DNA of 64,000 nt from Cytophagales bacterium (GTDB lineage: Bacteria; Bacteroidota; Bacteroidia; Cytophagales; Cytophagaceae). Below, piece after piece: positions 1 to 64,000 of the stretch. Under the pieces are notes generated by a model. The model was not told the DNA's origin and ran no database searches. It saw only the letters and a program-made list of their open reading frames with translations. The position numbers were made by a program, and so were the translations under genes. Position 1 is the first letter of the stretch, and every line of letters begins with the position of its first letter. Where the stretch lies: contig REBA01000014.1 in the NCBI GenBank assembly GCA_004294225.1, positions 1 through 64,000 on the forward strand, read 5' to 3'.

Positions 1-130
1 CACGAAATCAAAAATTACCTTTAGGTGTAGTGCACACTCAAAAAAATAAAGCATTGATAACCAATAAATAAAGTCTTACAGGTGTCAAACTCAGGAAAAA
101 ACCAATGACGACTAGAGGCAAAAAAAGAGA

Positions 131-982
131 TTAATTAGCTACTTTCAACTGCTTGTAAACAGGTGAAAAACCTGTAAATATACCCACTCCACCGTTTATA
201 TTGCTCAATATACTGGCAGGCTGTGCAAAAGGATTTCCATTTGCCGATTTGGCATTCCTAACAGAGGTTAAAAAATCGTAATAATCTTTATTAATCACCA
301 TTGCCCTAATGGCTACTTGATTTATAAGCTTACCATCTTTATCTAAAAAGAAATCGCTTTTGGACTTAAATATAATTTGCTCTTTATTTCCAAAAATAAA
401 AGGGCTAAACTTGAGTTGTTGATTATCGGTAATAGAAGATTGTGTTTCTGAACCTTTATTGCTTCCTGTAAACACCATAAATCTGTAGTGAAGTAACTTA
501 TCTTGGTCATCATCTATATATGCAAAAACAGAACGTTCGCCATTTTCTAGCATCACTTTAGCACTATCTAAATTTAACTTAGGAGCAATTTTCGTTGTCC
601 CTGTAACTACTCGTCCTTTGTTGTCTTTAATGTATAGCTGAAATTCTGATTCATAATCTTCGGGAACTACCACCTTAGAATTAATAAAATTATAAACCTT
701 AACTGAATCGCTAATATTGAGAAGTAAATTATTAAGTAAGAGCGTATCCATCTTATTTTTATAGGTAATAGTAACTAGGGCATCAAACACGGGTCGTGCA
801 ATCTCTGGTTCGAGATAACTCACGCTTTCTGTTAGCAAAAGCCTATATCCCTGCCCTGGCTCAAGATAACATTCTACCATTAGCTTATTAGAATAAGAAG
901 GCAATACAATATCTATTTCTTGAGCCTTTCTACAACTCAAAGCGATAAAGAAACATAAAAACAAACACCAGATTGATTTCAT
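131..982 (-). CDS. DUF4249-like outer-membrane lipoprotein, partner of TonB receptor
   Basis: A 283-residue protein with a lipoprotein signal peptide: a hydrophobic stretch ends in ALSC, giving Cys17 as the lipidated residue. The rest looks like the beta-rich DUF4249 type, with an early segment in which a residue run of the form LMVECYLEPG precedes a strand-rich domain. DUF4249 proteins are usually encoded directly after TonB-dependent receptors and are thought to sit on the outer membrane as accessory lipoproteins; their ligand is unknown. Here the start codon shares one base with the stop codon of the receptor gene (TAATG, at base 982), so the two are almost surely co-transcribed and translationally coupled. 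Family assignment is from sequence feel and context, not from a search; being a receptor-linked lipoprotein is the firmer statement. Confidence 0.75.
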   Translation of the reverse strand: MKSIWCLFLCFFIALSCRKAQEIDIVLPSYSNKLMVECYLEPGQGYRLLLTESVSYLEPEIARPVFDALVTITYKNKMDTLLLNNLLLNISDSVKVYNFINSKVVVPEDYESEFQLYIKDNKGRVVTGTTKIAPKLNLDSAKVMLENGERSVFAYIDDDQDKLLHYRFMVFTGSNKGSETQSSITDNQQLKFSPFIFGNKEQIIFKSKSDFFLDKDGKLINQVAIRAMVINKDYYDFLTSVRNAKSANGNPFAQPASILSNINGGVGIFTGFSPVYKQLKVAN

Positions 983-3288
983 TAGAATTTGAAATTATAA
1001 GTTACAGAAGGAATGATAGGAAATAATGAAACCATTTTTGCCTTAAATTCAGTAAGCGATGGCTCTCCATTTTCATCTTCAACTCTATCTATGTATATAA
1101 AATAAGGATTCCTTCTATTATATACATTGTAAATACTAAATGTAAAATCTGATTCTCCATATTTTTGTCTCATCTTATAGACCAAACCTATATCAAACCG
1201 ATGAGAGTCTGGCATTCTAAAGCTATTTCTGGGCATAAACTCAGGAATATAAGTAGGTTTAGCGGTTCCTATATCTTGAAACACAAATCTACCACTAGGT
1301 AGGGTAACTGCGTTCCCTGTGGCATACACCCAAGACGCAGATAGAACTATCCTATCTGAAAGTCTATACATTCCTACCACAGAAATATTGTGTCGCCTAT
1401 CATATCTAGCTGGATATTTTTCACCCCTATTGATTTCATCAAATTGACGCCAAGTCCATGAAAGCGTATAGCCTATCCAACCTGTAAATTTACCTTTCTT
1501 TTTTTCGAGGTAAATCTCGTTCCCATAAGACCATCCTTTGCCTACAGCAAAACCAGAAGACACATCAGGAATTTCAAATATTGCAGCACCATCTTTTAAA
1601 TCTATTTGACGCTTCATCCATTTATAATATACTTCATTACTTAGCAAATATTTATTGTCCCATAATCCAATACTAATTCCTCCTGCCAACTGGTCTGAAC
1701 GCTGTGGTCGAATATTATTATTTGAGGGATACCAAATATCATTCGGTAAAGTAGCTCCAGAGTTAGAAACAAGATGTAAATATTGAAACATTCTAGAATA
1801 GCTCAATTTAAAAGATGAATTCTGACCAAGTTTATATCTACTAGATAGTCTGGGTTCAAAACCACCATAACTATTACTATCATTTACAAAGCCTGTAAGG
1901 CGAAGCCCTAAGTTAAAGCTTAATTTGTCTGAATATTTAATTTCATCTGAGAGATATATACCTCCTTGAAAAGCCCTCAAATCATTCCCTTGGCCTTTAT
2001 CTTCATTGGGGTCTAAAGACTTCTGAATACGTCCTATATCAAAGCTGTTTGATGTAATTAGAGCTCCGTATCTTATCAAATGCTTATCTGAATGGTAATA
2101 TTGAAAATCAGATTTGAGGGTCACTTCAGAAACCTTAGTCTGAAGTCTGTTGAGCAACTCCCCTGCTTGATAAAGTATGGTATAATTATAACTAGAGTAA
2201 CTTAATGAGGTATTGGATATCAACTTCGTATTAAATTCATGATGCCACCTCAATGAGGCAATTGTATTTCCCCATCTAATTGAAGAATTAAAGTTTTTAT
2301 TGTCAATTTTTAAAATATCTCTACCATGGTATCCTGTAAAAGTCAATTTATCTTTCTTACTCAAATCAGCACTAATTTTAGTATTGAAATCATAGAAAAA
2401 ATAACTCGGTATTTTATCAAAATCTTTTTTTCCTTCATTCTGTTTGTTAATCATAGGAGTAAATAGATCTACATAAGTTCTTCTGGCTGATACAATAAAT
2501 GAAATTTTATTTTTAATTATAGGTCCTTCTATGCTCAACCTACTAGAGATTAATCCTAAGCCTCCTTTCACACCAAATTTTTCTTTAGAGCCTTCTGCCA
2601 TTTTTATATCCACAACAGAGGAAAGACGTCCCCCAAATTGGGCTGGAAAGTCTCCTTTATACAATTCAATATTTTTGACTGCTTCTGGATTCAACAAACT
2701 AAAAAAGCCAAGCAAATGTGACGCGTTAAATACTAAGGCATCATCCATAAGAATCAAATTTTGATCTGGCCCTCCTCCCCTTACATACAAACCAGAATTT
2801 CCTTCATTGCCCGAGGAAACTCCTGGTTTAAGAGCTAGGGTTTTCATCAAATCTATTTCTCCAAAAAAGACTGGAATAAGCTTCGCTTCTTTTGTATCGA
2901 TGCTCGTCATGCTCATTTGAGTCCGCTCTATGTTTTCTTTTACTGAATTTGCTTCTACTACCACCTCTTTCAAACTACTTTTATCTTCGCTCATTTCAAT
3001 ATTTAGCACTATATCTTTATTCAATAAGATCTTCTTGATGATGGGTTGATAACCCAAATATTCTATACTAAGTCTAAGTGTATCGGCATCTAGTAAAATA
3101 CTGTATTGTCCATTTTCATCTGTAACAGTTCCTGAATTCTGACTCAACACATTGATATAGGCTCCTATCAATGGGGATTTGGATACATTATCATAAATAT
3201 ATCCTGACAAAGTATATCTCTGAGCTTTAAGCAATAAAGCATTGGAAATAAAAAATAAAAGAAAAGATATTTTCAGGTAAAACCTCAT
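982..3288 (-). CDS. TonB-dependent receptor with carboxypeptidase-regulatory-like N-domain
   Basis: A 768-residue outer-membrane receptor. After a signal peptide ending near residue 22 (LLKAQ), residues about 25-105 form a carboxypeptidase-regulatory-like domain (SGYIYD...GAYINV...GTVTDENGQYS). Residues about 115-230 form the plug, with the motif GLYVRGGGPDQNLILMDD and the segment FGGRLSSVVDIKM; the remainder is a barrel ending in the aromatic FKF expected of outer-membrane proteins. Such receptors import ligands at the expense of the proton-motive force through TonB-ExbBD. The length is short for SusC types (about 1000 residues) and there is no SusD neighbour, so a polysaccharide SusCD pair is unlikely. 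The substrate cannot be told. The gene is followed without gap by a DUF4249-like lipoprotein, and a perfect palindrome lies 41 bases before its start. Confidence 0.93.
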   Translation of the reverse strand: MRFYLKISFLLFFISNALLLKAQRYTLSGYIYDNVSKSPLIGAYINVLSQNSGTVTDENGQYSILLDADTLRLSIEYLGYQPIIKKILLNKDIVLNIEMSEDKSSLKEVVVEANSVKENIERTQMSMTSIDTKEAKLIPVFFGEIDLMKTLALKPGVSSGNEGNSGLYVRGGGPDQNLILMDDALVFNASHLLGFFSLLNPEAVKNIELYKGDFPAQFGGRLSSVVDIKMAEGSKEKFGVKGGLGLISSRLSIEGPIIKNKISFIVSARRTYVDLFTPMINKQNEGKKDFDKIPSYFFYDFNTKISADLSKKDKLTFTGYHGRDILKIDNKNFNSSIRWGNTIASLRWHHEFNTKLISNTSLSYSSYNYTILYQAGELLNRLQTKVSEVTLKSDFQYYHSDKHLIRYGALITSNSFDIGRIQKSLDPNEDKGQGNDLRAFQGGIYLSDEIKYSDKLSFNLGLRLTGFVNDSNSYGGFEPRLSSRYKLGQNSSFKLSYSRMFQYLHLVSNSGATLPNDIWYPSNNNIRPQRSDQLAGGISIGLWDNKYLLSNEVYYKWMKRQIDLKDGAAIFEIPDVSSGFAVGKGWSYGNEIYLEKKKGKFTGWIGYTLSWTWRQFDEINRGEKYPARYDRRHNISVVGMYRLSDRIVLSASWVYATGNAVTLPSGRFVFQDIGTAKPTYIPEFMPRNSFRMPDSHRFDIGLVYKMRQKYGESDFTFSIYNVYNRRNPYFIYIDRVEDENGEPSLTEFKAKMVSLFPIIPSVTYNFKF

Positions 3289-3322
3289 GCTAAATTTAAA
3301 TGTTACATTTTATCATGAATAA

Positions 3323-3363
3323 AGTAACGTTTTTAATACTTAAGTATTAAAAATTTTGTTACT
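3323..3363. promoter_or_regulatory. Dyad-symmetric site between divergent genes
   Basis: Bases 3330-3353 are a perfect 24-bp palindrome (arms TTTTTAATACTT and AAGTATTAAAAA). An outer inverted pair AGTAAC (3323-3328) and GTTACT (3358-3363) surrounds it asymmetrically. It lies between the start of the TonB receptor gene (minus strand) and the TM2-protein gene (plus strand), a divergent interval where a terminator is not expected. An operator is the simplest reading; AT-richness makes chance symmetry possible. Confidence 0.4.
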
Positions 3364-3484
3364 AAACAGATGATAGTTTAAATATACAATGGAAAGCAAT
3401 CGGTATATTTTAATTTTTAATTGATATAATTAACTTCAAATTACTAATTTTATTAAGTTCTACTAAAGTTAATCAAAATAATAA

Positions 3485-3700
3485 ATGAGTATCACGAAAC
3501 CAATTCCAAACAAAACCACATTGATTTTTGCAGCTATTTTTTTAGGTGTCTTAGGTTATGACAGATATTTATTGGGTTATAAGAATTGGTGGTACAAAGC
3601 TATAGTTATGGGTGGTCTTGGAATATGGATTCTTTACGATTTATATTTAATTATTTCCAACAAACTGCACATGGCAGATGGAAGAAAGGTATCAGAATAA
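3485..3700 (+). CDS. TM2-domain-like small membrane protein
   Basis: A 71-residue protein with two hydrophobic segments (about residues 12-28 and 38-57) separated by a short turn. The layout IFLGVLGYDRYLLGYKNW followed by a second helix ending in a YDLYLI segment resembles the TM2 domain, in which a GxxGxHxFYLG-like turn links two membrane helices. TM2 proteins are widespread and mostly of unknown function. The 3' end overlaps the convergent phosphatase gene by nine bases. The start is the only reasonable ATG, directly after an AT-rich leader. Confidence 0.75.
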   Translation: MSITKPIPNKTTLIFAAIFLGVLGYDRYLLGYKNWWYKAIVMGGLGIWILYDLYLIISNKLHMADGRKVSE

Positions 3701-4609
3701 TGGTTCTCTTTTAGATTTAGATTTCTTAATTTGTCTCTCGTAAAGCAGTTGTAATAAACCATCTTTCAAACCCACATCTGGCACAATAATATCTTTAGCA
3801 CTAGCCCATTTCATCACAGACATATAAATATCACAAGCAGGAAGAATGACATCTGCTCTATCTGGATTTAACATCAACAAGTTAATTCTTTCTTCTAAAG
3901 TGTGTCTTGCAAGTTCCTTGCGTACTTCTTCTATATTATGAATATTAATTTTTGCAACTTCACTCTTTACTTTCGGCAAGTTAGCCAATTCATATAGTTT
4001 GCTGATGTTTCCTCCAGTTCCGATAGCAATCATAGGACGCATAAAAATAGAAACTTCTTTATCCACCCATTCTTTCATTCTTTCCCATTCTTTAGGAGAG
4101 TCATCGCCTCCTAACCTTCTCACAGAACCTATCTTGAATGACTGAGCAGCAATTTTTTCTTTGCCCACAATCAAGTTAAGCTCTGTACTCCCCCCTCCTA
4201 CATCAATATGGATATAGCTACGCTCATCTAAGTTCTTAAAAATAACTTTATTAATTATTTCGGCTTCTCTATCTCCATCTATAATTTCTATATCCACACC
4301 TACTTCTTTTTTCACACGTTCAGCTATTTGTTTCCCATTAACTGATTCGCGCATAGCAGATGTAGCACAAAACATATAATCATCTACTTCATATAAATCT
4401 AGAAACATTTTGAAGGTAGCCATCAACTTCACAAATTTGGTTTCGCTAGCTTCCATGATACGGCTGTATTTAAAAACATCCTGACCTAACCTAAGTGGAA
4501 ACCTCACATATTCTACCTTTTTAAAAGTAATTACACCATTGTAATCTATCACATTGGTGATTTGGAATCTAATAGCGTTAGAACCAATATCAATAGCACC
4601 TAATTTCAA
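3692..4609 (-). CDS. Ppx/GppA-family phosphatase (exopolyphosphatase-like)
   Basis: A 305-residue protein of the Ppx/GppA branch of the ASKHA (actin-like ATPase) superfamily. The N-terminal phosphate-1 motif is visible as AIDIGSNAIRFQI (residues about 5-17), and the phosphate-2 glycine motif as HIDVGGGSTELNL (about 134-146). The family hydrolyses polyphosphate chains or pppGpp. The protein has the two-lobed core of about 300 residues only, without the C-terminal HD-like domain of long Ppx enzymes, as is normal in Bacteroidota. No operon partner is seen; it stands between the TM2 gene (tail to tail) and metH (divergent). Whether it acts on polyphosphate or pppGpp cannot be decided from sequence. 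Confidence 0.9.
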   Translation of the reverse strand: MKLGAIDIGSNAIRFQITNVIDYNGVITFKKVEYVRFPLRLGQDVFKYSRIMEASETKFVKLMATFKMFLDLYEVDDYMFCATSAMRESVNGKQIAERVKKEVGVDIEIIDGDREAEIINKVIFKNLDERSYIHIDVGGGSTELNLIVGKEKIAAQSFKIGSVRRLGGDDSPKEWERMKEWVDKEVSIFMRPMIAIGTGGNISKLYELANLPKVKSEVAKINIHNIEEVRKELARHTLEERINLLMLNPDRADVILPACDIYMSVMKWASAKDIIVPDVGLKDGLLQLLYERQIKKSKSKREPLF

Positions 4610-4774
4610 TATTCAATAATTTTATATGTAAAAATTTGTTCAAATAATTTCTAAAAAAAACAATATATAAAGATAATAAAAATGATAAAGCAATCTAACA
4701 AATATAAGAATCCACAAATGAAATAATAACAATATCCTTTTTGAGTATTTTGTGAAATATAGATATAATATCAT

Positions 4775-4782
4775 TATTTTTG
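4775..4782 (+). promoter_or_regulatory. Bacteroidota-type promoter for metH
   Basis: TATTTTTG matches the -7 consensus TAnnTTTG, and a TTTG at 4749-4752 lies 22 bases upstream, within the known spacing to the -33 element. It would start transcription near 4790 and give a leader of about 70 bases before the metH start at 4858. Confidence 0.5.
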
Positions 4783-4809
4783 ATTCCTACTATCAAAGCA
4801 TCAATAACA

Positions 4810-4855
4810 GCTTGATTTGTTTAAATAAAAATTAAGCATTAATTAACTAAAAGCC
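4810..4855 (+). promoter_or_regulatory. Candidate SAM-II-like riboswitch leader of metH (weak)
   Basis: The leader contains GCTT (4810-4813) directly followed by GATTTG, then the complementary AAGC (4834-4837), and finally CTAAAAGCC just before the start codon. This order (short stem, TGATTT loop, closing stem, CTAAAAG next to the start) recalls the SAM-II pseudoknot, which regulates methionine genes mainly in Alphaproteobacteria and reportedly in some Bacteroidota. The stem is only four pairs and the second pseudoknot helix is not convincing, so this is a suggestion to test with the Rfam SAM-II model, not a firm call. Confidence 0.25.
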
Positions 4856-4857
4856 CT

Positions 4858-5865
4858 ATGAGCCAAAATATAAAAGAAATACTTAAAGAAAGAATATTGG
4901 TATTAGATGGGGCTATGGGAACAATGATACAAAGATATCATTTAGACGAAAATGATTTTAGAAACGAAGCTTTACAAAATCATTCTCATCCTCTAAAAGG
5001 AAACAATGACTTACTCTCCATAACAAGGCCAGATATTATCAGAGAAATACATGCTCAATATTTTGAAGCAGGTGCAGATATTGCAGAAACAAATACATTC
5101 AGCGGTACAACTATTGCACAAGCAGATTACAAATTAGAACATTTAGTTTACGAGCTCAACTTTCAATCAGCAAAAATTGCTAAATCTGTAGCAGAAGAGT
5201 TTACACGTCTAAACCCCGAAAAACCAAGATTTGTTGCAGGAGCAATAGGTCCTACCAACAGAACCTGTTCAATTTCTCCTGATGTAAATGACCCCGGTTA
5301 TAGAGCCACCTCTTTTGACGAGCTCAGATTAGCATACAAACACCAAGTAAAAGCGCTCATTGATGGAGGTGTAGATATCCTCTTGGTAGAAACAATATTT
5401 GATACGCTAAATGCCAAATCAGCCATATTCGCTATTCAAGAAGTATTTGATGAAATTGGTAAAGAACTCCCTATTATGGTATCAGGAACTATAACAGATG
5501 CAAGTGGACGGACTCTTACTGGACAAACAACAGAAGCATTCTTAATCTCTGTATCTCATGCACCATTACTAAGTATCGGACTAAACTGTGCCTTAGGCGC
5601 TAAAGAGCTTAGACCATATTTACAAGTGCTATCTAAAGAGTCTGAATTTCTTATTAGTGCACACCCCAATGCTGGACTTCCCAATGAGTTTGGTCAATAT
5701 GACGAAACTCCAGAACAAATGGCTGCTCAAATAGAAGTATTCCTTAATGAAGGCTTAATTAATATCATAGGTGGCTGTTGTGGAACTACTCCGCCACATA
5801 TCAAAGCAATTGCAGAATTGGCAAAAAAATATCAACCTCGAAAAGCAGAGGAAATTTATATCTAA
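4858..5865 (+). CDS. metH: Methionine synthase, homocysteine-binding subunit (MetH N-terminal part)
   Basis: A 335-residue homocysteine S-methyltransferase domain, equal to the first module of cobalamin-dependent methionine synthase. It opens with [15 protein letters not shown] and contains the ETNTFSGT segment. The zinc-binding cysteines are visible as LNCALG (about residue 244) and GGCCGTTP (about residues 305-312). It would bind Zn and activate homocysteine for methylation by the cobalamin-bearing partner encoded 40 bases downstream. In many Bacteroidota MetH is split at this point into two genes, so this is not a truncation. The start ATG fits the conserved N-terminus and lies just after the candidate regulatory leader. 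Confidence 0.95.
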
Positions 5866-5905
5866 TCTTCAATAATCATATATTATCAATAAGTACACTG
5901 AATTA

Positions 5906-8605
5906 ATGAATCATCAATTACCACCATTAAAATTAAGCGGATTAGAGCCTTTAATTATTTCTAAAAGTTCAAACTTTATCAATATTGGCGAAAGAACCAA
6001 TGTAACTGGTTCGGCTAAATTCCTTAAACTTATCAAAGAAGATAATTACGAAGAAGCACTTTCTGTTGCTTTAGAACAAGTTCGTGGTGGTGCACAGATC
6101 ATTGATATCAATATGGATGAAGGTATGCTCGATGGCGAAAAAGCAATGGTAAAATTCCTCAACCTTATTGCTTCAGAACCCGAAATTTCTAGAGTACCTG
6201 TAATGATTGATTCTTCCAAATGGCACATCATTGAAGCTGGCTTAAAATGCGTTCAGGGTAAATGCATTGTAAACTCAATCAGCCTAAAAGCTGGTGAGGA
6301 AGAGTTTATAGAGCAAGCAAAGAAAGTAAAAAGGTATGGAGCAGCAGTAATTGTTATGGCTTTTGATGAGGTAGGGCAAGCCGATTCTTATGAAAGAAGA
6401 GTTGAAATCTGCGAGCGTTCTTACAAAATTTTAGTAGATAGAGTAAAATTCCCTCCTCAAGACATCATCTTTGACCCCAATATCTTCCCAGTAGGAACAG
6501 GTATTGAAGAACACAGAAACAATGCCATTGATTTCTTTAGAGGTACAAAATGGATAAGAGAAAATTTACCTGGAGCTCATGTAAGTGGAGGAGTTAGCAA
6601 TGTTTCTTTTTCATTTAGAGGAAACAATACAGTTAGAGAAGCGATGCATTCTGCCTTCTTATATCATGCCATAAAAAACGGCATGGACATGGGAATTGTC
6701 AATCCTTCTATGCTAGAAATCTATGATAATATTGATAAAGATTTACTAGAAAAAGTAGAAGATGTTTTACTTAACCGAAGAGATGATGCCACAGAAAGAC
6801 TTCTAGAATTTGCAGAACAAGTAAAGAGTAAAGGTAAAGCCCAGGTTAAAGATGAAGAATGGAGAAATGGAACTGTAGAAGCTAGATTATCGCATGCTCT
6901 TGTGAAAGGAGTCATCGATTTTATTGATCAAGATACAGAAGAAGCAAGACAAAAATACCATCCAACCCTCAAAGTAATTGAAGGCCCATTAATGGATGGA
7001 ATGAATGTCGTTGGAGATTTGTTTGGAGAGGGAAAAATGTTTCTCCCTCAAGTGGTAAAAAGTGCTAGAGTAATGAAGAAAGCAGTAGCCTATTTATTGC
7101 CCTACTTAGAGGCTCAAAAACTAGAAAGTGGGAATACTGCTAAAAATGCTGGTAAAATTCTTCTAGCTACCGTAAAAGGCGATGTACACGACATAGGTAA
7201 AAATATTGTTGGTGTAGTATTAGCCTGCAATAATTATGAAATCATTGACATAGGCGTAATGGTTCCGACCGAAAAGATACTAGAAACAGCAATCAGAGAG
7301 CAAGTAGATATTATAGGATTAAGCGGCTTGATTACCCCTTCACTAGATGAGATGGTTAGTGTAGCCAAAGAAATGCAAAGACAAAATTTCAAAATTCCAC
7401 TTTTAATCGGAGGAGCTACTACATCAAGAATTCATACCGCAGTAAAAATAGACCCTGTCTATGACGGCCCTGTAGTTCATGTCTTAGATGCCTCTAAAAG
7501 TGTGCCTGTAGCAAGCAATCTTTTGAGTAAAGACCTCAATCATGATTATATCAGAGAAATAAAAAATGAGTACGAAAAAATGAGGCAAGCTCATGCTGGA
7601 AAAAAAGAAGACAAATCCTATATCAGTTATGAAGAAGCAAGAGCTAATAAATTCAAGGCTGATTTCTCAAATTATGTTCCCACGCAACCTACTTTTATCG
7701 GAAACAAATACTTTTTAAATCACGACCTATCTGAAATCAGAAAATATATTGACTGGACACCATTCTTCCAAACTTGGATGCTTCAAGGAAAATATCCTAA
7801 GATATTTGAAAACCAAATTATAGGTAAAGAAGCCAAAAAATTATTTGATGATGCAAATAGCATGTTAGATTTAGTCATTAAAGAAAATTGGCTTCAAGCT
7901 AATGGAGTAGTTGGCTTATACCCTGCCAATACTATAGATGATGAAACAATAGAAATCTATGAAGACGACACCAGAAAAAATATACTTAAAACTTTCCATA
8001 ATCTAAGACAACAAGGTAAAAAAGGAAGTGGTATTCCTAATATTTCCCTGTCTGACTTTATTGCCCCAAAAGATTCTGGCATCAAAGATTACATGGGCTT
8101 TTTTGCTGTAACTACAGGCATTGGCATTGAAGCAAAACTTGAGCAATTCAAAAAAGATCATGACGATTATAATGATATAATGCTCAAAGCCGTTGCAGAT
8201 AGATTGGCAGAAGCATTTGCAGAAATGATGCATGAAAAAGTAAGAAAAGAACTTTGGGCTTATGCTCCTAAAGAAAATTATGACAGTGAAGAGTTAATCA
8301 AAGAATCATATCAAGGCATTAGACCTGCACCTGGTTATCCTGCATGCCCAGATCATACCGAAAAACCTCCATTGTTTGAGTTACTAGATGTAACTAATCA
8401 AACAGGAATAATTTTAACGGAGAGCAATGCTATGTATCCTGCATCATCAGTAAGTGGAATGTATTTTGCACATCCAGATGCAAAATATTTTGGACTTGGG
8501 AAAATTGGCAAAGATCAAGTAATTAATTATTCCAATAGAAAAACCCAAAGCTTATCTGAGCTAGAAAGATGGTTGTCTCAGAACCTTAACTACGAAATTG
8601 ACTAA
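5906..8605 (+). CDS. metH: Methionine synthase, folate/cobalamin/reactivation subunit (MetH C-terminal part)
   Basis: An 899-residue protein carrying the rest of MetH. Domains in order: pterin (methyltetrahydrofolate) binding at about 20-290 ([14 protein letters not shown], then [11 protein letters not shown]); helical cobalamin cap about 320-400; B12-binding domain with the lower-ligand motif [10 protein letters not shown] at about 425-434 (His427); and the AdoMet-dependent reactivation domain from about 560 to the end, with [15 protein letters not shown] near 805. It transfers the methyl group from 5-methyl-THF to homocysteine held by the preceding subunit, and uses AdoMet to rescue oxidised cobalamin. 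The two genes are 40 bases apart and clearly one operon. All key motifs are present and length is as expected for the split form. Confidence 0.97.
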
Positions 8606-8614
8606 TCTTATAAC

Positions 8615-8657
8615 TAATCAAATAACCAAACAAAAAATCTGCTTGGTTATTTGATTA
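8615..8657. terminator. Long hairpin between convergent genes
   Basis: A 15-bp perfect inverted repeat (TAATCAAATAACCAA at 8615-8629 and its complement at 8643-8657) with a 13-base loop lies between metH and the convergent DUF1501 gene. The right arm includes the last codons and the stop of the DUF1501 gene. No T-run follows on either side, so its role as an intrinsic terminator is plausible but not typical. Confidence 0.45.
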
Positions 8658-10305
8658 CTACCATCTTCTTAGAGGCTCTAAGCAAACCTGCTTCAATTTT
8701 ATAAACATAAGTTCCAGGCTTTAGTTCATCAACATTACATTGAACCTGATATTCCCCTGCAACCTGATGAGTATTCACTAGTTGTTTCACCAAAATACCA
8801 TTGATATCTATCAAACTTAGCTTTACATCAGCATCACTATTGATATAATATTTTATTACAGCATTAGATTTTACAGGATTTGGGAAACATTCAAAAAGTT
8901 TAAACCTAGTATTAAAGAAATCATCAACACCAACAGAATTACATAAAGTAACCACATCCAACATCATTGTAGAATTATTAAATTCTGAGAAAAGCACCTT
9001 ATTGTTAATCACCTCATCCGAAGCTTCAAACCAGTTTTTTAGCATTCCAGTAAATACTTGCCTATAATCATATTGATGCCTCAAATTACCACCTCCATCA
9101 AGATTCTTAAGCTCAGGACTATTGCCTATAATGCCGGGTTTTACGCAACTTCCGAATATAAACATTGGTGCTGCAGCTCCATGATCTGTGCCATAGCTTT
9201 CATTAGAGCGAGGAGTTCTGCCAAACTCTGAAAACGTAGCAGTAAGTACCCTGTTATCTATCCCCAAACCTTTCAAATCATCCTGAAATGCTTTCATCGC
9301 TGAAGAAAGGTGAAACAATAATGCAGCATGAGCACCTAAGGTGGTATCTGTCTTTTCAACTTGAAAATCATGATTATCAAAACCTGTGAGTCTTGCTAAG
9401 AAAACTTTTGTTTTACAGCCACCGCTAAGCAATCTGGCTATCAATCTAAGCTGAGGTGCAAGCTCGTTATCTAAAAATCCTTTGGGAGCGTTTAAAGGAT
9501 ATTTGCTTGGGTAAACGACAGAAGCAGTATTCTGACCTTTGTCGAATACCTGTTTTAATCTACCTGCATATTGATTAGACTTTTGCTCCATTTGTGAGAT
9601 GTAATCTAATTCAAAATTATAATAGGTATCTTTAAGCTCTGGGGGCAAGTCAGAATTTTTAACTTCATTAATTAAGTTAAAAAACTGATCAGGATTATCA
9701 ATAGATATTGACATTGGAATTGAACCATTATGAAAAGCTAGAGAAACATCTCTACCCAATTCTATAGCTAATGGATCTGGCTGTTCAGCTGTTGGATAAG
9801 CTTTGGGATAACCCGGAAACGTTTCGTCTAGATATCTGCCCATCCATCCTGAACCTAAATATTCGTTTGCATCTGAACCAGTATGCCATATATCTCTACC
9901 TCTGAAATGCGACATATTTAAATTTTGATAGGCTACATTCTGCACGATGGCCACTTTGCTTTGATCGTAAAGTGCTTTAAATCCACCCATGTCAGGATGA
10001 AGACCCACTTGTTTACTTTTATCCAAAGTGCTATCAAGATTAATAAACTTTCTTGTTCCTTTGTCGGGAATAGCAATATTCTGACGCATATTGTAATAAG
10101 TAGTATATTCTTCTATAGGCACTAATGTATTTAGCCCATCGTTACCACCATGCAATTGAATTAAAACAATTACTTTATCATTAGTTGCAGCGGCAGCCAT
10201 TTGAGTCAATAAATTTGACTTACTCAAAGCAGTCATTGGAATACCGCCAAGCATAAATGGGGTTGCAAAGGCTGGCATAGAACGAAGAAATTCTCTCCTC
10301 TTCAT
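8647..10305 (-). CDS. DUF1501 secreted protein with T9SS type A sorting tail
   Basis: A 552-residue protein starting MKRREFLRSMPAF, a twin-arginine-like or general signal sequence usual for DUF1501 (sulfatase/alkaline-phosphatase-fold related). The core shows IQLHGGNDGLNTLVP (about residues 49-63), the segment FSEFGRTPRSNE and the YGTDHGAAAPMFIFG segment, all characteristic. The last 80 residues (from about 470, FECFPNPVKSNAV...) form a T9SS C-terminal sorting domain ending in KKMVVIK, so the protein is expected to pass the outer membrane and be attached or released. It lies 32 bases after the DUF1800 gene; the two families occur together in many bacteria and are of unknown function. Confidence 0.92.
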   Translation of the reverse strand: MKRREFLRSMPAFATPFMLGGIPMTALSKSNLLTQMAAAATNDKVIVLIQLHGGNDGLNTLVPIEEYTTYYNMRQNIAIPDKGTRKFINLDSTLDKSKQVGLHPDMGGFKALYDQSKVAIVQNVAYQNLNMSHFRGRDIWHTGSDANEYLGSGWMGRYLDETFPGYPKAYPTAEQPDPLAIELGRDVSLAFHNGSIPMSISIDNPDQFFNLINEVKNSDLPPELKDTYYNFELDYISQMEQKSNQYAGRLKQVFDKGQNTASVVYPSKYPLNAPKGFLDNELAPQLRLIARLLSGGCKTKVFLARLTGFDNHDFQVEKTDTTLGAHAALLFHLSSAMKAFQDDLKGLGIDNRVLTATFSEFGRTPRSNESYGTDHGAAAPMFIFGSCVKPGIIGNSPELKNLDGGGNLRHQYDYRQVFTGMLKNWFEASDEVINNKVLFSEFNNSTMMLDVVTLCNSVGVDDFFNTRFKLFECFPNPVKSNAVIKYYINSDADVKLSLIDINGILVKQLVNTHQVAGEYQVQCNVDELKPGTYVYKIEAGLLRASKKMVVIK

Positions 10306-10337
10306 AATATCTATAGTTTAGAAGGTAAATCTATTTT

Positions 10338-12023
10338 TTACATTAATTGATATTCTGGCGACTTCATCAAATGCCAAAAGAAACTATCTAATAATTCTCT
10401 TACTACTTTATCATCTCCTGAAGTAAGGTAATCGCTCCACTCTGCAGTCCACTCCAAGTCTGGTTGATTATCTGTAAGCTTTCCTTTAAAATAATCTTTT
10501 CTTTCTTCTGTAATAGGTTCAGGCAAGGTCAAATCAATAGCTTGCAGAACAAAGGAATTTGTATCGCCTATATCACCTGTGAATATTCCAGAATTTCTTA
10601 CAAAATCAACTATATCTAGTCTAAAACCTATATCTTCCATACCATCTTTGCCATTAAGCAACTTTTTAGGAAACAAATATCTTTCAGCTAAATAATTGGC
10701 ACTAATCCATGAGCGATGAAAGAATGGGAATGCGTGATAAGCTTCATAACCTGCAACATCTAAAGGCTCGTAAAGATTAAGACCTTGTTTGGCTAGAGAT
10801 TCTGCGAAAAACTTCAAACTGTCTTGATTCGCAACATTAACATTGAATAGTCTCATCATTCCTAAAGACAAATCCAATGGTGATTTTATAATTGCACCAT
10901 TTGTTCTGTCTTCAGTTGCAGTAGAAGGGCTATCTTTAAAGAAAAAGTGCTCGCTTTTGAATAACTTTTCATAGACTGGCTTTAATTCATAATTATTAGA
11001 TTTTAATAGGACAGCCAATGGAGTAATAATATTATTTTCTACATAGTCATTGAGTTTGTATCCTTCTTCTGGGTTAGCAGGATTTTTTAGTTGATAAGGA
11101 GTGTTGTAGTAAACAAAATATCTATATATTTTTCTGCAAATATTTTTGGCAGTTTCTGTTTGATTGAAAATCATATTCATCAATTGATCAATCTCTTCAA
11201 TTACTACTAATTCTGTAGCACTTGATCCAGAAAGAGCACTTGGGGCTATTTGTTGATTTCCAAACCTTGTACTAAAAGTTTTGGTGCTTATGTCATGTTC
11301 TGAAGATAAACCTGCTGGTGTAGTTCTTAATTTACCTCTTGGAATCCCCGTAACAGCATCTATAGTGGCATAAGTAAGGTCTGTTGTGAAACCAGTCAAT
11401 ACTTTTGCCGCTGATTTTACATCTTGTTCTGTATAATTGCCATAGTCATTAGTTCCTAAAGTTTCTGGGTTCTGAAAAAATTTTCCAATAGTATAAAGTT
11501 CTAACAACTCTCGTGCATAATTTTCATTAGGACTTTTCTTTATATTAGAACTTCCGCTCAATAGCATCAGCATTGCATTATCTAGGTTAATAGCTGTAGC
11601 TAAGGTTTTGATATTACCTAAAGAATATTTTCTTAAGAGTTTATTTTGATAATACACTGGGGTATGTTTCTCAAAGACCGAAAAGATACAAGTAAAATGG
11701 GTGTGTAAAAAGAAAGTTAGTTTCTCTTGTGCATTAGCACCAGATTTTAGCATTCTATTAATCCACCAAGACTTAAGTTGTGTAATTTTAGTTCCTTCAT
11801 CAATTTTCTCATTAGGCAGAGGTTTAGCTACCAACCAGCTAAGTTCAGCATCTGTTTCAATTGGAGCCACAACTGGAGCAAACAAATCAGCTATTGCTTG
11901 ATCAATAGTTTTAGAAGCAAAAGCATCTATCATTGCTTTATTGGGGCCAAAGGTCAGTCTGCGAAGCAAGTGAGCAGCGGCTTTCTTTCCAAGCAAACCA
12001 GTTATTGGGTCTAGTGCAGCCAT
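10338..12023 (-). CDS. DUF1800 family protein
   Basis: A 561-residue member of the DUF1800 family. Recognisable parts are the N-terminal HLLRRLTFGPNKAMID (about residues 18-33), KLTFFLHTHFTC (about 100-111), and NENYARELLELYTIGK (about 165-180), the signature region. Only one convincing ATG gives this conserved start; there is no obvious signal peptide, as in many relatives. It is the first gene of a two-gene unit with DUF1501 downstream. The pair is conserved widely in Bacteroidota and Planctomycetota; no biochemical role is known to me. The 113 bases before it are AT-rich without a clear -7 box. Confidence 0.92.
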   Translation of the reverse strand: MAALDPITGLLGKKAAAHLLRRLTFGPNKAMIDAFASKTIDQAIADLFAPVVAPIETDAELSWLVAKPLPNEKIDEGTKITQLKSWWINRMLKSGANAQEKLTFFLHTHFTCIFSVFEKHTPVYYQNKLLRKYSLGNIKTLATAINLDNAMLMLLSGSSNIKKSPNENYARELLELYTIGKFFQNPETLGTNDYGNYTEQDVKSAAKVLTGFTTDLTYATIDAVTGIPRGKLRTTPAGLSSEHDISTKTFSTRFGNQQIAPSALSGSSATELVVIEEIDQLMNMIFNQTETAKNICRKIYRYFVYYNTPYQLKNPANPEEGYKLNDYVENNIITPLAVLLKSNNYELKPVYEKLFKSEHFFFKDSPSTATEDRTNGAIIKSPLDLSLGMMRLFNVNVANQDSLKFFAESLAKQGLNLYEPLDVAGYEAYHAFPFFHRSWISANYLAERYLFPKKLLNGKDGMEDIGFRLDIVDFVRNSGIFTGDIGDTNSFVLQAIDLTLPEPITEERKDYFKGKLTDNQPDLEWTAEWSDYLTSGDDKVVRELLDSFFWHLMKSPEYQLM

Positions 12024-12136
12024 GTATTTATATTTTTATGTATAATTAATTTTAATATCTATTCTCATTTAATTTACTAATTTAAAGTGAAAAACAATAA
12101 AGAATTTACCATTTTTTCTTTAAATTATATAATAAA

Positions 12137-15100
12137 CTACCCTTGTGCTACAGGAAGCGAAATAATAAATTTACTTCCTTTTCCCATTTCGCTTTCAACT
12201 TCTATTTTTCCATGATGGCTATCAATAATCCCAAAGGAAATAAATAAACCTAACCCTGTACCTTCACCTACTTTTTTATTAGTATAAAAAGGCTCAAATA
12301 TTCTTTCCATCACTTCATTGGTCATTCCTATTCCATTATCTTCTATCATGATAATAACTTTATTGATTTCTTTATCAAAAAAAGTCGAAACCAACACCTC
12401 TCCTATATCAGTTATCGATTGAAAAGCATTTGATATTATATTCATAAAAACTTGGTTAAGTTTCCCTGGATAACACTCCACTAAAGGCAACTTTGAAAAG
12501 TTCTTTTTGACTTTAACTTTCTTATTATAATTACTATACAAAAGCATCAAGGTTGTATTTAGGCTTTGATTAATGTCATCCATCTTTAAGTCTTGTTCAT
12601 CCAACCTTGAAAAGTTTCTAAGCCCTTTAATAATTTCAGAGGTTCGCTTTGCCCCTTCTTCAATGCCATTCAGAAGTTGATCTATTTCTTCAATAGCATA
12701 ATCAATTTCAAGTTCAGTTTTAATTTTTTGAATCTCTTTAACTTTTTGACTATCAGAAATTACCTCAAAAGTATCTAATACTTCTAAATATTCTTTCAAA
12801 GCCATAATATCTCTTTTTAATGGATTGATATTTGAAGTGATAAAATTAATGGGATTATTTATTTCATGGGCAATACCAGCTGTAAGCAAACCTAATGAAG
12901 CCATTTTTTCAGATTGAACCAATTGAGCTTGTGCTACTTTTAGATTACTAAGCAAGGTTTCCAATTCAGAATTTTTATTTTTTAGCTCCTGAGTCTTTAT
13001 GCTAACCTCTGATGATAATTGCATGTTATAATTCTGTAGTATTAATTCAGCATTTTTTCTATCACTGACATCTCTACTTACCATTACAATTCCTTTTACT
13101 GCTTCATCATGCAAAAGATTATTAAAAATGGTTTCTAAATAAATGTAATGCCCTGAATGATTTCTCTGATATAACTCTTGCTTAAAAGTCACACCAGGAT
13201 GCTCTAATGATTTTTCCAAAACTTTATCACAAGCCTTAACGAAATCTTTATGGATATAAGATTTTAAATTACTCGACAAATACTCTTCATTGGTATATCC
13301 CATAAATCTTTCAACAGAGGGGCTTGCATACTTAAAATTAGATTCACTATCGCAAATAGCCAACATGTCATTAGAATTTTCTATCAAGGAACGGTAATAC
13401 TTCTCACTTATCGCTAATTTTTGTTGTGCTAACTTTGTCTCCGTAATATCTCTGGAGTTAAGAACTATACCATTTACTACTGAATTATGCAACAAATTTT
13501 TAGCAGTAATTTCTATCGTAATCCAATCTTTTTTAATAGGATGATTTATTCTTACCTGAATAGTTGTTACCATTTCAGGAACCTTCAATAATTCTTCAAA
13601 ATATTGCTTAGTACTTTCAATATCATCAGGATGTAATAACACAAAAGGGCTTTTACCCATCAACTCCTCCACAGAATAACCAAAAACTTTCTCACTAGAA
13701 GGACTTACATAAGTCCTCAACCCTTCTTTATTGATGATGGTCATTGCATCATTAGAATTCTCAATCAAAGATCTAAAATACTCTTCACTTTCAGATATTT
13801 TCTTTTCATAAAGAGCACGTTCAGTGATATCCCTAAAAGTTATAATTACCCCATTAATATCCGGATCATCAAGCATATTTTTAGCTATTAGCTCCACTTC
13901 TATATAAGTTCCATCTTTTCTTATTAATTGAGAATTAAGATAAATCATTTGTTGAGGATTTGCACAAAGTTTTGCCCATTCTTCCTTCACATAAGACTTT
14001 GAAGACTCTGCAATAAATTTCCACCCATTATTACCTAATATTTCTTCTGGATAATATCCTAAAATATCATAAATAGAGGGGGATACGTAAGTAACAATTC
14101 CTATACTATCTGCAGTATATCTTACATCAAACGAATTCTCCGTAAGTAATCTAAAATATTTTTCTTTTCTAATAATTTCCTTTTCTGCAGCCTTAGTGTC
14201 GGAAATATCCCAAGTATTAACTACTATACCTTTAACACCTTCTATATTGAGCATATTTTTTCCTTTTGAATAGGTATCTACCCAATGACCATCTTTATGC
14301 TTAAACCGATAATCAACACTTACTTCTTTTCCGTATTCGTATAACAAATTTTCAAATATCATAATCATATTCGCTAAATCGTCTTGATGAATATAATCAA
14401 ATGGACTTTTCCCAATAAGTTCATGTACTTCATAACCAAAATATTTTAATAACGAAGGTGAAAAAAAAGTATATAGTCCATTTTCGTCCACAATAGAGAT
14501 AACATCTATCGAGTTATCGATAAGAGATTTATAATACCTTTCTCTTAATACCAATTGGGTTCTAAACTCTTTTTCTTTTTTAGAACTTATTGTATGTGAA
14601 ATAATTTCGCAGAGATAAACCACAAAGTTAATCTCATCCAAACTCCACTCTCGCTTCTGCGATACTTGTTCACAACAAAAAACACCTACAGTCTCATTCG
14701 AATATTTTATTCCTGCATCTAATGTTGATTTTATATTGTTATCAACAAAATAATCTCTAACAAACTCTCTAGAACGAGGGTCATTCCATGCATCAGAAGC
14801 ATCGATTATACCTTGGTTTTTTATTGCATCAATATAAATTGGAAAATTCTTTATCTCTAACTTAAAACCCTGTAAAAATTCTTGATTTATTGAAGAATAC
14901 AACAATTTACACTCTAAATGCTCTCCCTCAAATAACCAGATACCACAATTAGATATATCCAACACTTGAGAAGCTAACTTAGTAACCATGCGAAAACATT
15001 CATCTAAATCTCCTTCTTGCCAAAAAGTCTGTCTATTAATCTCAAACAATGCGTCATTCTGAAACTTTAATCTGTTTTTACTAAGAGATTCATTTTCTAT

Positions 15101-15466
15101 ACTAGTATTTACTTGCTCAGACATCTTAAATAATAGTTTATCTAAATTCTGCTCAGCAAAAACTTTAGTAATTTGCAAATCAAAGAATTTTCCAGAATTG
15201 GTGTCTTTATAAATTTTGGAAAAACTAATACCAGTAACTTCTGAAACAATATAGTTTTTAATACTGTTCAACAGATATTGATCAGAATTCAAATTCAGTA
15301 AATCAAAGAAATTAACTCCTTTAATATCTCTTTGATTAGTATTAATTATTTCAGAAAATGCTTGATTTACGACTAAAACTTTAAATTCTGGATCCACAAC
15401 AATGAATGCATCAGTTGCTTGATTAAAAATGGCATCTGAAAGAAAATTATTAGATGACTGTAGCAT
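12137..15466 (-). CDS. Multi-PAS/GAF sensor histidine kinase
   Basis: An 1109-residue cytoplasmic sensor kinase without membrane segments. Order of domains: PAS (about 8-120), GAF (about 130-290), four further PAS/PAC units starting near 308, 435, 560 and 685, a coiled coil (about 810-855), HisKA with the phospho-accepting His in AHEINNPINF near residue 864, and an HATPase_c domain with N-box NIISNAFQS (about 1005), DNGIGM (about 1045) and GEGTGLGLF (about 1070). The ATPase motifs are intact, so it should be active. The PAS units resemble each other (repeated SLIENSND, YVSPS, HPDD), which suggests internal duplication. No response regulator or receiver domain lies nearby, so it is an orphan kinase; its signal is unknown. 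It is divergent from def. Confidence 0.94.
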   Translation of the reverse strand: MLQSSNNFLSDAIFNQATDAFIVVDPEFKVLVVNQAFSEIINTNQRDIKGVNFFDLLNLNSDQYLLNSIKNYIVSEVTGISFSKIYKDTNSGKFFDLQITKVFAEQNLDKLLFKMSEQVNTSIENESLSKNRLKFQNDALFEINRQTFWQEGDLDECFRMVTKLASQVLDISNCGIWLFEGEHLECKLLYSSINQEFLQGFKLEIKNFPIYIDAIKNQGIIDASDAWNDPRSREFVRDYFVDNNIKSTLDAGIKYSNETVGVFCCEQVSQKREWSLDEINFVVYLCEIISHTISSKKEKEFRTQLVLRERYYKSLIDNSIDVISIVDENGLYTFFSPSLLKYFGYEVHELIGKSPFDYIHQDDLANMIMIFENLLYEYGKEVSVDYRFKHKDGHWVDTYSKGKNMLNIEGVKGIVVNTWDISDTKAAEKEIIRKEKYFRLLTENSFDVRYTADSIGIVTYVSPSIYDILGYYPEEILGNNGWKFIAESSKSYVKEEWAKLCANPQQMIYLNSQLIRKDGTYIEVELIAKNMLDDPDINGVIITFRDITERALYEKKISESEEYFRSLIENSNDAMTIINKEGLRTYVSPSSEKVFGYSVEELMGKSPFVLLHPDDIESTKQYFEELLKVPEMVTTIQVRINHPIKKDWITIEITAKNLLHNSVVNGIVLNSRDITETKLAQQKLAISEKYYRSLIENSNDMLAICDSESNFKYASPSVERFMGYTNEEYLSSNLKSYIHKDFVKACDKVLEKSLEHPGVTFKQELYQRNHSGHYIYLETIFNNLLHDEAVKGIVMVSRDVSDRKNAELILQNYNMQLSSEVSIKTQELKNKNSELETLLSNLKVAQAQLVQSEKMASLGLLTAGIAHEINNPINFITSNINPLKRDIMALKEYLEVLDTFEVISDSQKVKEIQKIKTELEIDYAIEEIDQLLNGIEEGAKRTSEIIKGLRNFSRLDEQDLKMDDINQSLNTTLMLLYSNYNKKVKVKKNFSKLPLVECYPGKLNQVFMNIISNAFQSITDIGEVLVSTFFDKEINKVIIMIEDNGIGMTNEVMERIFEPFYTNKKVGEGTGLGLFISFGIIDSHHGKIEVESEMGKGSKFIISLPVAQG

Positions 15467-15562
15467 AGTAAAGTATTTATAATTCTTTTAATTATAGCAT
15501 TTTTTTTTATTCTATACCTAATAAAATTATAATAAATCGATATTTAATTTCTGTGAAGTACA

Positions 15563-15570
15563 TATATTTG
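15563..15570 (+). promoter_or_regulatory. Possible -7 box before def
   Basis: TATATTTG matches TAnnTTTG and lies 14 bases before the preferred def start at 15584. No -33 TTG is seen at the right distance. The leader would be very short, so this is a tentative call. Confidence 0.25.
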
Positions 15571-15583
15571 TATTTTGAATAAT

Positions 15584-16183
15584 ATGATACACCCAATAAC
15601 TGCATATGGAGACCCTGTGCTGAAAAAAATAGCACAAGAGATTATACCCAATACTATAGATGTTAAAAAGCTAGCTCAAGAAATGTTTGATACTATGCAA
15701 AATGCCAAAGGAGTAGGTTTAGCAGCCCCACAAATCGGCTTAAGTATCAGAATGTTTGTAGCAGACTCTTCTCCATTAGAAGATGATGAAGAAGAAGATA
15801 CTAATAATGATTTAGCAAAAAAAACAGACGAGACAACACCAGTTTTCAAACAAGTATTTATCAATCCTACAATCGAAGAAGAATGGGGGAAAGAATGGGC
15901 TTATGAAGAAGGCTGCCTAAGTATACCAGGAATAAGAGGAGAGGTTTATCGTCATTCAAATCTCAGAATCCATTTTTTTGATGAAAATTGGGTAGAACAT
16001 ACCAAAGAATATGATGGCTTTGCTGCAAGAATAATTCAACATGAATATGACCATATTGAAGGTGTGCTTTTTATAGACTACTTATCAAACCTAAAAAAAC
16101 AACTACTTAAAAACAAACTTATCAATATAAGCAAAGGAAATACTGATGCTTCTTATAGAATGAAATTTCCACTTAGAAAATAA
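15584..16183 (+). CDS. def: Peptide deformylase
   Basis: A 199-residue deformylase that removes the formyl group from the initiator methionine of nascent proteins. The three metal-site motifs are present: GVGLAAPQIG (motif 1), EEGCLSIPG (motif 2, with the metal-binding Cys) and IIQHEYDHIEG (motif 3, HExxH). Between motif 1 and 2 lies an acidic insertion (DDEEEDTNNDLAKK), a feature of Bacteroidota deformylases. I place the start at the ATG giving MIHPITAYGDPVLKK; a TTG nine bases upstream in frame is possible but less likely. The hydrolase gene follows after 18 bases, suggesting a two-gene unit. Confidence 0.96.
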   Translation: MIHPITAYGDPVLKKIAQEIIPNTIDVKKLAQEMFDTMQNAKGVGLAAPQIGLSIRMFVADSSPLEDDEEEDTNNDLAKKTDETTPVFKQVFINPTIEEEWGKEWAYEEGCLSIPGIRGEVYRHSNLRIHFFDENWVEHTKEYDGFAARIIQHEYDHIEGVLFIDYLSNLKKQLLKNKLINISKGNTDASYRMKFPLRK

Positions 16184-16201
16184 TTTTATTATAACCACTA
16201 G

Positions 16202-17005
16202 ATGAACTTCAAAACAGAAAACCTAAGAGTTACGCTAGTGCAAACCGATCTTCACTGGGAATTACCAGAAGCCAATCGTTCTATGTTAGAAGAAAAAATT
16301 TGGCAACATTATACAGAAACCGACGTGATTGTTCTTCCAGAAATGTTTACCACTGGCTTTACCATGAATGTTAAACAATTAGCTGAACCAATGAATCTTA
16401 CCACGCTAAAATGGTTAAGACAAACTTCTTCACAAACCAACGCCCTAATTATAGGTAGCTATATCGTAAAAGAAGACAACCAATATTTCAATCGCCTCAT
16501 AGCTATGCACCCAGAAGGTCATTACCAGTATTATGACAAAAGACATCTTTTCAGAATGGCGAATGAAAACAACACCTTTAGTAGTGGTAATGAGAGATTA
16601 ATTATCAACTATAGAGGCTGGAATATATGCCCTTTAATATGCTATGACTTGCGTTTTCCTGCTTGGTCTAGAAATTCTAACATCCAATACGACTTATTGC
16701 TTTTCTCCGCCAACTGGCCAGAAACAAGAATTAATGCTTGGAAAATACTCACTCAAGCTAGAGCAATAGAGAATAGCTGCTATGTAATAGGTGTAAATAG
16801 GATTGGTTTAGATAACAATCAAACAAGCTACTCTGGCAATAGCTGTGCTATTGATTTTAAAGGAAACGTTATTTGCGACTTAGAAGATAAGTCTATTTTA
16901 GTAACAACAACTTTAGAAAAATTAGCATTAGAAAAGTACAGAGAAAGTTTTCCTGTTCATTTAGATGCTGACAATTTCACTATAAATAAAGGAGAAAGGT
17001 CTTAA
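16202..17005 (+). CDS. Carbon-nitrogen hydrolase, omega-amidase (YafV/Nit2) type
   Basis: A 267-residue nitrilase-superfamily enzyme. The catalytic triad is visible: Glu in VLPEMFTTGF (about residue 48), Lys in YDKRHLFRMA (about 119) and Cys in ICYDLRFPAWS (about 153). The segment MFTTGFTMN and the RHLF turn are typical of the omega-amidase YafV/Nit2 group, which hydrolyses alpha-ketoglutaramate or alpha-ketosuccinamate in methionine salvage and nitrogen metabolism. The last codons, including the stop, lie inside a 58-bp perfect palindrome that also ends the convergent gene. Probably co-transcribed with def. Confidence 0.92.
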   Translation: MNFKTENLRVTLVQTDLHWELPEANRSMLEEKIWQHYTETDVIVLPEMFTTGFTMNVKQLAEPMNLTTLKWLRQTSSQTNALIIGSYIVKEDNQYFNRLIAMHPEGHYQYYDKRHLFRMANENNTFSSGNERLIINYRGWNICPLICYDLRFPAWSRNSNIQYDLLLFSANWPETRINAWKILTQARAIENSCYVIGVNRIGLDNNQTSYSGNSCAIDFKGNVICDLEDKSILVTTTLEKLALEKYRESFPVHLDADNFTINKGERS

Positions 17006-17032
17006 GACCTTTCTCCTTTATTTATAGTGAAA
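16975..17032. terminator. 58-bp perfect palindrome, bidirectional terminator
   Basis: Two 29-base arms with no loop and no mismatch, centred between 17003 and 17004 on CTT/AAG. The stop codon of the hydrolase (17003-17005) lies at the centre. It sits between two convergent genes, so a shared terminator is the natural role. Arms read TTTCACTATAAATAAAGGAG and onwards from the left edge. Confidence 0.75.
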
Positions 17033-17034
17033 AA

Positions 17035-17475
17035 TCACTTCGGCTGACCACCAGAAAACTCAGCAGCTAATTCATCGTCTAACTCATCTGCCCACCATTC
17101 TAAATCAGCAATACAAATTGCTAATTCTTCATAATCTATTCCCTTTATATCTCTTTCAAAAGTAGCATATACTTGATTACTTCCGGGCAACAAGGATAGC
17201 TTTACGCCTAGCTTACTATCATTAATTTCTAATAATTTTTTAAAAAAAGCCAATTGATTATCTTCTGGAACTTTAATAATTGGTGAGAAAATTCTCAAAT
17301 AAGATCTCACATGAGTGTCAAAATTGATTTCTTGAATAAACACTTCTATTCTTGCAGAGCCCTTAACCCAATACCAAGCTTTCTTTTCTTTGTTATAAGT
17401 CTGCTCTTTGGTCAATCCTATTTCTTTTACATAGGTATCAACCATTAATTCCACTTGTTGTTTAAAATTTTCCAT
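17035..17475 (-). CDS. YbjN/type III chaperone-fold protein
   Basis: A 146-residue protein that resembles the YbjN family (fold of type III secretion chaperones): an N-terminal helix, then a strand-rich region with WYWVKGSARIEVFIQ, LRIFSPIIKVPED and LAFFKKLLEIND, ending in an acidic helix (LEWWADELDDELAAEF). No enzymatic motif is seen. Family members are often small cytosolic proteins of unknown role, perhaps binding other proteins. It is the last gene of a probable unit PorP/SprF, PD40 protein, YbjN-like (gaps 27 and 37 bases). Family call is moderate; coding status is strong. Confidence 0.75.
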   Translation of the reverse strand: MENFKQQVELMVDTYVKEIGLTKEQTYNKEKKAWYWVKGSARIEVFIQEINFDTHVRSYLRIFSPIIKVPEDNQLAFFKKLLEINDSKLGVKLSLLPGSNQVYATFERDIKGIDYEELAICIADLEWWADELDDELAAEFSGGQPK

Positions 17476-17512
17476 GTGTGATAATTTAACTAATAAAAAG
17501 TAATAAATCTAT

Positions 17513-19048
17513 TTACAAAACCTTTAAATATAATACTTGTTCTTCAGTATTTTTTTGATAAAAAGAACATTTAGGCGTCTTTACGTATATCTTTTCAGTT
17601 GGTTGAATTAATATCTGAGTTTCGGGAATAAAATATTTTTCCACAAAAAACTTTTTAAGGATATTGGCATCTTCTTTGGCGATATTTATTTTTTCATTAA
17701 GAATATTAATTTCTTGATCTGTAATCTTAGAAATTAAAGTATCTATAGATGGGCTAAAGTATTCAATTTGAAACCGAAAATCAATATTCTCCTTCATCAA
17801 TCTTGCCAAAACAGAAAGTTCATTTTTTAATTCTTCAGCATAATTGGCTATTTTAGGATATTTAGAAAAATAGTAAATAGCATCCTTTTTTATAGACGTT
17901 AGATTAATCTGAGTATTTAATTCATAGTATTTAGTCAATGTATCTAGTTGGTATCTTTCAATTTGTGGCAAATATTTCTTGTAATCTGCTTGATAAACTA
18001 CTTCTACTTTATCATTTTGGTTTAAAGCAATAAAGTAGTTATTACTTTGGTTGGGGTATATCAAGTAAGAAAGAGAATTTTCATAAATAACAACTGATGG
18101 TTTAAATTCTGCATTTGCAGGTGAATTTATGAATTTAGAATTTATTATCAATGTTTTATAAGGTTTTTGTTCTTGAGTCAATAAAGAACGAACAATATCT
18201 TTAGATTTTTTTATCTCAGCGGTATAATAAACATAATCTCCTCCCGCCGGAATAGAAATATATAAATCATCATTAGCCGTGCAAACTTGATCTATAGCTT
18301 TAGGATTTGTCCATGTACCGTCATCATTCCAACTGGACAAATACTGGTCATAACCACCCTTACCGCCTTTTCTTTCAGAAGCAAAAGTTATTGTTTGCTG
18401 ATCTGGCAATATTCTTAAATTACACTCGCATCCTGTATTTATGGGTTGAGACAAGAGTTGAGGCTGTGCCCAAGAAGATTTACTTACTTTTTTACTAAAA
18501 TAAATTTTCCCACAAGGTGCTCCTGTTTTAGTTTTTTGTCCTGGTATTAAACGTGTAAAAAACAAATATCTACCATCTGCACTCATACATGGGTCTACTT
18601 CGTTGGCTATTGAGTTAATAGGGCTAGCAATATTAACTGGATTTGTCCACGAACTGCCATTTTTATAGCACATCCAAATATCCATTCCTCCTATACCACC
18701 ATATTTTGCACTTGAAAAAAAGATTTGGTTAGCATCATAACTTAAAAAATGTCCATTAGAATTAAGATTTTTAACCTCAGAATTGATTTGAGGAATAATT
18801 GCAGGGGAACTCCAAACTCCATTTTTTTGATAACTAATTGCATATTTACTTTCACCCAAATCTCCTAAAGGGGCTTGATATAGCATTACTCTTCCATTTG
18901 CACTGAGGCTAGGGAAAAACTCATCGGATCCTTGGATATTTATTGGGGAAGGAAGTAACTGATAATTAGACTGAGCCCAAACACAATCGGATATCAAATA
19001 TAAACTCAAAAATAAAATACGCCTAAATAAGAAATTGAGCAAGATCAT
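17513..19048 (-). CDS. PD40 (WD40-like) propeller secreted protein
   Basis: A 511-residue exported protein with a signal peptide ending near VWAQ. Residues about 30-280 hold repeated PD40 blades (FFPSLSANGRVMLYQ, FLSYDANQIFFSS, DPCMSADGRYLFFTR, ITFASERKGGKGGYDQY), a TolB-like propeller. The C-terminal half has no recognisable domain and, unlike longer relatives, no OmpA module. Such proteins commonly follow PorP/SprF genes and belong to the outer-membrane part of type IX secretion or adhesin anchoring. The PorP/SprF gene is 27 bases upstream. The missing OmpA domain may mean that peptidoglycan anchoring is provided by another protein. Confidence 0.88.
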   Translation of the reverse strand: MILLNFLFRRILFLSLYLISDCVWAQSNYQLLPSPINIQGSDEFFPSLSANGRVMLYQAPLGDLGESKYAISYQKNGVWSSPAIIPQINSEVKNLNSNGHFLSYDANQIFFSSAKYGGIGGMDIWMCYKNGSSWTNPVNIASPINSIANEVDPCMSADGRYLFFTRLIPGQKTKTGAPCGKIYFSKKVSKSSWAQPQLLSQPINTGCECNLRILPDQQTITFASERKGGKGGYDQYLSSWNDDGTWTNPKAIDQVCTANDDLYISIPAGGDYVYYTAEIKKSKDIVRSLLTQEQKPYKTLIINSKFINSPANAEFKPSVVIYENSLSYLIYPNQSNNYFIALNQNDKVEVVYQADYKKYLPQIERYQLDTLTKYYELNTQINLTSIKKDAIYYFSKYPKIANYAEELKNELSVLARLMKENIDFRFQIEYFSPSIDTLISKITDQEINILNEKINIAKEDANILKKFFVEKYFIPETQILIQPTEKIYVKTPKCSFYQKNTEEQVLYLKVL

Positions 19049-19075
19049 TAATGAGATAAACTTAAATAATAGATG

Positions 19076-20122
19076 CTAGAATTTAGGACAAACAGGCTTC
19101 CTGTTTTTTGGTGGTTTCTTTTTAGACACTGGCTCTACTAAGAAATTATAGGTAATTGATAATTCATGTGCTCCACCTGTATTAGCTCTAGCTAATTTTG
19201 AAACTGTTACATCATAACTATAACCTATATTTAACCCTCTAAACATAATACCAACTAATAAAACAATAGACTCATTGTTGGTTAATTCGTTTGGATATAA
19301 TTTAAAAGGAATACCTCTATACCAAGAACCTACCACGAACATATTGTATCTTAGATAGGCTCCTAAGTCAAGTTGATCAAAACGACCTTGCATTTTATAA
19401 TTCATTACTGGCGACAAACTCACTTCATTTTCATCATCTCCAAACCCATATCTTCTTCTTCCGTTATTTTTTAACAAAAATTTCATACCAGCATGCAAAG
19501 AAGCCTTTATAGGTAAACGTTGTGACCCAGAAAAGAAATTTTGAGGAGGCATATTCAGATGGTGAGCTGCTAAACCAACCCACATTTTCTTTGAAAACAA
19601 CAAACCACCAGCACCAAAGTCAGGATAAATGTAGGAAGGAGCTCCAGAGGCAGTAGGGTCTGAAGTTACCTGTCCTGGAACTTGACCAATTTGATTGTTC
19701 ATCTGATCTCCATAAGGAGCCAAAGGCTGGAATCTTCTATTGGCAATAGTTGCCTGAATGGCTGGTCTAAATGTCCATTCTTCTGATAAATCTACTTGAT
19801 AAGCATATTGCAAACCAATATCTAATGTTCTATAAGTATTTCCCCCATATGCATTCTGAAAATCAGAATTAATCAAAGCACCTACTCCACTTTTAAATCT
19901 TGGAAAATAATGATCAAATGAAAAAGTAGTACCTATATATGTAGCATCTATACCTGGCCATTGAAGTCTTGAATGCAGTATCGCTCTTGAGGTCTGATTA
20001 GAACCCGCAAATGCAGGACTCAAATACAACGCATTGGCATAAAACTGAGAATATTGAATATCCTGAGAAGAAACATTCAAAAAACTAATTAAGAGTATCG
20101 AAAATAATAATGTTTTTTTCAA
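19076..20122 (-). CDS. PorP/SprF family type IX secretion membrane protein
   Basis: A 348-residue outer-membrane barrel of the PorP/SprF family. The N-terminal signature follows the signal peptide: DIQYSQFYANALYLSPAFAG (about residues 20-39). A basic tail with KKKPPKNRKPVCPKF ends the protein. PorP/SprF proteins anchor or export specific T9SS cargo, typically the partner encoded nearby. This one leads a unit with a PD40 protein and a YbjN-like protein, so its partner may be the PD40 protein. A TATATTTG on the minus strand (20161-20154) offers a promoter. Confidence 0.93.
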   Translation of the reverse strand: MKKTLLFSILLISFLNVSSQDIQYSQFYANALYLSPAFAGSNQTSRAILHSRLQWPGIDATYIGTTFSFDHYFPRFKSGVGALINSDFQNAYGGNTYRTLDIGLQYAYQVDLSEEWTFRPAIQATIANRRFQPLAPYGDQMNNQIGQVPGQVTSDPTASGAPSYIYPDFGAGGLLFSKKMWVGLAAHHLNMPPQNFFSGSQRLPIKASLHAGMKFLLKNNGRRRYGFGDDENEVSLSPVMNYKMQGRFDQLDLGAYLRYNMFVVGSWYRGIPFKLYPNELTNNESIVLLVGIMFRGLNIGYSYDVTVSKLARANTGGAHELSITYNFLVEPVSKKKPPKNRKPVCPKF

Positions 20123-20153
20123 AATTAAATCAACTAAATGTTAGGCAATTGTT

Positions 20154-20161
20154 CAAATATA
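20154..20161 (-). promoter_or_regulatory. Possible -7 box before PorP/SprF gene
   Basis: Read on the minus strand, TATATTTG matches TAnnTTTG, 32 bases before the PorP/SprF start. No -33 TTG is evident at 17-23 bases further upstream. Confidence 0.35.
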
Positions 20162-20356
20162 AAGATAAATTTGAATAATTCCTTTAATCTTAAAAAGGAA
20201 TTTGTTCACATCATTCAAACTTGGTAAAACGAGCAATAGTTAATTAAGTTATAAAAATATAAATTAATTAATGAATTAATAATATTATTAAATCCTTATC
20301 ATCTAAAATATGGATTAATTTTTTAAAAACTATATTTCAAAAACAATAGATTAGAC

Positions 20357-20364
20357 TATATTTG
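20357..20364 (+). promoter_or_regulatory. Possible -7 box before gmd operon
   Basis: TATATTTG matches TAnnTTTG, 62 bases before the gmd start. No -33 element is visible at the expected spacing, so the call is tentative. Confidence 0.35.
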
Positions 20365-20426
20365 TACCCACTCATTATAAAGCACTCATAAAATAAAACA
20401 CTATAATTTAAAAATTAAACATTTAA

Positions 20427-21542
20427 ATGTCAAAAGTAGCCCTTATTACAGGTATCACAGGTCAAGATGGATCTTATCTTACTGAATTTTTACTAAAAAA
20501 GAATTATATAGTTCATGGTATAAAAAGAAGATCCTCTTTATTCAATACAGATAGAATAGACCATTTATATCAAGACCCACACGAAAAAAACATAAGTCTA
20601 AAACTTCACTATGGAGATTTAACCGACTCTACAAATCTTATTAGGATTATTCAAGAAGTTCAGCCAGATGAAATTTATAATCTAGCCGCAATGAGCCATG
20701 TTCATGTAAGTTTTGATACTCCAGAATATACCGCTAATGCCGATGGAATTGGTACTTTACGAATTTTGGAGGCGATAAGAATATTAAAGCTAGAAAAGAA
20801 AACAAAAGTTTATCAAGCCTCTACAAGTGAACTTTATGGTTTGGTACAAGCTGTTCCTCAGAGCGAAACTACTCCTTTTTATCCTAGAAGTCCTTATGCT
20901 GTAGCTAAAATGTATGCTTATTGGATTACAGTCAATTACAGAGAAGCCTACAATATGTTTGCTTGTAATGGAATCTTATTCAATCACGAATCACCGAATA
21001 GAGGTGAAACATTTGTAACAAGAAAAATTACTAGAGCAGTTTCCAAAATCGCACTAGGAATGCAAGATCAGTTATATCTGGGAAATCTTGATGCTCAAAG
21101 AGATTGGGGACATGCTAAAGATTACGTAGAAGCAATGTGGTTAATACTTCAACAAGAAACCCCTGAAGACTATGTTATAGCTACAGGAGTTACAACAAGA
21201 GTGAGAGAGTTTGTAAGGTTAGCATTTGCTGAACTGGGTATTGAAGTCGAATTTAAAGGTATTGGAGTTGATGAAAAAGGCTATGTAGCCTCTTGCAAAA
21301 ATCCTGAATACCAAATTGAAATAGGGAAACAAGTAGTTGCTGTAGATTCTAGGTACTTCAGACCTACAGAAGTAGAACTACTAATTGGCGACCCCACAAA
21401 ATCAAAAACAAAACTTGGCTGGGAACCCAAATATGATTTACTAGCTCTTATTCAAGATATGATGAAAGCAGATATTAAACTAATGAAAAAAGACAAATAT
21501 CTTAAAGAAGGAAACTTTAATACCTTAAACTATTTTGAATAA
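20427..21542 (+). CDS. gmd: GDP-mannose 4,6-dehydratase
   Basis: A 371-residue short-chain dehydrogenase/reductase enzyme that converts GDP-D-mannose to GDP-4-keto-6-deoxy-D-mannose, the precursor of GDP-fucose, rhamnose or perosamine. The NADP-binding motif [10 protein letters not shown] is at about residues 9-18, the arginine/serine segment [12 protein letters not shown] near 34-45, and the catalytic Tyr-Lys in [12 protein letters not shown] near 158-169. The length matches the family. It starts a close-spaced set (gaps of 17, 25, 23 and 8 bases) with polysaccharide export genes, implying a 6-deoxyhexose in an exported polymer. The enzymes that would finish the sugar (e.g. fucose synthase) are not in this window. 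Confidence 0.97.
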
Positions 21543-21559
21543 ACCATCAATTATTAAAA

Positions 21560-22327
21560 ATGTATCATTATACTAATTATAAAAAGCAATTCCTCTTAGC
21601 TCTATTTTTTCTGATTTTTCTAGGTATGTATAGTTGCATACCCTATAAAAAAACATTGTTGCTTCGAGAAAAAAATAGTAAGTATAAGGATACCCTCCCC
21701 ACCTATATTTCTCAGTACAAACTGCAAACAAATGATATTGTCTCTATCAATATCACTAGTTTTAATAAACAAGTAAGTAGTTTTTACAATCTAGAAAATA
21801 CAGCAGATATTGGTGGGTTCTTGATAAAATCAAATGGATATATTAATATCCCTATGGTAGATAGTATTTATGTTCTAAATTTAACGATTCCCGAATTAGA
21901 AAAAGAACTATACATTGCACTAAAAGAGCAAATAAAAGAGCCTTATATTGTTGTAAGGTTAGTTAATTTCAAGCTTATCTTCCTCGGAGAAATCGGTAAC
22001 CCTGGGGTAGTTGCTGTAAAAAACAATTCAATCAATATTTTTGAAGCTTTGGCTTTGGCAGGTAATATTAGTGAAATGGGAAATAATACTGAAGTTAAGA
22101 TAGTTCGAAAACAAGATGACAATAAGAGTTACATCATAAAGTTAGACCTAACTTCAAAAGACATCATCGCCTCTCCTTACTACTTCCTTCAACCTAACGA
22201 TATTATATATATTGAACCTCTAAGAGTTAAAACCTTTAGAACAAATTTCCAAACAGTAGCCTCGTTCCTAGGAGTTTCTACTTTTATCATAGTAATTTCA
22301 AATTTTTTAGTGAGCTTAAGCAGATAA
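21560..22327 (+). CDS. Polysaccharide export lipoprotein (Wza-like)
   Basis: A 255-residue outer-membrane lipoprotein with lipobox GMYSC (Cys26). It contains a polysaccharide-export domain (about residues 48-125, YKLQTNDIVSINI...KSNGYINIP) and one SLBB unit (about 135-185, IFLGEIGNPGVVAVKNN). A C-terminal hydrophobic segment (about 230-250) could form the membrane-spanning helix. Wza-type proteins make the outer-membrane channel for capsule or exopolysaccharide. Bacteroidota versions are shorter than Escherichia coli Wza, with one SLBB, as here. It lies between gmd and the Wzc-like gene. Confidence 0.92.
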   Translation: MYHYTNYKKQFLLALFFLIFLGMYSCIPYKKTLLLREKNSKYKDTLPTYISQYKLQTNDIVSINITSFNKQVSSFYNLENTADIGGFLIKSNGYINIPMVDSIYVLNLTIPELEKELYIALKEQIKEPYIVVRLVNFKLIFLGEIGNPGVVAVKNNSINIFEALALAGNISEMGNNTEVKIVRKQDDNKSYIIKLDLTSKDIIASPYYFLQPNDIIYIEPLRVKTFRTNFQTVASFLGVSTFIIVISNFLVSLSR

Positions 22328-22352
22328 ATAAAGCATTTACATCAATAATTTA

Positions 22353-24788
22353 ATGAAAAAGAAAAGACAAGAAATAAGAGAAGATACTATAGATTTCAGG
22401 GCATTAATCAGTAAATTTATAAAAAAATGGTATTGGTTCGTTATAGCAATTATAATAGCCTATTTCAGTGCCATTGCGTATATCAAATTCTATACAGAAC
22501 CAGTTTATAGAGTTTCGGCTTATTTATTAGCTAAAGATGAAAGTGCTACGATTAAAGGTATTGGAGCTACTTCATCTTATGGTAGTAGCAAAAATCTTTC
22601 TAATGAAATAGCTATCATTAGATCGTTTGATGTGGTTTGGAAAGTTATGGAAGAACTTGACTTTGGTATATCTTATTATCATAAAGGTAAATTTAATACC
22701 AAAGAGTTTTACCATAATTCACCAATAAAAGTAGTTCTAGACTCAAACAGCTATCAAATAGCTAACGCCCCTTTCTATATTACTTTTTTAGGAGAAAATA
22801 AATATAAATTAGAATCCTATATCAATTCTAATCTTGCCTATGATGTGAAGACGGACAAATCTCTAGAATCAACTACAAATATCTACATCAACGAAATTAT
22901 AGAGTTTGGTGTACCCTATAAAAATAAGAATATAGGATTTACTGTTTTTGTTCAGAATCCTTATTTTGTTCAAAATGATACAAAACTTTTCTTTACTATC
23001 AATGATAGAACAAACCTAACTTTGATTTATAAAAACAAACTCAATATCACTCAACAATCAAAGGAATCAAGCTTATTAGAATTATCAACCTCTGGTCCAT
23101 TATTGCAAAAAGATATAGAATTTATCAATAAAACTTGCGAGACTTATGTTCAATATGGATTGGATGAAAAAACTCTCCAAGCTTCTAAAACCATTAACTT
23201 TATTGATGAACAATTAGAATCCATTTCTAGATATTTAAAGAATGCCGACGAACAAATGGAGTCATTCAGAACTAAAAATAAAATAGCAGATGTTGATAAA
23301 TCTACAAAGTTAGCTTATACTAAATTAGAAGGGCTAGAAACTCAAAAAGCTTCTATTCAACTTAATATCAAATATTATCATTATATATTAGATTACATTC
23401 AATCCAACAAAGATTTCAAAGCAATTGTAGCACCATCTGCTATAGGAATTGGAGATCCTTTACTTTCCAATCTTATTGGGCAATTAATCAGCCTTAAAAC
23501 TGAAAGAATAGCCATAGAATCTAGTAGCACCAAAAAAAATCCTGTTTTACAAAATCTCGATGAAAGAATATCAAATGTAAAACAAACCTTAGAAGAAAAT
23601 CTAAAGAACATAATTAGTGGCACTGAATTAACTCTTAAAGATTTAAATTTCAGGATAAGTGAAATAGAAGAAAAATTAGAAATTTTACCACAAACAGAGC
23701 GATTATACTTAGAGGTTCAGCGTAAATATAATCTCAACGATAATCTATATACCTACTTGCTTGAGAAAAGAGCTGAAGCAGCTATTTCAAGAGCTTCAAG
23801 CACCCCTGATGCAAGAATATTAGATAAAGCAAGACTTCAGACATCTCCTCAAATTGCTCCTAAAACCAATTTGATTTATACCGCATTCTTTATGATAATT
23901 CTAATCATTCCCATAATTATCATTATTGTAAATGATTTTCTTAATAATAAAATTATGTCTAAGTCTGACTTAGAATCAATAACAGATTTACCTATTTTAG
24001 GTATCATTGGTCATAGCAAAATCAAATCTAATTTAGCAGTTTATGACAAACCCAAATCGGGAATTGCTGAAGCATTTCGTTCTATCAGAATTAATTTAAA
24101 CTATCTTCTACCCGATAAAGTAAAGAAAGTAGTAACTATAACCTCTTCTATAAGCGGAGAAGGTAAAACATTTTGTTCCATCAATTTAGCATCTATATTA
24201 TCCTTATCTGGATACAAAACCATATTGATTGGTGCTGACTTAAGAAAGCCAAAAATATTTGATGATTTCGGATTTAACAACTTAAAAGGAATGAGCAACT
24301 ACCTTGCTGGAAGAGCTCAATTAGAAGATATTATTAACACCTCCAAATTTGACAACTTAGATGTTCTGCTATCTGGTCCAGTGCCTCCCAATCCAGCAGA
24401 ATTATTAAACAATCAAAGAATGGATACTTTGATAGAAGAATTAAAATTGAAATATGATTATATTGTAATAGATACACCTCCAATAGGACTAGTGGCAGAT
24501 TGCTTTATCTTAATGAAATACTCTGACATCAATATCTATATTGTAAGACATGGCTATACAGAAACAAGGTTATTAGAAAAAGTAGATAGTATGTATGAAG
24601 AAGGAAAAATATCTAATATGAACATTATTATCAATGACCTTATAGATACAGATGCAAAATATGGTTACGGATACGAATATGGCTATGGATACTATAATGG
24701 CTATGGATACTATGAAGAAGATAATGATAGTATGCTAAAAAAAGCAAAAGAATGGATACAAAAGCTCAGGAATAAAACAACTAGTTGA
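22353..24788 (+). CDS. Wzc-like polysaccharide co-polymerase / tyrosine kinase
   Basis: An 811-residue inner-membrane protein. It has an N-terminal Wzz domain with TM1 at about 27-48, a long periplasmic coiled-coil (GNVR) region, TM2 at about 505-528, and a cytoplasmic BY-kinase domain. The kinase Walker A (SSISGEGKTFCSIN, near 598), Walker A' (LIGADLRKP, near 626) and Walker B (YIVIDTPPIG, near 703) are intact. A tyrosine-rich tail (alternating Tyr and Gly, about 772-789) is the expected autophosphorylation cluster. It would control chain length and export through the Wza-like channel encoded just upstream. The tail is unusually regular. Confidence 0.95.
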   Translation: MKKKRQEIREDTIDFRALISKFIKKWYWFVIAIIIAYFSAIAYIKFYTEPVYRVSAYLLAKDESATIKGIGATSSYGSSKNLSNEIAIIRSFDVVWKVMEELDFGISYYHKGKFNTKEFYHNSPIKVVLDSNSYQIANAPFYITFLGENKYKLESYINSNLAYDVKTDKSLESTTNIYINEIIEFGVPYKNKNIGFTVFVQNPYFVQNDTKLFFTINDRTNLTLIYKNKLNITQQSKESSLLELSTSGPLLQKDIEFINKTCETYVQYGLDEKTLQASKTINFIDEQLESISRYLKNADEQMESFRTKNKIADVDKSTKLAYTKLEGLETQKASIQLNIKYYHYILDYIQSNKDFKAIVAPSAIGIGDPLLSNLIGQLISLKTERIAIESSSTKKNPVLQNLDERISNVKQTLEENLKNIISGTELTLKDLNFRISEIEEKLEILPQTERLYLEVQRKYNLNDNLYTYLLEKRAEAAISRASSTPDARILDKARLQTSPQIAPKTNLIYTAFFMIILIIPIIIIIVNDFLNNKIMSKSDLESITDLPILGIIGHSKIKSNLAVYDKPKSGIAEAFRSIRINLNYLLPDKVKKVVTITSSISGEGKTFCSINLASILSLSGYKTILIGADLRKPKIFDDFGFNNLKGMSNYLAGRAQLEDIINTSKFDNLDVLLSGPVPPNPAELLNNQRMDTLIEELKLKYDYIVIDTPPIGLVADCFILMKYSDINIYIVRHGYTETRLLEKVDSMYEEGKISNMNIIINDLIDTDAKYGYGYEYGYGYYNGYGYYEEDNDSMLKKAKEWIQKLRNKTTS

Positions 24789-24811
24789 TATAAAATTAAC
24801 CAATACTTTAT

Positions 24812-25681
24812 ATGTCTTTTACAAAGATAAAAACTATATTATTAGTATATTTTATTGGGATATCTCCCCTATTTGTAAAAGCCCAAGGTATGGAAGATGC
24901 TAAATGGTGGATGGGAGCAAAAGCAGGAATAAACTTTACCTATCCTCATGTAAGCACATCTTACTCAGTGATGGAATCATTAAATCAAAGTACTACCGAT
25001 GACTTAGAAAAAGAATATGAAACCATTTTTAAAAATATTGGTCCAAGTCTAGGTATTACATTAACTTACTCTATTACCCCTAGTATATCTATCAGTGCCC
25101 AGCCAGGTTATCTTAGCTATTATTACAACTTCTCAAATAATCATATTTGGAGTGATTCAATACAAAATAAATATTTGTTAAATAATAGCTTAAGAACAAA
25201 ATTACACTACATAGAACTTCCTTTATTGTTCAAGTATGAGTACAGTTTTCAAAAACTGCAGCCATATATCCAACTAGGTGCGTACTACAGCTTTCTTCTA
25301 AATGGAAAAAATATTTTAAAATCTGACGAAAAACTCAGAACTCCAGTTGAAGAATTTGATTTGCATTCTAGAACAGAAGACTTCAATGTAAATAACCAGT
25401 ACATTTCTTCACTCTATGGATTAATTGGAGGCGTGGGATTATCAATTGATGTCAATTTTTTTAGAATAGGTTTAGATTGCAATTATAGGTATGGGCTAAA
25501 TAACATTACAGACCGAAAAAACAGGCTAGAACAGCAAACCATGATCAATAGTTCCTATGAAGTTGCCGACGACATAAAACTTCAAAATCTAGAATTTACC
25601 ATACACTGTTCTACCCCACTGGACTACTTAATTCACACTCCAGGGATGTCTGGTAAAGCAGGAAAAGTTAGACGTAGATAA
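24812..25681 (+). CDS. Outer-membrane beta-barrel protein, PorT-like
   Basis: A 289-residue exported protein with a signal peptide ending near VKAQ. The body alternates strand-forming segments (WWMGAKAGINFTYP, ISISAQPGYLSYYYNF, HYIELPLLFKYEY, IQLGAYYSFLLNG, IGGVGLSIDV) as in the outer-membrane beta-barrel family that includes PorT. Such barrels are structural or assembly factors. Its place directly after the Wzc-like gene (23 bases) suggests a link with polysaccharide export or with the lipoprotein that follows after 8 bases. No closer function can be given. Confidence 0.8.
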   Translation: MSFTKIKTILLVYFIGISPLFVKAQGMEDAKWWMGAKAGINFTYPHVSTSYSVMESLNQSTTDDLEKEYETIFKNIGPSLGITLTYSITPSISISAQPGYLSYYYNFSNNHIWSDSIQNKYLLNNSLRTKLHYIELPLLFKYEYSFQKLQPYIQLGAYYSFLLNGKNILKSDEKLRTPVEEFDLHSRTEDFNVNNQYISSLYGLIGGVGLSIDVNFFRIGLDCNYRYGLNNITDRKNRLEQQTMINSSYEVADDIKLQNLEFTIHCSTPLDYLIHTPGMSGKAGKVRRR

Positions 25682-25689
25682 ATTAAATA

Positions 25690-26925
25690 TTGATGAAAAA
25701 TAAATCTAACTATTGGCTGACAATTATATCGCTGAGCCTTATAATTTTTGCTTGTGATGTAAAAAATAACAAGGTAGATCCTTCAATGGGCTTTACCAAA
25801 ATATACAATTCAGATTCAGTAGAGAGCAATCATTTTCCAGTAGATATCCAACAAACTAATGATGGTGGTTATTATTTTCTTGGCTATAACCTTCAAGCAG
25901 AAGCAAAAAGCATGATTATTAGAACAGATAATGATGGCAAGCTACTTTGGTCTCATATTTCAAATCAATATTTAAACCCTGTTTCTGATTTAATCAAAGT
26001 AGGAGATAATTATTATTTTGTATGTGCCAAAAATTTAACCTTTGAAATCGCTATTTTAAGAATAAACGAAACCAGCAAAAGTCTAGAAGAAGTAAAATTA
26101 TTAGATGAAAGCAAGAAACCTTTGGCCGCTTGTGCTACTCCAGATAAAGGAATTCTAATTCTAGCTTACGATTTCCCTAACTCTGAAACCGTTTTAATAA
26201 AACTAAATAGCTCCTTCGAGCTTGACAATAGTTTTAGTAATGACGGAAAAAGTGGATTCCAAATTAGCCAGCTTGAAATTATGGACGATAGAATTAATAA
26301 TCACATGACTTTTCAAGGTACAAGATTACCATTCTTTGTAAGCTATATTGGCGAACCTAATGTTTCTAGCTATGTTTTTAATGGAGTAAACGAATACGAC
26401 ATCACGCTTACTGCAATAAACCCTATTACTGGGGAACCACAAGGAAAAATAGATGGATTCAGGTACAAAAAATGCATGAGTAGCTTTTGTTACTTAGGAA
26501 ACAACAAAGCAGCGATGTCGAAATTTGAAGATGTAAACAATTATTTTGCTCCAAGTTTCAATACATTAGAATTTACTAGAGGGAACTTTATCAATATTTC
26601 TGACTTAAGTACTTTAGAAAAAAGAGAAATACAAGCCAATAGCCAAATAAAGTGCAAACTAACCTCTATAGCAGGCAGGAAAATAGTGATTTATGTAGCT
26701 GAATTAAAAAATAATACTGTAGGGCTATTTGCTTACGATGCTGCAAATGGAACCTTTGCAGGGGCTAGATATTTTGGAAGTACCAATGCATATAAAATAG
26801 GAAATATTACCACCACATCCGATGGTGGACTTGCCGTACTTTGTCAAACATATGTTGCTGGAAGATTTGGAAGAATGTGTTTATTCAAATTATCCAAAGA
26901 ACAAACAGAAGAATTCATCAAATAA
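25690..26925 (+). CDS. Lipoprotein with propeller-like repeats, function unknown
   Basis: A 411-residue lipoprotein (lipobox IIFAC, Cys22). The body shows repeats of the kind PVDIQQTNDGGYYFLGYN and ITTTSDGGLAVLCQTY, where a DGG turn precedes a hydrophobic strand, as in beta-propellers built from short blades. No catalytic motif is seen. It is the last gene of the gmd-led unit (8 bases after the barrel gene). Its final codons and stop lie inside the left copy of the 175-bp direct repeat at 26911-27085, showing that the repeat originated from the sequence behind this gene. Confidence 0.8.
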   Translation: MMKNKSNYWLTIISLSLIIFACDVKNNKVDPSMGFTKIYNSDSVESNHFPVDIQQTNDGGYYFLGYNLQAEAKSMIIRTDNDGKLLWSHISNQYLNPVSDLIKVGDNYYFVCAKNLTFEIAILRINETSKSLEEVKLLDESKKPLAACATPDKGILILAYDFPNSETVLIKLNSSFELDNSFSNDGKSGFQISQLEIMDDRINNHMTFQGTRLPFFVSYIGEPNVSSYVFNGVNEYDITLTAINPITGEPQGKIDGFRYKKCMSSFCYLGNNKAAMSKFEDVNNYFAPSFNTLEFTRGNFINISDLSTLEKREIQANSQIKCKLTSIAGRKIVIYVAELKNNTVGLFAYDAANGTFAGARYFGSTNAYKIGNITTTSDGGLAVLCQTYVAGRFGRMCLFKLSKEQTEEFIK

Positions 26926-27085
26926 AACATTTTTACAGGAATTCTAACTTCTAGATAAAGAGGACAAAATTTATAATATTCAATATCTTCTCTTGAAATT
27001 ACAATAAGAGCCTCAACGGGTTGAGAATATTCAACGCTCAATTACAATACAAAACTGTACAATAGGGCAATAAAAAAACCTCAGT
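26911..27085 (+). repeat. 175-bp direct repeat, left copy
   Basis: About 97% identical to 29388-29561, with four substitutions and one single-base indel in an A-run. It begins inside the last codons of the lipoprotein gene (GAATTCATCAAATAA) and breaks off at CCTCAGT, after the first arm of the terminator that is complete in the right copy. Confidence 0.95.
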
Positions 27086-27382
27086 TAGTGCCGACGCCGT
27101 CAGTGCTGCTATATATCAAGGACGTCCGTCCGCTGTTTGAATTCAAGAGCAAAATCAATATCTTTGCGTTTGTTTTCTGTTAAAGATGAGCAACAAATAC
27201 AAATTTTAGAACACCTATCTTTCTTAGTAAACTTTATGTATAATCGTGAACACCGGGCGGAAGCCATGATAATAAAAGGAATACCGACGAACGTCGGCAC
27301 CAGCAGGGATGAATAATGCCTACTAGATTTAATACTAATGTAGCAGTAGCATTAAATATGTAAAATTTAATTATAAGTAAAT
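26926..27382. other. Intergenic: left direct repeat and 213-bp palindrome-bounded element
   Basis: Holds the non-coding part of the left direct repeat (to 27085), then the 213-bp element 27088-27300, then about 80 bases of AT-rich leader before the cargo gene. The element is richer in G+C than its surroundings. The only reading frame here (27109-27300, minus) has no recognisable similarity and is probably chance. Confidence 0.6.
27088..27300. repeat. 213-bp element bounded by 9-bp inverted repeats (MITE/REP-like)
   Basis: GTGCCGACG at 27088-27096 is matched by CGTCGGCAC at 27292-27300. The right end also forms a tight hairpin CCGACG-AA-CGTCGG (27284-27297). It lacks coding capacity for a transposase. 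The compositional contrast with the flanks and its position immediately beside the repeat junction suggest a short repetitive element. Copy number elsewhere is unknown. Confidence 0.45.
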
Positions 27383-29020
27383 ATGAAAGTATTTTTATTC
27401 TTTTCAATTTTTGCAATGTCTTTAAATGGACATTCGCAATACATCAATAGCCAGCTCAATAGTTCTCAAAGGTCTATCGGCCATGAGGTTATTTATGCTC
27501 AAAATGATTCTTGGATTGTCGCAAGTGAATCTAATAGAAAATTAAGCTTTTCTAAAATAGACAATGCTGGAAATAATATTTGGAATAAAACAATAGATAT
27601 TAAATATACAGAGCAGTATTCATTAGCTAAGACAATTTTAAGACCCAATGGCAACTATATATTTGCAGGAATTGCAGAATCTACCTGCGATGTATTGATA
27701 TATGTGATGTTTGTCATCGAGCTTTCTAATCAAGGTGAGATAGTGATGCAAGCAGAGTATCAAGTAAATTATTCTAAGCCTGTTTTTGTATTTGAAGATT
27801 TGTATCAAGATTTGGTAGTAATTCAAGACAATAAAATATTTACTGTTACAAATAACCAAATAGTTATAAAAAAAGAATTTAAAGATTATTACTTTACTGA
27901 AGTTGTACAAAAAAATGGCTATCTATATTATGGAAAATCATTTAATGAAATAGTTCAATTTGACAAAGATGGAGAAATAATAACCACTAGAGAAACTGCT
28001 AATCCTTCCAATTTATTCGTATTAAATAATACAGTAGTTTACCTAACCAATAACTTTATGTATAGTTATGATGATGAATCTATAGTTAGAGATTCAACTT
28101 TTCGAGGAGCCGAAATACCTAAATCTATCTTAAATTATAATAATGAGTTGTGGATTAATTATTCGAATAAAATCGTTTGGATGGATAATTTTTTTAGGAT
28201 AAAAAACGTTTGGGATTTAACTAAAATTCAAAATTTAGATATTTATAGTATAGGCTTATCGCCTAAAAATGTTTTTTTTGCAGGAACCAAAAGTGCTTTT
28301 AATAATAATGGCATTGCCTTAATTGCATTTAAAAAAAATGATAATCTAATAAAAATACTAGACAATGTTAGAATTGAAAATATAATCTTAAGCGATGTAT
28401 CTCATGTATCAGGAATCAATCAATATGGAGGTAAAATATTATATGTTTCACATAGAACAAAAATGATTGTGAGAAATAGTGGACCAACTGCTTTAAAAAA
28501 TTTTTATATTCATTACAGATTAGAGAGGGTAAATTTATCTGATTTTTGCTCAGGAATGGAAGAAGTAACTAAGAAAATTGAAAATGTAACACTATTTACC
28601 AATGATACTTTAGAGATAGATTTAGGAATTATCTTCAGATCAATTCCAAGTTTTGAAAATGATAGATTCAACTTCTGTGCCTCTGTATCTGCACCTAATA
28701 ATAAGATTAATAGCAGCAAAAATGATTACTTTTGCAAACTTTATCAATTTGATCCATTAGAATATTCGGCTCCTGAATCTGAGATTCTATTTACTTTATA
28801 CCCTAACCCAGCTACCATCATAGTGCATATAAACACAAAACAAAACTTAGGCGGGAGCCTAGTAATATTTAACGCCTTCGGGCAGCAAATACTAGAAAAG
28901 CCAATAGTCTCCGAAATAATAGACTGCGATATTGAAAATCTGACTAAGGGTTTTTATATAGTTGAACTTCTTCGTCAAAATGGTAGTTTCGCTGGTAGGC
29001 ATAAATTAGTGGTTCAATAA
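27383..29020 (+). CDS. T9SS type A cargo protein with propeller-like repeats
   Basis: A 545-residue exported protein with signal peptide ending near GHSQ. The body has weak repeats (DSWIVASESNRKLSFSKIDNAGNNIW and similar), resembling the blades of the lipoprotein encoded just before it. Near residues 370-460 lies a region with several cysteines and an Ig/CARDB-like character. The last 74 residues (from about 472, FTLYPNPATIIVHI ... FYIVELL ... HKLVVQ) are a T9SS sorting domain, so it is secreted and anchored or released by the type IX system. It is the only clear gene of the direct-repeat-flanked insertion, so may be a recently gained surface protein. Function unknown. Confidence 0.85.
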   Translation: MKVFLFFSIFAMSLNGHSQYINSQLNSSQRSIGHEVIYAQNDSWIVASESNRKLSFSKIDNAGNNIWNKTIDIKYTEQYSLAKTILRPNGNYIFAGIAESTCDVLIYVMFVIELSNQGEIVMQAEYQVNYSKPVFVFEDLYQDLVVIQDNKIFTVTNNQIVIKKEFKDYYFTEVVQKNGYLYYGKSFNEIVQFDKDGEIITTRETANPSNLFVLNNTVVYLTNNFMYSYDDESIVRDSTFRGAEIPKSILNYNNELWINYSNKIVWMDNFFRIKNVWDLTKIQNLDIYSIGLSPKNVFFAGTKSAFNNNGIALIAFKKNDNLIKILDNVRIENIILSDVSHVSGINQYGGKILYVSHRTKMIVRNSGPTALKNFYIHYRLERVNLSDFCSGMEEVTKKIENVTLFTNDTLEIDLGIIFRSIPSFENDRFNFCASVSAPNNKINSSKNDYFCKLYQFDPLEYSAPESEILFTLYPNPATIIVHINTKQNLGGSLVIFNAFGQQILEKPIVSEIIDCDIENLTKGFYIVELLRQNGSFAGRHKLVVQ

Positions 29021-29387
29021 ATAGGACTAGCCAACTGGTCTATGTTTAGCGAAGGTTATCTTAGATCAATCATTACGTAAGCTTTAACTGAAAGATATTT
29101 CAAAAAAAATGTCACCTCATTTATACCCAATAGAGCAAGCAACCACTAGTCCAAGGTTGTAAATTAAGTTTTACTTGTTTTCTGGTTTTTTTCTGGTGCG
29201 AGCGTCCGCTCTTGCCATTTAACTTTTAAGGGATCGTGGAAGCAAACAAATAAAAACATTATCTTGCACTATGAGTCGCAAGTATTAAATAATGGGCAAT
29301 ACCAAAATTTACTTTGTTAATTTAATATTATGAATGCTTTATGTGTTGTGAAATAATAACGAAAAGGAGAAGCTTGCACCAGAGGGA
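29021..29387. other. Non-coding right part of the insertion
   Basis: About 370 bases after the cargo gene with no supported reading frame. It contains a GC-rich patch with the palindrome GAGCG-TC-CGCTC at 29200-29211, which stands out from the AT-rich neighbourhood. No clear intrinsic terminator for the cargo gene is seen. Confidence 0.5.
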
Positions 29388-29561
29388 GAATTCATCAAAT
29401 AAAACATTTTTACAGGAATTCTAACTTTTAGATAAAGAGGACAAAATTTATAATATTCAATATCTTTACTTGAAATTACAATAAGAGCCTCAACGGGTTG
29501 AGAATATTCAACGCTCAATTACAATACAAAACTGTACAATAGGACAATAAAAAACCTCAGT
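29388..29561 (+). repeat. 175-bp direct repeat, right copy
   Basis: Second copy of 26911-27085 (174 bases here). It includes a fragment equal to the end of the lipoprotein gene and continues straight into the intact terminator and tRNA-Ser, so this side keeps the probable ancestral right flank. Confidence 0.95.
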
Positions 29562-29595
29562 AATTTGAAGTTCAAGTTGCTGAGGTTTTATTTTG
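29551..29595. terminator. Bidirectional terminator behind tRNA-Ser
   Basis: AAAACCTCAG (29551-29560) pairs with CTGAGGTTTT (29580-29589), and the 19-base loop contains a second small inverted repeat (TTGAA/TTCAA). T-runs follow on both strands. On the minus strand it ends tRNA-Ser; on the plus strand it would have ended the lipoprotein operon before the insertion. Confidence 0.75.
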
Positions 29596-29680
<85 letters not shown>

Positions 29681-29742
29681 TTATATATTTGGAGTGCAAA
29701 AGTATAGAAATATTTTATTTCTACAAATGTTTTTAACAATTA

Positions 29743-29773
29743 AATTAAACAAAAAATATTTTTTTGTTTAATT
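29743..29773. promoter_or_regulatory. AT-rich palindrome between tRNA-Ser and pyrG
   Basis: Arms AATTAAACAAAAAA (29743-29756) and its exact complement (29760-29773) surround a 3-base centre. It lies in a divergent interval, so an operator is possible, although a remnant terminator cannot be excluded. Confidence 0.35.
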
Positions 29774-29805
29774 CTTAGATTAATATCTATTTATATAGTC
29801 TACAC

Positions 29806-29840
29806 TTTATAAAAAACCAATGGTAATATTTTTTTATAAA
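29806..29840. promoter_or_regulatory. Second AT-rich inverted repeat upstream of pyrG
   Basis: TTTATAAAAAA (29806-29816) is matched by TTTTTTATAAA (29830-29840), with a small ACCA/TGGT inverted pair inside. It is 39 bases upstream of the likely pyrG -7 box, a place where a regulator could act. Confidence 0.3.
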
Positions 29841-29878
29841 AAACTTAACAGGGTGTATAAATAGTGAAGCTAAAAGAA

Positions 29879-29886
29879 TAACTTTG
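29879..29886 (+). promoter_or_regulatory. Promoter -7 box of pyrG-yidC
   Basis: TAACTTTG is an exact match to TAnnTTTG and is followed by C, 24 bases before the pyrG start. A -33 TTG at the usual spacing is not evident. The position gives a plausible short leader. Confidence 0.5.
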
Positions 29887-29910
29887 CAAATTGTAAAACA
29901 TAACTAAATT

Positions 29911-31530
29911 ATGCCTTCGGCTAAATACATTTTCGTTACAGGTGGCGTCACCTCATCTTTAGGCAAAGGAATTATATCTTCTTCATTAGGCAAATTGCTT
30001 CAATCGAGAGGTTATTCCGTTACAATCCAAAAATTTGATCCATATATCAATATTGATCCAGGAACACTTAATCCCTACGAGCATGGCGAATGCTATGTAA
30101 CCGACGATGGAGCTGAAACAGATTTAGATTTAGGTCATTACGAGCGTTTCTTGAATATCCCAACTACTCAAGCAAACAACATCACTACAGGAAGAATTTA
30201 TCACAATGTAATTACCAAAGAAAGACAAGGTGCCTTTTTAGGGAAAACTGTTCAAGTAGTTCCTCACATAACTGACGAAATCAAAAGAAACTGTTTACTA
30301 CTGGGGCAAACAGGAAAATACGATATTGTAATTACGGAAATTGGAGGTTGTGTAGGAGATATAGAGGCACTTCCTTTTTTAGAAGCCGTAAGACAAATGC
30401 GTTGGGAACTAGGCCATAACGAAACACTAGTAATTCACCTTACACTTCTCCCCTACCTTAATGCTTCTAAAGAATTAAAAACAAAACCAACACAACATTC
30501 GGTAAAACAACTTTCTGAAGCAGGAATTAGCCCTGATATATTAGTTTGTAGAACAGAGCATCCCATCCCTTCGGATATGCGAAAGAAAATAGCTCTATTC
30601 TGTAATGTAAATGTAAACTGTGTCATAGAATCTATAGATGCAGAAACCATTTACGACGTCCCACTTCTAATGCGAAAAGAAAAACTAGATGAAAGAGTAC
30701 TGGGAAAGCTAAAACTAGCTCATAAAACCGAACCAGACATCTCCTCTTGGAAATACTTTCTTGGGAAACTAAAAAATCCAACCAGTGAAGTAACCATTGC
30801 TTTAGTTGGAAAATACGTGGAATTGCCAGATGCCTACAAATCTATAGTCGAGTCATTTATTCATGCAGGAGCAATGAATGAATGTAAAGTAAACATACTT
30901 TGGGTTCATTCAGAAAAACTCGATAAAGAAAGCATTAACCTTCACTTTGGCACCGTAGATGCTATATTAGTTGCACCTGGTTTTGGCGAAAGAGGCTTCC
31001 AAGGGAAGCTTGATGCGGTAAAACATGCAAGAGAGAATAATATCCCATTTTTTGGAATTTGTCTTGGAATGCAATGTGCCGTAGTAGAATTTGCAAGAAA
31101 TGTACTAAAATTAAAAAATGCTGCTTCTACAGAAATGGATAAATCATCTTCTTATCCAGTTATAGATTTGATGGAATCTCAAAAAGATGTTACTCAAAAA
31201 GGGGGAACCATGAGATTAGGTGCTTACCCTTGTAACCTCAAGAAAGGTTCAAAAGCTAACTCTATATATGGTAAAATAAAAATTACTGAAAGACATAGAC
31301 ATAGGTACGAATTCAACAACAAATTTTTAACACAGTTTGAGAAAGCAGGAATGATTGCCTCAGGAATTAACCCTGAAACGAAACTAGTGGAAATTATAGA
31401 GATAAAAAACCACCCATACTTTGTTGGTGTTCAGTTTCATCCTGAACTTAAAAGCACAGTACTCAACCCCCACCCTTTATTTGTTGAGTTTGTAAAAGCT
31501 GCTATTACCTATTCTAAAAACAAAAAATAA
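29911..31530 (+). CDS. pyrG: CTP synthase
   Basis: A 539-residue enzyme making CTP from UTP, ATP and glutamine. The N-terminal synthetase domain opens with [17 protein letters not shown] (P-loop), followed by [18 protein letters not shown]. The C-terminal glutamine amidotransferase domain has the nucleophile Cys in [12 protein letters not shown] (about residue 385) and the His/Glu pair in VQFHPELKS (about 508-510). The length is standard and all motifs are complete. yidC follows after 19 bases, an arrangement found in other Bacteroidota, so the two are likely co-transcribed. Confidence 0.98.
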
Positions 31531-31549
31531 ATCACCGAATAATAATTCA

Positions 31550-33370
31550 ATGGAACGCAATCAAATTACAGGAATAATCCTTATTACCCTATTAATGCTT
31601 GGGTACTTCATGTATGTAGGAAACAAGACTAGTGAAGAAACTATTGTAAATAAAGACACAACTGCTCTAAATACTACAAAACCTTCTTTATTACAAACCA
31701 AAACAAAACCAATAAATTTAGACTCTAGCACAATTAATGAGTACAAGTCTAGCTATGGACAACTTGCTATTGCTACCTCTGGAAAAGAAGAACTAATTAC
31801 TATTGAAAATAAAAACTTAAAAATAGATTTCTCCAATAAAGGAGGATATGTCAAAAAAGTTTTGCTAAAAAACTATTTCACCTCTAGTAAAACACCACTG
31901 TATTTATTTGATGAGAATAATAATCATTTGGAGTTAAATGCCCATATCAATGGAAAACCAAGTAATCTTTACGAACTATTTTATGAACCTAAAATAGAAA
32001 AATTCAAAGATTCAACCACCATTACTTTTTCCCTCAACTTAAGTTCAAATCAAAATATAACTCAAACATATACTATTCCAGAAAATGGTTACGGCATCAA
32101 TTATCGTATTTCTTTTAATGGTTTGGAAAACATCATTGAAAACAAATCAATAGAAATCAATTGGATTCAAGATGTTCCTGGTACAGAAAATGACAATATT
32201 CAGAGTAGAGATAGAACCACTATTAACTATTATACTGTTGATGGTAGTTTCAACAACCTCGCTGAAGCTTCGAAATCAACAGAAGAAGAAACACTTCAAG
32301 CACTTAAATGGGTAGTTTTTAAACAAAAGTTTTTCAATTCTGGCTTTATAGCTCAAAACAAAATAGAGAAAGCCATAATTACCGCCACTCCTTCAACAGA
32401 TACATTAAATGTAAAGATGCTACAAGCAAAACTAAACATACCTATTCAAGATTTCTATACTAAGCAAGGTGGACAATTCAAACTATACTTTGGCCCCACC
32501 CAAAACGATGCTTTAAAAAATGTTGCCGAAGGTTATGACAAAAATTTGTATTTAGGATATCCAGTAATTAGAGAATTCAATAAATATGTGGTAACACCTT
32601 TGTTTGAGTTTCTTCAAAAATTCATTACAAATTATGGCATCATTATCATTATACTTGGAATATTGGTAAAGCTATTGTTATTGCCCTTATCCTTCAAATC
32701 TCAAGTTTCAATGGCTAAAATGAGGGTAATGAAGCCAGAGTTGGATGAGCTTAAAACACTCTACCCAGATGATATGCAAAAGCAACAAAGTGAGCAAATG
32801 AAACTCTATCAAAAAGTAGGGATAAACCCACTGAGTGGATGCGTTCCTGTATTGCTTTCTATGCCAGTTTTGCTTGCAATGTTTAGTTTTTTTCCTAATG
32901 CCATAGAACTTCGTCAACAAGCATTTCTTTGGGCACCAGATTTGTCGACCTATGATGCACCGTTTCATTTGCCTTTTACTATACCCTTTTATGGCTCCCA
33001 TGTAAGTATTTTCACACTTCTAATGACACTTTCTACACTTGCATTGACCTTTTTTAATAATCAAATGACAACTGCTCAAGGGCCAATGAAATCAGTGTCT
33101 TACATAATGCCCGTAGTGTTTATGTTTGTTTTAAACTCATTTCCTGCAGGTTTGAGTTTCTATTACTTAGTAAGCAACATCTTATCTATAGCACAACAAA
33201 AAATAATGCAACAATTTGTAGATGAAGATAAAATCAAACATCAACTTGAAGAAAACAGAAAGAAAAATGCTTCAGGTCAAAATACAGGTTCAAAATCGAA
33301 GTGGATGCAGAGAGTGGAAGATGCAATGAAGGCAAGAGAAGAACAATTGAAAAATCAAAAGAAAAAATAG
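31550..33370 (+). CDS. yidC: Membrane protein insertase YidC
   Basis: A 606-residue inner-membrane insertase. It has an N-terminal TM (about 6-22), a large periplasmic beta-sandwich domain (about 55-330), and the conserved YidC/Oxa1 core with five helices (about 350-570), including the segment ITNYGIIIIILGILVKLLLL and the conserved PLSGCVPVLLSMPVLLAMF. A basic tail (KKNASG...QLKNQKKK) helps bind ribosomes. YidC inserts and folds membrane proteins alone or with SecYEG. It is followed by a strong terminator at 33402. Confidence 0.97.
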   Translation: MERNQITGIILITLLMLGYFMYVGNKTSEETIVNKDTTALNTTKPSLLQTKTKPINLDSSTINEYKSSYGQLAIATSGKEELITIENKNLKIDFSNKGGYVKKVLLKNYFTSSKTPLYLFDENNNHLELNAHINGKPSNLYELFYEPKIEKFKDSTTITFSLNLSSNQNITQTYTIPENGYGINYRISFNGLENIIENKSIEINWIQDVPGTENDNIQSRDRTTINYYTVDGSFNNLAEASKSTEEETLQALKWVVFKQKFFNSGFIAQNKIEKAIITATPSTDTLNVKMLQAKLNIPIQDFYTKQGGQFKLYFGPTQNDALKNVAEGYDKNLYLGYPVIREFNKYVVTPLFEFLQKFITNYGIIIIILGILVKLLLLPLSFKSQVSMAKMRVMKPELDELKTLYPDDMQKQQSEQMKLYQKVGINPLSGCVPVLLSMPVLLAMFSFFPNAIELRQQAFLWAPDLSTYDAPFHLPFTIPFYGSHVSIFTLLMTLSTLALTFFNNQMTTAQGPMKSVSYIMPVVFMFVLNSFPAGLSFYYLVSNILSIAQQKIMQQFVDEDKIKHQLEENRKKNASGQNTGSKSKWMQRVEDAMKAREEQLKNQKKK

Positions 33371-33401
33371 AATTTTTATAATAAAGATGAATTTATAATT
33401 C

Positions 33402-33436
33402 AAAATCCTCCCTAAAAAGGAGGATTTTCTTATTTT
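33402..33436 (+). terminator. Intrinsic terminator after yidC
   Basis: AAAATCCTCC (33402-33411), loop CTAAAAA, GGAGGATTTT (33419-33428), then CTTATTTTT. A 10-bp stem with T-run, as expected for rho-independent termination of the pyrG-yidC unit. Confidence 0.85.
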
Positions 33437-33563
33437 TACAATTCATTTAATTCAAAAACATTACATTGTATTCATTATTATAATTTTTTAACCTTAATTA
33501 GATAAATAAAAATTACTTCTTCATTAAAAATTGTATTAAACTACTATAATAAAAAATCACAGA

Positions 33564-34403
33564 ATGATAAAAAAGTTATTTCTCCTAATAAATTTAATTA
33601 TACCTATTACAATACTTTTATCATTTCAAGTAAACTCTACTTGCAAAGCAGATGTAAAAAATCAAACCCAATTTGGTAATGATATTTTACAACTATCCAT
33701 CAATATTTGGCTCGAAGGAGCTTTTGATGGAGAAAAACAAATGAATACAGAACTCAACAAAAAAAGAATTCTCGAACAATTTGAATATAATATTCTAAGA
33801 CCTAGAGTAATAATTGGCAACATTACAATACCACAAATGCTTCCTGGATATAGAGTTCCATCAGGAGCAGTAGACATCATTAAAATTATGCTAAGAAGCC
33901 AAACAATTCCCTACAAAGTGGTAGATTCTACATTAGCTTGGGTAATGAATAATGGAACGATAAGAGACTACTCAACAGGGCTTAATAATTTTGCTATTTT
34001 CGACAATAGTAATGCTGGAACCTATTTTGTAGAAATACGCCATAAAAATCACCTTCCGATAATCTCCAATACAGCCTATAGCTTTGAAAACAAAAGAACC
34101 ATAGGAATAGATTTTAGTAATCCTAAAATAATTAGAGGAAGAGATAATTCATATAAAACAACAAAGACCAATCAATTGATAGCAATGATGGTGGCAGGTG
34201 ATGTTTTCAAAAACTCATCTCTAAAAGAAACAAATGCTCATGATGTATTTCTGATGAACAAAATTCTTAATGAGGGCGAATTTACTAACCTTGAATACCA
34301 TATAGGAGATGTAAACCTTGATGGAAGCATCAATGAAACTGATAAAAAAATTGTAGATTTTAATAGCTCGAAATTATACTTCTTTCCAATTCCTATGGAA
34401 TAA
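33564..34403 (+). CDS. Secreted protein with dockerin-like calcium motif
   Basis: A 279-residue exported protein with a signal peptide. The part FGNDILQLSINIWLEGAFDG, GTIRDYSTGLNNFAIF and TYFVEIRHKNHLPIIS is a pattern common in Bacteroidota secreted proteins. Near the C-terminus, GDVNLDGSINETDKKIV is a dockerin-type EF-hand calcium loop. There is no T9SS tail. The gene lies 68 bases before the giant adhesin, whose N-terminus looks cohesin-like, so a dockerin-cohesin contact between the two is conceivable but unproven. Confidence 0.75.
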   Translation: MIKKLFLLINLIIPITILLSFQVNSTCKADVKNQTQFGNDILQLSINIWLEGAFDGEKQMNTELNKKRILEQFEYNILRPRVIIGNITIPQMLPGYRVPSGAVDIIKIMLRSQTIPYKVVDSTLAWVMNNGTIRDYSTGLNNFAIFDNSNAGTYFVEIRHKNHLPIISNTAYSFENKRTIGIDFSNPKIIRGRDNSYKTTKTNQLIAMMVAGDVFKNSSLKETNAHDVFLMNKILNEGEFTNLEYHIGDVNLDGSINETDKKIVDFNSSKLYFFPIPME

Positions 34404-34471
34404 TAGAACTCACAAAAAAACGAATACTTACTTTAGCAATTTATATATAATTAGCTAACCTTATTTACTTT

Positions 34472-37400
34472 ATGAAATTAAAAACAAGAAAATTATTTTT
34501 ATTATTAACGATTGGCATATCGAGTCTTTTTTTATCGTTTACCAATATTGATAATAAAAATTCAACTACAACTAAGCTATCAAAACAACCCTTCTCAATT
34601 GCAAAAAACAATGCTACTCCTATATGCAGCCTTACTGTAAGAGCAACATATAGAAACGATTCCCTTTATTTACAATACTTTATTCGCAAGCAAATTGCTG
34701 CTACATTCCAGCTAGGAAATGCCAACTTAATCATAAGTCTTGACCCAGAGTACTTTGATATATCTAAATCAAAAATCAAAAAAAGAAGTGCTTGGGATGC
34801 ACTCTACAACCCCAGCCTTTATAGACCTTTGCAATTGTCTTTCAACAATACTTCCAAAATTCTTAGTCTAAATATAGAACATACTTCTACAACAAATCTT
34901 GGTATTTCGCCACCTAATCAGGATTCAATGATTGCAGAAGTGGCTGTACCAGTAATAAAATGTATAGAAAATTATCCTATCAATTGGAATAAAAATTCCC
35001 CTCAAGGAGAAATTCTAAACACTTTAGGAACTAGTATATATTCTGAAACCTTCTTTCAAGATGGCGGAACTGTAAATGCTTGCCCCTGCGATGCTTCGTT
35101 TACAGGCTTAGGAAATAGCTATTGCACGTCAAGCTTCTTGTCAAAATTAACCCCTAAAATCAATGGAGGAGTTTTTTCGGGTGCTGGTGTAAATTTTAGT
35201 AATGGAATATGGTACTTCAAAGCATTTGATGCAGGTCCAGGGACTCATACCATTAAATATATTTTACCCTGCGGAGATACTGCTTCTAAAACAATTTCAG
35301 TAGAAGCTGCACCTTGTCAATCTTTAGGAGGGCAAGACATCACAGGTGGCTTTGCATTCGTAACTCAACCAAGAGGGCTATTTACCGATTGCAACGGTGA
35401 AATTTACGCTACTAGCCAACTAGACCAAACAGTATATAAAATTGATAGCTTTGGAGTAAAAGAAGTGATTGCTGGAGTAAATGGAATAGCTGGCTACATT
35501 GATGGGCCAAGCAATACTGCACTTTTCAACTTTCCCACAGGAGTAATAAAAAGCAGCATCAATGGCAATATCTATGTGGTTGATGGAAGAAATCAAGTAA
35601 TTAGAGAAATCAATACTACTACGAACCAAGTAACAACCATAGCTGGAAGTTTCAATTCAGATTATGGAACAAGCAACGACGATGGAATAGGAGCTTCTGC
35701 AAAATTTTCAACTCAAGGTATAGGGATAACCTTTAACAAAACCCAAGATACGCTCTATGTTACAGAAAGTAGTAATGGTTTAAGTAGTGGACAACTAGGG
35801 CAGCTCTATAAATTTATTTTTAGAGTAAGACAAATAAGCCTAATCACCAAAGAAGTAAAAACTATTGCAGGTGGAGCTTATGCTTTAGCCCCAAGTCCAT
35901 CTAGTGATACCGACAAACCCATTGGCACTAACACCATATTCAGAGGACTAGGCCATCTTAGTGCAGATAACAATTACCTTTATGTAGCAGACCAAACAGC
36001 AAGAAAAATTAGAAAGATTAATCTAATTGCCCCACATGCAGTAACAACTATAGCTGGGCCTTCAGGCTTTTCATCTCCAATATCTGCATCTGTATCTGGA
36101 AACGGGATTGTATATAGTGCAGATCAAAACGAGTGTACTATTAAAGAAGTCTCTCAATTCCCCACCACATCAATAAAAATTGTAGCAGGATCTGCAAACG
36201 AATGCTATGACAGCGACACCACTTTTCAAACACCCAATGCAACTTCTGTATTTGTTAAAGGATTTATAGATGTAGCAGATTTTGGTTCTGGAAAAATTAA
36301 GAGGGTTGGAATAAAAGATTACGGTAGTCTTCCATTTAAAGGAACTAGTAAAAAATACTGTTATAATGGGGTTACTGATACCTTAAACTACATTCTTGGT
36401 AGCTATTCTGGTAATGGTATATCAAAAGTAAATAATTTGTGGATATTCAACCCTGTAGTAGCTGGAATTGGTAAACATGTGATTACCTACTCATTTGATT
36501 TAAATACTTGCAATGCCTCATTTACTGATACTTTTATTGTATTCCCTAAACCAAAACCGTTCAAAGGAATCAATAAAACAATTTGCGATAATGAGCTTGG
36601 AAAATTCCAATTAGATGCTGGCCCTGGCCAATCTTATCAATGGTTCAGAAACCTTCCTAATCAAATCATTAACGGACAAAACAAAAGGTTGCTTACAATT
36701 AGTACTACAGGAATATACAGCGTAAGCATTAGAGATACAATGGGATGTATAGGAGGAGACACAATTACCCTGAACTCTATTGCTGCTTCTAAAGTTAGCC
36801 TTGGTCCAGATATCAATCTTTGTGCAGGTTTCAAAACACCGCTTTCATTTACACCAAATAGTGGAATTCAATCTATATTGTGGTATAATGGCACAAGCAA
36901 TCTAACTGATACGGCTTTTGGGGGTGGAATTTATCATGTAACTATTAAAGACGCAAATGGATGCTTTAGCACTGACTCCCTAAATGTTATTTCAAGCCTT
37001 CCCCCTACTCCTTTGATTAGTTCGGTTCCTGAAGAAAAATGTGTTGCATTTGTCAAAACCAAAACTACCTTTCAAAGAGAAAACACTTTCTTAACACCAC
37101 AACTACAAGGAATGGTAATAGATTCTAAAGGGAATACTTTTATTACAGACTTTGAAAACAACCTAATAAGAAGAATAAATAAAAGCGGAACTCAATCTAT
37201 CTATGCAGGACAAGGCACAGATCCCTTTGGAAACTCATTGGCAAATGTACGTATCAGAAAGCCCTATGGTATAACTATAGATAGAAACGACAACTTATAT
37301 ATTACAGAAGTTACAGAAAATATAGTTAGAAAAATCACCCCCACTGGTGTAGTTTCTATTTACGCTGGAGTTTATGGAAACACCAATGGCTATAATGGCG

Positions 37401-40400
37401 ATGGAAAAAAAGACACTATCATTCTTTCTCAACCAACTGCAATAGATATAGACGAAACTGGAAATATATATATAACAGAATTCCAAAGTCATATCATCAG
37501 AAAAATTACTCCGTTAGGATTCACCCAAACAATTGGAATACCTAATAATACAGGAGACCAAGTAGGTAATTTTAATGAAGCAAAATTCAACCGTCCACAA
37601 GCCTTAACGATTGATAAAGCAGGATTTATCTATGTTGCTGATTTTAATGAGAACATCAAAAAAATCAATCCATTCAATAAAAAGGTAACCCAATATACCC
37701 AATTACCCTCAACGGTTTCCGCTAATGTTAAAGGAATTGCAATAGACAATCTAAAGAGAATGTATATTACAATGAATACAAATTATACTATCTATTACGT
37801 AGATCCTAGAGATAGCTCTACAGTGTATTATGCTGGTATTCCCAACTCTGGTGGCACTAACGATGGCTTGATGACCAATGCTCGTTTTCAAGATTTACAA
37901 GGTCTTTATCTCAATGAAAGAGGTGGTGCACTTTATGCTGTAGATAAAAATTCTGTAAGAATCATTACGGATTCTTGCGGAGTTACAATATGTGAGGGAT
38001 ATTTAGCTACGCTAACTGCAAATCCTCATCCTAGTTATGAATGGAACAATAACCCTGCTCAAAATACTAGATCTATATCTGTTGGGACAGCTGGAAGATA
38101 TTTTGTAAAAGTAGGAAATAGCGTAGGTTGTACCTTCTATGATACAATTAATGTATCAGTAATACCCAAACCTAATATTACTGTTTCAAAAGACACCACA
38201 ATTTGTGAGGGGGATACCATTCAAATTTCAGCATTGGTAAACCCTATAAATCCAAACGATACAATTCAGTGGTTTAAAAATGGTAACTTAATAAAGCAAA
38301 CTATAGGCATAGCTACTAACACTATTAAAGCTAATTCAGGAACATATACAGCTGTTGTAAGAACAGGAAAATTATGTCTTTACTCTCTAAGCACTAATGT
38401 CAATAATACCAAACCAATTCTTAATGCTTTTGCATCGCCCGATACAGTCTGCCAAGGTCAAGCGGTTCAACTTCAAGTAGCAGTAACCAATGCAAGACCA
38501 CCATTAAAATACCTTTGGACAGGCGAAGTAATTACTAACAATACCAGTGCAACACCTAGTGCTAATCCTCTAAATGCAGGACAGAATAACTACATAGTAA
38601 AAGTAACTGATGCAGATGGATGTATTAATAGCGACACCGCATTGCTTTTTGTAAAACCAAGACCCAATATTACTACTTTAAAAGATACCAATGTTTGCTT
38701 GGGAAGTACCATAGTATTATTCACTACAGTGAGTGGAGGAAAACTTCCTTATAGAAGTCTTTTCTGGATACCAACTACAGGACTTAGCGACCCTAATTCC
38801 CTAAGTCCATCTATTACTCCTACCGATTCTGTTGTTTATCAAATAAGTGTAACTGATAGTGATAATTGTACCTCAAGAGACGAAATAAAAATAGGAGTAA
38901 TTAAATTTGAAGTAAGCCCTGCAACAACTGATTCCGACACTATTTGTCCTTCATCAAAAGCACAGTTGAATGTAACTGCTTCAAAAGGCTCAGGAAATTA
39001 TAGCTATAATTGGTCTCCAGCAAATGGATTATCTGCAACAAATATTAGAAACCCTATAGCTCAACCAAGTGCTTCTACAGAATATTCTGTAGTTGTAAAA
39101 GACAATGTGTTTTTCTGCGAAGCTACCAGAACAGTGAAAGTCAATGCAATCAATCTTAGTGTAGAACTTGGTAACAATATCAACAATTGTGTGAACGATG
39201 CTAACATAAACTTGCTCACTAATGTGACTGGAGGCACAAAACCCTACCTATATATCTGGAGCCCTAATACTGGTCTAAGCAATAGCTCTATTCCTAATCC
39301 AGAAATAAGCTTTACTAAAGTCGAAAACCGAAAATACATGCTTTCTGTTACAGACGCAAGCGGATGTACACAGAAAGATTCAATCGAAATTTCCACAAAT
39401 GACTTACCTATCATCTCTAAGCTTAAAGATACACTTGTATGCAATGGAAGCACTTTTAGTTTAAGTACTTCACTAATCACAGGAAGCTCACCAATAACTT
39501 ATACTTGGAGAAACAAACTAAATAATCAATCTACTACTGGTAATCCAATCGATATTCTCCTAAGAGACAGTGTTACTTATTTTGTAAATGCTATTGATGC
39601 CAACGGATGCAGAAGCAAAACCGATAGTATAAATATTGGTGTTATTAAAATCAATACAAGTATTGACGCAAGCCCCAGTTTTGTGTGTCCCAATAACCCA
39701 ATTCAACTTCAATCTACTGTAAAAGGTGGTATTGGAAAAATCGTTTATTTATGGTCTCCTGTGAAGAATGTAAATGACATATCAATTCCCACACCTATTG
39801 GTTTGATAGATAAAACTACATATTTTAAACTTAAAGTTACAGATGAACTTGGTTGCTCAGCCGAAGACTCTACATTGACTACATTTAGCAGCTTAGAAGT
39901 AAATACTGGAAATAACCTATTGGGCTGTATCAGCAACCCTGTCAAACTTGGAGCTACATTGGTTGGTGGAACAGAACCTTATCAATCTATAGAATGGACT
40001 CCAAGTATCGGCTTAAACAATAGCACTGTCCTAAATCCAACTTTCACACCGACTACAAATGGTAAATTTGAATTAGTGATTACTGCTATTGACAAAATTG
40101 GATGTAGCGATAAAGATACCATTGTTATAGAAATAAACCCTGCACCTATTGCAAACGCAGGAAATGACAATGCTTATTGTTTTGGCAATGAAGCTACAAT
40201 TGGCGGTTCACCAACTGCCACAGGAGGTTCAGGTGTACCTTATACCTTCACTTGGCAAAATAACGACAATGAAATTATAAGCACAAATGAAAGCAATCCT
40301 AAAGTGAAAGTAACAAAGAACAGTTCTTACATAGTTACCATAACTGATGCAGCCCAATGTTCAGACTCTGATACCATCAACATCACCTCATTAACATTGC

Positions 40401-41461
40401 CTAGTATAGCTATTGTAAAAAACAAAGATGCTGTATGTGTTGGCGATAGTCTTAACTTAAGTATTAATTCTAATAGCAATAACTTAATTTATTCATGGAA
40501 AAACCTGCAAAACAATGCTGTAATTTCTTCTTCTTCAAATCTCAATGTTAAAGAAAATGGTAGTTTCAGAGCTATCATTACAGATGTAAATAACCAATGT
40601 TCAGATTCTTCTGAAACAAATATTTCCTTTACTAACCCACCAAGCAACCTGAGAATTGAAGAGCTTTCCGCACTTTGTATAAACACACCAATTAATCTAA
40701 TCGCGAGTGCTCAAGGCGATGAACTATCCTATAAATGGACTACAATAAACGGTTTTGGGAAATTTAGTAACACGCTACTTCCAAATACCAACTACCTTCC
40801 CAATGAGACTCTAGACCCTATTAATCCTAATGCTATCACCATTAAACTAATGGTATCGAATCTTTGCAGAACAGATTCAATTACCAAAAATATATTCATT
40901 AACCCAGTTACCAAAGCAAGTTTTAAGACTTCTGTTAAAGAAAGTTTAGCTGGAGATCCAATAAGTTTTATCAATATTACCGACACCATAAATAAAGGTG
41001 TACTGAAATATCAATGGATTTTTGGAGATGGTACCACTACGAATTCTTTCAACTCCACACATATCTATAACAATGCCGGAGGATATGAAGTATTGCTAAC
41101 TGTCCGAAACAGTGCTAACTGTATCGATACTGCTAATATGATGATAGAAATCATAAACTCTCAAATACTATATATCCCAAATGCATTTTCTCCATCTGCT
41201 GATAACTTTGAAAATAGAACCTCAAAAATTTATGGAAGTGCATTATTAAAAGACAACTTTGAGTGGAATATTTACAATAGATGGGGTGAAGTAATTTTCA
41301 ATACAAACAACATTATAGATGCTCAAAGTAAAGGATGGAACGGTACATTTAAAAACACTGGCGAAGAGTTGCCCAAAGGAGTTTATACCTATACATTGAA
41401 AGCAAAACTAAACGATGGTAAGATGATAGAAAAAACAGGTACCATTTCACTTATTAGATAA
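34472..41461 (+). CDS. Giant gliding/adhesion protein with T9SS type B sorting domain
   Basis: A 2329-residue surface protein. After the signal peptide comes a cohesin-like strand-rich domain (about 45-180), then an Ig-like stretch, an NHL-type propeller (about 293-620), more Ig-like units, a second NHL propeller (about 872-1170, with repeated GITIDRNDNLYITE), a long array of PKD/SprB-like Ig repeats (about 1175-2140; recurring C-x-DSDT and DxxGC), a PKD domain (about 2145-2229, WIFGDGTTT), and the gliding-motility C-terminal domain CHU_C (about 2232-2329, IPNAFSPSADN, FNIYNRWGE-like). The last is a type B sorting signal. It is followed by a PorP/SprF gene, the usual export partner. An adhesin or gliding-motility-associated role is inferred. 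Confidence 0.93.
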   Translation: MKLKTRKLFLLLTIGISSLFLSFTNIDNKNSTTTKLSKQPFSIAKNNATPICSLTVRATYRNDSLYLQYFIRKQIAATFQLGNANLIISLDPEYFDISKSKIKKRSAWDALYNPSLYRPLQLSFNNTSKILSLNIEHTSTTNLGISPPNQDSMIAEVAVPVIKCIENYPINWNKNSPQGEILNTLGTSIYSETFFQDGGTVNACPCDASFTGLGNSYCTSSFLSKLTPKINGGVFSGAGVNFSNGIWYFKAFDAGPGTHTIKYILPCGDTASKTISVEAAPCQSLGGQDITGGFAFVTQPRGLFTDCNGEIYATSQLDQTVYKIDSFGVKEVIAGVNGIAGYIDGPSNTALFNFPTGVIKSSINGNIYVVDGRNQVIREINTTTNQVTTIAGSFNSDYGTSNDDGIGASAKFSTQGIGITFNKTQDTLYVTESSNGLSSGQLGQLYKFIFRVRQISLITKEVKTIAGGAYALAPSPSSDTDKPIGTNTIFRGLGHLSADNNYLYVADQTARKIRKINLIAPHAVTTIAGPSGFSSPISASVSGNGIVYSADQNECTIKEVSQFPTTSIKIVAGSANECYDSDTTFQTPNATSVFVKGFIDVADFGSGKIKRVGIKDYGSLPFKGTSKKYCYNGVTDTLNYILGSYSGNGISKVNNLWIFNPVVAGIGKHVITYSFDLNTCNASFTDTFIVFPKPKPFKGINKTICDNELGKFQLDAGPGQSYQWFRNLPNQIINGQNKRLLTISTTGIYSVSIRDTMGCIGGDTITLNSIAASKVSLGPDINLCAGFKTPLSFTPNSGIQSILWYNGTSNLTDTAFGGGIYHVTIKDANGCFSTDSLNVISSLPPTPLISSVPEEKCVAFVKTKTTFQRENTFLTPQLQGMVIDSKGNTFITDFENNLIRRINKSGTQSIYAGQGTDPFGNSLANVRIRKPYGITIDRNDNLYITEVTENIVRKITPTGVVSIYAGVYGNTNGYNGDGKKDTIILSQPTAIDIDETGNIYITEFQSHIIRKITPLGFTQTIGIPNNTGDQVGNFNEAKFNRPQALTIDKAGFIYVADFNENIKKINPFNKKVTQYTQLPSTVSANVKGIAIDNLKRMYITMNTNYTIYYVDPRDSSTVYYAGIPNSGGTNDGLMTNARFQDLQGLYLNERGGALYAVDKNSVRIITDSCGVTICEGYLATLTANPHPSYEWNNNPAQNTRSISVGTAGRYFVKVGNSVGCTFYDTINVSVIPKPNITVSKDTTICEGDTIQISALVNPINPNDTIQWFKNGNLIKQTIGIATNTIKANSGTYTAVVRTGKLCLYSLSTNVNNTKPILNAFASPDTVCQGQAVQLQVAVTNARPPLKYLWTGEVITNNTSATPSANPLNAGQNNYIVKVTDADGCINSDTALLFVKPRPNITTLKDTNVCLGSTIVLFTTVSGGKLPYRSLFWIPTTGLSDPNSLSPSITPTDSVVYQISVTDSDNCTSRDEIKIGVIKFEVSPATTDSDTICPSSKAQLNVTASKGSGNYSYNWSPANGLSATNIRNPIAQPSASTEYSVVVKDNVFFCEATRTVKVNAINLSVELGNNINNCVNDANINLLTNVTGGTKPYLYIWSPNTGLSNSSIPNPEISFTKVENRKYMLSVTDASGCTQKDSIEISTNDLPIISKLKDTLVCNGSTFSLSTSLITGSSPITYTWRNKLNNQSTTGNPIDILLRDSVTYFVNAIDANGCRSKTDSINIGVIKINTSIDASPSFVCPNNPIQLQSTVKGGIGKIVYLWSPVKNVNDISIPTPIGLIDKTTYFKLKVTDELGCSAEDSTLTTFSSLEVNTGNNLLGCISNPVKLGATLVGGTEPYQSIEWTPSIGLNNSTVLNPTFTPTTNGKFELVITAIDKIGCSDKDTIVIEINPAPIANAGNDNAYCFGNEATIGGSPTATGGSGVPYTFTWQNNDNEIISTNESNPKVKVTKNSSYIVTITDAAQCSDSDTINITSLTLPSIAIVKNKDAVCVGDSLNLSINSNSNNLIYSWKNLQNNAVISSSSNLNVKENGSFRAIITDVNNQCSDSSETNISFTNPPSNLRIEELSALCINTPINLIASAQGDELSYKWTTINGFGKFSNTLLPNTNYLPNETLDPINPNAITIKLMVSNLCRTDSITKNIFINPVTKASFKTSVKESLAGDPISFINITDTINKGVLKYQWIFGDGTTTNSFNSTHIYNNAGGYEVLLTVRNSANCIDTANMMIEIINSQILYIPNAFSPSADNFENRTSKIYGSALLKDNFEWNIYNRWGEVIFNTNNIIDAQSKGWNGTFKNTGEELPKGVYTYTLKAKLNDGKMIEKTGTISLIR

Positions 41462-41505
41462 ATCAATAAATGTCTCAATTCTATTTAGAAACTATTTCTA
41501 AAAAA

Positions 41506-42555
41506 ATGAATACTACTAAAAAATATTTACTTTTTATACTCATCATAATTGTCTTCATCAATAATTCTAAGGCACAAGATGCAAGTTTTTCTCAATATTA
41601 CTCTTCCTCATTGTACCTAAACCCTGCTATGGCAGGTATGGAACCTACTGTTGCATTTCTATCTAATTATAGACAACAATGGAGAAGCATTGTAATGCCC
41701 TACATAACCAGTCAGGTTTCAATTATCCATCCAATTACCAATCCAACAGGCGGACGTAACCTTCATATTGGAGGAGTGGGTTTATCATTATTGAATGACT
41801 TAGCAGGTGATGGTAATTTTAAAACCAATGGAGTAAACGCAAACGGTGCTTACAACCTATATTTTACTCAAGAAGAAAATCAAATACTTACTTTTGGCTT
41901 ACAAGTTGGAGTCATTCAAAAAAGAATTGATTACAGCAATCTTCAGTGGGGAGAGCAGTACAATCCTTATATCGGGTTTGATGCTACCATTAACCCTGAA
42001 GTTGGGGTAAATTCAGGAACAACCTATGCAGATATTGGAGCTGGTGTTATCTATAACTATGTTGGCTTCAAAAAAGCTATAAACCCAGTAACAGGGTTTG
42101 TAGGGTTCTCTGCTTATCATCTAAATGCTCCTAATGAATCTTTTTATACCAGCATGGTTGCAAAACTTCCAAGACTATACAAAGCACACGGAGGAATTAA
42201 TATATTAATAGGCGATAAATTCAAAATATCTCCCAATGTCCTTTTTATGTATCAAGGAGGAAGAATGTTATTCAATTCAGGTTTATATGCCACATTCAAT
42301 CTTTATGAGAAAGATGAAAATATAAAAACACTTTTGCCCTCTGAATTAATATTTGGTGTATGGCATAGACTTAAAGATTCATTTATATTCTCAGTGGGAG
42401 TGAATAACGAAACCTATACATTTGCGATGAGTTATGACGTAAATTCTTCCAACATGAGATCCTACACCCAAGGAAGAGGTGCATTTGAGGTTTCCTTGAG
42501 TCTAAGAAAAGCAAGAGACAAAAGATTTAAAAGATTTAACACTCCAAGAATTTAA
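41506..42555 (+). CDS. PorP/SprF family type IX secretion membrane protein
   Basis: A 349-residue outer-membrane barrel starting at MNTTKKYLLFILI; an in-frame ATG 36 bases upstream is present, but it would put twelve residues before the signal peptide, so the later start is preferred. The mature protein starts DASFSQYYSSSLYLNPAMAG, the PorP/SprF signature. Such proteins are needed for export and anchoring of the neighbouring type B cargo, here the giant adhesin 44 bases upstream. An OmpA/LysM protein follows. The three genes form a classic SprB-SprF-type surface locus. Confidence 0.93.
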   Translation: MNTTKKYLLFILIIIVFINNSKAQDASFSQYYSSSLYLNPAMAGMEPTVAFLSNYRQQWRSIVMPYITSQVSIIHPITNPTGGRNLHIGGVGLSLLNDLAGDGNFKTNGVNANGAYNLYFTQEENQILTFGLQVGVIQKRIDYSNLQWGEQYNPYIGFDATINPEVGVNSGTTYADIGAGVIYNYVGFKKAINPVTGFVGFSAYHLNAPNESFYTSMVAKLPRLYKAHGGINILIGDKFKISPNVLFMYQGGRMLFNSGLYATFNLYEKDENIKTLLPSELIFGVWHRLKDSFIFSVGVNNETYTFAMSYDVNSSNMRSYTQGRGAFEVSLSLRKARDKRFKRFNTPRI

Positions 42556-42638
42556 ATCCTTCTTTCAATGTCTAAACAAAATTTTTCGATATTTAATGAT
42601 TACTTCAGTTTTAAATCTTTGAGCCCTTCATGTATTTA

Positions 42639-45326
42639 ATGAAAACAAAAATAGCATCAAAAAGAATATTCAAGCAAATACTACAATTTTGTATTTGGAC
42701 TTCTCTTACCTCCACAGCAATCTTTGCACAAGATCTAGAAATGAACAAAGATGACTTAAAAGGTAAGCCAACTAATATGAAAAAAAAAGAACGACATGAA
42801 GTAGAGTTGGCTGACAGATATTATGAAAACTACGAATACTTTTTAGCAGCAAAAGAATACGAAAAAGTATATCAATTCGACGCTGCAAATCATTATGCAC
42901 TTTTTAGATTGGCAGAATCGTATAGAATGTATTTCGATTACGATAAAGCAGAGAATGCATACAAAAAGGCTACAGAGAAGGCCTATGCCGAAATACCAAT
43001 TTCTAAATTTTGGTATGCCATGATGCTAAAATTAAATGGAAAGTATGTAGAAGCCAAAACACAATTCAAAGAGTTCTTGACAGAATTCAAAGGTAATAAA
43101 CCAGAAGAAAAAGCCTTCTACAATAAAGCACTATTAGAAGAAGAAGGATGTGAACTTGCACTTACAGAAATGAAAAAGCCGCAGCGCAATTTTCTATTTG
43201 AAAACTTGCCAGCACCCATTAATACTGCTAATTCAGAATATTCTCCTACCATATTTGAAGGCGACTCTTCTATTATACTTTCCTCTGCCAGAGAAGAAGC
43301 TACTGGAGATAAAGAATATGGGGGTTTGGGAGGAAAATTTAGCGACAACTTTAGGTTTAAGAGAACGGATACCGCATGGGTAAAGAACAATGCAGAAGAT
43401 AATTTCAAAATAATCAATACAAAATTCAATGAAGGAGCAGGTTCATTTACTGCAGATAAAAAGAAATTTTATTTTACAAGATGTGCAGAACCTATAAAAT
43501 CATCAGGAGGTACAGAGTTTCAATGTAGCATATTCCTTTCCAAATTTGAAGATGGGAAATGGACAGAACCTGAAAAATTAAATCCTAATATCAATGCTCC
43601 TGAAGAATGGAATGCTCAACCCTCTGTTTCCCCCAAAGGAGATACCTTATTTTTCGTTTCCAAAAGACCTGGTGGAGAAGGGCTTCATGATATATGGTAT
43701 TCTACTTGCCCAGCCGCCAATGAAGAATGGGGTCCCGCAACAAACATGGGAAAAGCCATCAACACATCTGGTATAGACATGTCTCCAAGCTACTACTCTA
43801 AAGAAAGTACATTATTCTTTGCCTCCAACGGAATGAAAGGGTTTGGTGGACTAGATATCTACAAAGCACAAGGCAAGAATTTTTCAGAAGTAAGCACTGC
43901 TGGATTACCATTCAACTCCAATAGAGATGATTTCTACTTTACTCTTGGAAACAAAAAAGGATTCTTAGCCTCCAATCGTCAAGGTGGGCATGGAAATGAT
44001 GATATCTACATCTTTAATATCGAAGGTCTAGAAGCTGTTATAGCTATAATAGATGCTGACTCTCTCAAAAAAGTAAAAAGTATATCTGTAGAAGGTAGAT
44101 TAACCAATGATGATACCAAGCTCCCCGCCGAAGATGTAGAAATTCTTTTAAAAGACAAAAATGATGTAACGCTCAAAAAAACGACAACAGACGAAAAAGG
44201 TAACTTCAGATACGAAAATCTGCCTGCAGATCAAGACTACAAAATTACTCTTAATGACAAAGATAGAAGCCTTACTTCTGATGTTCGCTATGTAAGCGAT
44301 AACCTAAAAATAAAAGGCTCAGAAAAAGAAGCCACAAAAACATTATTCGATGGTGTATTTTTTGATTTTAACAGTTTTTCCCTAAGACCAGAAGCAAAGA
44401 AGACACTTGATGAACTAGCTACCTATTACAAGAAAAATCCTGAAATTCAGATTGAACTTGATGCCAATACTGACGATGTTGGCTCAGAAGATTATAATAA
44501 AATTTTATCACAAAATCGAGGGCAGGAAGCTTTCGCCTACCTCATTACCAAAGGAGTTAAGAAAAGTGCATTAGTTGTTAACGCCTTTGGTAAAGGGAAA
44601 CCCCTAGTACCCAATAAAAATGATATTGCTAGACAAATCAATAGAAGAGTTGAATTTTCCATCATTGGGGGTTCTGGATATAAAGCTCAAACTATGACCT
44701 ATGTCATAGAACCCAAAACAGACATTTATTCTGTTGCTAAAAAATTCAATATGAGTGTTGAAGAATTGAAAAAATTAAACAACCTCAATAATGACGAATT
44801 ACAAGCTTTCAGACCACTAAGAGTTCGAAGAATAGGCGACGAATCTTTAATTGCACCTGTTACCCTAGGAATGCTAGATGATGAGAAATTAATTGATGAA
44901 AATAAACCAAAAGGAAGCGGTGCTTTTGATATCAACACTGCACTTCAGCATGGAAAAGAACTCAACGAGGGGGAAGAATTTTATATCGTAGAGCCTGGTA
45001 ATACGCTATTCTCAATAGCTAAACTTAATGGAACAACTCCAGAATCAATAATCGCACTAAATAAGCTAAAAGGTAACCAAATAAGTGTAGGTCAAAAGTT
45101 GAGAATAAGAAATAGTGATAACTCTACTAAGAACAACAAACCTGCCAAGAAAGCAACAGATAACAAATCAATTTCTGACAATCAATATATTGTTAAAGAA
45201 GGAGACACCATGTACTCAATTGCTAAAAAATTTGGATTAACCTTAGAGGAGTTAATGAAAATAAATAATCTAGACAATTACAGCGTTTTCGAAAGTATGG
45301 TACTAAAGGTAAAAAAAGAAAAATAA
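42639..45326 (+). CDS. OmpA-family PD40/TPR protein with three LysM domains
   Basis: An 895-residue exported protein (a start at 42630 is equally possible). It has a signal peptide ending IFAQ, TPR-like helices (about 35-170), PD40 propeller blades (about 200-450, e.g. SPKGDTLFFVSKRPGGEG), a small carboxypeptidase-regulatory-like domain (about 490-545), an OmpA peptidoglycan-binding domain (about 570-680, VFFDFNSFSLRPEAKKTL, NRRVEFSI), and three LysM-like units near 688, 780 and 852 (YIVEPGNTLFSIAKLN, YIVKEGDTMYSIAKKF). It would anchor the adhesin/secretion complex to peptidoglycan. The first LysM is degenerate. OmpA plus LysM in one chain gives double wall binding, which is unusual. Confidence 0.92.
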   Translation: MKTKIASKRIFKQILQFCIWTSLTSTAIFAQDLEMNKDDLKGKPTNMKKKERHEVELADRYYENYEYFLAAKEYEKVYQFDAANHYALFRLAESYRMYFDYDKAENAYKKATEKAYAEIPISKFWYAMMLKLNGKYVEAKTQFKEFLTEFKGNKPEEKAFYNKALLEEEGCELALTEMKKPQRNFLFENLPAPINTANSEYSPTIFEGDSSIILSSAREEATGDKEYGGLGGKFSDNFRFKRTDTAWVKNNAEDNFKIINTKFNEGAGSFTADKKKFYFTRCAEPIKSSGGTEFQCSIFLSKFEDGKWTEPEKLNPNINAPEEWNAQPSVSPKGDTLFFVSKRPGGEGLHDIWYSTCPAANEEWGPATNMGKAINTSGIDMSPSYYSKESTLFFASNGMKGFGGLDIYKAQGKNFSEVSTAGLPFNSNRDDFYFTLGNKKGFLASNRQGGHGNDDIYIFNIEGLEAVIAIIDADSLKKVKSISVEGRLTNDDTKLPAEDVEILLKDKNDVTLKKTTTDEKGNFRYENLPADQDYKITLNDKDRSLTSDVRYVSDNLKIKGSEKEATKTLFDGVFFDFNSFSLRPEAKKTLDELATYYKKNPEIQIELDANTDDVGSEDYNKILSQNRGQEAFAYLITKGVKKSALVVNAFGKGKPLVPNKNDIARQINRRVEFSIIGGSGYKAQTMTYVIEPKTDIYSVAKKFNMSVEELKKLNNLNNDELQAFRPLRVRRIGDESLIAPVTLGMLDDEKLIDENKPKGSGAFDINTALQHGKELNEGEEFYIVEPGNTLFSIAKLNGTTPESIIALNKLKGNQISVGQKLRIRNSDNSTKNNKPAKKATDNKSISDNQYIVKEGDTMYSIAKKFGLTLEELMKINNLDNYSVFESMVLKVKKEK

Positions 45327-45374
45327 AATTAATAATTTCCACTAAGCCTTCACTAATATCAAATTATTATATAA

Positions 45375-46388
45375 TCAAATCCACCTTCGCTTTCTAAAGA
45401 AATATAACATTCCTAGAGAAATAAGGCAACAAATTCCAATGACCATATAATAGCCATATTGCCACTTAAGCTCAGGAATATATTCAAAATTCATTCCATA
45501 AAGCCCAACAACAAAACTCAATGGCATAAATATGGTAGAGATGATAGTCAGTACCTTCATTACAGAATTCAGTCGATTACTTATCGACGATAAATAAATA
45601 TCTAATAATCCAGCCAACAACTCCCTATAAGACTCTATGGTTTCAATTACCTGAACAGTATGATCATAAACATCTTTGATATAAAGCACAGTAGCATCCT
45701 GAACCAAATCTGAATCTAAACGTTCTAATTTAGCTATTACCTCCCTTAACGGCCATACAGACTTTCTTAAATAAACCAATTCTCGTTTAAGCGCATAAAG
45801 CCTTCTCAAGGTTTGGCTAGTAGGATCCGTAATCAAATTACTTTCTATTTCTTCTACCTTCTCTCCTATTTTTTCAATAATATTAAAATAATTATCGACC
45901 ACCATATCAATCAAACTATAGAGCAAATAATCTGCACCCATTTTTCTGATTTTACCTTTTGAACCTCTTAGCTTTTCTCTTATAGAATTAAATACATCGC
46001 CCTCTTTATCTGACTCTTGAATGGAAACCAAATAATTTTTTCCTAAAATAAGGCTTAACTGTTCTGTTTCAATAGTGTTTGTTGCTTCATCGTAACTCAA
46101 CATTTTAATTACAATAAATATTTGGTCTTCATAGTCGTCCAACTTTGGTCGTTGATCTACAGAAAATATATCCTCTATAGTCAATGGATGAAGTCTGAAT
46201 TTTTTGGATAAGCTCTCAATTATTTCAACATGCTTATTGCTCTCTATGTTTATCCAAAGATTACCTTGAAGTTCTTTGTACAGTAGGCAATCCTCTAATT
46301 CTGTAAATTTTTTTTCCTCAAAAATACTTTCACTATAAAAAATAACTTGATGCTCTAGCTTTAATTCAGATTCTGTCATATACATCAA
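45375..46388 (-). CDS. corA: CorA-type magnesium/cobalt transporter
   Basis: A 337-residue protein of the CorA family. A long cytoplasmic N-terminal domain is followed by a stalk helix and two C-terminal membrane helices; the signature LYGMNFEY (GMN at about 298-300) lies between them. The segment HPLTIEDIFSVDQRPKLDDYEDQIFIVI is typical. CorA channels take up Mg2+ and sometimes Co2+ or Ni2+. It is the last gene of a possible unit with the thioesterase (53 bases) and phenylalanine hydroxylase genes. The very first residues (MMYMTE) leave three candidate starts. Confidence 0.93.
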   Translation of the reverse strand: MMYMTESELKLEHQVIFYSESIFEEKKFTELEDCLLYKELQGNLWINIESNKHVEIIESLSKKFRLHPLTIEDIFSVDQRPKLDDYEDQIFIVIKMLSYDEATNTIETEQLSLILGKNYLVSIQESDKEGDVFNSIREKLRGSKGKIRKMGADYLLYSLIDMVVDNYFNIIEKIGEKVEEIESNLITDPTSQTLRRLYALKRELVYLRKSVWPLREVIAKLERLDSDLVQDATVLYIKDVYDHTVQVIETIESYRELLAGLLDIYLSSISNRLNSVMKVLTIISTIFMPLSFVVGLYGMNFEYIPELKWQYGYYMVIGICCLISLGMLYFFRKRRWI

Positions 46389-46441
46389 ATATTATTTGAG
46401 AAATAAAAGATTGCTAAGTTCTAAAATTTTAGGTAACCATA

Positions 46442-47002
46442 TTAACCTTTAAATTTTGAACGGTCAAAATCGCAACGTTCGCTGCCTAATTTATGCAATT
46501 CTTTCTCTATTGCTAAATTAGTTTTCTGATTATCTAATTCGGTTTTATAATTTTGTTTCAATTCTTTACGTTTTATAGCTTCCAAAAACCTACGGATATC
46601 CTCTCTGTTTTCTAAAAATAAGCCTGGGACTTCTTTTGGTTTATTATCATCACCTTTTGCAACCATTGTAAAATAAGAAGTGTTGGTATGCTTTACAGTT
46701 GCATTTGCCACATCTTCGGCTATCACCTTAATACCTACTAATAATGAAGAACGACCTACGTAATTAATTGAAGCATGCAAAGAAACTAAATCTCCAACTT
46801 CTACAGGTTGAAGAAAATCTACAGTATCCACTGATACCGTAACACAATAACCACCTGCATGTTTAGATGCACATACATATGCCACCTTATCCATAAGCGA
46901 TAAAAGTATGCCACCATGAATCTTACCTCCAAAATTAGCATAAGCAGGTATCATTAATTCTGTAATAGTAGTTTTTGAATAAGCTACAGACCTATACTCC
47001 AT
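46442..47002 (-). CDS. Acyl-CoA thioesterase, hot-dog fold
   Basis: A 186-residue protein with the hot-dog/BFIT motif GGKIHGGILLSLMDKVAYV (about residues 22-40) and VDTVDFLQPVEVGDLVSLHA (about 61-80). This is the YciA/acyl-CoA hydrolase type, which cleaves acyl-CoA to free acid and CoA. A charged C-terminal tail follows the domain (KELKQNYKTELDNQKTN). It lies between phenylalanine hydroxylase and CorA, all on one strand (gaps 29 and 53). Substrate range cannot be told. Confidence 0.88.
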   Translation of the reverse strand: MEYRSVAYSKTTITELMIPAYANFGGKIHGGILLSLMDKVAYVCASKHAGGYCVTVSVDTVDFLQPVEVGDLVSLHASINYVGRSSLLVGIKVIAEDVANATVKHTNTSYFTMVAKGDDNKPKEVPGLFLENREDIRRFLEAIKRKELKQNYKTELDNQKTNLAIEKELHKLGSERCDFDRSKFKG

Positions 47003-47031
47003 GGCGATATTATTAAAATTTCAATCAAGCG

Positions 47032-47754
47032 TTATAACATTCTTTTTTCTATTTCAAGTTTAATATCGTCTAAACTATTAAATAATTGAGAGAAATTATT
47101 AATAGCAAAATACCGCTCCTGGAACTTACCTTTTGAATAAGGAGTTTCTAATATTTTGGCAATATTAAAGTCATATTTAGGCACTCCTGCACTTAGTGCA
47201 TAAATTGTCTCTGCCCTAGAAGAAAGCATATGTGCACCATATATCTTTAGGTTATTATCAGAGGCTTTTAACCCAAATTGTATCGTGTGCCAATACATTT
47301 TTTTTAAATAAGAAATCACCTTTTGATTGCCCAAATTTTCTTGAGCCATTTTTCCCAAACCTCTTAAATAATTAGAATAATGAGGTTTAGTCAATAAAGG
47401 AGTATGCCCCATTACATCATGAAAAATATCATAAGTATCTATTTCCGATTCCATGTCTGCTTCGCTTCTAATCCAAGTTCTGCATGGATACCTATTATCT
47501 GCTAACATTCCAATAAATACATCATCTTCTACCATTTCTTCTAATGGAATTATTTCCCAGTCAGTAAAAGTGCTTATTCTTTTGTTTATTTCATCAAAAT
47601 CAGGGACATGGTCTGCTGGAAAACCCATCTTTTTCAAGCCCTCTAGCACCGCTTGATCAGCAACTTCTGGCAACATCAACATCATTCTGCTGAAAAGCGA
47701 CGTCCATATTTTATGATCTTGTTCGGTATAATTACTATAAATTTGCTTTGTCAT
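47032..47754 (-). CDS. phhA: Phenylalanine 4-monooxygenase
   Basis: A 240-residue enzyme of the biopterin-dependent aromatic amino-acid hydroxylase family. It oxidises phenylalanine to tyrosine with tetrahydrobiopterin and O2. The iron-binding motif HDVMGHTPLL lies near residues 112-121, and the third ligand Glu is in the segment SRAETIYALS. It lacks the N-terminal regulatory ACT domain, as bacterial forms do. Length is normal for the short monomeric form. The neighbouring thioesterase and CorA have no known link to it. Confidence 0.93.
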   Translation of the reverse strand: MTKQIYSNYTEQDHKIWTSLFSRMMLMLPEVADQAVLEGLKKMGFPADHVPDFDEINKRISTFTDWEIIPLEEMVEDDVFIGMLADNRYPCRTWIRSEADMESEIDTYDIFHDVMGHTPLLTKPHYSNYLRGLGKMAQENLGNQKVISYLKKMYWHTIQFGLKASDNNLKIYGAHMLSSRAETIYALSAGVPKYDFNIAKILETPYSKGKFQERYFAINNFSQLFNSLDDIKLEIEKRML

Positions 47755-47978
47755 TTTTTAATTAGGTTTTTGAAATAAAGATAATCAAGGAATATCCTTA
47801 AAGTTAATTTTTAGATTTAGTTTTATAAAAGTTTTTTAAAAAATATTTATCCAACAATATATATTTACAGACTTCTCCGAAATAAATTTTTCCAAAACAA
47901 ACCTTTTTTAAAAATTAAGGTATTAGAATTTAATATATTTAAATAATAAAAATCACTTCTGATACCAATAATCAATTC

Positions 47979-49268
47979 ATGAAAGTTCGCAATTATTATT
48001 TTACAGAATCTATACTAACTTTTATTTTCGTAATAAGCTCCATTGGCTTATTATCTAAAATTCCACTTGGCGATTTTTTCAACCCAGTGTCAAAGATGTT
48101 TGGAGACTTTCAATTATCAGATGTGGTATTTTCTCATATTCGTGAAAATAAAAATGCCAACGAAAAAATAGTATTGGTCAATATTGGAGACCTCAGTAGA
48201 GGTGGAATAGCAGAGCAAATCAATATACTCAGAAAACATAACCCCAAAGTAATAGGAATAGATGCTTTCTTTAGAAAACCAAGACATTCCTCTGACCCAG
48301 AGGAAGACAAAGTTTTGGTTCAAGAAGATTCTATGCTAGTAGATGCGTTTAGCAGAACCCAAAATTTAATCATAGTTAGCGAACTTATCGAAGATCAAAA
48401 TACAAGTAAAATTGAAACCCTAAAAATGTCTCATCCTATGTTTGTTCAACATGCCTATACTGGTTTTGCAGATATGATTTCAGAGGGAAGAGATGTGTTC
48501 AAGACAGCAAGAGAATGTATTCCTAAAGAGAAAATTGGAGATTCTATAGTTTTATCATTTCCTACTTTTATTGCCAAACTATATGATGAAAAAGCAGTTG
48601 AAAAATATTTAAATAGGGACAACGAAATAGAAATTATCAACTTCGAAGGAAATATCGATACTAGAACTGAAGGTGTATCTGGAAATTCAAAAACTACCTT
48701 CTTTGCACTTGATGCTGAGCAAGTTTTAAACGAACAGTTTGAGCCAGAAATCATCAAGGACAAAATCATTCTTATGGGTTACATGGGGTCTAGCTTTACA
48801 CAATCTAGCTGGACAGATAAATTTTTTACACCACTCAATGCCAATTATGTAGGGAAAACATATCCAGACATGTACGGAGTAGTTGTCCATGCTAATGTAG
48901 TATCTATGATACTTAGAGGTGAGTTTATAGATGAGATGAATCCCACTTTAAATCTAAGTATTTCACTCGTTTTAATTTTCTTTTTTATTTGGTTTCTTAC
49001 CTTTTGCTTTTATGTGTTAAAAGACTGGTATGACGGTGGTTCTAATATCGTAACCCTAATTTTGGTTTGTTTCCTAATGTTTTTAAATATTGAGATATTC
49101 AACAAGTACAATTTTAAAATAGATTTATCTTATTTGATGGTAGCCACATTCCTAAGTGGAAATCTAGTTGAAATTTATCAAGGAGTAATTAAAATGGGAT
49201 ACATTACAATTAAAGAAAAAATTGTAACTTGGAATAACAAAAAATTAAAATCGACAGAACAATTATAA
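47979..49268 (+). CDS. CHASE2-domain membrane protein without output domain
   Basis: A 429-residue membrane protein. One TM near 8-28 is followed by a large extracytoplasmic CHASE2 domain (about 35-330; LVNIGDLSRGGIAEQI, VIGIDAFFRKP, IILMGYMGSSF, YGVVVHANVVSMIL). Three TM helices follow (about 324-347, 355-376, 385-405), ending in a short basic tail. CHASE2 is normally the sensor part of adenylate cyclases or kinases; here no effector domain is present, so it must signal through a partner or be purely structural. The gene is followed after 18 bases by a FecR-like/TPR secreted protein. Confidence 0.85.
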   Translation: MKVRNYYFTESILTFIFVISSIGLLSKIPLGDFFNPVSKMFGDFQLSDVVFSHIRENKNANEKIVLVNIGDLSRGGIAEQINILRKHNPKVIGIDAFFRKPRHSSDPEEDKVLVQEDSMLVDAFSRTQNLIIVSELIEDQNTSKIETLKMSHPMFVQHAYTGFADMISEGRDVFKTARECIPKEKIGDSIVLSFPTFIAKLYDEKAVEKYLNRDNEIEIINFEGNIDTRTEGVSGNSKTTFFALDAEQVLNEQFEPEIIKDKIILMGYMGSSFTQSSWTDKFFTPLNANYVGKTYPDMYGVVVHANVVSMILRGEFIDEMNPTLNLSISLVLIFFFIWFLTFCFYVLKDWYDGGSNIVTLILVCFLMFLNIEIFNKYNFKIDLSYLMVATFLSGNLVEIYQGVIKMGYITIKEKIVTWNNKKLKSTEQL

Positions 49269-49286
49269 AAACTAAAACAAGAAAAC

Positions 49287-50213
49287 ATGAAAAACATCAT
49301 CTTCAGTTTCGGTCTTTTAATATCCTTATTATCTGGAGCATCTGCCCAAGAAGAGATATTCAAAGTATTGGCCTCCAAAGGAACAAATAAAGTTATGACA
49401 AATGGTAGCACAGAAGCAAAACCCCTTTTGATTGGTAAAAAACTTTTCAAAGGTGATAAATTAGTTTTATCCGAAGGATGCTATCTTGGCTTAGCACATA
49501 AATCTGGAAAAACAATAGAGCTTAAAAAATCTGGAACTTACGAAGTATCAAAACTAGGCTCGGAAGTAATGGCTCAAAACGCCACACTAGGAAAGAAATA
49601 TTTAGACTACGTAGTTAGCGAAATGACTGCCCAAGACGAAGATATGGCAAAAAATAGACATAAATACATGGCTGTTACCGGTTCGGTGGAAAGAGGCTTA
49701 GAAAGCATTAAGCTTATCGCTCCAGCTAATAATATAAAAAGCTTTGTTATCACAGCTCCAACTACTGTTCGCTGGAACAAACTCTTTGATGTCTCCACTT
49801 ATGAAGTAAAAATTATGAATCTTTTTGATGAATTAATTTACTCTACATCTACTAGTGATACTATGACAACCATCGATTTAAGCACTTTAAATAAAAGCAA
49901 TGTAAACGAAGTGCAAGTACTAAAAGTATGTTCTAAAAATAACAACGAAATCAAATCTACAGATTTAGCACTTAACTATATTGGTGGGGATAAAGGCTTA
50001 AAAATTAAGAAAGACATCCAAGAGCTAAAAAAAGAGATGCCAGAAGAATCGGCATTAAACCAACTGGTACTTGCCTCTTTTTATGAAGAAAATAAAATGT
50101 ATCTAGATGCAATGGAGGCATATATGAATGCAATGAAAATTCAGCCCGAAGTAGATGACTATAAAGTACTCTATGGAAAATTTTTATTAAGAACTGGAAT
50201 CGGAAATAAATAA
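49287..50213 (+). CDS. FecR-like secreted protein with C-terminal TPR-like helices
   Basis: A 308-residue exported protein with a signal peptide ending near SAQ. Residues about 25-95 resemble the FecR beta-domain (VLASKGTNKV, IGKKLFKGDKLVLSEGCYLGLAHKSGKTIELKKSGTYEV). The middle (about 145-230) looks like an Ig/fibronectin-type segment (FVITAPTTVRWNKLFDVSTYEVKI), and the end (about 250-300) holds TPR-like helices (LNQLVLASFYEENKMYLDAMEAYMNAMKIQPEVDDY). There is no cytoplasmic FecR helix, so it acts outside. Position 18 bases after the CHASE2 gene suggests the two proteins form one periplasmic sensing or assembly unit. Confidence 0.7.
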   Translation: MKNIIFSFGLLISLLSGASAQEEIFKVLASKGTNKVMTNGSTEAKPLLIGKKLFKGDKLVLSEGCYLGLAHKSGKTIELKKSGTYEVSKLGSEVMAQNATLGKKYLDYVVSEMTAQDEDMAKNRHKYMAVTGSVERGLESIKLIAPANNIKSFVITAPTTVRWNKLFDVSTYEVKIMNLFDELIYSTSTSDTMTTIDLSTLNKSNVNEVQVLKVCSKNNNEIKSTDLALNYIGGDKGLKIKKDIQELKKEMPEESALNQLVLASFYEENKMYLDAMEAYMNAMKIQPEVDDYKVLYGKFLLRTGIGNK

Positions 50214-50219
50214 AACTAA

Positions 50220-50255
50220 AAAGAAGGGAGATAAAGAAATCTCCCTTCTTTTTTT
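50220..50255 (+). terminator. Intrinsic terminator after CHASE2/FecR-like pair
   Basis: AAAGAAGGGAGAT (50220-50232), loop AAAGAA, ATCTCCCTTCTTT (50239-50251), then a T-run. A 13-bp stem ending the two-gene unit. Confidence 0.85.
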
Positions 50256-50287
50256 GATGTCATATTACTTTTTTATACTTCAAAGCA

Positions 50288-51640
50288 ATGAATAACAAAA
50301 AAATCTCCCTTCTCTTGCTATTTTTTCTTTTCCTAGTTGCTGGACTTCATCTTATTACTTTTTATGAAATAGCAGTAATACCTAAATATTTTTTACTAAG
50401 CTCAAGGATAGCTACCTATATATTTATTGTTTATTATGGCATTCAGAAAAAATCATTAACTACTTGGATTTTCATTAGTATGATTTTAGGAGCAGAATTT
50501 GGCTACACTTTTCCAGAAATTGCCTCAAACTTAAAAATACTTAGCAAAATTTTTCTGCGACTTATAAAATCCATAATTGCCCCATTATTGATAGCTACAT
50601 TAAGTGTCGGGATTGCAGCTCAATCAGATACAAAGCAACTAGGTAGAATGGCTTGGAAAGCCCTATTGTATTTTGAAGTAGTTACCACTATAGCACTTGT
50701 AATAGGAATATTTGCAATAAATATGAGTCAAGCTGGTGTAGGGATAAACTTTCCTAAAGATCCTCATGAAGAACAAATATCAGTTACCGAACAGAAGTGG
50801 CAGGACATTATCCTTCATGTGTTTCCAGAGAATATTGCCAAATCTATTGCTGAAGGTCAAATACTTCAAGTTGTGGTGTTTAGTATTCTATTCGGAATAG
50901 GACTTTCTCTCATTGATGAAAACCACAGAAAACCTTTAACCAATGTCTTAGAGGGTATAGGAGAAACAATGTTCAAATATACAAGTATAATCATGTATTT
51001 TGCTCCTGTCGCCGTATTTGGAGCTATTGCTTACACGGTAAGCCACATGGGGCTTGGGATATTAATCAATCTAATGAATTTATTACTTACCCTCTATTTT
51101 GCACTTTTTGCTTTAATATTATTAGTTTTTTTACCTATCGCACTAATTATAAAATTACCCATTCGGAAGTTTATAACAGCAGTAAGCGAACCAGTATCTA
51201 TCGCCTTTGCTACCACAACATCTGAGGCAGCATTACCCAAAGCCATGTCTGCAATGGAATCATTGGGTGTCCCAAGAAAGGTAGTGGCATTTATAATGCC
51301 TATGGGATATAGTTTTAATCTCGATGGCTCTACCTTATACCTATCGTTGGCTTCAATATTTGTAGCTCAGGCAGCAGGTATACATATGAGTTGGGAAAAG
51401 CAATTCACCATGGTATTGCTTTTGATGCTCACAAGCAAAGGGGTTGCAGGAGTTCCAAGAGCAACACTTGTAGTAATTGTCGCAACAGCTGCGAGCTTTG
51501 GTTTGCCACTTGAACCTATCTTTATTATTTTAGGTATAGATGAACTTATGGATATGGGAAGGAGTGCAGTAAATGTTCTAGGGAATTGCCTAGCTACCTA
51601 TGCAATAGGTAGTTGGGAAGGAGCAGTAGAGAAAAAATAA
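50288..51640 (+). CDS. Dicarboxylate/amino acid:cation symporter (DAACS family)
   Basis: A 450-residue membrane transporter of the sodium/proton-coupled glutamate-dicarboxylate group. It has about eight membrane helices and two re-entrant loops. The HP1 region is visible as AFATTTSEAALPKAM near 305-320 and the NLDGS motif (SFNLDGSTLYLSLA) near 342-355; the last helix region reads LGIDELMDMGRSAVNVLGNCLA. Such carriers take up aspartate, glutamate, malate, succinate or fumarate. It stands alone after a strong terminator. A first hydrophobic segment (about residues 5-30) suggests an extra helix compared with GltPh. Confidence 0.93.
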   Translation: MNNKKISLLLLFFLFLVAGLHLITFYEIAVIPKYFLLSSRIATYIFIVYYGIQKKSLTTWIFISMILGAEFGYTFPEIASNLKILSKIFLRLIKSIIAPLLIATLSVGIAAQSDTKQLGRMAWKALLYFEVVTTIALVIGIFAINMSQAGVGINFPKDPHEEQISVTEQKWQDIILHVFPENIAKSIAEGQILQVVVFSILFGIGLSLIDENHRKPLTNVLEGIGETMFKYTSIIMYFAPVAVFGAIAYTVSHMGLGILINLMNLLLTLYFALFALILLVFLPIALIIKLPIRKFITAVSEPVSIAFATTTSEAALPKAMSAMESLGVPRKVVAFIMPMGYSFNLDGSTLYLSLASIFVAQAAGIHMSWEKQFTMVLLLMLTSKGVAGVPRATLVVIVATAASFGLPLEPIFIILGIDELMDMGRSAVNVLGNCLATYAIGSWEGAVEKK

Positions 51641-51781
51641 TTTGGCGTGGTTGTTGTTATTTAATTGTTAATACTTCGACAAAATAAATATCAGAATTCA
51701 AAAAACAACTTAAATTTTAAATCTCTAAAAAATTATAAATTTGTTTGTTATATTCATGTTTTAATTAGAAAATATTATCGA

Positions 51782-52225
51782 ATGATGAAAATTAAACTTT
51801 TATTCTTAATCCTTTTTACATCAATTGTAAACCAAATTACAATAGCTCAAACTATTAATGGTGATACACTTATCACAAAATCTGGTTTAAAATACATTCC
51901 TATTAAAAGAGGAGATGGCCCTAGACCTTGGCCTGGGCAAAAGGTAAGCATTTTCTACTCTGTTCGTTTCGTCAATGCAAAAAAAATATTTGATTCTAAT
52001 AAAGGAGAAGATCCATTTAAATTCAAATTAGGTAAAGGCGAAGTTATTCCGGGCTTAGACGAAGGAATATATTTAATGCACACCAATGGAAAAATGAAAT
52101 TTATAATACCATCCCAATTAGCATATGGAAAAATGGGGAAACCTAATCCAGAAGGAAGTCCAAGATATCTTGTTCCTCCAAATACTGATTTAATCTATGA
52201 AGTAGAATTAGTAGATATTCATTAA
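51782..52225 (+). CDS. FKBP-type peptidyl-prolyl isomerase, exported
   Basis: A 147-residue protein with a signal peptide ending near TIAQ and a single FKBP domain (WPGQKVSIFYSVRFVNAKKIFDS, KFKLGKGEVIPGLDEGIYLM, LVPPNTDLIYEVELVDI). It should catalyse proline isomerisation in the periplasm. An in-frame upstream TTG would add 39 residues before the signal peptide, and is rejected. The next gene is convergent and separated by a 20-bp-armed hairpin. It is the second FKBP protein in this window. Confidence 0.88.
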   Translation: MMKIKLLFLILFTSIVNQITIAQTINGDTLITKSGLKYIPIKRGDGPRPWPGQKVSIFYSVRFVNAKKIFDSNKGEDPFKFKLGKGEVIPGLDEGIYLMHTNGKMKFIIPSQLAYGKMGKPNPEGSPRYLVPPNTDLIYEVELVDIH

Positions 52226-52238
52226 AAAATAAAATCAA

Positions 52239-52287
52239 TTTTTCATAAAAAAAGCGACGTAATTTATGTCGCTTTTTTTATGAAAAA
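52239..52287. terminator. Bidirectional terminator, 20-bp arms
   Basis: TTTTTCATAAAAAAAGCGAC (52239-52258) and its exact complement at 52268-52287, loop of nine bases. T-runs exist in both directions. The right arm contains the stop codon of the convergent 89-residue gene. Confidence 0.85.
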
Positions 52288-52547
52288 TGACCAATAGTAT
52301 TTTCTAATATTTGGAAAGATTCCCAAACTGATTGCTCAATCAATTCTAGATTTAAAGATTGAACATCCACTTCTATTCCATTTTCGGTAAAGAATTCTAC
52401 ATAAAAACCCATTAAAAATGCAAATGGTAACTCTAATACCTTTTCAATATCACCTATTCCTAAGTTAGAATATTTATTAGAGTAAAATTCATTCAACTCC
52501 GCCCAACACTTTGGATAATCATTTAATATCTTTTCAGCACAGTTCAT
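52278..52547 (-). CDS. Small hypothetical protein, 89 residues
   Basis: An 89-residue protein with balanced composition and predicted helices (CAEKILNDYPKCWAELNEFY, IEKVLELPFAFLMGFYVEFF). I do not recognise it. It is not antisense to another gene, has a normal start, and ends in a proper bidirectional terminator, which all support real coding. No signal peptide or membrane helix is clear. It stands between the FKBP gene (convergent) and the tandem-OmpA gene (divergent). Confidence 0.6.
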   Translation of the reverse strand: MNCAEKILNDYPKCWAELNEFYSNKYSNLGIGDIEKVLELPFAFLMGFYVEFFTENGIEVDVQSLNLELIEQSVWESFQILENTIGHFS

Positions 52548-52771
52548 ATTTCGTACAAATTAATTTAACATTAAGAATTCAATAAACATAGTAGCTACAT
52601 AATATTATATGTAGCTTTAGTAATTTGGGTTGTTCAACTATTCTATAACAAAAGGAAACATTTGTTTAAACAATGAAGTATAAAGCAATTATATTTTTAG
52701 AGTTTGGAATTTGCTAAAACAATTCCTCAATTTTAATACTTAAGATGTTTAAAAAAAGAATAAAGCACAAC

Positions 52772-55597
52772 ATGAAGCTAAATAAATTTAAAACACTCAT
52801 CATTATATTTTTTTGTATTACGATTAATTTTAATCTTAAAGCACAAGAAAATCTTCCTAAAATAGAAGGAGTAAAAGCAATGGAAATTGAAGCCAATGGG
52901 CTTTATGAAGAAGAAAACTACAAAGAGGCACTCCCCTATTTTCTGCTATTAGATAGCATTAAACCTAAAAACGCAAAATTTAAGGCAAGAACAGGGGTTT
53001 GTTACCTCAATCTTTCTACCAAATTTAAGGCAGTAAAATTCCTTCAAGAAGCTAAAGAGCTTGGCTATAATAAAGATGGATTGGATTATTACCTAGGATG
53101 GGGATACCATCTAAATCATGATTTTGACAATGCAATTAAATACTATACTTTATTCAAAGAAAGCATACATAAATCCACTAAAAACAATGTGAAAATAAAA
53201 GAGATGGAATTATTAATTGCTCAATGTAATTCTGGAAAAGAATTAATCAAAAACGAAGTACAAGCTACTATTGAAAACTTGGGTAAAAACATAAATTCTA
53301 CCTTTCAAGATTTCGCCCCATTAATCTCTGCTGATGAAAATACCCTAATTTTCTCCTCCAAACGCCCTAACTCTGGTAAAAAAGACGAAAATTTAGATTA
53401 TTATGAAGATTTATATATCTCTTATAAAGAACCTACTGGATGGAGTACTCCAAAAAATCTAGGGCCACCTATTAATACAAGAGTAAATGATGCAGCTTGT
53501 GGACTTTCTCTTGATGGTCAGCAATTATTTTTATACAAAAACGATACATTAGACAAAGACGCATCTGGAGGTGATATTTATCAAAGCGATTTTAAAAATG
53601 GTAAATGGTCTAAACCCAAAAGAATGACTAGTGCTATCAACTCAGCATTTTGGGAACCAAGTGCTAGTTTAATAGCTGACGAAAACACAATGTTCTTTTC
53701 TAGCGATAGACCAGGCGGATTTGGCGGATTAGACCTTTATGTTGTTCATAGAGATCCAAAAACAAAAGTATGGGGAAGCCCCAAAAACTTAGGAGCTAAC
53801 GTAAATACTGAATATAACGAAGATGCACCATACATACATCCAGACAGTAAAACGCTTTACTTTAGTTCGAACAACAAAAACAGCATGGGGGGATTTGATA
53901 TATTTACTAGCAACTATGACAAGCTTACTGATAGTGTTGGTTCACCTATCAATATAGGTTATCCTATCAATACCGCTGATAATGAACTTTACTTTGTTTG
54001 GTCTGCTGATGGCAAAAGAGGGTATTTCTCATCAGCTAAAGCAGATAGTTATGGTGAAGAAGATTTATATATGGTAACCCGCCCTAATGTAAAAGTAGAT
54101 TTAGTATTATTTAACGGTAAAATAAAAGCAGACAGCAAAGAAGTACCTGCTCAAATTACCATTATTGATAATACAACCAATAAAGTAGTAGCCTTTTATG
54201 ACTCAACTTCATTCTCTGGCGAGTACACTATTATGCTAGAGCCAGGTAAAAACTATGCAGTATCTATAGAATCTGGGAAATACCTTTCTCACTCAGAAAA
54301 TATCGTGGCTCCTATACATGGCTTTGCTAAAGTAGAACGCAATGTAGAAATGACTCCGCTAGATAAAGGTGGCTTGATAGTGCTAAACAATGTGTTTTTT
54401 GAGCAAGGTCAAACCGATGTAAAAAATGAATCTCATGGAGAACTTGATCGCTATATGGCAATATTAAACGAAAAGCCTGAATTGCTGATGGAAATTGCAG
54501 GTCATGCATCAGACTTTGGTGACGATCATGAAGCTAATCTAAAACTTTCTCAAAAAAGAGCAGAAGCTGTGATAGATTACCTCGTTAGCAAAGGAATAAA
54601 AAGAGATAGATTGAGGGCTATGGGTTACGGAGATAAATTTAATATTGCCGATAACTCTTCAGAAGAAGGTAAAAAAGCCAATACAAGAACTGAACTAATT
54701 ATCTACCATAACCTCAAGCAAGGAAAAGCCCCTGTTGCCACAGAAGGATTCTATAATGACTTAGCAAAAACTACTGACGAAAGTGGATTAAATCCTGTAT
54801 TAAAATTAAGAAGAGAAGCTACCATCTCAAACGGTGCTAAAGTAGCCGAAATGACCAAACAATATTTAGTAGAACAAGAAAAGAATGTATTCTTACCTAG
54901 CAATATGAGTGAAGAGCAAAAAGCTAAAGCAATTGAGGCTAGAATTTCTAAAGGAACACTGAAACCAGTAATTCTTAAAGGTAAAATACTTGATATTAGC
55001 TCTAACCAACCTATGTCTGCTGTTTTAAAACTTATAAGTGTTGATAACAAAACAATAGCAGAAGTAAAAAGTGGTGAAGATGGTAATTACTACTTAAAAA
55101 CAACTTTTGATACTGAAAAAAGCTGTATGCTTTCAGTACAAAAAGATGGTTACAACTTCGCTAATAAATCCTTCTTTATTCCTGCAAACAGCGATCAAAA
55201 AACAGAAATCACTAATGACTTCTTTTTGAAAAAATTAAATGCAGGTACCAAATTTGTTTTAAGAAACATTTATTATAATACTAATATGACCTCACTTAGA
55301 ACAGAGTCTATTCATGAGCTTGAGCAACTTGAAAACATGTTGAAGAAAAACCCTAAAATCGTGATTGAAGTAGCAGGACATACTGATGCAAAAGGAGATG
55401 CCTATAAAAACAAAATTCTATCTGAAAGAAGAGCTGAAGCTGTAGCCAATCACTTATTCTCTAAAGGAATTGCAAGAACTAGAGTAGTAGCCAAAGGATA
55501 TGGCGAAGAAAAACCCTTGGCAAGTAATGATGATGAGCTAGAAGGAAGAGAACTCAACAGGAGAACAGAAGTAATTATTTTAAAAACAGACAAATAG
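52772..55597 (+). CDS. PD40/TPR protein with two OmpA domains
   Basis: A 941-residue exported protein (a start at 52745, 27 bases upstream, is also possible). It has a signal peptide ending NLKAQ, TPR-like helices (about 30-150), PD40 blades (about 180-430, e.g. FFSSDRPGGFGGLDLY), a beta-sandwich region, a first OmpA domain (about 535-650; LNNVFFEQGQTDVKNES, IAGHASDFGDDHEA), a carboxypeptidase-regulatory-like domain (about 715-795), and a second OmpA domain (about 825-940; IEVAGHTDAKGDAYKN, LNRRTEVIIL). Two OmpA domains in one chain are rare. It would tie the outer membrane or a secretion complex to peptidoglycan at two points. Confidence 0.9.
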   Translation: MKLNKFKTLIIIFFCITINFNLKAQENLPKIEGVKAMEIEANGLYEEENYKEALPYFLLLDSIKPKNAKFKARTGVCYLNLSTKFKAVKFLQEAKELGYNKDGLDYYLGWGYHLNHDFDNAIKYYTLFKESIHKSTKNNVKIKEMELLIAQCNSGKELIKNEVQATIENLGKNINSTFQDFAPLISADENTLIFSSKRPNSGKKDENLDYYEDLYISYKEPTGWSTPKNLGPPINTRVNDAACGLSLDGQQLFLYKNDTLDKDASGGDIYQSDFKNGKWSKPKRMTSAINSAFWEPSASLIADENTMFFSSDRPGGFGGLDLYVVHRDPKTKVWGSPKNLGANVNTEYNEDAPYIHPDSKTLYFSSNNKNSMGGFDIFTSNYDKLTDSVGSPINIGYPINTADNELYFVWSADGKRGYFSSAKADSYGEEDLYMVTRPNVKVDLVLFNGKIKADSKEVPAQITIIDNTTNKVVAFYDSTSFSGEYTIMLEPGKNYAVSIESGKYLSHSENIVAPIHGFAKVERNVEMTPLDKGGLIVLNNVFFEQGQTDVKNESHGELDRYMAILNEKPELLMEIAGHASDFGDDHEANLKLSQKRAEAVIDYLVSKGIKRDRLRAMGYGDKFNIADNSSEEGKKANTRTELIIYHNLKQGKAPVATEGFYNDLAKTTDESGLNPVLKLRREATISNGAKVAEMTKQYLVEQEKNVFLPSNMSEEQKAKAIEARISKGTLKPVILKGKILDISSNQPMSAVLKLISVDNKTIAEVKSGEDGNYYLKTTFDTEKSCMLSVQKDGYNFANKSFFIPANSDQKTEITNDFFLKKLNAGTKFVLRNIYYNTNMTSLRTESIHELEQLENMLKKNPKIVIEVAGHTDAKGDAYKNKILSERRAEAVANHLFSKGIARTRVVAKGYGEEKPLASNDDELEGRELNRRTEVIILKTDK

Positions 55598-55606
55598 ACA
55601 TTAAAC

Positions 55607-55662
55607 TTTATTCATTAAAAAAGGTATAGATTTAAATATCTATACCTTTTTTAATGAATAAA
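55607..55662. terminator. Bidirectional terminator, 25-bp arms
   Basis: TTTATTCATTAAAAAAGGTA and onward form a left arm (55607-55631), exactly complementary to 55638-55662, with loop TTAAAT. It lies between the tandem-OmpA gene and guaA (convergent), and serves both. Confidence 0.85.
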
Positions 55663-55677
55663 AATCAAAGCTTTCCT

Positions 55678-57207
55678 TTATTCCCATTCTATAGTAGCAG
55701 GCGGCTTGGAACTAATGTCATATACTACACGATTTACCCCTTTTACTTTATTGATAATCTCATTGCTAATATCTGCCAAAAAATCATAAGGTAGATGAGC
55801 CCAATCTGCTGTCATTCCATCTGTACTGGTTACAGCTCTGAGAGCTACTACCCTTTCATAAGTCCTTTCATCGCCCATAACACCAACTGATTGGATAGGC
55901 AAAAGCATACTTCCTGCTTGCCATACTTTATCATATAGCCCCGTTCTTTTCAATCCCATTATAAAAATGGAATCTACCTCTTGAAGTATAGCTACTTTTT
56001 CGAGAGTGATGTCACCCAATATTCTGATTGCTAAACCAGGACCTGGAAATGGATGACGATTTATAATATTTGAATCAATCTTTAAAGTATTACCTACTAA
56101 TCTTACTTCATCTTTGAACAAAGTTTTTAGTGGCTCTACAATCTTTAGTTTCATAAAATCAGGCAAGCCCCCTACATTATGATGAGACTTGATAGTTGCT
56201 GATGGTCCCTTTACCGAGACTGATTCAATCACATCTGGATATATAGTTCCTTGAGCCAACCATTTAACATCTTGAATCTTATGGGCTTCTTGGTCAAAAA
56301 CCTCGATAAAAGTTTTACCAATAGCTTTACGTTTTGCCTCTGGGTCTGTAAGATTAGTAAGAGCGGAATAAAACTGTTGCTTTGCATCTACACCAATTAC
56401 ATTCAAACCCATGTGCTGATAGGATGCCAGTACTTCTTCAAACTCATTTTTCCTTAGCAAACCATTATCCACAAAAATACAGGTTAAGTTTTCTCCTATT
56501 GCTTTGTCTATCAAGACAGCTGCTACAGAAGAATCTACACCGCCAGACAAGCCTAACACTACTTTATCCTGTTTCAATATTTGCTTTAGTTCATTTACAG
56601 TGCTATCCACAAATGCATCTGGTGTCCAAGCTTGATTACAATGGCAAATATCAACTACAAAATTCTTAATCAATATTTTTCCTTCCAAGCTATGGGTTAC
56701 CTCTGGGTGAAATTGAATACCATAGACTTCTTCTGATTTCAACTTAAAAGCTGCTACTCTTACTGTGTCTGTACTAGCGATAATCTCAAAGTTAGAGGAG
56801 ATTTCAGTGATTGTGTCAGCATGAGACATCCAAACTTGAGAATCCGAAGTAATACCTTGCATCAATAGATTATTCGTATTCAAATTAGAAATTTTTGCTC
56901 TACCGTATTCTCTTACCGAAGATGGTGCGACTATACCGCCTGATTTCTGTGCCATTAGTTGAGCACCATAACATACTCCCAATATTGGCAGTTTACCTAT
57001 CCAAGTTTTAAAATCAACCTCTGGAGCATTTATATCTCTCACAGAGCATGGGCTACCTGAAAGAATAATTCCTTTTATTGAATTATCTAAATCTGGAACT
57101 TTATTGTATGGGTGTATTTCGCAATAAACATTCAACTCTCTTACCCTTCTTGCAATAAGCTGAGTATATTGAGATCCAAAATCTAGTATTAAAATTTTTT
57201 CTAACAT
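55678..57207 (-). CDS. guaA: GMP synthase (glutamine-hydrolysing)
   Basis: A 509-residue enzyme converting XMP to GMP. The N-terminal class I glutamine amidotransferase starts [20 protein letters not shown] and has Cys in [12 protein letters not shown]; the FHPEV segment gives the His/Glu. The ATP pyrophosphatase domain shows the P-loop [15 protein letters not shown]. The C-terminal dimerisation domain ends [12 protein letters not shown] choose [11 protein letters not shown] as the start; the 13 upstream codons are hydrophobic and not conserved in the family. It follows the FKBP lipoprotein gene after 72 bases. Confidence 0.97.
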
Positions 57208-57279
57208 AAATAATAAAAGAGATAAAATAATAATAGCCATCCACACGACATGTGCAGATGGCTATAAATTAAAAGAAGA

Positions 57280-58143
57280 TTATTTATTTTCTGGTATTTC
57301 GATATCAAACACGAGAATAGTGTTTGCAGGAATTGTACCAGCACCTTGCTCACCATATCCTAATGGAGAAGGAATAAATAGTGTAGCTTTATCGCCTCTA
57401 GATAATTCACCAATCCCCATGTGCCAACCAGGTATTACCTGACTCATGCCTTGTACAAATGGAAACTCTTTACCTGCATCAAATTGTCTACCATCTAAGA
57501 ATTTTCCCACATAGTTTACTTTTAAACTATCGCCCATAGCAATTTTAGCACCTTTACCTTTACTTGTGATGCTATAATAAACACCAGAAATGTTTTTACT
57601 ATACTTTATTTTTTTTGATTTCAAATAATTTACAATCACAATAGTATCTGAAGCTATTTGAGCAGTCATTCCCTCTCTTCGTTTCATATATTCTTCTTCC
57701 ATTTTCACTTTTTCTTTTTCAGATTCTTCTTTAGAACGAAGACTAATTACTTTTACAGTAAATTTCAAATCTCTTCCTTTAAATACTCCAGGAGGAAGTG
57801 TTGGCTGACCTTTGAATATAGAGTCGGCACTAATCATAAACACTGCACTATCACCTTTAGAAAGCAGTAATAACCCTTCTACAAGACCGCCTTTAAACTC
57901 TTCAATTTTTTTAATCTGAATTGGTATCGGTGCATTCCTTTTAAAAGTAGATTCAATGATAGAATCTTGATGGTTTTCAATCTGAAAATGTATCAGAGCC
58001 TCTCCCCCATCTTGAGCTGTTGGTCCTGCAGAGTCTGCAAGTATCTTGTAGCGCAATCCATTTTCATTTGTTTTATAATCTTTGCATGAAGAAAAGATAA
58101 GGGCAGAAGCCGCTGTTGCTAAGGTCAATAGTTTTTTTAACAT
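57280..58143 (-). CDS. FKBP-type lipoprotein with two FKBP-like domains (GldI-like)
   Basis: A 287-residue lipoprotein (lipobox IFSSC, Cys20). The first half (about 28-135) is a degenerate FKBP-like domain, and the second (about 188-285) a canonical FKBP domain (GDSLKVNYVGKFLDGRQFDAG, VIPGWHMGIGELSRGDKATLFIP). A charged coiled segment links them. In flavobacteria a FKBP lipoprotein, GldI, lies near an NrnA-type gene and is needed for gliding; the same neighbour occurs here, with a 7-base overlap. Assignment as GldI is inference; isomerase lipoprotein is firm. Confidence 0.88.
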   Translation of the reverse strand: MLKKLLTLATAASALIFSSCKDYKTNENGLRYKILADSAGPTAQDGGEALIHFQIENHQDSIIESTFKRNAPIPIQIKKIEEFKGGLVEGLLLLSKGDSAVFMISADSIFKGQPTLPPGVFKGRDLKFTVKVISLRSKEESEKEKVKMEEEYMKRREGMTAQIASDTIVIVNYLKSKKIKYSKNISGVYYSITSKGKGAKIAMGDSLKVNYVGKFLDGRQFDAGKEFPFVQGMSQVIPGWHMGIGELSRGDKATLFIPSPLGYGEQGAGTIPANTILVFDIEIPENK

Positions 58144-59177
58144 GATTTTTGATCTATTTTATAATTATTAATTAATTCTTTTTCGTACTGAGGAAGGACT
58201 TCTAAAAACTTATTTTCTGTGGCTTTTAAGTCTAAATCAGACTTTCCTCCAGCAGCATTTTTATGTCCACCTCCTTCAAAGTGTGTTCTTGCAAATTGAT
58301 TGACAGAGAAATCTTCTTTTGATCTGAATGATAATTTTACTGCATCGCTTCTTTCTATCATTAAACAGGCCATAACAATGCCCTCCAAGGAAAGTGCATA
58401 ATTTACCAAGCCTTCTGTATCTCCTGTTTGCGAATGATATTTCTCTAATTCTTCTTTATTGATTACAAAATAAGCTACGTGATATTGGGGTAATACAATT
58501 AATTTCTCTGACAAAGCAAATCCTAAAAACTTCAGTTTATCTAATGAATTATTGTCAAATATATTTTTATGAATTCTGCTTGTATTGATGCCTGCTCTAA
58601 TTAACTGTGCAACAATTTCATGAACTTCGACATTAGTATTTGGATGTCTAAAGGAGCCAGTATCTGTCATTATCCCAGCATAAAGACATTCGGCAATACA
58701 AGTATCAATCAAATGAAGTCCTTCACAAATATCTATAAATTTATAAATCAAAACAGCAGTAGCTGCAGCTTTTGTGTCCCAAAGCTGATAATTAGCAAAA
58801 CTATCTGGTTCTAGATGGTGGTCTATCATCACCTTTAGTCCTTTTGCTTGACTAACTATTTCTCCATATTGATGAATACGAAGTAATGAATTAAAGTCTA
58901 AACAAAATATCACATCTGCTTCATGAGTAATCTTTGTTAAAGCCTCATGTTGTTCTTGAGCATATATCAGCACTTTATCATTGCCTTCCATCCAATTTAA
59001 AAAGACTGGATAATCACTTGGAGCTATCACTGTAACTTGATGACCTTTCTTTACCAAAAACCGCATTAAAGCTAATGAAGAACCTAGAGCATCAGCATCG
59101 GGTTTGTGGTGGGTAGTAATAACGATTTTTTTGGGAGAATCCAGATGGGAAATCATGGAAGCTATTGGCTCCATCAT
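58137..59177 (-). CDS. nrnA: Bifunctional oligoribonuclease/PAP phosphatase (DHH family)
   Basis: A 346-residue DHH/DHHA1 phosphoesterase. The metal-binding motifs are TTHHKPDADALGSSLAL (motif I), IFCLDFN (motif II), the DHH-type MIDHHLEPDSF (motif III), TDTGSFRHPNT (motif IV) and the DHHA1 GGGHKNAAGG near the end. Such enzymes degrade short oligoribonucleotides and 3'-phosphoadenosine-5'-phosphate. It overlaps the FKBP lipoprotein gene by seven bases and is the first gene of a unit with guaA. A second start at the next ATG (MEPIA) is equally possible. Confidence 0.92.
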   Translation of the reverse strand: MMEPIASMISHLDSPKKIVITTHHKPDADALGSSLALMRFLVKKGHQVTVIAPSDYPVFLNWMEGNDKVLIYAQEQHEALTKITHEADVIFCLDFNSLLRIHQYGEIVSQAKGLKVMIDHHLEPDSFANYQLWDTKAAATAVLIYKFIDICEGLHLIDTCIAECLYAGIMTDTGSFRHPNTNVEVHEIVAQLIRAGINTSRIHKNIFDNNSLDKLKFLGFALSEKLIVLPQYHVAYFVINKEELEKYHSQTGDTEGLVNYALSLEGIVMACLMIERSDAVKLSFRSKEDFSVNQFARTHFEGGGHKNAAGGKSDLDLKATENKFLEVLPQYEKELINNYKIDQKSC

Positions 59178-59617
59178 AACTAAATAAACAAGGGATGACT
59201 AAACAAAAGAAAACCTAAAAGCATCTATCAAACAATAATATGTATAAAAAAGTTTAAAATACCTCTTTTGAATATACCTCAAAACGGAATGCAATTTGGC
59301 TGAATTAGATTTTAAAAACAAAAATATCCTGTATAATTCTACTTTTGAAAAATAGAATTCGCAAATAAAGAAATCAAAGTCCTGTAAATAATATTTTTAA
59401 AAAAGATTGATAATTAATCATAAATAAGAGTCCTATTGAATTTTGCTTATGTTTAACAACTCAACCGATAGAAATTGTAAAGAAAACGAGATTTTTATAA
59501 TAATAGATTTTGTTAAATGAGTTCAAAGAAAATTTAATTTGTTAATCAAAAGAATGAAAAAATATTCTTTTTAAAAGAATATTTTATAAGTTTAAAACCT
59601 AATAAACTTTTATTTTA
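59178..59617. other. Divergent intergenic region before GH3 gene
   Basis: About 440 bases with no supported reading frame between nrnA (minus) and bglX (plus). It holds a perfect palindrome near the bglX start (59559-59585). No clear -7 box at a good position was found; the rest is AT-rich. Confidence 0.55.
59559..59585. promoter_or_regulatory. Palindrome 33 bases before bglX
   Basis: AAAATATTCTTTT (59559-59571), one centre base, then its exact complement (59573-59585). It is placed where a regulator or RNA polymerase could be affected; the symmetry fits a dimeric DNA-binding protein. Confidence 0.4.
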
Positions 59618-61846
59618 ATGAAAAAAACCATACTACTCCTTCTTCTTCCTTATGCGGTAATGGCACAAAATACATCAATTAAAAACATTGATTTCAAAGC
59701 AGATTCTGTCATAAAGTTGATGACTTTAGAAGAGAAAATCGGGCAACTTAATCAATTATCTATTGAATTTGCAACTGGTAATAAAGATGGTAGTGCAGCT
59801 CTGAATTATTATGAGGAATCGGTAAGAAATGGAACTGTTGGCTCATTTTTGAACACGCCGAATTTGGATTACAAAATCAAATTGCAAAAAATTGCCATGA
59901 ACGAGTCTCGGATGAAAATTCCAATAATATTCGCATTAGATGTAATCCATGGTTATAAAGTAATTGCACCAATACCTTTAGCACAAAGTTGTTCTTGGGA
60001 TTTAAAAGCTATAGAAAAATCAGAAAGAGTAGCAGCAGAGATGGCCTCAGCAGATGGCGTTCACTGGACATTTGCACCTATGATTGACGTAACTAGAGAC
60101 CCTCGTTGGGGAAGAGTAATGGAAGGCTCTGGAGAAGATACATGGCTGGGTTCAAAAATTGCCGTTGCAAGAGTAAAAGGATTCCAAGGAGATGATTTAA
60201 GTAAAAATAACACCATTCTAGCTTGTGCCAAACATTTTGCGGCATACGGAGCTGCAGAGGCTGGAAGGGAATACAATACCGTGGAAATTTCTGAACGTCA
60301 ATTACGTGAAGTATATCTTCCTCCTTTCAAAGCTGCCGCAGATGCTGGTATAGGTAGTTTTATGAATTCTTTCAATACCATATCTGGTATACCATCAAGC
60401 GGAAACAAGCATTTGGTTAAAGATATCTTAAAAACAGAATGGAATTTCAAAGGCTTTGTAGTATCTGATTGGGCATCTATTTCTGAAATGCTCAACCATG
60501 GTGTGGCCAAAGATACCATGGATGTAGCTCGTTTGGCAATGGTGAACCAAACTTCAGATATGGATATGGAAGGTATGGCATATATTAAATCATTAAAAAA
60601 ACTAGTAGAACAAGGCAAAGTTCCAGAAGCTAATATTAATGATGCTTGCAAAAGAATTCTTAAAGCAAAATTTGCCTTAGGATTATTTCAAGACCCATTT
60701 AAATACTTTGACAAAAAAAGAAAAGAAGCTAGTTTGAAAAATCCAGAATATCCTTTAGCCTCACGTGATTTGGCAAAAAAATCAATGGTATTGCTCAAAA
60801 ATGACAATAATATTCTACCGCTTAAAAAGTCAATTAAATCTATAGCATTAATAGGGGCATTTGCAAATAGTAAGAAAGATAGAGATTACATGAGCTTTTG
60901 GACCTTCGGTGCAGAACAAAAGAATGTAATTAATCTCTATGAAGGTATTAAAAATAAGGTTAATGCTACAACACAAATCTTTGTTGACACGCTTTGCGGA
61001 AAGGTAGATTGCCAACAAAATGCCATCGAAAAAGCTGTTCAAACAGCTTTAAAAGCGGAAGTTGTAGTACTTGCTGTTGGAGAAAATGGAGAAAGAAATG
61101 GAGAATGTAGATCTAGGAGCGAGATTAACCTTCCAGGTAATCAACAAGCTTTAATAAGAGCTGTACTTAAAACTGGTAAGCCTGTAGTTTTAGTATTATT
61201 TAACGGTCGTCCGCTTACTTTAAAATGGGAAAATGATAACGTGCCAGCAATTTTAGAAGCTTGGCAACCTGGTACTGAAGCTGGAAATGCTTTAGCTGAA
61301 GTACTTTTTGGTGATTATAACCCTTCGGGTAAATTAACTATGAGTTTTCCTTATGCCCTAGGGCAAATTCCTGTTTATTATAATCAACTCCCTACTGGCA
61401 GACCTCTTGTTAAACCTAACGAAATGTGGAAATCTACTTTTTCTGATATACCCAACGAGCCTCTTTATCCATTTGGTTTCGGATTAAGTTACACTAAATT
61501 CAGCTATTCTGATGTTGCACTCTCTGCTTCTGAAATAAACATAAATCAAACTTTAGAAGTGTCTGTAACAATTAAAAATATTGGAAAATATGATGGAGAG
61601 GAAATTGTGCAAATGTATATTAGAGATTTAGTGGCTGAGGTTTCTCGCCCTGTAAAAGAGCTTCGTGGTTTTGAGAAAATCTATTTAAAAGCAGGAGAAT
61701 CGAAAAAAGTTACTTTCAAGCTTACCGCAGAAGATTTGAAATATTGGAATTCAGACCTTGTATATAAAGCCGATCTTGGAGATTTTAAAGTCTTTGTCGG
61801 AGGAAGTTCTGTAGATGTAACAGAAAAAGTATTTAGCTTAAAATAA
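59618..61846 (+). CDS. bglX: Glycoside hydrolase family 3 beta-glucosidase
   Basis: A 742-residue exported GH3 enzyme with a signal peptide ending VMAQ. It has the N-terminal TIM-barrel (HWTFAPMIDVTRDPRWGRVMEG, CAKHFAAYGAAEAGREYN), with nucleophile Asp in FVVSDWASI (Asp284). The C-terminal alpha/beta sandwich and fibronectin type III-like domain (about 650-740, IGKYDGEEIVQMYI) follow. It hydrolyses terminal beta-glucosyl residues from oligosaccharides in the periplasm. A sensor kinase gene lies convergently after it. Start is well placed before the signal sequence. Confidence 0.95.
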   Translation: MKKTILLLLLPYAVMAQNTSIKNIDFKADSVIKLMTLEEKIGQLNQLSIEFATGNKDGSAALNYYEESVRNGTVGSFLNTPNLDYKIKLQKIAMNESRMKIPIIFALDVIHGYKVIAPIPLAQSCSWDLKAIEKSERVAAEMASADGVHWTFAPMIDVTRDPRWGRVMEGSGEDTWLGSKIAVARVKGFQGDDLSKNNTILACAKHFAAYGAAEAGREYNTVEISERQLREVYLPPFKAAADAGIGSFMNSFNTISGIPSSGNKHLVKDILKTEWNFKGFVVSDWASISEMLNHGVAKDTMDVARLAMVNQTSDMDMEGMAYIKSLKKLVEQGKVPEANINDACKRILKAKFALGLFQDPFKYFDKKRKEASLKNPEYPLASRDLAKKSMVLLKNDNNILPLKKSIKSIALIGAFANSKKDRDYMSFWTFGAEQKNVINLYEGIKNKVNATTQIFVDTLCGKVDCQQNAIEKAVQTALKAEVVVLAVGENGERNGECRSRSEINLPGNQQALIRAVLKTGKPVVLVLFNGRPLTLKWENDNVPAILEAWQPGTEAGNALAEVLFGDYNPSGKLTMSFPYALGQIPVYYNQLPTGRPLVKPNEMWKSTFSDIPNEPLYPFGFGLSYTKFSYSDVALSASEININQTLEVSVTIKNIGKYDGEEIVQMYIRDLVAEVSRPVKELRGFEKIYLKAGESKKVTFKLTAEDLKYWNSDLVYKADLGDFKVFVGGSSVDVTEKVFSLK

Positions 61847-61887
61847 CATTACAGATTCAGCCTAGATGTAAAGAGGTATAGCAATAC

Positions 61888-61930
61888 AAATTACCCTATT
61901 CCATAGAAGTGATAGGGTAATTTATTTTTT
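61888..61930. terminator. Bidirectional terminator after bglX
   Basis: AAATTACCCTAT (61888-61899) pairs with 61912-61923, followed by TATTTTTT. The stem contains the stop codon of the kinase gene. It separates bglX from the convergent kinase. Confidence 0.85.
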
Positions 61931-63998
61931 CATGTGCATCCTCAATAGATTCATTATAGCTAGGAATAAATAGTTCTATTTGTGTTCCTTGCTTGGGAAG
62001 GCTAGTCAACTTTATTTTCCCACCTAATCTATTAACAATTTTCTTAACTAAGTATAAACCTAATCCAGAGCCTTTAGATTGATCTGTTCCTCTAAAAAAC
62101 ATATCAAATACGCGGGATTTTATTTCAGTAGGGATTCCTATACCATTGTCAGAAATCATAATCAGCACACCATTTTTATAATCTGCAATATCTACTATAA
62201 CCAATATATCTGTTTTATCATTATTGTAATACCTTACTGCATTATCTAACAAGTTGAGCAATACACTATATAATGCTCTTTTATCTCCCATAAATAAATT
62301 TTTATATTCGATATTAAATCTTAGCCTAAGTGCCTTAGGCAGTTCTATTTTATGAATTTCTTCTTTTATTTCTGCCAAAATTTCATTGAAATTTATAGCT
62401 TCTATTTGCAAGACGACTTCTGTTATTTCTACAATATTAATAAGGTCTTTCAAAATAAAGTCTAAGCGATTTATCCTATCAGAAATAAGTCCAAAATATT
62501 TTAGAGATGCTTCGTCTTTAATCTCCATCTGACCAAGATTAGTAAGCCCTTTTACAGTAGATAGTGGGCCTTTCAGGTCATGCGATGCTCTGTATATAAA
62601 AGTATTGAGTTCTTTATTGGTCTCTTTTAATCGATCTTCGCTTTCTTTGAGTTTTCTTTCTGCACGTTTGCGGTCTGTAATCTCTGCCAAAAGTTTAATT
62701 TTCTCTTCTTGAAGTATCTTTTGTTCTCTTTCTAAAGCGCGAGTTCTAAATTTTAATATTAGAACAAATAGCAACAAGACAAATAGAAAAGTAATTAAAT
62801 AAAACCACCATGTTTTCCAAAAGGGATTGAGAATAATGAACTCAAATTGCATAGGAACCTCCTGCCAAATGCCTTCTTTATTGGCAGCTACCACTTTAAA
62901 AATATATTTTCCAGGAGGGATATTGGGGTAAGTAACAAAATCCTCCTTAGTTTCAAGAGACCAATCTTTCTGAAATCCTTCTAATTTATATTTATATTTT
63001 ATTTTGTCAGGTTCAGAAAATGAAATTCCTCTTACATGAAATGTAAAATGATTTTTATCGTAGGGTAATTCTAGATTTAATGGAATTTGTGCAAGCGTAT
63101 AAAGTTGGTTAGAATACTTTTTCCAATCTACTTTTTGAAAGTATAGTTCTATTGAGGTAATAATCACCGATGGCCCTGTTTTTTTTGGCTTATCTACATT
63201 TAAATTATATCTTAGCAATCCCTCAGAACTTCCAAACCAAAGATTGCCGTCAAAATCTTCAGTACTGGCATTATTAATTATCTCATCAACTAAAAAATCG
63301 TCCTTCTTTTGATAAAAAACAAAATTTTCATTATTGATATCGCACTTTGTTAATCCATTTTTATGACCTACCCATAGGTTATTATTTTTATCGCAATTTA
63401 TTAGATAGCAATAATTAGATCCTAAGCCATTAGACTGGTTGTATTTCTTAACGACCTTTTTACCATCAAACTTATATATTCCCTGACCATAAGTACCAAT
63501 CCAAATATTTCCTTTTCTGTCTTCCGTAAAGGCATTAATCTCTAGACCAGAAGATTCATTGGGTGAGGGGAAAGTATTAATTTTATTATTGTAGTTAGAA
63601 ATACCACTGCCATGTGTAGCAAACCAAGCAGTATTTCGGCTATCTATGAATACAGAAAATATATTGTTATGCAACAGCCCACTCTCCATTGTCAAGTGAT
63701 TTATGGGCTTGGAAGATGAGGAGTTAAACAAAAACACACCATCTTCGGTGGCCACCCATAATTGATTTTTTTTATCCTTATTTAAATGATTGATTTTATT
63801 AGCCAAAGTATTAGTAGGGCTATAAAACCATCTTTCCGAAGCTCCATTAGCAAGGTTAAGTTTCCAGATTCCATTATTATCAGTACCTATAAAAAGAACA
63901 TCCTCCTCGATACTAATAATAGAAGTTATCTTTGCTCCTCCTACAACATTAATATATTGACTCTTTTCGGAAAGGTCGTTTAACTTATATTTTTTCAA
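61896..63998 (-). CDS. Propeller-sensor histidine kinase, N-terminus cut by window edge
   Basis: At least 700 residues; the frame stays open to the window end, and the first available codon is a TTG in a region that looks like coding sequence, so the true start is outside. It has Reg_prop blades (repeats of GNIWIGTYGQGIYKF, NNLWVGHKNGL), a Y_Y_Y domain (about 305-390; LPYDKNHFTFHV ... YKYKLEGFQKDW), one TM (about 393-418), a coiled coil, HisKA with the phospho-accepting His in RASHDLKGPL (about 474), and an HATPase_c domain (SDNGIGIP, GSGLGLYLV). No receiver or DNA-binding domain is present. Signal and partner are unknown; the neighbouring bglX hints at carbohydrate sensing. Confidence 0.93.
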   Translation of the reverse strand: MKKYKLNDLSEKSQYINVVGGAKITSIISIEEDVLFIGTDNNGIWKLNLANGASERWFYSPTNTLANKINHLNKDKKNQLWVATEDGVFLFNSSSSKPINHLTMESGLLHNNIFSVFIDSRNTAWFATHGSGISNYNNKINTFPSPNESSGLEINAFTEDRKGNIWIGTYGQGIYKFDGKKVVKKYNQSNGLGSNYCYLINCDKNNNLWVGHKNGLTKCDINNENFVFYQKKDDFLVDEIINNASTEDFDGNLWFGSSEGLLRYNLNVDKPKKTGPSVIITSIELYFQKVDWKKYSNQLYTLAQIPLNLELPYDKNHFTFHVRGISFSEPDKIKYKYKLEGFQKDWSLETKEDFVTYPNIPPGKYIFKVVAANKEGIWQEVPMQFEFIILNPFWKTWWFYLITFLFVLLLFVLILKFRTRALEREQKILQEEKIKLLAEITDRKRAERKLKESEDRLKETNKELNTFIYRASHDLKGPLSTVKGLTNLGQMEIKDEASLKYFGLISDRINRLDFILKDLINIVEITEVVLQIEAINFNEILAEIKEEIHKIELPKALRLRFNIEYKNLFMGDKRALYSVLLNLLDNAVRYYNNDKTDILVIVDIADYKNGVLIMISDNGIGIPTEIKSRVFDMFFRGTDQSKGSGLGLYLVKKIVNRLGGKIKLTSLPKQGTQIELFIPSYNESIEDAHEKINYPITSME

Positions 63999-64000
63999 TA

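Follow-up and report, generated by a model that had tools for sequence, protein, structure and literature searches.

Among the REP-associated tyrosine transposases (RAYTs), the Bacteroidetes subclass 2.6 combines a Y1 HUH transposase bearing WQ and YIHxNP motifs with atypical, imperfect, GTAG-free hairpins, which flank the gene and have copies elsewhere in the genome (Quentin et al. 2018, PMC6006769). The prevailing view holds RAYTs to be domesticated, and there is no evidence that the tnpA-REP/RAYT genes themselves move (PMC8266576). In composite two-MITE gene units, short non-autonomous copies in the same orientation surround a passenger gene. Duplications of chromosomal stretches have been described in pneumococcal transformation, where a partly repeated fragment leads, via alternative pairing and unequal crossing-over, to the doubling of the stretch between the repeats (PMC3784515). 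Furthermore, homology-facilitated illegitimate recombination occurs in transformable bacteria and has been cited as the source of small variable segments (PMC2884548).

The locus described here lies in a window of 64,000 nucleotides from the genome of a Cytophagales bacterium (contig REBA01000014.1), between a lipoprotein gene and a tRNA-Ser gene. A segment of the intergenic region is duplicated around an insert, MITEs occupy both junctions of that insert, the right-hand copy of the segment retains the empty target of the first MITE, and the enclosed cargo gene has, by its divergence, been exchanged horizontally (Table 1).

Table 1. Coordinates in the window of the features at the duplicated locus
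Feature	Position	Strand	Remarks
Lipoprotein gene	25690..26925	+	411 aa, intact; last codons within R
Left copy R	26910..27084		lipoprotein gene tail, intergenic stretch, first terminator arm CCTCAG
MITE1	27085..27308	+	internally deleted RAYT-element derivative; 224 bp
Cargo gene	27383..29020	+	545-aa secreted protein, T9SS type A C-terminal sorting domain (Pfam and TIGR profiles)
MITE2	about 29146..29386	+	second family, similar plan: CTAG...CACCAGAGGG
Right copy R'	29387..29560		first base directly after MITE2
Bidirectional terminator hairpin	29550..29590		intact; contains unbroken MITE1 target CCTCAG^TAATTTG
tRNA-Ser (TGA)	29595..29680	-	

The two copies, which lie 2.3 kb apart, form a direct repeat (26910-27085 and 29387-29561) with 97.16% identity over 176 aligned columns, differing by four substitutions and one indel in an A-run. 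A second repeat-finding method recovered 168 ungapped nucleotides at 98%, and the two methods together confirm the earlier note on this DNA, which had counted the same differences. A chance origin of the repeat is excluded (E about 1e-80), and no copy beyond these two was found in the genome. The earlier description of the limits also holds: R, which contains the final codons of the lipoprotein gene, breaks at CCTCAG(T), which is the first terminator arm, while in R' the hairpin is complete (fold -13 kcal/mol, z -5.9) and the tRNA gene follows. The T after CCTCAG in the left copy is either a chance match between the copies or a part of MITE1. With a length of 175 bp, the duplication departs from the 2-14 bp target-site duplication of classical DDE transposition, which supports the view that it is too long for a normal one.

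MITE1 begins at most 1 bp from the end of R, and the sharp right end of MITE2 places its last base directly before R', its left end being putative. The positions of the MITEs set the limits of the duplication, because the repeat copies stop exactly where a MITE begins. MITE1 is composed of a left end TTAG..., the start region of a RAYT gene and the 3' end of the element, ...CACCAGCAGGG; aligned with a full-length relative (L043, at the start of contig C31), it retains the gene start and the element 3' end and misses the middle. This relative carries the same ends around an intact gene for a 185-aa Y1 transposase, which matches Y1_Tnp and the profile NF047646 (REP-associated tyrosine transposase) with 86 bits against a cut-off of 80. 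MITE1 and an element encoding a RAYT have both ends in common. Contigs C31 and C53 overlap inside the intact RAYT element (L043 1-717 and the end of L044) and are probably joinable, and a T9SS-type gene with DUF285-like repeats is found directly downstream of it.

The MITE1 family was found at 15 places, some of them partial, of which seven belong to this genome and eight to its congener. When the copies are aligned with their flanks, they start with (C/T)TAG and finish with CCAGCGGG or similar, and MITE1 differs from every other copy by at least 12%. Folding of the MITE1 ends gave z -2.2 on the right and z -0.4 on the left, at best imperfect hairpins of the sort known from subclass 2.6, and revealed no strong hairpin at the left ends of the MITEs. 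The motif YYCNG, whose frequency in the window is 0.8%, fits seven of the eight readable left flanks of the family, although it was picked after viewing the flanks and a formal probability overstates the case. Where R reads CCTCAG/TTAGTGCC, the slash marking the border with MITE1, R' reads CCTCAGTAATTTG; since R' reads through at this site, it preserves the uninterrupted MITE1 target, inside the terminator hairpin.

The ends of MITE2 resemble those of MITE1. Its relatives occur on one further contig of the same genome (C77) and on two contigs of the congener, and the search for a full-length, RAYT-bearing relative returned four short copies only. The insert consists of MITE1, the cargo gene and MITE2, with the two MITEs belonging to different families and sharing one orientation. 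As previously noted, the cargo gene is the only gene between the copies. The accompanying remark that transposase and integrase are absent is accurate for the genes of the insert, but it overlooks that the insert starts and finishes with MITE ends, of the RAYT type in MITE1 and probably also in MITE2. The whole two-MITE unit was found a single time, for which reason its classification as a composite transposon was rejected, and R' represents an empty site for MITE1 only.

The sorting domain of the cargo protein is recognised by Pfam PF18962 (E 9e-9) and by TIGR04183 (33.5 bits, cut-off 23). Its history was traced through a Cytophagales MAG, the sole congener found, whose counterpart of the cargo gene is incomplete, its contig ending within it. 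The two genes have a fourfold difference of 0.33 and a dS of 0.57 over 232 codons, as against fourfold differences of 0.63-0.73, mostly saturated, for nine orthologues of the window. In the congener, the gene adjoins a DUF1800/DUF1501 pair, whose counterpart in the window is located at 8647-12023. The cargo gene, judged by these comparisons, is horizontally exchanged, because it is far less diverged than the nine neighbouring orthologues and occupies another location in the congener. Its GC3 there is 0.20, compared with 0.31-0.41 for the other tested genes of that genome, a gap which could partly reflect gene class.

The congener carries neither R copy. The earlier note had named the presence of both copies in all relatives as the observation that would speak against a recent gain, and this single congener is the relative on which the comparison was run. 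Its tRNA-Ser gene has hemF on one side and CTP synthase on the other. The lipoprotein orthologue (67% amino acid identity, same C-terminus) is on a different contig, followed by an oppositely oriented gene; the neighbourhood has therefore undergone rearrangement after the two lineages parted, and the congener is no one-copy allele. Recency is supported on the scale of the genus, with copies 97% identical and a sole congener saturated at synonymous sites. Upstream, the window (20427-26925) encodes GDP-mannose dehydratase, Wza, Wzc, an OMP and the lipoprotein in an order which is the same in the congener, and this stretch is thus a conserved polysaccharide export block in which the lipoprotein gene comes last.

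A tRNA-Ser gene so close by had raised the idea of integration at the tRNA 3' flank in the fashion of a genomic island. This is highly improbable, since R has no tRNA sequence and ends 34 bp from the tRNA 3' end, no integrase gene is present, and the junctions are MITE ends; the class of tRNA-integrated genomic islands, defined by an attachment repeat with the tRNA 3' end and a site-specific integrase, was rejected. A plasmid search gave only tRNA-like matches. The tRNA-Ser gene is a bystander.

Across about 0.7 Mb sampled from this genome, direct repeats with a minimum length of 40 bp and a minimum identity of 90% were found at four places, namely the window and contigs C5, C23 and C31, and only those in the window and on C5 are not IS-like. 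On C5 (L110 6597-8386; about 101597-103386), a 79-bp direct repeat with 97.5% identity is situated between mtgA and ligA and encloses, in this order after R, a MITE-interrupted fragment of an Rhs/YD-repeat gene, two small genes and a second MITE, both MITEs belonging to the MITE1 family. As at the right-hand junction in the window, R' starts on the base after a MITE right end, here one of the MITE1 family, with zero bases between. The left junction is formed by sequence of the Rhs fragment and has no MITE end. The repeats on C23 and on C31 have the appearance of IS remnants and were kept out of the main argument. The former (L128 7493-8920; 103 bp, 98%) resembles a remnant of an IS3-type transposase and surrounds an HTH gene and a RelB/RelE-like pair, with a truncated RAYT gene following, and the latter (L138 414-1943; 293 bp, 93.5%) is similar to IS ends and surrounds a gene for a zeta-toxin-like kinase.

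Within the stretches of the congener that were sampled, contig C103 (L121 983-4328) contains a 474-bp direct repeat with 97.3% identity around a 2.4-kb insert. The repeat includes the last part of a T9SS gene together with a vapC-like gene, the latter truncated in the left copy and intact with its antitoxin in the right one. A degenerate MITE1 lies within the insert, whose junctions are free of MITEs. The layout is recurrent and is associated with MITE ends at the two clear loci of this genome, but a MITE is not required for it. A search of the literature on long duplications in bacteria found nothing on point.

The preferred explanation, in which belief and doubt are about evenly balanced, is that a MITE-bounded gene was gained and that recombination between alleles, either unequal or anchored by homology, duplicated its flank. 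The T9SS cargo gene, horizontally exchanged and set between two MITEs of the same orientation, RAYT-derived in the case of MITE1 and probably so in that of MITE2, would have come to lie between the lipoprotein and tRNA-Ser genes. In one allele, MITE1 would have entered the terminator at CTCAG^T, the type of site its family prefers; in the other, MITE2 would have become attached within the gene tail, directly ahead of AGAATTC. Recombination would then have united the left part of one allele with the right part of the other, the partners being two alleles or an incoming fragment and a sister chromosome. As an outcome, only the stretch between both MITE junctions would be doubled, leaving the lipoprotein gene, the full terminator and the tRNA intact. 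We infer the two alleles, the recombination step and their order, and the results support the earlier proposal of an insertion with a duplicated flank gained through recombination. Against this reconstruction stand the sites left of the right-hand junctions, ACAGA in the window and AAAGC on C5, which fall outside YYCNG, so that a simple canonical insertion is not shown there. The C5 left junction is not a MITE end, and the MITE-free junctions of the 474-bp duplication indicate that MITEs are unneeded for the layout. Moreover, an allele with one copy or a single MITE was not found in DNA and protein searches covering 19-59 relatives or in two scans of the GTDB genome collection.

A one-sided, homology-anchored capture is a possible but distinctly less probable origin. 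By homology-facilitated illegitimate recombination, incoming DNA ending in MITE2, R', terminator and tRNA would have paired by homology on its right side and been joined illegitimately on the left, doubling R and leaving the MITEs as incidental borders of donor homology. Such a capture explains the C5 case and the MITE-free one in the congener, and it fits C5 better than the model of two alleles does. The divergence between R and R' is also alike at both loci, 2.4-2.5%, which would fit an origin of R' in another strain, but the differences are few and the similarity is weak evidence. One-sided capture does not account for the left junction of the window coinciding exactly with the left end of MITE1 at a target-like site. 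Direct composite transposition through a RAYT is an unlikely alternative, in which one single-stranded unit, bounded by the MITE1 left end and the MITE2 right end, would be joined to sites 175 nt apart on sister strands, doubling R in one step. The MITEs share one orientation, so the left end of the first and the right end of the second delimit a valid unit; the two junctions are exact, the left target fits the family, and an intact RAYT is present. The two MITEs, however, belong to different families, and the left junction on C5 lacks a left end. Transposition of the IS200/IS605 type normally makes no duplication, and the sites at the right junctions miss the flank motif of the family. Furthermore, mobility of tnpA-REP genes is not shown (PMC8266576). 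That the copies derive from different strains, merged from a mixture during assembly of a genome from a metagenome, is improbable. In its favour, the congener is a MAG, the genome of the window comprises 84 contigs (contamination 3.5%), C31 and C53 are broken within the MITE1/RAYT repeat family, and the divergence is similar at both loci. Each junction must nevertheless exist in some strain, a false join through MITE1 is unlikely given its distance from all other copies, and only two such places occur in the portion of the genome surveyed.

The broader proposition that, in this genus, entire genes flanked by pairs of its MITEs are moved by a RAYT, with duplication of 80-175 bp of target, is unlikely; if true, it would be an outcome that was not found described for the IS200/IS605 or RAYT group. 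Both-ended MITE derivatives of a RAYT element border a recently exchanged surface-protein gene and are present at two insertions whose duplicated flanks are long. If this is borne out, the gain of secreted-protein genes in Bacteroidetes would be linked to MITEs derived from RAYTs, and a natural example of small duplications arising during gene gain would be at hand. The both-ended deleted RAYT derivatives and the MITEs bordering a recently exchanged T9SS cargo gene are the aspects that deserve further attention.

In relation to known systems, the transposase resembles that of subclass 2.6 by its motifs and by weak, GTAG-free ends, not letter for letter: NH[LIV]H and YIH[QN]NP are printed for the subclass (PMC6006769), and the RAYT described here has SHVH and YIHENP. 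Unlike in that subclass, the dispersed copies keep both ends and both edges of the RAYT gene, as IS-derived MITEs do, and such internally deleted derivatives suggest that the element moved or was copied as a unit. The insert shares with composite two-MITE units the arrangement of short copies around a passenger gene; it differs from them in its two MITE families, its single copy and the lack of a short target-site duplication. With the merodiploids of Streptococcus pneumoniae, the locus would have in common that a repeat-bearing fragment doubles the stretch between two repeats, but the pneumococcal duplications are experimental and extend up to a large part of the genome (PMC3784515), whereas those reported here measure 79-175 bp and were deduced from sequence.
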